A stretch of DNA of 64,000 nucleotides from Terebella lapidaria. Lineage: Eukaryota; Annelida; Polychaeta; Terebellida; Terebellidae. The first letter of the stretch is position 1. Each line of letters opens with the position of its first letter. Below the pieces are notes generated by a model that had not been told where the DNA came from, made no database searches, and saw only the letters and a program-made list of their open reading frames with translations. A program made the translations under genes and the position numbers. The stretch is from positions 21,105,402-21,169,401 of the forward strand of contig OX424567.1 of assembly GCA_949152475.1 (NCBI GenBank), given 5' to 3'. Below, in pieces: positions 1-64,000 of this stretch.

Positions 1-1279
1 GCTTCGATTTTGAAAAATCCCAGACAGAAACACAATGCTGTGCTTACTTGTGTTCCTTTGGTAGTAGGCCCTATTTCGTCTCCAATCACGTTTGATGTGG
101 CAGAGCATTGTGCTCCCTGTTGTTTTCTTTTATTCCTTCGAATCGCGTTTTGTCGTATTTGTCCAGCTTTAATAGTTACAATAGTTACATATTGCACATC
201 CTAACTGAAAAATTTATGCAGTGTTTGGTATGGACCCTCATTCACTGCCAGAGGCTACTGCAGTCGAAAATAATTCGGTGAAATAGAATATGGTATCTCT
301 AATGAAAGTGACATATACACTTAATGTGTGCTATATTAGTCATACCCTGTTGAAATTCATAATTTATATTTAAATACAAACCTATGTAGCAACGCTAAAC
401 ATTTCAAATGTTTAGCGTATCTGTACAGTATATAAAAGAGTGACAAGTGCTCGTATTTTGTAGAGCCTCTCCAGAAAAAAAATGAAGTGAAAAATATCCC
501 GATAGAACGTCATATAATTGCTAGATAAGGACACCCCTAAGAAGTTGTGTTTATTTATCGGCATCTTGACGTGAAAAATCGGATCTTCATTCTTATTGGA
601 AACACATATTTGCACTTCAAAAGCTGAAGAGGTCGATGTTTCCTATCACGAGCCTACTCGAATATGCCATCAAACTTCGCTAGAGGCTCATTCACTGATC
701 GTAGATGGTCATTGTGAACGACCAAAGGGTTTCATTCACTACATGGATTGGGGGGAAAAGCGGGCTATGGGATTAGATTCGAGTTGTTGATTTGGAGTTA
801 TTTATCCGCGGATGAAAAGCATGTTTTTATGTTAGGAAGGCTGGCAACTCCCAAAGGGATAGAGGAGAGTTGGAAAAGTCACTTACGAAAAATCACTGCA
901 GATCTGCATGGTTTAAATGGGTGGATCACACGTATCAAAATGTAGACTCTTTCCATATCATAACACTTCACAGAATTTGTTCGCTGTGAGAGGAATGTTT
1001 TGCATTGTGGGATGTTTTGCATTGCATTGTTTTCTGCATGTTATAATAAAGTAAACCTGTAATATAGACCACCTGTCACGGGGACCATCCTCAGTTTTGA
1101 GGCCACCTTCTGAAATCCAAAAGATCTCGAATTCCACCTTTGACTTAGTTATATTTTTTGGTGCTCTTTTCCTTTACTGCATACAATTATGTCCTTCTGA
1201 AATATGTTTCAGCAACATATACAAGTTTCCTTACGAGTAAAACTCCATCATCAATTACGTGATTACAATGTTTCTACAG
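1..1279. other. No gene recognised; possible intron of the C1q gene
   Basis: A/T-rich sequence with only short open frames that match nothing I know. It directly precedes the splice acceptor of the C1q exon at 1280, so it may be intron of that gene, with the N-terminal part lying before the window. Confidence 0.4.
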
Positions 1280-1804
1280 GCGGCAGTGATGATCTTGAAG
1301 AACGGCGGAATGGTTGCGACAGTTTGGGCAGAGAGTATACCGTACTGGGCCACTGCGTCCAACATCGCCGTGCTGTCTTTGGAGAAAGGCGACCAGGTTG
1401 GTAACTCCCCAAACTGTATTCCTACTGAAAATACATGTACACACACAATTGATCACTCCGGCCTGAAAAGTGACCAGTAATTGAATTTTTTTACTTTTTA
1501 ATTATTTTGGGGGCATATCTTCAACGTTTTGTGTGTTATGCACCGAAAATATATAGTTTGGTGTCAGGTCCGCCCTTACTACTAGGGAATTTTTTTCTTC
1601 TGAAAAATCAACTCCATATTCCGGGGTCCCACCTCGAATTTTGAGATAGAAATTCTCCAGCCCATTTCTGTGATACAATGTAATGATTCTAGATCATTTC
1701 GTATTATCGAATTTCAGGTTTGGTTATTGCTGCTGAACAGAGCCTCATATCTCCATGGTTACATGTACTCAACGTTCTCTGGGTTCATGATCTTCGAAAA
1801 CTGA
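1280..1804 (+). CDS. C1q-domain protein, last two coding exons
   Basis: Two exons, 1280-1396 and 1718-1804, encode the C-terminal half of a C1q (TNF-like) globular domain. The first follows an acceptor ending in CTACAG and gives 39 codons, including the typical block ASNIAVLSLEKGDQ. It ends at a GTTGGT donor. The second follows ATTTCAG and encodes VWLLLLNRA and then YSTFSGFMIF, the hallmark end of the C1q fold, before a TGA stop. Both exons begin in phase 0, so they join cleanly. C1q-domain proteins are usually secreted trimers that act as pattern-recognition or signalling molecules. The N-terminal half of the domain and any collagen stalk are not in the window. Family assignment is firm; which member it is cannot be told. 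Confidence 0.82.
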
Positions 1805-4800
1805 ACTCCAGCCAAAATGCGTTTTTTGTTGTTGTTGAAGGGAAAGACACTAAAATTATTCCTAGTTGAACGTTGTAAATGTTTAAGTGTTTGTTGTATT
1901 GTACATATTTAGCCTATACATATGATATCGAGATGTACATGTAATATATAGGCAGGAAGTATGGAGCGGTAAATTGTGCTGTTGTAAATATTATGTGTTG
2001 AAAGTGTTTGTGCATTTAGCTGCTACATATAATTATGGTAGATTTATTTAATTTTCACATACAGTGGTGTTATCAATATTATCACTAAAAATGTACCTAC
2101 GTATTTGAATATGCACAATATGAACTGTTTTTACAAATGTACTGTGGTTTTCCATTCTAAACAAGTTTATTCTTATGAACTGGCGACAATTCACGTCTGT
2201 GTGTGATGCGATTTACTCAATAGTGCGCAGAATATTATCGATATACAACATCATAACGTTTGCCGACTAACGCAAAATGAAAATGCATTGGAGACCCGTC
2301 ACTGTATAATGAGATATGTGATATATATATATACACCAAGGCTTGTGTTCTGATAGGGTTGCTAGATCGACTTCTGCAATAAACCAAGTGACATATTTTT
2401 TTGCTCATATCGTTTGTACATGAACGATATTGTGCATAACTTATGACAATTGTTGTATATAATCGGTATACACATAGATCAGCTTCGCTTGATTGTGAGT
2501 TTATTCAATGTTTTCACCGTGCACAAAGAAGGCGTTACGTGTTTCATTATAACTGACATAATGTAATGTAGGCTACCTCTGTGCATTTGTAAACAAGCAC
2601 AATCATTTAATTATTATGTTGGTATATTACATCGTACAAGGTGAATTCAGAACATGCATTTGGCGACAATTCACTCCTGTATAATGTGATGCAATTTATC
2701 ATTAAGACATCCATTTAAATTCAGTTAAGGAGATCATCTTGTATTTCAGCATTACGTTAGAAAATGAACTGCATGTGTGTGTTCAGTATACATATATAAT
2801 ATAAGTTTACCATATTTAGTAAAATTCAGTAACACAAAAATCAGACCAAATTCTTCAATATTGCGATTAAAGTTCAATTATGAACCAAGATACGAGTATA
2901 TTTTGATTTTTGAAAACAAATATATCCCCAATTGACCCTAATATGACCTCGTGGCAAAATTAGAGGAGAATTCCGATTCTGGTAATAGTGTCACAGATCA
3001 CAAAGCATGTACTTTATCATTTTATGTCATAGAAATGCTGGCTCTGGTCCTATGAAATAAAATCAGTAACAAGTTTTATATACGCGTTATTTGTATCAGA
3101 CTTGTGGGCCATATATTTTTGCATGGTAATGTTCAGACTAGATTTTTATGTTTCGGTGAATTAATCGTATTTTCGGCTGGTCCAAAATTTTCCATAACTA
3201 TTTTTGGAACTGATAACCGATACTGTAAACCTATAGAACATTGAAGCAAACAAAGCCAGTCAAAATGGCATGCAATTATATAAAAAGAAAACTTTTTTGC
3301 TTCTCCATATTACGGAAAGCACCATACCAAATTTATCACCACACAAAAATTTCCAATCGGGCCGACTCGTCGCCAACATGGCTTATCATAACGTCACACA
3401 GTATGCAAGAAAAGTGAATTTCGCGGTGAACGTTATGACGAAATGTTCAACTGAATGACTGTTCATGGCTTTACGAATCATTTTAAAAATTCCAAGGCCA
3501 AAATTTTTTTCAAAGGGTGAAAAAAAAAAAATTCCCTAGAAATGGCCTAAATGGATTGTGGTGCGATTTGGGGGGGGGGGGGGGGGGCAATTTCACCGAC
3601 TCAAAATGGCCGCCACGCCCATACCGACGATTTATGAACAATCAAACTTATACACATTACAGAGGTATATGAGGAGAATCTTTCGAAACAAAAATCTCAA
3701 AACTGTCTGAACAGTTTTTGAGAAATTGGCCGTCAAAGTCCAAAATTGGCTATTTTTTCATCGGAAATGGCTGTCATTTTTTTTAAACATTATAAAAAAC
3801 CTTTCCTGGGAATATTTTAGGAATTTTGTGAAAAATTTCAGAAAGATTCGACCGCAAAATGTCGCGAGTAGTGTATTCGCTCTACAGTGAACCCACTTGA
3901 TGGGGTTCAAAACCAAGTAATATTTTATGCCATATTTTATTTCAACTACAGTGATCACCGATCGTGCAATAATGGGTGTAAAGTAATGCTTCATAATTTG
4001 ACCCAGGAGAGCTCTGGAATGCTGTATTAAGCACGCGGAAATCCTCCACGGACGGAGAAGCCACCGAAGGAGGCTAAAAACACTGAACATAAGGCACATT
4101 GGGTGGCTTCTGAGCAAAAAGCCGCTCCAGTCGCCGCATGAAGTGGCCTGCATTTCGGCGTGAAACTCTCCCTGCAACAGGAAAAAGGACCAAACTTCCG
4201 TAATCACACTCAGCGAAGTTCGGAAGGGGGCGGAAGACGGTGAGAGCCCAGAGGCACCGCCCTCGAAATCCTCTGCAACCTGCGGAGTAAAATATACATT
4301 AGAATCGAACGATACTGACTTCTTGACGCAATGTGAATATAAGCAGTAACGTACGTGAGTCTTGAACGCCATTACTGCAGGTGGTCGGTTAATAACCCCA
4401 AGAGACAGTGGATACCAAGACACAGGCCCTAAATCCGTATCAACGCCCCAAGAAAGAGCCGAGGAGTCCATAACACCGGCCGCTGGTTACTGGGAACAAA
4501 GCCCCAGTTCCAAGCCCCAGGTAACAGTCAACGGGAACCGGCCCATGGCTCCCGGTAAATGGATCCCGGGCACCGATTCAATGGAATGGAAGCCGTAAGC
4601 CCAACAGACGCAGCCATAGGCGCCTGGCTTTCAGGGCCAAACCCGAGCAGACTGAATGGCCCACAGGGTTCTCGGGATCTGTGGCACTGACAGGCCGCAG
4701 TTCACTGATTGAAATGTTATTGGTCTTGAACTCTCGAGTAGGGGACATGAGAGCCGCCTCCAACCGGAGCTCAATGTTGAATAACCGGGGTCTATGGGCA

Positions 4801-5432
4801 TGTTACTGCCCCTCACCCAGGTATCCAATAGTGGAACTCGGTCAGAGTTAACCGACGCCATTGTTTACAGCCTGCACACTTCATAATGGAGGGAGCTAAC
4901 TATCCATTGAGGAATTTATTAATTTCTCATTAAAACTGAACTGAAACTACTCTAAACTACTATAGCTGTACAAAGTGCACTAAACAGTGAAGAGAATCCG
5001 ATGGAGAACGATTGTTATCAACAAACATGAAGGCAAGCTCCAATTTGAAAGCCTAGCAGTGAGATCCTTTGTCTTGCTGCCACAAGTAAAGAGAAAGGTA
5101 ATGGCAGGTTCGGGGGAACAATTTTGTCAAGAAACATTTCTCAGAGACCATTGACTCAGTCTAGTTTCATCAAAAAACTTTTATGAATGACAAGATTCTG
5201 AGAGGTATACATGTAGAACAACCAGTTTGAGAGTTTGCCATTACATAATTTAATGGCATGATTACCCTCTTATTTGAAAGCCAGGTAAGATCACCCAAAA
5301 GTATTTATTATAGAGGTTAGAGTGTGGACATGAATACTGACATATCTCCATAACTGATTGACATATTGACATGCTGTAGAAACTACAATAATCCATGAAA
5401 TTAAATTTATCATCCCATCAAAAATGAGTACC
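1805..5432. other. Gene-free stretch with repeats
   Basis: 3' flank of the C1q gene, then A/T-rich noncoding sequence. It contains an 18-G run at 3570-3587. A more G/C-rich block at about 4010-4860 stays open on the minus strand for 237 codons (3758-4471) but resembles no known protein. It looks like degenerate repeat DNA. Confidence 0.4.
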
Positions 5433-5952
5433 CTACGGAGCCCCTGAAGTGACATACCAGATATATTTATTAATCCGTGCGCACGAATTAGTAAACTGTA
5501 TGCACGAATGACTAAACCGTGCGCACAAATTAGTAAACCGTCGCCACGAATTGGTAAACCGTGCGCACGAATTAGTAAACCGTGGCCACGAATTGGTAAA
5601 CTGTGCCCACGGATTACCTTAACTAATCTGTGGGCATGATTTAACAATCTGTGGGCACCATTTAATACTTCGTGGGCACGATTTAACAATTCGTGCGCAC
5701 GATTTAACAATTCGTGCGTACAAATTATTATTTCATGGCCACGGATTGGTATAACTAATCCGTGGCATGATTTACCAATTCGTGGGCACGAATTAGTATT
5801 TCGTGCCCACGAATTAGTAAATCGTGCCCACAGATTAACTCGGGGCCACGAATTGTTAAATTGTGCGCACGATTTGGTAATTCATGCGCACGGATTGGTA
5901 AACCGTGCGCACGAATTAATATTTTCGGTATGTCACCTCAGGGGCTCCGTAG
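5433..5952. mobile_element. Fold-back (MITE-like) element made of short palindromes
   Basis: A 26-bp inverted repeat, CTACGGAGCCCCTGA followed by RGTGACATACC, bounds the element: left copy 5433-5458, right copy 5927-5952, with one mismatch (A/G). Between them are about 21 units of 20-22 bp. Each is a near-palindromic core of the form CGTG-NN-CACG followed by an A/T-rich spacer such as AATTAGTAAAC. NN is nearly always two G/C bases. Spacer orientation flips part-way through, so the whole can fold back. No clear target duplication is seen. There is no coding capacity; the open frame across 5291-5710 only reads the repeat. Confidence 0.75.
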
Positions 5953-6289
5953 TATCCTGGCTTTAATTGGACTTTAATTATTCAGTGGCCAAAAAGTAAT
6001 TGATGCGTAAATCAGCATATTTCTTTATTGACAACATACATTCAATACATGTACTACATTGTGCCTGGACGGAATCACGCAGAAATTTCAAATGTCATAC
6101 AGTTTTGGTCCCAAATATATAATATATATATATAACCAGTCACAACAGTGTAAACAATGGAACAGTGTAAATAAATAAATAAACAACACTAAATATCCTA
6201 GGCTTGATGGTCCATTAAATAACTAGACGTCAAGGCCTAAAGATGCCTTGGAGGCATTTCGGTGTGATGATTAATTTATAATATATACT

Positions 6290-7440
6290 AGATATCGACG
6301 AAAATGAAAAATGTCGACTCCGCGAAAAAATTTACCATTAAAATTAGACACGTTTGTCTAGGGCGACGAGTCTAGGGCGACGAAAATAACGTCCGTTTCG
6401 CTCTACGACACACCGTTCCCGAGATATCGACGAAAACGAAAAATGCCGGCTCGGCAAAAAAATTTCGGGTCAAGGTCAAAGTTCATCCATAATACCCCTT
6501 AGACATGTTTGTCTAGGGCGATGAGTCCGAAAATAATGTCCGTTTCGCTCTACGACGCACCGTTTCCGAGATATCGACGAAAACGAAAAATGCCGACTCG
6601 GCAAAAAAATTTCGGGTCAAGGTCAAAGTTCATCCATAATACCCCTTAGACATGTTTGTCTAGGGCGACGAGTCCGAAAATAACGTCCGTTTCGCGGGTC
6701 AAGGTCAAAGTTCATCCATAATACCCCTTAGACATGTTTGTCTAGGGCGACGAGTCCGAAAATAACGTCCGTTTCGCTCTACGACACACCGTTTCCGAGA
6801 TATGCAGGATGCCTTAAGGATGACTCAGCAAAAAATTATTTCGACCTCTAGGTCAAAGGTCGTTTGACGTATCGATCCCAAAATCAATAGGGTTCTTCCC
6901 TGTTGATATATAAACCTCCGTGCAAAATTCTGCAACTATTGCCTGAATATTTTTCGTCCGGAGTTATCGTCCGGAAACCAAGTTTCAAGATCAGCCTCGA
7001 TTTCATCCTCAAGGACCTCACGGACCTCGGAGCCGGATCAAAAAAAATAATACACCCTAGAGATGTTTGTCTAGGGCGACGAGTCCGAAAATAACGTCCG
7101 TTTCGCTCTACGATGCACGGCTTCTGAGATATGCAGGAAGCCTCAAGGATGAATCAGCAAAAAATTATTTCGACCTCTAGGTCAAAGGTCGTTTGACGGA
7201 TCGATCCCAAAATCAATAGGGTTCTTCCCTGGTGGCATATGAACCTCCATGCAGAGTTCTGCAACTATTGCGTAAATATTTTTCCAGTTATCGTCCGGAA
7301 ACCAAGTCTCAAAATTAGCCTTGATTTCATCCTCACGGACCTCGGATCCGGCTCAAAAAGAATAGGGTTCTTCCACATATCATTTCTGACTTGTGGTGAA
7401 AATTTGACGAGGATCCGTCAAGGCAATCTAAAGTTATCGT
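6290..7440. repeat. Composite tandem repeat array
   Basis: Imperfect units of about 150 bp share GGTCAAGGTCAAAGTTCATC and GTCTAGGGCGACGAGTC. They recur at about 6300, 6420, 6560, 6690 and, in part, 7060. A second unit of about 330 bp, starting at GAGATATGCAGGA, occurs at about 6798 and 7125 and carries TTATTTCGACCTCTAGGTCA. No coding signal. Confidence 0.7.
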
Positions 7441-9214
7441 CCGGAAACCAAAAGTGGCGGAAGAAGAAGAAAAAGAAAAAAAAAAAAAAAAAATTCTGCT
7501 AAAACCATAAGGCAGAAATGCCTTAATAACTATATACCGGTATAGATGTATATCTTCGCTACTCAGTAAAGAATCTTTGATCACAGAAAGAAATATATAT
7601 TTCATACTCTACTAAATATTTCATTCTGTTCAATAATATCACCAGTAACATACATTTAGGTTCTGGATCGATTTCGTACTATCAAATTTTCCTAAATTTT
7701 CCATCATTACTAGGAAAGTGAAGTATCTACTGCTTCTATGTGTATAATAACATGACATGTACTCCTACCATGAAAACTGATCATACAATATAGCAATATT
7801 TACCAATTATAAACTGATCATACAATATAGCAATATTTACCAATAAGCAGTATTTTAAGGTGAATTATCTTTTGCATAGCTGTGCTTTGTTCAGTGTATA
7901 CAATAAAGAAACATAAACAGAAATAAACCTATGGAAAGCCGGTACGACATGCGAGAAGTGAACTATAAACTATGACTTATTCCATAGTAAACCATAGTTT
8001 AATATGAAAAAAATGTGTATACCAATATTCAAGCTGCATTGCGTTGCACACAAGTCGCAAAGTTAACTGGCGTGCCGCAGTTTATAACTCGCATGTAGCA
8101 GTTTATAGGCTAACTCACAGGTCACATGTCCATGTAAGAAATATTTCTCGCTTCTCGCATGTCACATGTCGCTTCTCGCACTGGCTTTCCATATGAACCA
8201 CTAACAACATACATTACAGATATGATAGCATTGATGAACCAGGTCAAATGTCATGACAATGTATAATGCTTGTGTAAAGTAGCTACCCGGTATTACATAT
8301 CTTATTTTAAAATATAGAATTGCAAATTATAAATACAAAATCACCACCAGACACGCACATATACCATAATTTAGAAAATATTGAATACTGAACTGTATAT
8401 TCCTTGTTCGATCGTGCAACATTCCCATTATTATTTAATCATTTAATGACATTTCGGAAATATTTATTATACTAGTATTTAGAGAAGATTATTCAATTCG
8501 ATGTGAAATAAGCACTTTAACTTACAAGACAAGCTTTACTTAGGGAGCCACCGCAAAGGGCTAAAATTTGAAATTTCCTTTAACCCCTAGGATAAGGTCG
8601 CTCACTAGAGCTCAATTTTATAAACTATAAAGTTTCTACTTCTATGTACTAAATAAATGATAATCCCTGATATCTTATATTCATTCATTTCAATAACTTC
8701 ACCACATGTACATGGGCAGAAAAAGAGTGGAACACCTTCGTAATATAGTTGCAATTTCAAGCAAAGCTTAATGTTTATCACTAGCAAAAAAACATAGTTG
8801 AGAAACTGCCAGAGTATACAATGAACAATGATTGTATATTACATGAAAACATTACTCCTCTGTTGCCTTCGTGGACACCGAAACCCACATCACAGTTTAG
8901 AAAAAGCCGGAGATTACAGATATCTTTGTCTTGAAGAGTCTTTAAGAGTTTCAGTTAGTCGTCAAGTGACTCGTATCTGGAACAGAAGAAAGACATTCGC
9001 ATCTTCAGACACACACGATAATATCCGACTTCTGTAGATTACGATACATTAGTGTGAAATAAGAACACTGCAAATTTCTAATTTTAGTGGTATCACTCCA
9101 TGCATATTAGGGCCAATAAATTGAAATTACCAAAATTTTCATACTTCATTGAATTTCCCATAATGCACAATACCACAAAACAAACAGGACTGTTGCTACT
9201 GTACATGAATATCC
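7441..9214. other. No gene recognised; likely 3' flank of LZTFL1
   Basis: An A-rich simple repeat (about 7458-7495) is followed by A/T-rich DNA without recognisable coding. The right part probably holds the LZTFL1 3' UTR, since the stop codon is at 9215 on the minus strand. I did not fix a poly(A) site. Confidence 0.35.
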
Positions 9215-11577
9215 CTACTTTGATAGCCGTCGACGTAGGTCTTTTATCTGTTCGTTCTTCTTTTGCAACATCTGCTTCAAATTTCTGAAGGGCGCTGTCT
9301 GACTGACTTTCTTCTCCAGTTCCTAACAGTGAAACAAGTTGCAGATAAAAACATTAAATTAATATTTTCGCAAAATGATTTTACTTCTTTCCTCATTAAG
9401 TATGTGTAAGTTTCCCGACCTTTTCCGCCATTTCCAGCATCTCTCTGATCTTGAGGAGTTCGTGTTTTGTCCCCGAGAGTTCCTGTTCCATGTGCTTAGA
9501 GGCAGCGCGACCCGACATCTCGTTCTGTCGGGAAAGTCGGAAAAAACGTCTACATGTATATCATTATACAGTAAAACCTCTGCTAAAGACCAACTTTCAC
9601 AAAAGACCACCATCAGGTTCAAGAACATCTACAAAGACCGGAAGGATCAACTTATAATGACCAACTGAGACTGTAAATTGTTGTATGTATATCTATGTAG
9701 ATGCACCGAATGTGGAAAGCAGGAGACCAGTCGAGGTCATTTTATCGTAGAACAGTTACAGACCTGGTCCATGGTGGCTTTAAGACCTGACATCTGTTGC
9801 CTGAGTTCATCCACATCACCAGTAGCACCTACGGGCTGAAGGAAGCAAAAAAAATACATATTCTTTTTCTTTTTACAGATTTCCATGCGTTTATTCAATA
9901 TGTTTGTTAGTAGGTTGCAAACCTTTCTTCCTCGTTCATTCTCCAAGTCTGCTGCAGCACGCTCTAACTGCATCTGGGCTTGCTTCCGCTCCTTCTGGGC
10001 TGATAGCGCCTATATCAAGTGATAATATACGTTTATATCTGACATGAAAACTAATTGTAAAATTTGATTCTGTGCAAAGTGAAAAGACATTTTTTCTTCA
10101 AATCAATCGATGACCTATAAATCAATAAATTTCTTGCAAAAGAAAGAACGAAACACATGTAGGTATCAGAAAATTTTGACTCAAAAGAAATCTTAGGAAT
10201 ACGTTTGCTGATATGGCCAATGTATTGAGAGAGCCCATGTATGTTGCATGTCTCTCTCTCTCTAAGCACCAGTGACTACATCAGTCTGTACAGTACCTGT
10301 GACTCTAGGTGCTTCATTCGTCCTTGCAACATCTCATTCTCGTCTTTGAGTCGCTCGATCTCCTGCAAGACATGAGAACCATAATGTACTTGAAGACTTC
10401 ATCCATCTCGAGTTGATCTCAAGGGGATTCAACCAATCTATTCTCACATGTACAATGATTGACACATTCACTCATTTACTTTGATGCCACAAGACCTTGG
10501 AACTAGAGTTTAACAATTCGCTTGCAGATTACAACTGGAAAACAATCACTGAAAAACTGACAAACAAATACATTTCAATTGCCCCATATCCATATATGCA
10601 AGCAACCATAGAAACCAGAGGACCTGCATATTATATACATGATATGTCTCCCATTTCATACCATATTTAGCAATGCAGTTCCACCTCCTTCATTCAGAGG
10701 CTGGAGTTTACTAAACGATGTTGAGCTGTCCTTCTTCGCCCCAGCGAACTCCTGCTCTTCAAAATCTTTGATCTTTTCTAAGAGTTCTCTGCGTTCGAAA
10801 CAAAATGAAAACAGAAAGTTAGACCAAAATAATTGTAGCTTGTCAACATCTTTCTTCCGACTCGAACAAATTGTCAAAAAGAAACTTGGTCAAAATTCTT
10901 CGGTAATACATGTATTGTACTTGTACATATACCCAGTATTGTGAACGATTCAACATAATGCAAGTCATTCAGGAAATGCTCTGTATCACCTATTTTCTAG
11001 TTCTGAGATGTCAGCTTGAAGTTTGAGGTGCCATTTTTCCGCTTGTTGAAAGAGTTGCCGCAGTAGAAGGATGTTCGTGTGAGAAGTGTTAATGAGTTCT
11101 GACTCCACCTCACTGCGTACAACCGCCAACAATCCATCCAACATCTCGGTAACCTCGTCTATGGTGAATGTGTCCTCTATCAACCTGTGAAATCATTTCA
11201 TAATTTTTTAATTGGTGCGGATTACTTAAATGTAAAAATATCACAGATATGCATGCCAGTGATTGATCACAAATAAATTCATATGATAATATTCCAGCAG
11301 GCATTTCTTCTTACAATAAAATTACGACATTCATAATTGTGATTCAACAGCACATAAAAATGAAAAAGCGATATTGTCCGACACACTTTGGTAATTTCAA
11401 TGACAGCAAATCATGACACAGAAAAAGCAGATACTAGTACATTTGTATATCGTACCTGCTATCCTTCAGCTCTCGAAAGCACAAGTCGACAGCTTTGAGT
11501 CGCTGGCCTCGCTGGTAGCGCGCGAACCGCATGTAGTTAACAACTGTTCCCTGGTGGTGTTCATTGAGACCCAACGC
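9215..11577 (-). CDS. LZTFL1: Leucine zipper transcription factor-like 1 (BBSome regulator)
   Basis: Eight exons in transcript order: 11456-11577, 10990-11184, 10662-10788, 10297-10362, 9923-10009, 9764-9835, 9420-9524, 9215-9322. All junctions are GT-AG, phases match throughout, and together they give 293 codons plus a TAG stop (human protein 299 residues). Recognisable blocks are LGLNEHHQ and NYMRFAR at the start; DTFTIDEVTEMLDGL; SEVESELINTSHTN; LLRQLFQQAEKWHLKLQ; PLNEGGGTALLN; and a C-terminal coiled coil ending in KKNEQIKDLRRRLSK. In vertebrates LZTFL1 is a cytoplasmic coiled-coil protein that binds the BBSome and restrains its entry into cilia. The first exon here starts at a splice acceptor (CTGTAACAC on the plus strand), so a short upstream exon carrying the initiator Met is missing from my model. 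Confidence 0.93.
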
Positions 11578-12564
11578 CTGTAACACATAATACAGTATAC
11601 TGTGGTCACTGTACGATAAAATTCCCTCCAAAATAAGAATTCCCTGTCTTAAGCTGTCTATAACAACTTATTATGTATCCCTCAAAATTCAGTTCAGTAT
11701 GAAAATGAACCAGTGAAATAAGGCTTTCGTTAAGATAAGACCTGATTTTCTCGGCAAAGAATTAGTCTTATCTGACTGCAAATCTTACGTTCATATTGAA
11801 TCGATATGTGCTAGGGCCTGCACGAGTACTCGTGTACCCGATATCGGGTTCGTTACGAGACAAAAACTGGTTTCAGAATGGAGAAACCGATACTCGTTAT
11901 ACTGCATATAAGCACCATTTTTACAAAAAAAACTGTAGATCACTTTCCTTGTTACAAGAAGAGTGTATTTATGTGTTAGATGCTTGGCAAATCGTATTTA
12001 TTGTTGTTTTCATTGCACTAATTGGTGGCTTCCCTAAATCTGCTTCCAAATGCTAAGGAATTCTTCACAGCTTTGGTTCGTGTATAGTCTTTGGGTTGGA
12101 TGTACAATGACGTGGGTTATCTGAGACATAGGCTGTGATGGTAAAACTTGCACATGGTGCGACAGCATGGAGCTGATAGATCACACCCACAATAGCCCAG
12201 AGTGGCACTTTATCCTACACGTGCTCCTAGTCTTTTATAGTAGGCATCATATATGGCTTCCTACTTGATCACCACTAATCAAGTTGATGGCACTTGTAAA
12301 GTGGTAATCTGCTTCAAAGCCGATGGTTTACTTTTTCGTAGTCACACCTTTTTCACCTGCACGACAGCAGCGATGTCGCTGCACGGTAGCTGGAACAGAC
12401 CGCACAGTTTTTGGAATGCACTGCACAATAATTATGCCTCAAATACAATTTGATCAAGATTTTCAATTTTCCCGGCCATGCGCAAGCCATTGGCGCGGCA
12501 CAGCAATGTATATACAGTCAATACAGCGATGTACACAGTAAGTCGGGCTGGCATATGATCAGTC
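11578..12564. other. LZTFL1 upstream/intron 1 region, no coding seen
   Basis: Expected to hold, or lead to, the LZTFL1 start exon, which I could not identify. It contains two adjacent 14-bp palindromes at 11821-11849. These follow CTAGGGCCTGCA, which resembles a hAT transposon end, but no partner end was found. Confidence 0.35.
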
Positions 12565-13077
12565 AGTGTCTGAATAGACAAACAATTAGCGTCAGAGTAC
12601 ATAATCATCGACCATCTCCCTAATGCTCGACCCCTGCAAACGGCTGGGCAAAACTAGATTAAACTAAAATGTGAAATCTGCTGAAATGTGTATTAGAAGT
12701 ACTTTCAATGTTGTTTTTGTCAGATATCTGTTTTGCACAGTCAGTGTTCGCAAAAAACATTTAGCCACATCAGACAAAATGTCTGATGTAAATCTGCTTA
12801 ACATCAGACATTTCCCTTTCACATCAGACCATGAAAGGGGCAATTGAAAATTAACGGGAACAACAAAATCTGATCGATTTTTAACCGCAATATGCAATGA
12901 TGCCATCTGGAGCAATCATCAGACATTTGGCATTCTCGTGAAATAGGTCCCGCTACATTATGACAAGGCTTATTCCGTTAAAACAGTAACACCATAGAGC
13001 AAAAAAACATAGAGGCGGGACTGGTGACGTTTTGCGTGATTTGCTCTATCTGCGCGCCACCTGTCGGGCACAGTGTT
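12565..13077. repeat. Left terminal inverted repeat of the P element
   Basis: Pairs with 19065-19555 in inverted orientation. It contains three copies of ACATCAGAC (12768, 12802, 12822), a fourth near-copy at 12916, and an inverted copy at 12782. These iterated sites are candidate transposase-binding sites. Confidence 0.75.
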
Positions 13078-13993
13078 AAAAAAGTAAACATAGACACGTG
13101 TTTGACGTCCGTTCGTACGACAAGGGCCGGTACCCTTTGATTTACACGAACATAATCTGATAATCGAGAATGAATTTCACAAAAATTACTATACCATATA
13201 CCAAGTATGAATATTTTAAGTTAAGCATTATATTATGTGTTTCATAATGTTCAAAACAACAATGTAAACTGTAGGTTCTCGGGAATAGGTTGGTGAAATC
13301 CATCGGTATTTCCCTTGCGCAACAACCTCGGCCTACCACGCCACGCCCTGTCTCGGGCCCGATTCTGCTTTCAATAGAGGGAAGGGGGTGGGGGTGGTTG
13401 TTGCCATGGTCACAGAACAGCTTACAGGTTGATAAAAAAAAATAGGCGGTAGTTATTGGCTATCTCTCGTGTAATAATCAGTAGGCTATCGCATTATACA
13501 AACGGCGTGACAATTTTAGCCTTTCAGTATGACAGTCCCTCCCACCCCCCAACCCCACGCCCTTGTCTCTTCTGAGACAAATGCCTGCGTTATTTCATTC
13601 CCATTTGATAACTATGCTCTTATTCTTTAATGAATAGTAGGCCTTGTGATAAATGAAGATGGTATTTTGGATGTACTTGATTCAGATGTATGTAGAATGT
13701 ACCTGATTCAGATTCAGAAAGCACTGTTTTATCCTCAATAGGCAGATCCCATGAAGTTTAATATATTCATTCGATTGGCTGGCTAAGCATGGCTGGCTAA
13801 TATTGGCTGGCTGGCCACTATTTTGTATTGTCCAAATGTATGAATATACTCATTAGACTATAATTAGACTTTGTGTATGGCTTTTGCTTGAATAAGGAGA
13901 CTTGGAATTGAGACTTGGAAATGAAAATACCAAGGAAAAATCCATGTAAATTTCATAAATTTTATTCAATTTGTTACTCCAGCACAGAAACCC

Positions 13994-14000
<7 letters not shown>

Positions 14001-14065
<65 letters not shown>
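14001..14065. repeat. (CA)n microsatellite
   Basis: About 32 uninterrupted CA units inside the P element, between its left inverted repeat and the transposase stop codon. Confidence 0.97.
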
Positions 14066-14068
<3 letters not shown>

Positions 14069-14732
14069 TCAATGCAAGTGACTTCAGAAGTATGATTATT
14101 AGATATTCAATTCATTTGTCAACAACCATTTTTGTTCTGTAGCAAATACATGCATATTATAGCATACAGTATAAATATGAAGACATGAGATGTGATACTT
14201 AACTATATTGTTAACATAGTCAAATTTGTATCATCTATATCTAGTAATTTCCTAGGCCATTTATCATGTCATAACACATGTAAATTTTACCCTTCCACAT
14301 CTACTGATCTACAAATATATTCAAATTTTATTGTGAAGTGCTTCAATACTTACACAAAAGGTGCTATATAAATACTGGTCAATAAATAATAAATAAATAA
14401 ACATTCACAACAAATGATCAGCATGATGCCCCATTCATTCAAAAATCTATTCAAATGTGCAAAAGAATATAATAAATCTGTCGAACAACGACAACAATAC
14501 AGTATAATTGAAATATTAGAGATTGTATTACCTACATACATAGAATAACTCAATTTATGAAATGTATAACCTGCTTGAAGTTGGGATCTATCAAAAAATA
14601 TAGAAAATATTTGGTGCATTGATTTTTACCTCGCATGTTCAACAATCAACATTAATTCAGGTTTGACATTCATTGAGTTAGAGCACAAATTTTCACATAA
14701 ACAGTACGAATAAGCTTGTCACAGTCACAACT

Positions 14733-17700
14733 TTAAAAGTGGCTAAATTTCAGTGTTTTCCTGTTTTTCCGCTCTTTCTTGTCACTGAGCATGCGGTTAC
14801 TTTGCCTAATGGTGTGGTGAAGTCTGATGTTTATCATGAGATGAAGGATCAACAAATGAATGTTACATGATGTGCAGGTCAAGTCCTCTGGGATGAGATC
14901 CACGAGTGCTTGAGAAAGGGATGACTTGACATGAGGGGCACATATCAGCTGGTCAATCACTTCTCTGTACTTGGTCTCCATCTTCTCGAGAGTAGTCGTC
15001 AGTGATGTACTGGGAGCCAGCAGACCTTCCTTCGCACCAGCGTAGTTCTTGGTTGAGATGAAGGCGTGTTTGGGATCCTCCTGGTTGATCGAAGCACTGA
15101 TGTTTCCTCGGCATGGGTCACATATCTTGTCTCTGATCTTGCGGACGATGTATCCACCGATGTAGGCTACAACGTTTGACTCTTGTAACGAGAGTTCCTC
15201 AGACTTGGCTGATGTTGAGGCCTTGGAGTGCTCTGCGTCTACTTTCTGTTGGGCCAGCACTGGGGATTCGATGACTGGGTCAGGTGGAGCCACAACCAGA
15301 GATGATACACTCGAAGGCAGGGTGTCCTGAAAGCCGGTTGATGGCCTGGGAACTGTGGCCTGCCAAAACAAATATTACAGCATTATATCAACAATGGATC
15401 GTACACTACAATAATATCAAATCAGGATTCATTACATTTAGTCTTAGAAGAAGGCCATCATGGGTTAGGGAGATTTGACCATAAATACCATACATTGTAT
15501 ACATTAGTAATTCACACCTTTGCAGATTCAGGGGCTTGCTTCAAGGTGAAGACAAAGTCATCTAGATCTTCTTCACAGTTACCAAACTTACTCTGTTCCA
15601 TCACTGAATCCACCATGATCTACAATTTTGTTCAAACACATCATGTGAACATGGAACAGATTTATTTTCACAATATACTATTATAATACATGTACATATA
15701 TGGAATTTTGTACTGAAGCCTATGGTTATTGCAAATATTTCATGTTTTTCTAAATTTGTGATTACATTTTACAATGCTAACGATATGCAAATATATCATG
15801 AGATAAATTGCGATCAATAAAATATACAATACATCAATAAATACCTGACGAAGAGCTGCTCTGAATTGGGAAGCGTTAGGGTTGTCACGTGCTGCTCCTT
15901 TGGCTCGCACAACAGAGAACAAGTTCTCGACACAGTCCTGGTTCAGACGTCTTGTGAAGAGGAATGTGAAGTGGTGAACCTTGTGCAAGAAGTCCCACAG
16001 CTGCAGGAGTGCGTTGATAGCGATCAACCAACCATTCAGACATGGCAATTTGCGCGAACCTATTTTAAGATGAAAAAAGAACCTCAGGCTATTATAACCT
16101 CAACCTATTTCAAGATGGAAAAACATTAGGCCAACAGGTAATTGCCCCAAAATTATAACATCACAAAAGATTACTGAAACACACTTTTTGTTTGTATGGA
16201 CTGAATCCATGTCTTCTTGGCTTCCAGGAACTCTAAGTGTCCAGATTTGTTGGAGAGGGCGTGTCGCATCATGGCTGTACTGGTCAGGGAACTGCTATTG
16301 AAGCAGTTGAATAGCTGATCCATGTCCTCGATGAAATCTGCGGTTGGTCCTGCGTCCTCATCCAAGATGTTCCACTGGATCATCACTTTCATGCCGGATG
16401 CCACCGAATGACTCAGAAGTTGTGTTGCTAACTTCACTCTCAGCTGGCTGAAGGGGGGCAGTTTGATGTGTCTGAGTGTGAGTCTTGGTGCCAAACGGAG
16501 GGGTTTACTTGCATCTTTGTGATAGAAATCAACAACATCTTGCCACTCAATGGTCTTCCCATCAATAGTGAAGCCACTCTTCTTGAAATTGTTCCTAACA
16601 TTTTTCACTAGGTGCGGAGGATCAAACATGACGAAGATCTTGTCCTGGCCTCTGAAGAAGAATGGCTCCTCAGCAGTGATCTTGAGGTGTGTTTTGAAAG
16701 TGCTGATGTTATTCGGACCCTGGTCGCTAACTACAACAATCACTGTTAGTCCAACTGCTTTGAGTTCATCAATTGCTTGGAACAACAGGTCTTTCAGTCG
16801 AGTGGCATTGATCGTGCTGTTTGACAAGAAGAAACCAAATGGCTGCTTCCACCGTTGTTTGATCCCTCGAGCAACGAAAACTAAAGTGTGGTTGGCCATT
16901 TCACCTCCATCGAGCCCTTCTACGATGTCCTGCTTCGGGTCATATTCCAGTCCTTCCTTTATAGCCATTTCATCTAACGCCAAGCAGACTAGCTTGTCAG
17001 GATCAGGTAGGTTGCTGGCTTTACACTTGAGTGCTGAAAGGATAACCTCACTGAATCCTGGGTAGATTTCCAGATTACTCATGGCTTGTCTCAAGGTTCT
17101 TACGGATGGCAGGAAGAAGATTTTCCTCAACAACTTGTAGTTCTTGGGACTGGAGTGAAAGAGAGACAGTGCGAGAGCTTTGTCATCTGTCGTCCACCTT
17201 CTACCTCTCAAACGTCGCTGGGAAGCTCTGACTTGAGACATCACAAATGTCAACTGAGGACCTGTAAATGGAAACATTTAAGCTATAAGTTTGTATCTGT
17301 GTACTGTAACACATGCATAAATATCAAATTCACCCCTACTTGGTATTAAAGAAACTTGCCTATGGGTTTGGGTACTAGCAAATTGGAACTCCTTGTATAT
17401 CCCCCATACATAATAATTCCCCATCAATTACTGCATGTGTATGCTTTCCAGCAATGTACCTTCAAAAAATTCACCCAGCAGCTTCTCCAGCTCCAACATC
17501 TTGGATTTTTTGGCTAGTTTGTGGAGCTGTTTGATGCTACTGGACTTCTTTTTCAGGCGAAATACCTAAAATTTAGATTGGATGTACTTAGTACTTAGCA
17601 TAACATACATTCGCTTTATTAATTTTTAAAACAAATACAATCAACAAGTTTGACTTGAAAACTATGTGAATGTATGACTTGCATGTGTGTACACTAGAAG

Positions 17701-19058
17701 CAGTGTCAAACTTGAATATTTTCTCATTTGTGCAACATACCAAAAATGAAAATTGTGCTAGTTTAAATGAGGGAACCAAACCTAGTTATAACACCTATGC
17801 TTACTTGCATCCGTAGCGCTTGATTTCTCAGTTTCAGTATTCGCACTTCATCATCTGAAGACTTCCTGGAGACAGTGGGAGTGGCAGGAGCCGAGCCTTG
17901 GGTGTGTGATAGAGCTCCTAAAAACAATCAGTTTATTTTTACTTCTCGGCACACCACATTTATGTTTAAGCTATAGTTATTTGATCTTCAACACAATACT
18001 ACAGTACGTAAACACTAATGTCAGGTGTCAATGTACCTTACCTCTCTATGTAGTCTACATCCAGTAACACCTTAACTATTGGTTACAGTTCTGAAAGGAA
18101 AGTTTCAAAAAAATATAACAAGTAACGTGAATGCAAAAAAGCAACACTCAACCTAATAAACTTATTATCCTTATAATATAATATGATAGTATAGATGTTT
18201 ACCTTGTCTACGTCTCTTTGGGGGTACAGGAGTGGTGTCACTCCGATCCCGCGGAGCCGGCCTCTTGATGGTCACTGACTGGGGGTGGGTTCGGAACCGT
18301 GAATACAGTAGGAACAGCATTCCATACCAACTTGGCACGTGTTTGATTCATGAATTGCGAATCCTGTATGAATAATAAAGCGATACGGGAAGTTAGAGAT
18401 CAAATTTAAGACTCGCAGAAATTATGTAGAAATCTACCAGCTGTAGGCCTATTGATTTTTAATCTGTGCAATTTTCATTATATTGACCAGTGGCCAGCAA
18501 AGGTCAATATGGCTCAATTAAAATTTTTATATATATTTGTTGAATGGCATACATGTAGAATAGAATCAGCAGTGCTCAGTACTAGTTTCTACTTTCAACT
18601 ATTAGACAGTTACCTCAAAATGTTCTGAACACAGCACACAGTTTTTCGACAGATATTCTGTTGGCTTGCACAGAAGATCTGCTCTCCGTGTATTCTGGAC
18701 CCATTTCTTAGATCTGCAAATAAGAATACCAGATGTAAACAATTCAGTCAAGATTACCTGTAACCAAATATGCTACATCGATCTACGGGCAAACATTCCC
18801 CTTTGGTGGAGAGTCAATCATGAGAACCGTATGTTGTTTTCAAGAATGCCCCCTAGAAACCCCAATTATCGCTCAATGATTTACACGATGACTTGCATAT
18901 CATGGAGACAAATTAGCAGATCTAGTTCATATTTACCTTTCTTCGTTTGGTGGGAATCTGAAAAATGACAAATCCCGTCTATTTTTCCTGTTGTTCGTGC
19001 AATTTATCGCTGCACAGTGTTGTCCATTGCTGGAGCACAACCACTTTTGTTTTTCCAT
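14733..19058 (-). CDS. P-element/THAP9-like transposase, nine exons, one apparent frameshift
   Basis: Exons in transcript order: 18937-19058, 18614-18713, 18203-18363, 17805-17917, 17460-17565, 16185-17261, 15845-16059, 15518-15619, 14733-15359. Exons 1-3 encode a THAP zinc-binding domain: HCAAINC, FFRFP, a central VQNTRR, VLCSEHF, and the AVPTVF end. Exon 3 ends in a basic PPKRRR stretch. Exons 4-5 form a coiled coil. Exons 6-7 carry the RNase H-like core with a plausible DDE set: Asp in LALDEM (about residue 297), Asp in SDQGPNN (about 380) and Glu in NQDCVENLF (about 604). Exon 9 holds the conserved YIGGYIV region. Total is about 873 residues, close to human THAP9 (903). Phases match at every junction except within exon 3, where 161 nt behaves as if one extra base is present at a C run (about 18279-18290). 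The frame of the THAP domain then hits TGA, while the shifted frame fits exon 4. It is either a broken copy or an assembly error. Confidence 0.88.
18937..19058 (-). CDS. Transposase exon 1: start codon and THAP zinc ligands
   Basis: The ATG at 19058 opens a 122-nt exon ending at an AAAG/GTAAAT donor. It encodes the first two zinc-binding cysteines of the THAP domain (HCAAINC) and the FFRFP block. The exon is too short to stand out alone, but its two leftover bases fit exon 2 exactly. Confidence 0.85.
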
Positions 19059-19064
19059 CGCACC

Positions 19065-19555
19065 AACACTGTGCCCGCTAGGCGGCGCTGCGTAGCGTGT
19101 ATCACCACGGGGGTGAATCGGAGTCCCGCCTCTATGTTTTTTTGCTCTATGGTAACACCATTTTAATGTTTTCAGTCAACTTCTATATCTTGGAGAATCC
19201 TGGAGGGAGGTGGTGGGGGTGGATGGAGGTACACACTAAAATCATAACGTACGAAATAAGCGGGACCTATTTCACGATAAGGCCAGACATTTTGACTGAT
19301 GTTGGGTCACGAAACACCGGACATTAGGAATTTACATCAGACATGTCTGATGTAAATGGTGTTTTTCGCGAACACTGCTGCACAGTTATTTGGCAGTGTT
19401 CGCAGGGGTCGATGATTAAGGACAAGGTCGATGATTAGGTACCCTGACGATAATAGAGTCTAGATCTAGATCTATCGTCTTCTCTGAGGGACGCCTCAGA
19501 GAAGACGATATAGATTCTAGATCCAGGTAATTGTTTGTCTACGGGACTGAATGTC
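19065..19555. repeat. Right terminal inverted repeat of the P element
   Basis: Inverted partner of 12565-13077. Includes a perfect 26-bp palindrome at 19331-19356 (TTTACATCAGACA plus its complement) built on the same ACATCAGAC motif as the left repeat, and a foreign hairpin at about 19457-19525 absent from the left copy. Confidence 0.75.
19474..19509. repeat. Perfect 16-bp hairpin inside the right P-element repeat
   Basis: Stem ATCGTCTTCTCTGAGG (19474-19489), 4-base loop GACG, and exact complement 19494-19509. Imperfect pairing of AGATCT/CTAGA sequence extends the stem outward. It interrupts the alignment between left and right repeats, so it is a later insertion of roughly 70 bp or a local rearrangement. 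Confidence 0.8.
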
Positions 19556-20053
19556 TGACACAGTGATCGAGTGACAGTGAGTGAGTGACAGTGGCAATGC
19601 AGAAAAATTAGATTCTACCATGTTTGATGAATGACGAAACGTGCCAATCTCTCTAAAAATCAAACAATAAGCTGTAAAGTCCGCGCGTAGATCTAGATCT
19701 ATGTTGTAAACCAATAATTTCGATAAACCGATCTTTTCTACACTTTCGCGTTCGCGAATGACGCGGAATCCACAGTGATGACAACATCCGCTTCCGCTAT
19801 CAAATTTGAGGTTGCACACCCGAGATTCACGGAAATTTCCGATTTGAACTCTGACAGGAGGGAGTGCACGGGCGGCTCTCGAATTTTAGGTTACCATACC
19901 TTGGTGCGATAACCTATTGGCATGGTGTTGCGTCCGTCCGTTCGTCCGGACCAACATCCTAGGGGTTAAAATAAGTCCGTTCCGTTCACCCAGTAAAAAA
20001 AACGAGGGCTTAGATGTAGGGGCTGCAAAAGTCCCCAACCCTGTGTCAGACTT

Positions 20054-20153
20054 GCCCCAAAAGTGGCTCTTCTTGATCGATATGGGCGGTTGATGGTTGA
20101 TGGTCCATCAACCGCCCATATCGATCACCAGGTTGAAGAGCCACTCTTGGGGC
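20054..20153. repeat. Long inverted repeat (hairpin)
   Basis: Left arm 20054-20096 and right arm 20105-20153 are complementary over about 43 bp, with an 8-base loop. The only breaks are one mismatch and a bulge of a few bases. The inner 20 bp or more next to the loop (GATCGATATGGGCGGTTGAT and on) pair perfectly. Confidence 0.85.
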
Positions 20154-20340
20154 TAGTGTCAGACCAACATGTTGCTTTATAGGAACTATTTTAGCTGTTT
20201 TAGGGGCTAATTTCGGATAATTAGATAGGAATTACCATGGGAAAAGCCCCTAACGCTGAAATGTTGAGACGTCCGTCCACTTCACTGTAACAAGTCTAAG
20301 CCAGCAATACGTCCACACGCTCATGTTCCAGGATGAAACT

Positions 20341-20344
20341 CTTA
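20341..20344. repeat. Target-site duplication of LTR element (CTTA), left copy
   Basis: CTTA immediately before the 5' LTR is repeated at 31046-31049 immediately after the 3' LTR, as expected for integrase-mediated insertion. Confidence 0.8.
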
Positions 20345-20967
20345 TGTAGAATATTTACGACTGTTATGGCCCGAAACCCGCCCCTGACACATTCTCCCAC
20401 TCGACATACACGGCACAGATTCATCACATGACTTCATACTTACTTACCTTACGTCACCGGGCATGCACCGTCCTCGCACCACATCTACATGTAAACAACA
20501 CTGCTCACATTAACACTTCCTACAATCCCACCAATCACCACATTCCCAGACACATGACTCCGCCCACACAGACATGACATCACTTTCCCGCCATTTCACA
20601 TGAACACCTGCCACATTACGCGGGAAAACCCACACACATCATGGACTTAGCCCCGCGCTTTCCCACGGACATAGTAGTAGTTGAGAAATCTGTTGAAGAG
20701 AGAAGTTGTATTGAGAGGTACTAAGCCAAAAGATTGTGATTAGAGGATATCAAATTTATACAGGACTATTAATACTTCGGACTATTGTGGGGATTACGAT
20801 TGTGTGAGTGACAGTGATCGTACATCGGACTTAATCATCCAAATAAACATCGGATATTGTTGCAATTGACGTCGGACTTCCTGTTGGTGTGTTCACGCAC
20901 AACATACATCGTACTATTCGATCAGTGGGCGTAATAGCCGCCCGAAGAACTCCGCTATTCCGTCACA
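20345..20967 (+). repeat. 5' LTR (623 bp)
   Basis: Starts TGTAGAATATT and ends CGTCACA, giving TG...CA ends. Identical in length to 30423-31045 and nearly identical in sequence. No strong TATA box stands out. Confidence 0.95.
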
Positions 20968-20968
20968 T

Positions 20969-20986
20969 TGGTGCCGTGACCAGGAT
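20969..20986 (+). promoter_or_regulatory. Primer-binding site
   Basis: TGGTGCCGTGACCAGGAT begins one base after the 5' LTR. TGG matches the CCA end of a tRNA primer. I did not assign the tRNA. Confidence 0.75.
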
Positions 20987-21036
20987 AGCGAAGGCCAGTT
21001 CTCGGCTTACGAACTATCCCGACGTACGAACTTTTG

Positions 21037-23532
21037 ATGAATACCCGATCTACGACTCGGAACCCGATCGGACCAAGCCCGGAAGATGAGGTGACGATGA
21101 ATCCGGTCCCAGCGAACCAGCGAACTGCACGACCAAGGTCAGTGGCGATGAGCGATACTATTACGCTATCGCAAGTACAACCGCCAAACGAACTGTACGA
21201 ACTATCGTCGGCGGCATCCGTAGAGTACATGCCGGACTGGATGCGAGCCGATAGTAACCTCGAAGAACTGTTGGACGGTGACCCGTACCAGCCGTCGCGC
21301 ACGGTGACAGAAATCCTTGACGCGCATGCGCGGTCATACCACGCGACACCCGCCGGACCGCCAAGGTCGCGACCAAGCGACGGAAGTGAAACGGACTATG
21401 CGCGCTTCCAGCGCCAACCCAATACCGACCCGCTACCTAAGTCGGTGAGTGTACGACCAATGAACTATGACAATTCCATGTTAACGCACCCGCCGAGTCG
21501 GTCGCGTGTCCAACAATGGTCGCATGAATCGGATACGCGTGCTGAACTGTATCCGCGACACGACAATGTAATGTCGCGCCCACCGGTAACAATCCACACA
21601 CTGATGCGACCCGACCGAACCCTGCCGGTGTACTCCAGAGTACCGGCCGACCCAGTCGTCACGGGAGAGCTGCCGGATGTCCACCTGCCGAACCGGAGAA
21701 GAGCCGCCACCGAGAGTACCCCCGCGGCCGACCCCAGGTTCAACGCCGCCCAGACGAACGACCCGCCGACACGATTCTACGCACCCGCGCCGAGATCGGA
21801 GGTCCGATACACCAGCGACACCATCGATCGCCGACCGCGCAACATCGGAGTACCGATCTCCGACACCAGCGAAAACACGCACCCCGCGCATCTACCACCA
21901 CCGGTAGTCAACATCGGACCATCGCACGGCGAATCGTCGCTACCAGCGGAACATTCCGCCTCACACGGCTACGTGCCCAACCATGGAAATGCGGTGCCCA
22001 TGCACAATCATGGGGGAGTAGCAGTATCGAACTATGGAAATGCGGTGCCCATGCACAATCATGGGGGAATAGCTGTATCAAACCATGGAGTACCAGCGTA
22101 CGGTGTTGCCGCGTACAATCACGGAATAGTGCCCAATTTGGGAATTGTGCCGCAAAACAATGGAGTAGCAGTTCCAAGTGTGTACGCTCCTGGTTCGGGA
22201 TACCAGTTCCCACAAATGCCACACCCAACTCCGTCATACGGAATGCCGGAAATGTCGCCGCCATACGGACCGGTCTCCCAAACCGCGCCGTTGTCAAATC
22301 ACGCTGGCTACCCGCCCGCACCCGACGCCACGCCATACGTCGTACCGGTCACCATGACCACTGCCGCACCGACCACGGAGGTCGCGCCGCCAACTCCCGC
22401 CGTTTCTGCGACGACTGCCCACGCTACGACAGCGGCATCACAAGCGCCCATCATCCCGACGCTAGCGCTGAGTACTGCCAAACCAGCACAGTGGCGAGCC
22501 ACGTTTAAGGAGGGTAATCTAAATCAGTACATCCGCAGCTTCGAACAGTTTACGGCTGCATTCACGTACACGGACCTGAACAAAACTACGACATTCCGTA
22601 GTACGTTACGCGGACGAGCGGAAGCAATCGCTCTGAACATTCCGTTCAACACGCCTTGGGATGAATTCAGGCGTCGTCTCCTGGAAGGATGGGAACCCGC
22701 CGCCCGCCGGCAATCGAAACGAGACGACTTCCCGTTCTTGAAGCGTGAACGGAAAGAAGATGCCGAACATTTCCTTGAACGGCTACAAGCCATAGCAGAA
22801 CAGGTGTTCGATGACGTCACACCTGAGTTTCTCCAACGAACTGTTATTTCGCAATTTGTCAATGGTCAGCCTGACCATATTGCGGATAGACTTTGTGTAA
22901 TGACATTCACTTCGTACAGCGACGCACTCACGGCTGTACTGAAAGCAGAGAGTCGCCAGCAGCGGACCAAGAGAGATCGTCCCCACGGTACCCGCCGAGC
23001 GGACGCCACCTACCACGGGTATGCCGACGACACGGAAGCGAACGACGAACTTTCATGTGCGATCGGACAGTTGCATCATTGGGATACACCGACTTCCGAT
23101 CAGATCGCTGCGTACTACGACCCTGCAGATAGCGACACGACCGGACTGCAAGGGTGTGAAGAACATTCCGTCCCTTCCTGCTTCCGCGAATGGGTCGCGG
23201 AAGCGTTCCAGTGTGTTGTTAGTGATGAGTGCGGACAATATGGTGAGGACGCACTATACTCTGTTCTACGGGCTATCGCTCAGGCTCGTGGCGACCGTCC
23301 TACGCCTCAAGGTCGAACTGAAATATGTTTCTTCTGCAAGAAACCGGGACACAGGTGGATACGGTGTTACCGTTTGAAGGACATATTGGTACGAAACGGA
23401 ATGAAACCGTTCCCGCCACGCCCTGGCGCAAATCGGAATAACGGACAGATCGGTATACCGAACTCGAACTCTCAGCCAATGGCTACGACACCACCGGCTC
23501 AGCCACCACCACAGGCCAGGCCGTCAAACTAA
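21037..23532 (+). CDS. ORF1: Gag-like protein with zinc knuckle
   Basis: 831 residues from the ATG at 21037. The N-terminal half is a low-complexity region rich in Pro, Ser, Thr and Arg. At 21979-22080 a 51-bp unit is duplicated, giving repeated NAVPMHNHGG blocks inside a His/Asn/Gly-rich stretch. The next part (about 22480-22960) has the helical retrotransposon-gag pattern: WRATFKEGNLNQYI, then FRSTLRGRAEAIAL, then AEHFLERLQAIAEQV. Near the C terminus is one CCHC zinc knuckle, C-x2-C-x4-H-x4-C, in CFFCKKPGHRWIRC. This should be the structural protein that packages element RNA. The pol frame opens about 90 nt before its stop in another frame, so pol may be made by frameshifting; I saw no classic slippery heptamer. 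Confidence 0.87.
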   Translation: MNTRSTTRNPIGPSPEDEVTMNPVPANQRTARPRSVAMSDTITLSQVQPPNELYELSSAASVEYMPDWMRADSNLEELLDGDPYQPSRTVTEILDAHARSYHATPAGPPRSRPSDGSETDYARFQRQPNTDPLPKSVSVRPMNYDNSMLTHPPSRSRVQQWSHESDTRAELYPRHDNVMSRPPVTIHTLMRPDRTLPVYSRVPADPVVTGELPDVHLPNRRRAATESTPAADPRFNAAQTNDPPTRFYAPAPRSEVRYTSDTIDRRPRNIGVPISDTSENTHPAHLPPPVVNIGPSHGESSLPAEHSASHGYVPNHGNAVPMHNHGGVAVSNYGNAVPMHNHGGIAVSNHGVPAYGVAAYNHGIVPNLGIVPQNNGVAVPSVYAPGSGYQFPQMPHPTPSYGMPEMSPPYGPVSQTAPLSNHAGYPPAPDATPYVVPVTMTTAAPTTEVAPPTPAVSATTAHATTAASQAPIIPTLALSTAKPAQWRATFKEGNLNQYIRSFEQFTAAFTYTDLNKTTTFRSTLRGRAEAIALNIPFNTPWDEFRRRLLEGWEPAARRQSKRDDFPFLKRERKEDAEHFLERLQAIAEQVFDDVTPEFLQRTVISQFVNGQPDHIADRLCVMTFTSYSDALTAVLKAESRQQRTKRDRPHGTRRADATYHGYADDTEANDELSCAIGQLHHWDTPTSDQIAAYYDPADSDTTGLQGCEEHSVPSCFREWVAEAFQCVVSDECGQYGEDALYSVLRAIAQARGDRPTPQGRTEICFFCKKPGHRWIRCYRLKDILVRNGMKPFPPRPGANRNNGQIGIPNSNSQPMATTPPAQPPPQARPSN

Positions 23533-25658
23533 GGGAGGAAGGAACTGTGGAGCAAGAACCTTCCGTTAAACCGAGCTACGCTCAAAGCTCCAAACCAGTG
23601 GTTGTGTCCACAGCTACGAACACGACGCCAACCAAGCTGGCGCCGACACCACGGGCCCTTCCGCTCCGCGAAGGGGTGTGCGCCAAGTGTGCTTCGTCGA
23701 CGTCAGGTACGGAATCCCTCCACGAAGGGGTGTCGGAACCATTGCCACGCAGGCCATCACGGACTAATCGTCACGAAGGGGTGTCGTCACGCACCGTCAG
23801 ACGGATTAAGGTGGTTCCCGTCGGACCCGAGAAATACTCCCTGGACAGTGATACCATGACATCACCGGTCTTATCTCGGATGATCTCCATACGCCAAGCT
23901 GCATGTGTGCGAGCATTGGATGTGAAATTGAACGGACAGGAATGGCTGTCGGACTATTCCAGCGCCGATATCGTTGCCGCACAGCAAGCCGACCCGAGCG
24001 TCGGATTCGTACGACAGTGGGTATTGAACGGAACGAAACCCACGTCAAAGGAAGTCGCCCGCTACGGTGAGGAAGTGAAAACTTTGGTTTCACGATGGAC
24101 TTTGTTGGCGCTACAGGATGGAGTCCTCATACGTACTACCAAGCCGGACCCAGCTGGTCGGACTGTTGTACAAACTGTGTTACCAGCGGCATTACGAACG
24201 GTGGTTCTACACCAACTCCACGACCTCAAGGTCGTAGGCCACCTCGGAATACAACGGACTGTTGAGAGAGTAAAGCGCCGGTTTTACTGGCCAGGTCTCG
24301 CCTTGGATGTTGCCCGCTGGTGCGCCCGCTGCCCGCAGTGTGTGTCACGAAAAGGAAAACCAGCGCCCAAGAAATCACCTCTAACGCAACTACCAACTGG
24401 GGCGCCATTTGATCGTATTGCCATGGATATCTTAGATACCCATAAAGTTACCGGACGAGGTCACAGGTACATTCTTGTCATATCGGACTACTTTTCAAAG
24501 TACACGGACGCATTCCCGCTCCGCCGCCATACGGCTAAAAATGTCGCCGATGTTCTGGTGAATCGTTGGATCGTGTACCACGGAGTACCGAAAGCCATAC
24601 ACAGCGACCAAGGAACGGAATTTGAGTCGTCGTTATTTCGGAGCGTTGTACGCCTTCTGGGCGCCAAGAAAATTCGGACCACGCCCTACCGCCCACAAAG
24701 TGACGGTCAAGTCGAACGATTCAATCGGACTTTGTTGAATATGTTGAGTGCATTCGTCAGTGATCGAAAGAATGACTGGGATCTGCACTTACCATATGTA
24801 CTCATGGCGTACCGCACCTCGGTGCACTCTTCTACCGGGTGTACACCACACCTGATGGTATACGGACATGAATGCAATTTGCCTGTTGACTTGATGTTTC
24901 CTTCGTATGACCCAGAACCGCTACCTCCATGCGGACCTGAATACGTCGAGTATCTCCGAACCGCCATCAGAGCTGCCCATGGGTTTGCGCAAGACCATCT
25001 GCAAAAAGCTGCAACCCGCCAGAAAATGGGGTATGACGCACATGCGAAATCTCGCCCTCAGTTCCAGCCGGGAGAATTGGTACGGTACTACTACCTGCCC
25101 CTCACCCAGAACAACAAATTCGCCCGACCCTGGACCGGACCCTGGAGAGTCCTGGAACGCGTAACTGAGGTAGACTATCGAATTGCTCTAGTCTCCAATC
25201 CACGAAATACTAGAGTCGTCCATCTGGACGTCATTAAACCATACGAAGGCGACGCACAGTTGCTGAACCTTCAACCTCAAGTCGGATCGCCACCTGAGTT
25301 GTCAAGTAGCACAGACTCCAAGACCGAACCATCGAACGATCCCTTGGAGCTCCTCAAGGAATTCCTCTATCCTTGGGACGTCATCGTACAAGACAAGTCG
25401 TCGGACACAGATCGGACTACCGAGACTGATACTTCGTCATCACCCGCCAGTCGGAGAAGTCCCGCAATCGGACCGCGACGCCGTCACCAGAAGCGAAAAT
25501 CGCGCAAGACGAACTCTAGCGCTTCACAGAGAGCGCCAAAACCCCGCGGACCCAAACCCGCGATTGTTACGGACTCATCAACAAGCGAGGCTACGCCCCA
25601 GCCTGCTCCGTACCATCGACCCAGACGCACGATTCGCCGCCCAGCCCGGTTCAGATAA
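23442..25658 (+). CDS. ORF2: Pol remnant, integrase without protease, RT or RNase H
   Basis: The frame is open from 23442, overlapping the gag end by about 90 nt; the first start-like codon is GTG at 23547. After about 150 residues of unmatched, Thr/Pro-rich sequence comes the pre-integrase segment (WVLNGTKPTSKEVARYGEE; LQDGVLIRT). Then follow an HHCC zinc domain (GHLGIQRT, FYWPGLALDV, CPQC), a catalytic core with Asp at 24426, Asp at 24606 and Glu at 24714 (D-x59-D-x35-E), and a GPY/F-type C-terminal module (PWTGPWRVL). A basic tail follows. Integrase inserts the cDNA into the genome. A normal gypsy pol has protease, RT and RNase H before this; no YxDD or protease DTG/DSG motif is present. 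Three copies of the element's polypurine tract sit in the unmatched N-terminal part. Confidence 0.9.
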   Translation, partial: RTDRYTELELSANGYDTTGSATTTGQAVKLREEGTVEQEPSVKPSYAQSSKPVVVSTATNTTPTKLAPTPRALPLREGVCAKCASSTSGTESLHEGVSEPLPRRPSRTNRHEGVSSRTVRRIKVVPVGPEKYSLDSDTMTSPVLSRMISIRQAACVRALDVKLNGQEWLSDYSSADIVAAQQADPSVGFVRQWVLNGTKPTSKEVARYGEEVKTLVSRWTLLALQDGVLIRTTKPDPAGRTVVQTVLPAALRTVVLHQLHDLKVVGHLGIQRTVERVKRRFYWPGLALDVARWCARCPQCVSRKGKPAPKKSPLTQLPTGAPFDRIAMDILDTHKVTGRGHRYILVISDYFSKYTDAFPLRRHTAKNVADVLVNRWIVYHGVPKAIHSDQGTEFESSLFRSVVRLLGAKKIRTTPYRPQSDGQVERFNRTLLNMLSAFVSDRKNDWDLHLPYVLMAYRTSVHSSTGCTPHLMVYGHECNLPVDLMFPSYDPEPLPPCGPEYVEYLRTAIRAAHGFAQDHLQKAATRQKMGYDAHAKSRPQFQPGELVRYYYLPLTQNNKFARPWTGPWRVLERVTEVDYRIALVSNPRNTRVVHLDVIKPYEGDAQLLNLQPQVGSPPELSSSTDSKTEPSNDPLELLKEFLYPWDVIVQDKSSDTDRTTETDTSSSPASRRSPAIGPRRRHQKRKSRKTNSSASQRAPKPRGPKPAIVTDSSTSEATPQPAPYHRPRRTIRRPARFR

Positions 25659-27089
25659 CCACGGCTGTGCCAAGGGACTGATCTCAATGATGATGAATAA
25701 ATGCCTGTCTATTGGACTATAATGTCATATCACCCCAAAATATATTTATAATATAATAATATTATGTACATATTCATTTCAATAACCATTTTTATGTACT
25801 GATGTCAGTGAGGCAATTTTCATATATAATATTGATATGACGTTATAATGTTGATGCTGGTTACGATACTATAATGTGGTATATGTGTGTTATGCATTGC
25901 ATATAACTTCGTACTTCTCCATACCATCTCGCGCCTGTTGCGCACTACCTAAATATTGCATGACTAACAATTCCACCCATGTGTCAGCCGTCATGTCCTG
26001 CCGTGAGTAAGATCACTTTGTCGCGGACGAGGTGAGAGGATAGCCGTCTTCCGAGCAAGCGTCTGATAAGAGCCTCTGCTCCCCCTACGTACAATTCAGG
26101 GGAATGCCCTCAGGAGCAGAATTCAGCTATGAACAAACCTCTGCATTCCAACGCGCGATCTGTCATCACATTCATTGAAAATTATGCAACGCGCCACGGC
26201 AGGGCCGCCCAGATCACCCCATCACCCCTCATGATAATTTTAGCGGTTCCATTATCTACGGCACTAGATGACAATGAACGGACTGAGCAAACTTCTGTGA
26301 GCTTGGTATTTATACCTCAGCATACGTACGGACAGTGATCATCTGTTTAAACAAGTTGGTCAAAAGTTTATTGTGTGCTAATTGTGCAGATAAGGAACGG
26401 ACTAATTGTGAGAGTTCACACGGAAAAGCATGAAGCACAAATAAACACTGAAGCCGCCTGCGGCACCTCCATATAAACATTCCCAGTTAACTTCAATAGA
26501 GAGTGGAAGCACGTAAAAGGTGCAGTAATTTTGACTGTATGCTAGACGGACAGTGAAATGATTGGATTGCGTTATCCAGAAGTTTGTGTCGGACTATGGG
26601 AAAATAGAGCAGCTGTGTGCTAACCTACTGCCCCGCCTGACTGGTGTGATGAACCAGAGCTTTGATGTACACGCGTTGCCTAGGTGATGGACCGCCCCCT
26701 CTTCGCACGACTGAGAGCCGAGATGGATCAAGCGAACGTAAAAAGACGTATAAGACAATAAGACAGAGCGCACCCCCCGATTGTGGAAAACCGCAAAAGA
26801 CACTGTCAGCACTTTGTGTGTGTACGGATGCCAGATAAGCAGGAAAGTTTTGGAAGTGGGTCCTTCTGGCTGCGGACACTGGAGAGTTAACATCTAGCGG
26901 AAAAGTGTTGAATATCAACAGTGTTCTTATAAGACAATTGACTATATCTTGTGGATATTTCGTACGGCAATTGCACGGACTTTTGCCTAGTATTTCACGG
27001 ACTGTGTGAATAATCCTGATACGCACCTTGTATTAGGATAAAAGTCGGACTAGCGAGTGTGGGCTCACGCCAGTGAGCGAAGTCGAACC
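25659..27089 (+). other. Noncoding spacer of the LTR element, rich in CGGAC
   Basis: A 1.4-kb stretch between pol and ORF3 with no sustained ORF on the plus strand. CGGAC occurs at least ten times, about eightfold over chance, continuing the pattern seen in the ORFs. It may hold a subgenomic promoter, splice acceptor or packaging signal for ORF3; none is proven. Confidence 0.55.
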
Positions 27090-29930
27090 ATGTCGTCTTC
27101 CGACAAGGAGAGAGACAAGCCACCGGACAAGAAGACGGCATCTGATGCCGATAATAACGAACTGCCACTTGCCGTGAGGATAGTGGAGGCTGGGGATGAG
27201 CCGGAACATCCCATCGTACTTGGAGAATCGGCGACAGCCGACAGCGCACCGGGAACAGTTTCCCCTACCTCGGACCCAATCACGATATCGGATACAGAAA
27301 CGGCCTCTGGGGCCGAAACGGACATTCGAAAGAAAGTAATGGCGAAACTCGCTCAACGTGGAGAGCGTCATACGCCGAGTCCATCATCGGACTCTATGTC
27401 GGACTTGAGTGCGCCTGACTTCCAGCGCCTGGAAGAAGGCGGGAAAATTGTCGAACAAGCCATGGCTGCTAGAGACGCAGCTAAAGCCACGGCTGGTGTT
27501 ACTTCGGACTCCGGACCAAAACAAATGATGGCTACTCCGCCAGTGACAGCCGCACGACCGACCGCCGTGTCGGCTACTTCGCCTGTTTCAGCCACACCGG
27601 CCAAACCCGTACGACCCCTCGCGTTGCTCCCGCACGCGACGACATCGCGAGGATATTCCTCGGCATACACGGACTTATTCCGGACTCAGGGAAATCATGA
27701 GTCACGGGATCTACGACAACGGACTTATCGCCGTCAAGTTGACGAGTTGATGGAGCTCGTACCTCGTCCCCCCACACCCCACGGGACGAGTCCAATCGAC
27801 TGGAACGCGGTTCCACTTTACGACCGGAACCGGCACGCAGGATATGGCCATGTCCATGATTTCTCCGTACCGTCGACACTGACAGAGAGTCAGTACTTGA
27901 CTCTGATGCCGCTACGCCTCGGAACAGGAGGATTCGACTGCCCCTTCTGTACCAGTGAGGAGGAGTCGGAACGTGAACGGACCTGGCCCACGGTGCCTCG
28001 CCGGGCCCCACTTCGGACCCCACAGGAGCTGGATGCTCATGTTCTGGCGTATCATATGCCATTTGTACGTTTCTTTGTGTGCCCCGCACGGGACGGGTAC
28101 ATGACCCTAACGCTTTCGGACATGATACAACATATCTCGATGCCCACGGCGAGTCACACGGACCGATTCCCCATTTTCCAACGGGGATCACTAATGGCCA
28201 CCGAGAATATGGTAACTCGTTTCGCCAAGCGATGTGGGGTTGACATGCAACCCAATCCGAACTATCGACCACCGCGCGTACCATCGCACGTACCCATCTT
28301 CCGACGGACGCCGGAATCGGTACTCACTTTCGGCATCTGGGCGATGGCGCCCGCGGTGATGTCACAGTACCCGCCGAATACCGCACCGGAGGTCCAACTG
28401 GTACTGGATCGTATCGAGTTTGCCCAACTGAAAACGAGGGCCGACGAAGCCAAGGTCGAACGGATGGTACGGGACATCCAACTGATTAATCGTCACGTCC
28501 GCTACCGGAAGCCTGGGGCTTTCTATTTCGACCGCCCTGTTGTATATCGGACCTCGGCCATGAAGGCCGCTGAATCTCGGACCTCGGCCATGAAGACCGC
28601 CGAACCTCGGACCTCGGCTTCGCCAGCCACAGGAGTTTCAACTCCCGCACGGAGTTCGCCCTCGGGGGCGATACCCAAGAGTCGGACTGTTGAGAGGCCT
28701 ACAGCGCCTAACGTTACGGACTATAGAGTTCGGGAGGGACTTGTGCCACCCCCGGACGAATATCCGCCCCTGCCAAGTCGACCTACGGTCGAGACAGACG
28801 CAGCTGAATCCTCGGACTCAGTTAAGACTTCGGACCCAGCCGAACCTATGGAAACGGCTAAGACTACGGACTCTGTGGATAGGGAGCCTTCCCCCAAGAC
28901 GGCTTTTCAAGCCCCAACTACGGACACTGAGTCGCCGATGGAGTGCGACCAGCCGCCACCACTTCGGACTATCGAGGATGAACCAGAACCTCGACAACGT
29001 CAGACACCCGACAGCAGGCCGGACTCTCCCATGGAGCCGTCTCGCGGCCTGATCGCTTTCGGACCACCTCCTCCGTACCTGGATTATGAGGAGGAGTTGT
29101 TGCCCCCAACGACCACCTTGGTTACACGAGCCAACGACCCGGACAGGCCTCGGCTAAGGATGGAAGTCCTGGAGGACCAGGATCCATTACCTCGCGACCT
29201 GGAGGTCAATTTCGGACTTCACGGATCTGGTGAGTTCGGTGCGGACTACCAGCTACTTCGCCAGCACGGGCAAAGGTTGCTCGAACGGACTTTACCCGGA
29301 CTACAAGTCCTCCCCGGAATTAACCCGGATTTCGCCGAACTCTACCAGGACGACAACACACGTCGTCTTCCTGCCGGACTCGGACCGCATCAGTCGTACT
29401 GGATGGAGCAAATCACCCAGGCTGCCACGGATGCGGACCCTCTATTACTAGCGGAAGATGCTGAGCATCACCTCCCGTCGTTGGCACTGGCCAGCGCGGA
29501 CGACCTGGCACTTCAACATCTGCGAGCTATCCGCCGCGGATACGTACTCGCCATGGACGCGCACATCCGCCAGGCGGAGTATAACGCCATGTCCCTAGGA
29601 TTCGGGATGGGATCGCTACACGAGCGACAGACCCCGACAGCCCCGCACCCTCTCCTGGAGGAGAATCGACGACTCCGGGAGGAACTTCGTACTGCGGAGC
29701 AAAATAATTCGAACTTACGAGAAGAGGTACGGGAGCTTAGAGCCCGCCTCTCTAATACTTCGTCCTCGTCTTCGTCGCCAGAACCTCAGGGAATCCCTGA
29801 CGAACTTTGGACGACGATTGTGGCGGTTCTACCGCACTTGCCGGCCGACGACCAGAGGCGGTTGATGCAACAGGCATCGCCAGCCGCCCGGCCTCCCGCG
29901 TCACGGAGACGCGACCGTCAGTCGGACTAA
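27090..29930 (+). CDS. ORF3: large extra protein of unknown function
   Basis: 946 residues from the ATG at 27090. I recognise no family. It occupies the place of env, yet I see no signal peptide, no membrane segment and no Cys-rich ectodomain. Visible parts: an acidic Ser/Thr/Pro-rich N terminus; a central folded-looking region (about residues 190-480) with a possible zinc site, Cys284-x2-Cys287 then His317-x4-His322; a repeated RTSAMK block; a long Pro/Glu/Asp-rich linker (about 500-700); a second folded region; and a C-terminal coiled coil (HPLLEENRRLREELRTAEQ...) before a basic end. The make-up suggests a nucleic-acid-binding or capsid-like accessory protein. The frame is uninterrupted and the LTRs are young, so it is probably under recent selection or simply young. 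Confidence 0.85.
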   Translation: MSSSDKERDKPPDKKTASDADNNELPLAVRIVEAGDEPEHPIVLGESATADSAPGTVSPTSDPITISDTETASGAETDIRKKVMAKLAQRGERHTPSPSSDSMSDLSAPDFQRLEEGGKIVEQAMAARDAAKATAGVTSDSGPKQMMATPPVTAARPTAVSATSPVSATPAKPVRPLALLPHATTSRGYSSAYTDLFRTQGNHESRDLRQRTYRRQVDELMELVPRPPTPHGTSPIDWNAVPLYDRNRHAGYGHVHDFSVPSTLTESQYLTLMPLRLGTGGFDCPFCTSEEESERERTWPTVPRRAPLRTPQELDAHVLAYHMPFVRFFVCPARDGYMTLTLSDMIQHISMPTASHTDRFPIFQRGSLMATENMVTRFAKRCGVDMQPNPNYRPPRVPSHVPIFRRTPESVLTFGIWAMAPAVMSQYPPNTAPEVQLVLDRIEFAQLKTRADEAKVERMVRDIQLINRHVRYRKPGAFYFDRPVVYRTSAMKAAESRTSAMKTAEPRTSASPATGVSTPARSSPSGAIPKSRTVERPTAPNVTDYRVREGLVPPPDEYPPLPSRPTVETDAAESSDSVKTSDPAEPMETAKTTDSVDREPSPKTAFQAPTTDTESPMECDQPPPLRTIEDEPEPRQRQTPDSRPDSPMEPSRGLIAFGPPPPYLDYEEELLPPTTTLVTRANDPDRPRLRMEVLEDQDPLPRDLEVNFGLHGSGEFGADYQLLRQHGQRLLERTLPGLQVLPGINPDFAELYQDDNTRRLPAGLGPHQSYWMEQITQAATDADPLLLAEDAEHHLPSLALASADDLALQHLRAIRRGYVLAMDAHIRQAEYNAMSLGFGMGSLHERQTPTAPHPLLEENRRLREELRTAEQNNSNLREEVRELRARLSNTSSSSSSPEPQGIPDELWTTIVAVLPHLPADDQRRLMQQASPAARPPASRRRDRQSD

Positions 29931-30410
29931 ATTTCGGACCCCAGGGCACAGCACCAGGATAGCTGTGTCCTGTACATATCGTACTAATCATACCATATAT
30001 ATATATGTGTGTAATTCGAACCAATTAATCCTGGTCATTTTCAGGTGTTTCGGACTTTAAAGTGTTTCCGTTCCGCTAGGGAGCGTCGAGGAGTATTTTC
30101 ACATTCCAATGATATAATATGTATATACATTTGTGATTCTTTTAACTGTGATTTATGTGTTGATTTATGTGTTTCATCGTCACCTGTCGTTGTTTTAAAT
30201 GTATTTGTCAAATGTGTTCATATCATCTTAGTGACTGTGGACTGACCGACCAATGACTTTATTTTGACAGTTACAATTTTTATTGTATCCATTGCTTTAT
30301 CATTGTCTCGCGCGGTGAATGTGTTTCCCTTTAGGACTTCTAGCTTATCATGTTTAGATTTTTGGACAGTTAGGTTTCGGGGAGGGTAAATTCCCAGGGG
30401 GTAATTTGAC

Positions 30411-30422
30411 GAAGGGGTGTTT
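30411..30422 (+). promoter_or_regulatory. 3' polypurine tract
   Basis: GAAGGGGTGT lies two bases before the 3' LTR, where plus-strand cDNA synthesis should be primed. The 12-base form ACGAAGGGGTGT recurs inside ORF2. Confidence 0.75.
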
Positions 30423-31045
30423 TGTAGAATATTTACGACTGTTATGGCCCGAAACCCGCCCCTGACACATTCTCCCACTCGACATACACGGCACAGATTC
30501 ATCACATGACTTCATACTTACTTACCTTACGTCACCGGGCATGCACCGTCCTCGCACCACATCTACATGTAAACAACACTGCTCACGTTAACACTTCCTA
30601 CAATCCCACCAATCACCACATTCCCAGACACATGACTCCGCCCACACAGACATGACATCACTTTCCCGCCATTTCACATGAACACCTGCCACATTACGCG
30701 GGAAAACCCACACACATCATGGACTTAGCCCCGCGCTTTCCCACGGACATAGTAGTAGTTGAGAAATCTGTTGAAGAGAGAAGTTGTATTGAGAGGTACT
30801 AAGCCAAAAGATTGTGATTAGAGGATATCAAATTTATACAGGACTATTAATACTTCGGACTATTGTGGGGATTACGATTGTGTGAGTGACCGTGATCGTA
30901 CATCGGACTTAATCATCCAAATAAACATCGGATATTGTTGCAATTGACGTCGGACTTCCTGTTGGTGTGTTCACGCACAACATACATCGTACTATTCGAT
31001 CAGTGGGCGTAATAGCCGCCCGAAGAACTCCGCTATTCCGTCACA
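30423..31045 (+). repeat. 3' LTR (623 bp)
   Basis: Near-identical copy of 20345-20967, followed directly by the right CTTA duplication at 31046-31049. Confidence 0.95.
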
Positions 31046-33255
31046 CTTATGATATTGGGTTCGACACACCAAGCTACAAAACCATAATGATATATTTCTG
31101 AGTTGTGTATTAGTCGGATCTCTCCCAGCAGACTACTGCCTGGTTGAGATATGGTGCCTGCAGTAAACATGCCGCAAGGCAGGGCATTTGCGCCCTAGTA
31201 GCAGACGCCAAACGTGAGAACTGCCTCCTCCAGTGTCGGTGGCACGCGTGGTAGGCCTCCCTAAAAAAAAAAACACCACATCCATGAGCATTAATTTATG
31301 TCCGGGCCCGACCCATAATCTCTGCTGCTTGCTGTTCCCTCTGCTGCACGACCGCCACCTCTTACGAGGTCGGCGTCCATCTCCTCTGTTCTGCCAGATG
31401 ACGCGTCTGCGCGGACCTAGAGCTTCTGAGCCTAGAGCGCCCTGGACCTAGAGCTTCTGAGCCTGGTAGAGGAAGAACTCAGGCAGTACAGTTCCGACGC
31501 CGCCAGAGCCTATGCCAGTCTGTAGGCCAGGCGGTGGACCATCGACGAGATGTTCAGGAATGTGTACCATCTGATGCAAAGCTGGTCAATCTCCTGGTGC
31601 CCCAGGCCATTCATGACCTGAGGATGGAACTCTTTATGGCAGGCATTGGGGGAGGAGTACCCTTGGGATCACCCCCAACAAGGCACCTGCACTGTGGTGT
31701 ATCTCGTGGTAGAGATGGACCGCTCTCTGGACCGGATGCACTGGTACCATGCTGAGGCCTCTCGTGTTGCATGCAATCTTGCACACGACCAGGGTCTGAT
31801 GGAGGGTACCTGCCAAGATCTTACCACAGCACGCGAGCAGCTGGCATTCCATGAAGGAAAGGCCACAGCTCGTAAAGTGGCAGATAAATGTAAAGAGTTT
31901 GACTCCCACGAGGTACAGGGGGACGTCCAGTGAATGCATACTGAGAACGAGGCGCTACGGCATTATTCGCGTTTTTGTGCAGCCGGGTGTTGATGACCCC
32001 TTGTCCGCCCTGAACCGGATTGTTGAAAACTGCTCCTACGTAGCCCTGGAGCTCGCACTCTACCCCATTTTAGTTCAGGAATGGGGAGAGTGCGCTGGGC
32101 CTATGCGTAAACAGGACAAGGTGGAGATGTTCAGTGCCATAGTCAACCTTGGCACTGAAGGACTCCCACCCTTAAGCCAGCTCCGGACTTTCCCCTGCCA
32201 CACCCAAGAAGGATAGGGGACCCCCTTCTTTGGGTCCCCCTCTCATGGAGGAGGGAGAATAACCTGTCCTCGTCCCCTCGTGTCCTGCAAGGGTAGATGT
32301 GCTGGAGTTGCTCCTAGTGGTCCACCCTGCCCGGATCCTCGCGAATCTGCTGGCGCCGGCTGGCGAGGGCACCTTGGAACCTGCATAGAGGTACTTTCAC
32401 AAAATTTCTAAATTTAAAGGTTAATCGGATTCGAAATACTCAGGAAAGTCCCTTTCAGCGGATGACTTTCCCAGGTCATCATCCTTTCTGGAGCACCTTG
32501 TTCAAAATTTCAGCTTGTTCATCAGGGTTTATTCAAAAAGCTACTTGTAGGAGCGCGCTACAGTGCAGTCCGTTAAGTCCAGGAGTCGTTCCACATTCTT
32601 GCAAAACAGGCCCTTAAGGTCTTTCTGCGTCGCGACTTTGAGTGCAGCTTAACTTGCTTCCTTCTTGTTCCGCCATGTGAAACTTCTGGTCGTGTTGGCC
32701 AAGGTGGAATATGTTGGGGACCAACATTGTAAGAAAGGGGGAAAGTGGCAATTTTGCCAAAAGATCGTGAATTCGTGATAGGCTTCTGGTCACGGTAGGG
32801 CACCGTATTTTGGCCACTTCGCATTTGAAGCTCACGTCTGCTTGGAGACGCTTTTCATTCATCAATCCACTTGATTATAACAAGTCTGTAAATATCACAC
32901 CCTCGCTCTCGTTCGCTGGCTGTTATAAATACAGCCAACCCGTCTTGGTTTCTTTGAGTTGTCTCAGAGCTGTCAAGGCGAGAGCGTGGCTATGTGCTCC
33001 TGTCCAGGGACAATTCCAATGGGGTCCCAGAAGGGGGGCTACTGTTTACGCACCTGGATTGGTGGTCTCTCGCCCTGGGATGGTTCTGACAGACTGTTGG
33101 GCTATCCGGGGCTCTATATCCCCGTGATAAAAAGTGATGAGTTCTGTATCAGTCGGATCGGAGCCAACAAACTACTACCTGGTTGAGATGTGGCGCCTGC
33201 AGTGACTGTGCCGCAGGGTTGGGGGGCTTGAGCCCTAGTTGCGGGTGCCAAACGT
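31046..33255. mobile_element. Decayed repeat or retroelement remnant with direct repeats
   Basis: About 120-bp diverged direct repeats at 31098-31216 and 33133-33255 share TCGGATC, ACTACTRCCTGGTTGAGAT, GCCTGCAGT and GCCAAACG. Between them is G/C-richer sequence with broken open frames on the plus strand (for example 31646-31933 and 31851-32216) that look coding-like but match no family I can name. A TATAAA-type box occurs near 32925. This could be an old LTR-type element, with the young LTR element inserted beside or into it. Confidence 0.45.
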
Positions 33256-34099
33256 TACTGTTCAGAAAGTTTTGAGTTTTCGTTTCAGAAGATTCCCATG
33301 ATACCTTTGTGACGATTCAAGTTTCGTAATTGACTCTCGGATTCATCACTCAAGGTCATCTCAAGGACCACCAAAAGATCCACTATATATGACTTCCTAT
33401 ATGCTCATAATACAAATATATGATTCATTAGCATTCGTATAAGCACAAAAGATAACTGCTCTATTACTGCTTAATCAGGTAACTGCTGCCTTTCAAGTGA
33501 TTCAAAGATTCCAGTCCCTAATGTCATGCACACGTACGTGTATTAAATTAAAAAGAACGTTTTCGCCTTTTTGGGCCTACATTTCGGGGACTTTCGAGCT
33601 ATTCAAGGCATTCCATCTCGAAACACCTTTTAGATGCCCTGAAAGGTCATACTGGTGGGGAACTAGAAAAAGTCGCCTAAAAGTTAGGAAAGGTTGCCGG
33701 CAAAAATTACAATATCCAGCCTCAGAGTTTAAGAAATGGTAGTTTTTCGACTGAAATGGCCGTTTTGACCTTTCAAGGTCATCGGATGTCAAATTGAAGG
33801 CTTATATGCATCAATCAAAAAACTAGACGCTTCCGGTCGCCTACGACCGCTTGGGTGTATCCCCCGTAGCACTATCATTCCTCTTGCCCAAAATATATTA
33901 CTAATAAGTGTGAAAAACTAGAACAAGGGATAGAGAAGATTACCAGAGAAATGTAAAATCTTAGGCCACAACTGTTTTTTTTTTCCCACCAAAATTGCTG
34001 CATCAATCTTTCAAGGTTATTGAAGGGTGAATTCAGGATCACCACTGAAACCACTGCATATGAATGTCCATTTCGTCATGTTCGATAAGAAAAACCAAA

Positions 34100-34360
34100 T
34101 CACAGCCAGATCAAACTTTTCACCTAAAGTTATATTTCAACTCAGGATTTTTGACATACTTGGTTCCAAGTTGCAATTCAAAGTAAAAATTGACCAAAAC
34201 TGCATTTCAAGATAACGAAATTGGAGCCAGATCGAACTTTTCACCATAAGTTATATATCAACTCATAGTATGTGACAAACTTGTTTCCAAGTTGAAATTC
34301 AGAGTAAAAGTTGACCAAAACTGCATTTCAAGATGATGAAATTCGAGCCAGATCAATATT
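34100..34360. repeat. Tandem repeat, period about 120 bp
   Basis: AGCCAGATC followed by AACTTTTCACC and AGTTATAT recurs at about 34106 and 34225, with a partial third at 34347. Each copy ends in TTGACCAAAACTGCATTTCA. Confidence 0.7.
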
Positions 34361-34364
34361 TTAG

Positions 34365-34790
34365 TAAAAATAATGTTAACTTATTCAGTTACAGCCAAAT
34401 ATCTCTACTGAACAAAACCTTTACCTTGTTGAGCTCAATAATAAATGTTTCTCGTCTTAACTATTATTATTGAGGTCAATGATAGATTTAACTAGCAAAA
34501 ATAATGTTAACTTATTTTGTTACAGCCATAAAATCTCTACTGGACAGAACCTTTACCTTGTTGAGCCCAATAATAAATATTTCTCGTCTTAACTATTTTT
34601 ATTGTGGTCAATAATAGACTTAACTAGTAATAATAATGTTAAATTATTCGGTTACACTCATGAAATCTGTACTGGACAAAACCTTCACCTTGTTGAGCTT
34701 AATAATAAATGTTTCTCATCTTAACTATTTTAATTGTGGTCTATAATAGACTTAACTAGTAAAATTAAGGTTAACTTATTTGATTATATC
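34365..34790. repeat. Tandem repeat, period about 131 bp
   Basis: Units start at about 34365, 34494, 34626 and 34758 with AATAATGTTAACTTATT-like sequence followed by CTTTACCTTGTTGAGC and AATAATAAATGTTTCTC. Confidence 0.8.
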
Positions 34791-35887
34791 GATTTGTTTT
34801 CACTAAAAACATCAGTTCTCTATTCTGAACAAGAATCCAGCGCTATTTGTTTTCATAGTACAGGGTATTGGATTGATCACAGATGTTCAAGTCGGTATTT
34901 TAGTGGTCGTAATAAGTTAGTCCGTTAACTAATTAATATTTATTCGGTCATTCTGAAAAACGATAGGTTTCGTGTGAGGGTCTTTCTCTCCGAGTCTGTG
35001 CGATTTCATCATCATTCATTGAAAACTCCCACTTGTAGAGCGTTCACAAGCCATGTGTGTTAAACAGGCTAATTTGAGCACAAAATGTGTCGCTAATCGG
35101 CCAATTTGGTTGCTATGGCAACCAAAATCGATAGGTGTCGTGATCTCACCATAGGACATGTCCATATAAAATATTATCAAAATCGGTTCAGATTTGCAAG
35201 CTGTAGCGCGTTCACAAGAAAGTGTCTGCGGACGCGGACGCGGCGGCGGCGGCGCGACGATCGTAAATCCATAGTATCCTCCGGGGGATACAATAATTAT
35301 CTGACAGATTTTGGAAATAGTTGGGAATGTCCAAAAATGATAATTTTTCAACAAAAAATCGTCGTTGTAACTAACATTCAAGTGTTTGGTTCAAATGTTT
35401 TTTTTTCTGCCGAGGCCAATATTTCAGATCAACTGTGACCACAAGTGATTTACCACTTACGGTCTTCTAAGGTCAACGCCCAAGATCATCAAAAGTCCAA
35501 AACGTTAGGATGGATGATGGCACTGCGCCGTGCCAATTGGTTATCAGTCAATAGGTTTAATGGCAAATAGTTTTTGAGGCCCGGTTGCCTAAGTTATAAT
35601 GCATATTTCAAGAAAAACATACGTTTACATTTGGAATTTGTATCAGATTGGCCATTTATGGCACTTCTTTAGATATTGGGCCAATGAATGGTCTGGCAAA
35701 ATGGTCAGGAAAATTTAATCTTGTCAAATGAATATTACAGTACAGTCCCAGATGGACGACTGACACAAAAACATGGCCCATATGGGCTGTTAAGCTGAAA
35801 ATTTGTTCAGAGTTGTATACAAGACTATTGAACAATACTGGCTAATCTGAATGTTGAAGACGACACTCTTCTTCAGGCGTATAAAAA

Positions 35888-37197
35888 GTATTTTATTCAG
35901 TGCCATGTACATACAGTATACCATCTGTCACTCTCCACAAACAAATTACATATTCACACTTGTACTCATACCATACAGGCTATATATAGATCAAACATGG
36001 TACATGTACATTAATTTCACTTTTCACCAAGGGGTGATTTTGCGGTGGAATTCAAGGGAATAATTAGTGGTGTGGAATTATATGTTTTGGAATGAGACTG
36101 AAGAATTAAAATCCACTGTATACATTGTGGCTATGAATGTTGATGATATATAAGTTATGGTATACCTGTACAATAATGACAGTAACTGTTTACAATTTCT
36201 AACAAACTTCAACAAAAAACCTATTCAGTATGTGCTTTTAAATGTAATTCACCATATGTACAAATTGAAACTTCCAGCTGTGAATTTCCAGCTCGATTAG
36301 CAAATACTGCACAATTGCACGCGTGATCCATATTCAACATAATACAACAAATTTAATTTTGAAGTAAATGAGATTATTTTCTTATCCAGCAAAGCTCATA
36401 CTTTTGAGATTTTATGTAAACACAAATCAGAACTGATGATCCGTACAATCACTAGAAATTCAACTATTTCTATAATAATATATAGATCTATAAAATATAT
36501 ATATATACACATAATAATTTATCAGATATGTGAATATTTGCAGCTGATATCAAAAAGTGATAAAAATTTGTCCAAAATATTTTTCATTCGCCAATCGGAC
36601 ACATTTTTTCTACATCGTGCCTGTCATAAAGTACATGCACATTGTGTTCATAACACCAGAGCAAGATATAATTTTGTACTTATCTACCGTATGCCACTAT
36701 ATCATATAGTCCAACATCTATGCATTCATACCATACACATTGAAAACGCACCTGCAGAAACTTTCATACTTTTCACAAAACATACCATAACTCAGCTAAT
36801 AGCACTGCTTTTGACATAATGAATATGCGAATTACATACACACAAAATGCTGGATGAACAATAATGAATGTTTGACATGGAAGGACAACACACTTCAATG
36901 GACACTTCGGCAAAACCAGGTGTATTTAGCTCATCAAAACAGAAAGATCATTGTGAATAAAATCAAACAGATAGAAACATATATCAATATCTGAATATAT
37001 ATTCAGGTCCTCATTAAACTCTTTGAGACAATTATTAGCTCAATAAAACAAATACAGCTTACAAATCATGACAAAACATTTTGATCCACTTTCAAGTTTT
37101 TGTACACTCCCCATGATTCTTTTACACATTTGAAATGTCACAATATAATTTCCAAATGACCTAAATTTTCACCAGAAGTGCCCTTCAAAGTTAACAA
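35888..37197 (-). other. Probable 3' UTR of the CNTNAP gene
   Basis: A/T-rich sequence directly after the minus-strand stop codon at 37198. A minus-strand AATAAA (plus-strand TTTATT) at about 35890 could be the poly(A) signal. Short open frames here look accidental. Confidence 0.4.
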
Positions 37198-55455
<18,258 letters not shown>

Positions 55456-55771
55456 CTCCGCTCAACTTTCGAGCCGACGATTTTAGTTTGCGAGTGATGA
55501 GGTCACGTGACTTGCTGGGAATCCCGCGAAGGTGCTGCCACCTGCTGGTGTATGCCGTGGTCAGACGGGTACATTATGAATGAACATTATGATATTAAAT
55601 TGATCATTTCAGAATGCCTGGGTATATTAATTTAATCTCACAGTCGCAATAAATTATGCACATGTAAAATTATATTACAGTAACGCTGTATCATACTTGA
55701 AGAAGTGGGCCAATGATAAAATTTTAGAAGTTAAAGCAAAAATATTACACTTGAGTGTAATATTTTTGGTT

Positions 55772-56682
55772 AAAGTACTAGTATAGTGAAAATATGATAT
55801 GAACTTATATGAAAGATCTCATTGATCTGAGCAAAATGTTTTTTACGGCATGTAAATATCACAATCCGTTCAAAAGTTATAACACTTTAAAAACTGAAAT
55901 CGGCAAATTTTCTTTTTCAAACCAATTTAATTGATTAATTTGCAAATGAGATATTCATGACGTCATCGGGGGAAGCTATTTTAATTAGGTACTTTGATAT
56001 GTATCATTTATTCATTTAATGTTATTTTCATTCATCAAAACTTATTTTATACAGATTTTAATATGAATAATCAGTGTTTTCACTTTTTCTGTTGTTGTCA
56101 AGGTAACCAGTGACCTGGTATGACCCATAGCAACCATGGTTGCTAGGGCCAGAAACCCACTTAGAACAGGGTATGCACAAATAAAAATGGTGCCAACTTG
56201 AGCTCTATAATAATTTATTTCATCAATAATCGACAGAAAGTTTGTGGATAGACTGACTTGGCAGTTAATGGCCATGGCAACCATGGGTAACTAAGGCTAT
56301 AGGGAACAACTGGTAACCATAGCAACATTACAATTTGTGTGGATATTGACTATGTATGGTAATAATAATATGCACTAGTCAGATAGTCATAACCTTCAAT
56401 AAGAATCATTATACATGTATCATGGCTTGAAATATCCTAATTAAAATTTGTTCCCCTTGTGATGTCATGAATTCTCATTAGCATCTAATTTGTATGTTAA
56501 TGAGTTACTAAAACTTTTCAAGTGGCTTCTGTAATGTAGTGCCAGAATGGCAGTTTCAAATGGCTGTAACTTTTGAACGGATAGAGATATTGATATATCG
56601 CAGACCATTTTGCTCAGATCAATGAGATCTTTCATATAACAAAACATGATGTTTTCACTTTACTAGTACTTTAAATTGTGAG
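55772..56682. mobile_element. Fold-back element upstream of the CNTNAP start
   Basis: Arms of about 200 bp (55772-55970 and 56465-56682) are inverted copies sharing ATATGAAAGATCTCATTGAT, CTGAGCAAAATG and CCGTTCAAAAGTTA. The left arm starts about 315 bp upstream of the start codon. A 24-bp near-palindrome sits beside it at 55741-55764. Confidence 0.78.
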
Positions 56683-57079
56683 TAAATCTTCAAATCAATA
56701 CACAAGACCCAGTGTCACGCAGGTTAGGCCAAAAAATGTTTCAAGTTTCTCCAGACTTCACGCAAAAACAAATACTGAACATGCACACATTCTGTCTGTG
56801 ATGATTATTGAAATATCAAACATTCGTTCTGGTTTTATTGGTGAACTCAAGGAATCAAGGTTATCCAAGGTCAAGGCTACTAGAAGATGTAACATCAAAA
56901 CCTATTTACTTAATATAAACCGATTATGCCTTTCGACTCCAAATCAACGCAATAGGTTCATTGTGAGCATATATTTGTTGGAATTTATTGGATTCCATTT
57001 TGGACTGAAATTTAACATGGAGTTAGATTGCGAACTTTTTCACCTTTTGAGATTGAATTCTGAAATTTGGTGAAAAATT

Positions 57080-60000
57080 GCAACTTGATGCTCAATTATG
57101 AATTTGACACACAAAACTTTGAGTTGATCCATTGATCCAAAACGAAACTACAGCCAAAAAGTGTGTTTCGCTGATACATGAACTTGACTTTACCATTCTA
57201 TAAGATAGTTTGCTCCAAAAATGAACTTGTACAATTATTGACGACACAGAAAAAAAATAAAATCCAGTAGGTAATGTTTAAATCTGGGAATATGCAAAAT
57301 TGACTAGTTTTATATAATATTGTGATAATTTAAAGAGAAATCGTTAGGCCAGACAAGATATATTCGTCGTATGAATGATGTTTATGGGCAGGTGTGAAAT
57401 AGTCAAAGAAAGACAAACTCGGTGACAACATTGACAACGTTTCGTTTATAATACATACACCCCAGGTCTTGAAAATAGCTTGCATTTTATACTCAACATA
57501 TAGAGAAATAGGCTGCAAAGTAGTGTACAAGTCGATAGTATCACAGGAAGTGGGCGTGTCCTCTCATCGCCCAATAGTTGTACAGTAAAAACATGCCACA
57601 CATATAGGACATACACATCACACCGTATACTAGATAAGAAAGGATATACAAAAACAACGCAGTATACACAAACATGATCGATGTAGCAAAAAGGATACAA
57701 TGTATACCTCCTACCAACAACACATCTATAAAGTGGTAACTGTTTTTTCCATAGCTCTAGTGTTTGGTTTTACTTTGTTTATAAGTGGCAACAGTCGCAA
57801 AATTCAGTCACCACAGACGGAAAGCATTGATATATAGTACACGCTTCCACGAAATTTCACTATACTTTCATCTATATTTTGTACTCTTCTATTACTTCAC
57901 TGTAAGTTCTAGAACCCTGAAAGTTGTGATTAATACAGATTTTATCCGAGTATTGTAAACTTGTTTTCGGCATTGCGCCAACTACTTACTTGACTCTAAG
58001 TAAGTTTATAACTTGATTAAAATACTGCTTACACCACTGTCTATCCGATAACTATTGCTATATCATTGCGAAATCTACAAATCTTCGACATTATTGCAAC
58101 TTTAAATGCAGATAACAATTGTTGGCAATTGATAAAACAGCAGTTTTTCCCCGTCTCCACATCATAGAATCATACTGGTCAACATGAGATCATCAGAGGT
58201 CCATTCAAAATATCGCTATACTGGTGATTCTTTGCTGAAATTTTTACACATACGATACATAAACTATTTAAACGATGCCTGTGCTTCTTCAAGGCAGCGT
58301 GGATGATATGACAAATTGATTCAATTTCCACATCGTACAAAAAAGCGAACGCAAACATTTTGTACCAAAATACATAAATGGTAGACATAATACCCTTAGT
58401 TATCTAAAAATCTTGTCTTGTAAAAAATTCTCACATTTATCCTAACTGATTTATAAAATCTTTTATTTGGAAAACAGCTCTTAGGATTTGGTACCTTATT
58501 GACAAAAATCATTGACACAACATTTATAATACAGTATATGATCTAAATTACATGTCAAATGATTGCATGTTTTCATTATTATTAATAATAATCTTCACAA
58601 CAATATCAGATCCGTGACAATTAAATGGCCTAAAGTATAAGTATCTTCACATGGACCATACAGGTTTTTTTATTTTGAAGCTTTTACAATGATGCGTCCA
58701 TTTTTACAGCCTGCATCCATTTCTCATTTGTATAAAACCTATGGACATAGAATCATTTGTGACAATCTTGGATAAGCAAAGATAGTTCCAGAATAGAAAA
58801 ATTTTCCCAACAGATTATTTGTTGCAAGCTGATATGTGACTTGATGCTCAACATCAATGACATATTATATCTCTGCACTGTTCGACCCGAGAACAATCTC
58901 GGAACATTTTAGTCAAAGCCGACAACAACAGGTAGTTTGCACCCCCAGGTACTTATAGTAACTGAATACCGATCCAGTGGACACAAACATACATATTTCC
59001 TAGCTAAACATCGCCACCCGTGTATACACCAACACGTGCATATAGTTCTTTCCTGGAGATTTGAGACAAGGAACCGTAGAAGATAAGCATTGACAGCGGC
59101 GTACATCCAACAAATGGAATAGCCACAGCACTGCATCGACAGAGGGAGGAGACTCAATAGACACAACCACCACATTTTGCCATTACTCTTCATGAACACA
59201 GTATGGCTCAAATTTTCGAATCCTGGAACGAAAACATTGTGACAGGGCTCAGCAGACAAAACTGTTCGCTGATTGGTTGATTGTTTCCATCATTGAAGCA
59301 ATTTGACATTTTCACAAAAGCACTACAACGAAAGTTTGCTTCTCGCTTGATACAAACGCCTATTTACCTGTGACCTCGACAGTATCCAGAGTAACATAGA
59401 ACATGGCTGGAACAACATTAGTTTTGATTGGTTAACAACCTAAGACATAAATAAGCACTATCTTGGTATAACTCAAGCAAACAACACACAATAGAAAGAG
59501 TTAGACACCATCCGACAAAAATCATGACAAGATCTGCTGCGCGGATCATCACCATGACAACCTCAGAGATCAATGTGGGGGGGGGGGGGGGTGATGCACT
59601 CTCACATAGCCGTAACCATGGTAACTGCTCAAAGCCTCAACAAACGACACTATAACAACGAGACAACAGCTTCATACATCTCTATCAATGAAAAAAGCAA
59701 ACAAACATGTTAACTAACTATTAGCATCACTCGGCTTAACAATTCCCCTATGATTTGTCTTGAAACTTCAACCGAACAAACCAGTCTGCTAATTTGACAG
59801 TGTGTACTTGCAAACACTATTCCCTACAAATCTGTATTGAAATTTTCAATGGGGTCAGTCCTGAACATTAATTGATAAAACATCAGTCACAATAGCATTT
59901 CTATAGACTCTCTTGTGACTCTCAGAGATTTCAACATGTGAATGAACCCCTGTAGGTAAGAAACTCTCTCAGATAAGACCTTGTGGTCTTCAAACACAGG

Positions 60001-60539
60001 TCTATCGGAAGTAGAGAACTTCACATGATCATCTGAAACATGTAGACTTGAATTATATGACATCCCGGTAATCAACTGAGCCATTGATATGCTGGAAAAT
60101 GTACAAATGTACTCTTGATATTTTTGATCTGCTTTAAAAGATATGACAAAACGTACACAGAACGTACATGTACACAAATACTTTGAATGCTTTTGTGATT
60201 ATTCATACCATTGCAGGCAATATCAAATGTTTAATATCTAAAATCCTACAGTTTTTATCGTACAAGGCCAGAGCTTCACAATTCAAGTAATTATCCATAA
60301 CAAAATACACAATGTATGTATGAAGATTGCACAGCAAAAATGACAAAAACATATCTCTCTAATATGAACAGACTAAAGATGGCATATACAGCTCCCCACT
60401 TCTGTTTGAAGGTAAACAAGTGCATGGGTTGGGGTTGATGTGCACACGGTATATAATAATATGTTACCTAACAAGCAAAATAACAAACGGCTACTCAATC
60501 AAGTTACATGGGATAAATTTTGGCTAGAGAACAATATGT
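57080..60539. other. No gene recognised; includes likely R3HDM 3' UTR
   Basis: A/T-rich sequence with a G run at 59577-59591. Open frames such as 58909-59259 (minus, 116 codons, Cys-rich) and 57446-57723 match nothing and have no splice support. The part just below 60540 should be the 3' UTR of the R3HDM gene. Confidence 0.4.
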
Positions 60540-63500
60540 TCAGCTGGTTTGCTGCTCGGTTATTGTATCGAGATCCTGCACTTGATCGGGGCCTCTAGCG
60601 GACACCGGTCGAAGCTGGTACATTGAGTTTTTATGGGTGTGGAGTGCCTGGTTGCGGGAACTCTCCGAGTCGTACAGAGCTAGGATGGTGAACTGTGAAG
60701 CGAGCGTGGGAGCTGATGCAGCCTCCTGACTGAGGGGCTGGCATTGGATCGATGCTCCGCCATTGGCTAGTTCTCCAAGGTATCTTTCCAGCTCATCGAG
60801 CCTCAAGGTCGCGGGAAGGTCGCACACCTCCAGCGCGGGTTTGCTGACCACTGTAAGAGGAATAGACGACAATGTAGCAATAGGCACAGATCAGTGTATC
60901 AGCGATTATACATGTGATGGAAGGGGGTGGGGGGGGGGGGTTGAGGGCCACACCACAAGACAACACAACAAATCCTTATCTACTGCTACTAATCTGCCAC
61001 CTATTTCTCTTACAATATTGACAAAACACTGCTCACGAACACAATGAAAATACGCAACTGAAAACTCCTAAAAACAAACTCTTAACTACTTAGTAACAAA
61101 ACATAATTTTCGGGATGAAAATGAGAGAAACCAACCTGGAGAATTTCAAGAACCCTACCAAATTTATCCTGTTATGATTATTCACACTAAGATTCTGGTT
61201 GGAAACTTCTGAGCACCAAGCTTCTGAATGGGAATAGGTCTGTTGATAAACACACAGCCAAGCATCACTACAGCAGACTAAATTGGCCACAAGATCAGAA
61301 AACGAATAAATCTGTTTACTTTCAAAAATTATCTAGTTGAACTGAATATTATTGAGTTTATCATTATCAGGAATTTGATACATTTTCGATAGTACTGCAC
61401 TACATGAATGCACAAGTGCAAGCCTACAACATCTGGCTAAATGTTATCAAAACTGTTGTCAAGTGCATAAATATTGTAAAACATTAATTCACACATGAGA
61501 ATCATTATCTGTTAACGTTAACATTAACGTTATTAGTATTATCAGTTAAATTCTGTTACTTATTGTCAAAGTGCAAAGTACATAAAACAAATACACTTAA
61601 ATAATACTTATATCTACAAAATGGAACCGAGAAATAAACGAAATGAAAGAACAGAAAGGCGCTTCACCACCGAGGCCACACATACACGATTCTTCATTAC
61701 TTTCCGTACTTTCCCCTGTACTAAGGGGCGAGGAGCTGCCCTGTTCTCGACCCGTTTTAGAGCCGAGCTTACGACTTTTGTTTGAGTTTGGGATTGCGGC
61801 ACCACGAGGTCCACTAGTGTGACCGGGAGGCGTTGGTAACCTGCGGACAGCAGTCACAAGCTTTGTATGAACACCTTATGATTTTTCAAGACAACATTCA
61901 TTGGCAGGTGCTTTTGGTAACTTTAAGATTCCCACAGTCTTGGATAATTTCAAGCTGACCTTGTTCTTTGTGCTGAGAACAATGGTTGGATCTGAGGTCG
62001 CGTGCCGACTTGTAAAGGCTGCCCGATATACCGTGAGTCTCCTAAAGCATGCAAAAAGTCTCCATTACAATTCACAAGAATTGATGCCTAGATGAGGTCA
62101 TATTGCGTAGAGGAGTATGAAATACTGTACACTCACCAATCTGAACTGCAGGAGCACGAAGCACAGGCACCTGTGTGGCCGCCCCAGGGCCCATCGCCTG
62201 GGCGTTGATTGGGCTCCACATGGGTGGAACCCGCGGCCCGGTGACACAACCTGCCTGGGGGGTGGGAGCCGGCTGATTGCCCTGGGGCACTCGAGGCCCT
62301 GATGCCTGCCCTTGGGCACCTGTGTAGCTAAAAGACACATACTGCTGCGGGTTAACTGCGGCTACACTGGGCACATGCTGTCCTAGATGCTGTCCGACAG
62401 TGTTGAGGCTGGGCTGGTTGTGAGGAATTCCTGCGCTGAGACTAGATGTAGTGCCTTGGGTAGGAGGGGACTTGGGTCGGTATGGACCCTGCGAGGCCTG
62501 GTAGTGTCCTTGACTGGGCGTCCCGCTCACGAAAGCGCCCGCCACAAGGCGAGGGCCACTGTTACCATGGTTACTATTCACCGGCACAAAGCCCTGCACC
62601 TGTCCATATGAGGCAGGGTTGTCAACGACACCCCCTTGCGCTCCCGTGTAGCCACTATAGCCCCCCTGACTGGAGCCCAACTCAGAGGCTGGGTACTGCT
62701 GGGGGAGGTCTCCAGCGAAGGTCCCTTGGGCGCCAAGAACGGCCGTCTGAGATGGGAACTGTTGTTGCTGGTATTCCACTGACTGTACCGTTAGGTGTGA
62801 CAGCTGCGACTGATATGTGCTTGGTCCTGTAGCACCATACTGTCCTTGGGCTGAGCCGCCAGCACCGCCACCTTCCAGCTGCTGTTGACCCTGGGACTGT
62901 GTGTAAGGCTGATACATGATCCGAATGGGACCGCCACTAGACGATGGGTTAAATGGCACCTACGGAACAGAATCAATGCAGGATTTTTGTTAGTCACAAA
63001 CATCGAGCCAAACACAGTTTTATCTCTTAAACAACAACTGTTAAACAGAATCACTGAAAATTTGCAGGACTCTTAGTTCTTTCTTTTATACATTTGTTTG
63101 TTAAAAACCACTGGAACTGCACAGATGACTGTTGCAAAAATGAAGAGTTTGTACTGCAGACCTGTGGGTGAGGAGGCTGAAGGAAGGGCGGCTGGCCCAT
63201 GTGTTGCTGCTGGTTGCTAGGAGGCACCCCATAGACCTGGTTAGGAGCCTGCTCTGAGCTCCCGTAGAGACCCTGGGGCGGAGGCTGGGGCTGTGCGGGA
63301 GCTTCATACATGGTCTGGGCCGCCGGGGGGTCAGGAGGTAAGCTTTCTGTGGAGTGCTGCGGGGTCAACACTACTGACCCGTGTGTGGGGACACCTTCTG
63401 ACTCCTGCTCATGAGTAAATGAAGTCTTGTGATACAAAACGACACACACACTTGTAATAGTTGACTGGAACTTTTGGGAGCATTTATTTAAATTCTTCGC

Positions 63501-63861
63501 GGGTGACAAATACGCCTAGGAATTTAAGAAAGCAACATGACTTCTAATTATAAATCTATTTTAATGTATTCTAATCATATTTTTGTGACATCACTTCCCG
63601 TTAGCACGCCTCCATTCACTACTAAAACTGTTACATTCCAAACCGTGCGACTCACAAAGCTGTGCTGTTGCGGTATGTTGACAATGGGTGGTGCCATCTG
63701 TGGCTGTGGGGCAGGCTGATCTGTGTAGGAAGCAGTGAAGTTTGTGGGGGGTTGGGCGCGCGGCCGGGAACCCTGAGGGAACTGGCCCCCAACACCCTGT
63801 TGTCCTGGCAAACCTGATCCCCATCGAAATAGACTCCCATCCTTGTTGACATATGGTTCTT
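60540..63861 (-). CDS. R3HDM: R3H-domain protein (R3HDM1/2, encore family), C-terminal part
   Basis: Six exons, transcript order: 63656-63861, 63162-63404, 62137-62959, 61960-62041, 61668-61840, 60540-60850 (stop). All are GT-AG with matching phases; the gene continues 5' beyond the window. The first four exons encode a long Gln/Pro/Gly-rich region typical of R3HDM proteins. Exon 61960-62041 gives GDSRYIGQPLQ, aligning with the GDGRYSLLGQPLQ block of vertebrate R3HDM2. The last exon encodes the conserved C-terminal module LEVCDLPATLRLDELERYL, then GGASIQC, then FTILALYDSESSRNQALHTH, then YQLRPVSA, the counterpart of LEVTDLP...GAKIQW...YTIVAVF in R3HDM2. These are cytoplasmic RNA-associated proteins. 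The R3H and SUZ domains lie upstream of the window. Confidence 0.88.
61960..62041 (-). CDS. R3HDM: R3HDM small exon (82 nt)
   Basis: Found by phase: the donor at 62136 leaves one base and the acceptor at 61841 needs two. This 82-nt exon, with acceptor CTTTAG and donor AAG/GTCAGC, solves the mismatch exactly and restores the conserved GQPLQ block. Confidence 0.85.
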
Positions 63862-64000
63862 CTGTAAAATATCAGGACAGATTTCAAACATGTGATGCTA
63901 AGCACTAAAACATGCTAAAACCCAGAATGACTCTAGAAGCTAATTCGGTTGGGCTGTCTCGTAAGATTCCTGAACATTGTTTCCATGCATTTGATTTCTA

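What the first reader, a model, noticed from the sequence alone, without database searches (positions are those of the whole stretch)
20667..29932. Dense strand-biased CGGAC motif through the whole LTR element
CGGAC, often as CGGACT, is far above chance: 12 in 28501-29040, where about 0.5 is expected, and about ten in the noncoding 25659-27089. It also occurs in the LTRs. In ORF3 it is read in different codon frames (NCG-GAC and CGG-AC), so it is not a protein repeat. The complement GTCCG appears rare. A motif on the RNA-sense strand across coding and noncoding parts suggests an RNA-level role. GGACT fits the m6A consensus; a Gag zinc-knuckle packaging site is another option.
Basis: partly seen in the sequence, partly recalled or inferred. 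Interest (0 to 1): 0.78.

Follow-up and report, generated by a model that had tools for sequence, protein, structure and literature searches.

The report
Retrotransposon families carrying different RNA barcodes
A mobile element in an animal genome repeats a short RNA word nearly 200 times along its message while a close sister element in the same genome repeats a different word, as if each family labels its RNA so that its own protein can recognise it.

Summary
In the LTR element (20345-31045) CGGAC occurs 92 times and GTCCG twice. Codon-aware shuffling ranks CGGAC first of 1024 5-mers (second to GGACT); all three frames and noncoding parts show it. The true word is looser, (A/T)CG(G>N)AC(T>C): CGNAC 187 against 90 expected. 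m6A is not supported: DRACH sites lacking the word's CG are not enriched. A held-out region passed: the RT part missing here but present in four longer copies shows the same excess. CGGAC equals the IMP1/ZBP1 KH4 site (PMC5300891), but its partner CA motif is at most weakly coupled. Decisive result: a sister family in the same genome (RT-RNase H part 84%, IN 78%, Gag C-terminus 70% identical) lacks the CGNAC excess and has its own sense-strand word, CG(A/G)CCC, 68 against 15 expected, reverse complement 0. Where residues are identical the families still differ (43:3 against 14:16). The signal is thus RNA-level and family-specific. An element-encoded reader (Gag or ORF3) using it for self-recognition or packaging is most likely; no binding is shown.

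The parts
20345..20967 (+). 5' LTR, 623 bp, TG...CA; 4-bp target-site duplication CTTA at 20341-20344
   Evidence: 2 differences to the 3' LTR over 623 bp; ends checked
20666..20877 (+). four CGGAC sites of the 5' LTR (20666, 20778, 20826, 20873); none in 20345-20640 (U3-like)
   Evidence: AATAAA at 20842
20969..20981 (+). putative primer-binding site TGGTGCCGTGACC next to the LTR
   Evidence: read by eye, letters checked; matching tRNA not tested
21034..23532 (+). Gag ORF (832 aa) with a Retrotrans_gag-like region (below Pfam's cutoff) and a zinc knuckle at 23326-23367
   Evidence: CGNAC 46 vs 29.1
23547..25658 (+). ORF with integrase (H2C2, rve, p58_C); protease, RT and RNase H not found in this copy
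   Evidence: CGGAC 20 vs 7.6, CGNAC 38 vs 21.4
25659..27056 (+). noncoding spacer, 10 CGGAC, all from 26024 on
   Evidence: CGGAC 10 vs 0.8, CGNAC 19 vs 3.7
27057..29930 (+). ORF3 (957 aa); only sub-cutoff coiled-coil matches in Pfam and NCBIfam; highest CGGAC density at 28521-29120 (21.7 per kb)
   Evidence: CGGAC 38 vs 14.9, CGNAC 69 vs 31.4; homologue in the sister family
29931..30422 (+). 3' noncoding part, two CGGAC (29935, 30051), then none to 30743
   Evidence: CGNAC 4 vs 0.7 in 29931-30424
30423..31045 (+). 3' LTR with the same four CGGAC sites (30744, 30856, 30904, 30951); duplication CTTA at 31046-31049
20666..30955 (+). sense-strand array of the word (A/T)CG(G>N)AC(T>C): 187 CGNAC and 83 WCGNACY in the parts counted once (within 20345-30424)

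Best explanation
The repeated word is a transcript-wide set of RNA recognition sites that marks the element's sense RNA as 'self'. Shown: it is on the sense strand, it exceeds codon and base expectation in three frames and in noncoding DNA, the same excess is present in the RT part of longer copies, and a sister family in the same genome lacks it and carries a different word, CG(A/G)CCC. Which protein reads it, and that packaging is the step, are not shown.
For: Strand bias 92:2. Codon-aware excess of CGNAC 187 vs 90.2 (z 14) and WCGNACY 83 vs 23.5. Synonymous choice, pooled over three ORFs, one test per frame: NCG before Asp, odds ratio 2.8, P 6e-5; CGG before AC, 4.7, P 2e-4; GGA between C and C, 8.6, P 1e-4; a fourth test, GAC rather than GAT after NCG, 2.8, P 0.02. 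Held-out RT part in 4 of 4 longer copies read: CGNAC 32-36 vs 15.6-18.6, reached by 0 of 500 shuffles each; the copies are near-identical, so this is in effect one test. Sister family: CGRCCC 68 vs 15.1, reverse complement 0 vs 3.5; the same word in ORF3 pieces of two further copies, 9 vs 2.6 and 9 vs 2.7. At 2,679 six-base windows with identical residues, our family (fam1) has 43 CGNAC and 3 CGRCCC, the sister (fam2) 14 and 16, P 6e-6, approximate because windows overlap. CGGAC bases are slightly more unpaired than with shuffled flanks (P 0.016; CGHAC P 0.06; two control words not). Exact CGGAC is kept in 96 of 104 comparisons with the copies, other CG-starting 5-mers in 531 of 628.
Against: No binding data. 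The Gag zinc knuckles of the two families differ at 1 of 14 residues, so a simple zinc-knuckle code does not explain two words. CGGAC is exactly the IMP1 KH4 site, and part of the sister's signal (CGGC, CGGCA) coincides with IMP3's GGC core (PMC6531468), so a host KH protein is not excluded. Conservation is not clear: kept as a class, CGNAC (177 of 196) does no better than other CG classes (464 of 512, 110 of 116), and exact CGHAC is 77 of 92. The words are not wholly exclusive: CGACC alone is somewhat high in fam1 coding (33 vs 21.2), though CGRCCC is not (11 vs 12.1). Local folding does not single the sites out: CGGAC ranks about half-way (56th of 110) among 5-mers with four G/C. Only two families of this genome were read, the sister's Gag-Pol from one copy. 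A distant relative (L001) has no CGNAC excess and only a weak word, GGAGA, z 5.2. CGGAC is missing from U3 and from 30056-30743.
Confidence: 0.5

Rival explanations
1. Host KH protein of the IMP/ZBP1/VICKZ family binds the element RNA through KH4 at UCGGACU sites and localises, stabilises or translates it; the element has multiplied a zipcode half-site.
For: The KH4 ligand of ZBP1/IMP1 is CGGAC, tested as UCGGACU; TCGGACT is the top 7-mer of the element (19 vs 0 reverse; 18 vs 2.1 expected in the once-counted parts). IMP proteins interact with retroviral Gag or RNA (PMC10385356, passages). IMP3 prefers CGGC and GGCA, and the sister family is rich in CGGC and CGGCA. A weak excess of CA motifs 10-14 nt upstream of CGGAC exists (MCAY P 0.06, ACAY 0.035, ACAC 0.024, uncorrected).
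Against: MCAY within 10-25 nt on either side: 39 of 88 sites, 44% vs 47% in shifted controls; CGGAC-MCAY pair counts rise only in step with CGGAC itself. KH4 discriminates strongly at the second G, but the element tolerates any base there. The sister family in the same host lacks the CGGAC excess, and its main word CGACCC is not an IMP site in the papers seen. CGGC and GGCA are below expectation in fam1 (40 vs 59, 20 vs 30; partly a shuffle effect).
Confidence: 0.2
2. m6A marks: GGACU is the best DRACH site and the element collects methylation sites.
For: T>C>A>>G after the motif fits H of DRACH. DRACH as a whole is 246 vs 218.
Against: That excess comes from CGRAC: other DRACH sites are 137 vs 174 (partly a shuffle effect). 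CGCAC and CGTAC, which are not DRACH, are enriched, and AGGAC, GGGAC, TGGAC are not. The sister family has a word without RAC.
Confidence: 0.05
3. Splicing- or export-enhancer sites for host SR-type proteins that keep the long unspliced RNA competent.
For: Sense-strand spread through coding and spacer parts; ORF3 lies far downstream and may need its own RNA (inference).
Against: WGGACRA (SRSF7, recalled) 2 vs 4.0. Sister families in one host would be expected to share such sites, but they differ.
Confidence: 0.1
4. Compositional or codon drift of each family without a reader.
For: The element and the sister's coding parts are rich in G+C and in C-containing words on the sense strand; CGGAC in Gag alone is not significant; class-level conservation is not raised.
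Against: Shuffles keep codon or dinucleotide content and still fall far short; the excess is in noncoding DNA and in all frames; at identical residues the families differ.
Confidence: 0.07

Closest known systems
Dispersed packaging signals of RNA viruses (MS2, satellite tobacco necrosis virus, parechovirus, HBV core)
   Same: Many copies of a short degenerate word spread over the genome and read by the coat protein (PMC6281560, PMC5431903, PMC7612645: search listing and abstract starts only).
   Different: Those words are described in stem-loops (abstract of PMC7612645; otherwise recalled); here no strong hairpin context. Here it is an LTR retrotransposon with about 187 sites and a different word in a sister family.
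beta-actin zipcode and ZBP1/IMP1 KH3-KH4
   Same: Core CGGAC, with U on both sides in the tested ligand (PMC10484666 passages).
   Different: No clear coupling to MCAY, any base tolerated at position 3, word not shared by the sister family.
Ty3/gypsy LTR retrotransposons; named integrase relatives in the hit list come from Mytilus, Priapulus and Patiria
   Same: LTRs, Gag with zinc knuckle, integrase with H2C2/rve, RT and RNase H in longer copies.
   Different: An ORF3 at the place of env with no known family, and the transcript-wide word.
HIV-1 genome-wide A-richness and Gag's A-rich binding in immature virions (recalled)
   Same: Whole-genome sequence tuned to Gag.
   Different: There a composition bias, here a defined 5-6 base word.

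Membership tests
Ty3/gypsy (Metaviridae) LTR retrotransposon | LTR pair with TG..CA and target-site duplication | tested here: met
   623-bp LTRs, 2 differences, 4-bp CTTA duplication
Ty3/gypsy (Metaviridae) LTR retrotransposon | integrase downstream of RT-RNase H in pol | tested here: met
   not in the window copy (RT, PR, RNase H not found) but in 4 of 4 longer copies read, L010-L013
Ty3/gypsy (Metaviridae) LTR retrotransposon | Gag with CCHC zinc knuckle | tested here: met
   CFFCKKPGHRWIRC by eye (letters); Retrotrans_gag 16.1 bits, below its 24.1 cutoff
IMP1/ZBP1 zipcode | CGGAC core | tested here: met
   88 CGGAC vs 34 expected
IMP1/ZBP1 zipcode | MCAY within 10-25 nt of CGGAC, above background | tested here: not met
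   39 of 88 sites, no more than shifted controls; weak upstream excess at 10-14 nt, P 0.02-0.06 uncorrected
IMP1/ZBP1 zipcode | bound by IMP in cells | not testable with these tools
   no CLIP data
m6A DRACH site cluster | excess of DRACH irrespective of the preceding bases | tested here: not met
   DRACH lacking the C or the G of the motif 137 vs 174
Dispersed packaging signals | same-strand word repeated through coding and noncoding genome beyond codon constraint | tested here: met
Dispersed packaging signals | word presented in hairpin loops | tested here: inconclusive
   slightly more unpaired than with shuffled flanks but unremarkable among 5-mers of like G/C; loop type not scored
Dispersed packaging signals | bound by the coat/Gag protein and needed for packaging | not testable with these tools
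   no binding data; structure models too poor to use

The most novel reading that the evidence does not exclude
Each family of this retrotransposon lineage labels its whole transcript with its own short word, read by its own Gag or ORF3 protein; the words switch as families split (CGNACY against CGRCCC at 82% identical Pol), so that sister families living in one germ line keep their RNAs apart. It would be an RNA-level species barrier among retrotransposons.
Probability: 0.42. Interest if true: 0.88.

Novelty: new variant of a known kind. Interest (0 to 1): 0.76.

Why it matters
How Gag proteins pick their own RNA, and how closely related retrotransposons avoid packaging each other's RNA, is open for most elements (own knowledge). 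Two families in one genome with nearly identical zinc knuckles and different transcript-wide words give a natural swap experiment: binding of each family's Gag and ORF3 to the two words can be tested directly with short RNAs. It also warns that a match to a host RBP site (here IMP1 KH4) can be coincidence.

Tried and rejected
Protein relatives: ORF3 none among 7,993 scored, Gag C-terminal region none among 5,956 candidates, IN 975 at E<=0.001 among 7,990 scored. IMG/VR: 4 scans with IN, an IN alignment, ORF3 and P0003, no relative confirmed. GTDB contigs: one relative, L001, IN 40% identical, with an ORF at the ORF3 place; no CGNAC excess (73 vs 70.9), and the zinc-finger-like region of its ORF3 does not align with ours beyond chance (P 0.48). 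Rfam (gathering threshold) and tRNA scans of the window: nothing. Structure predictions of an ORF3 part and the Gag C-terminus are unusable (pLDDT 32 and 39); no fold search was run. Spacing of CGGAC sites is random (CV 1.0). The coupled bipartite zipcode was rejected. A miRNA-seed reading was dropped because base 3 is free and the flanks are mixed (reasoning). Depletion of near-miss words is partly an artefact of shuffling and is not used as main evidence. A third family was sought with protein P0016, but the tool did not complete. Paper searches bearing on the motif in retroelements: none; three papers, none on this by title and abstract start; one (IMP3); 20 of 29 listed; 10 of 1,399 listed; 7 of 8 listed. 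A sunflower LTR-retrotransposon paper (PMC7730604) holds CGGAC twice, both in primer tables (passages). No report of such a word was seen; the library is open-access only. A paper on zipcode spacing (PMC3258965) is not held.

Papers: PMC6531468, PMC10484666, PMC4477473, PMC10385356, PMC7730604: passages; PMC5300891: passages and section 9; all others: search listing and abstract starts only. HIV-1 Gag A-rich binding, WGGACRA for SRSF7, stem-loops for most viruses named and zinc-knuckle binding habits are recalled.
Full report
What was checked. The rest of the 64-kb window has 26 CGGAC and 46 GTCCG, so the bias belongs to the element. The element is an LTR retrotransposon: LTRs 20345-20967 and 30423-31045, two differences over 623 bp, 4-bp duplication CTTA, Gag ORF 21034-23532, integrase ORF 23547-25658, spacer, ORF3 27057-29930. 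Its host is an animal: of ten neighbouring minus-strand frames given to Pfam, four match laminin G, EGF or F5/8 C domains and two match mobile elements. Its genome is held as 761.6 Mb in 438 contigs.

Is it more than codon or base bias? Yes. Noncoding parts were compared with dinucleotide shuffles and coding parts with shuffles of synonymous codons. CGGAC ranks first of 1024 5-mers (88 vs 34), or second to the overlapping GGACT in another draw. All four CGNAC words are enriched (CGAAC 38 vs 22, CGCAC 31 vs 18, CGTAC 30 vs 16), while changes at positions 1, 2, 4 or 5 give no excess, apart from a small one for CGGAA (28 vs 19). The non-G versions as a group share the flanking preference, A/T before and T/C after. 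The word is therefore (A/T)CG(G>N)AC(T>C): CGNAC 187 vs 90.2, WCGNACY 83 vs 23.5, the reverse complement GTNCG 33 vs 42.6. By part, CGNAC is reached by at most 5 of 1000 shuffles in each of the three ORFs and three noncoding parts. CGGAC alone in Gag is not significant (14 vs 9.8, P 0.08). Synonymous choice towards the word is visible in each frame: NCG before Asp, CGG before AC, GGA between C and C. Dipeptides that can encode it are also somewhat over-represented in ORF3 (Ser/Pro/Thr/Ala-Asp 34 vs 23.6, Arg-Thr 13 vs 7.1).

Held-out test. Protease, RT and RNase H were not found in the window copy. The U3 query gave 40 matches at 99-100% identity (40 scored of 1,025 first-look candidates); by distance and strand several LTR pairs are about 12.4 kb apart against 10.1 kb here. 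Mid pieces of four longer copies carry RT, RNase H and IN and are 97.2-97.6% identical to the window in the shared part. Their RT part, absent from the window, has 32-36 CGNAC against 15.6-18.6 expected in each of four copies, reached by 0 of 500 shuffles, with 0 GTCCG. The four copies are closely related and are in effect one test. In the shared 3.2 kb, exact CGGAC is kept in 96 of 104 comparisons, other CG-starting 5-mers in 531 of 628; but exact CGHAC is kept in 77 of 92, and CGNAC as a class (177 of 196) does no better than other CG classes (464 of 512, 110 of 116). Purifying selection among copies is thus not established.

The sister family. A search with protein P0003 scored 55 matches of 10,925 candidates, all 60-61% identical to it with no stops inside. 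One was read as 8 kb (L034). Its pol is 1140 of 1385 residues identical to our family; by part the RT-RNase H piece is 84%, IN 78%, Gag C-terminus 183 of 262, ORF3 C-terminal part 52-53%. It has no CGNAC excess (33 vs 50.3) but CG(A/G)CCC 68 vs 15.1, reverse complement 0 vs 3.5, and CGGCA 34 vs 12.6. The excess is also in the part after pol, 22 vs 2.0, which holds a broken ORF3 and noncoding DNA together, and in ORF3 pieces of two further copies (9 vs 2.6 and 9 vs 2.7). In our family CGRCCC is at expectation (11 vs 12.1), although CGACC alone is somewhat high in coding parts (33 vs 21.2). Where both families encode the same residues over six bases (2,679 overlapping windows), ours has 43 CGNAC and 3 CGRCCC, the sister 14 and 16, P 6e-6; 11 of the 43 sites are CGNAC in both. 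So the words are not a by-product of the protein sequence.

Interpretation. A reader common to the host cell (m6A machinery, an SR protein, one IMP protein) would be expected to see both families alike. The difference points to a reader that travels with the family. Gag and ORF3 are the candidates. In the parts compared, ORF3 is the more diverged of the two, and the zinc knuckles differ at one of 14 residues (CFFCKKPGHRWIRC, CFFCKKPGHRWMRC), so what would read the differing half (AC-U against CC-C) is unknown; the shared half CG(R) could be read by the conserved knuckle. This last step is inference. The IMP match is striking and was followed: CGGAC is the KH4 ligand. Its KH3 partner is not coupled over 10-25 nt, with only a weak upstream excess at 10-14 nt; the second G is free here although KH4 discriminates there; and the sister family lacks the word. 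The sister's CGGC/CGGCA coincides with IMP3's GGC core, which keeps the rival alive at lower weight; its strongest word CGACCC does not.

Limits. One genome, two families, plus a distant relative (L001) with only a weak word (GGAGA 50 vs 27, z 5.2 against a null 95% limit of 4.2). No binding, expression or packaging data. A third family could not be reached because the genome search did not complete.

Noticed in passing
window 42929-48286 (-): DIRS-like retroelement with RT (RVT_1) in the right flank; a 97% copy of part of it lies in background locus L032. The name DIRS is recalled from the look of its frames, not from a family match.
   Followed up: partly
window 16171-17277 (-): P-element-like transposase (TNP-like RNase H and GTP-binding insertion domains).
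   Followed up: no
L001 1-13374: A contig filed in a Calditrichota MAG is a Ty3/gypsy-type element (Gag, PR-RT-RH-IN, a 1058-aa third ORF) with a 91-bp terminal repeat: a circular molecule or a repeat assembly artefact, and probably a eukaryotic contaminant of the bacterial bin.
   Followed up: partly
L001: Weak sense-strand excess of GGAGA (50 vs 27) and CGGAGA, possibly that element's own word.
   Followed up: partly
window 25659-27056 and 29931-30424: TGTGT is also in excess in the element (28 vs 8.7, z 6.9), 19 of them in the noncoding parts; unexplained.
   Followed up: no
L034, L035, L036, L037: Three of three sister-family copies read over ORF3 have it broken, with losses of different extent, while the one Gag-Pol read is open, as if ORF3 is dispensable or supplied in trans.
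   Followed up: partly
window 21979-22080: 51-bp tandem repeat in the N-terminal part of Gag.
   Followed up: no
window 6344-7493 and L020; L024: Repeats rich in GTCCG (a 47-bp tandem unit in L024; L020 matches the window repeat many times) that would mimic an antisense bias in naive scans.
   Followed up: partly
L033 1291-3600 and 4347-6656: Two equal-length 770-aa open frames one after the other in a background locus, not examined.
   Followed up: no
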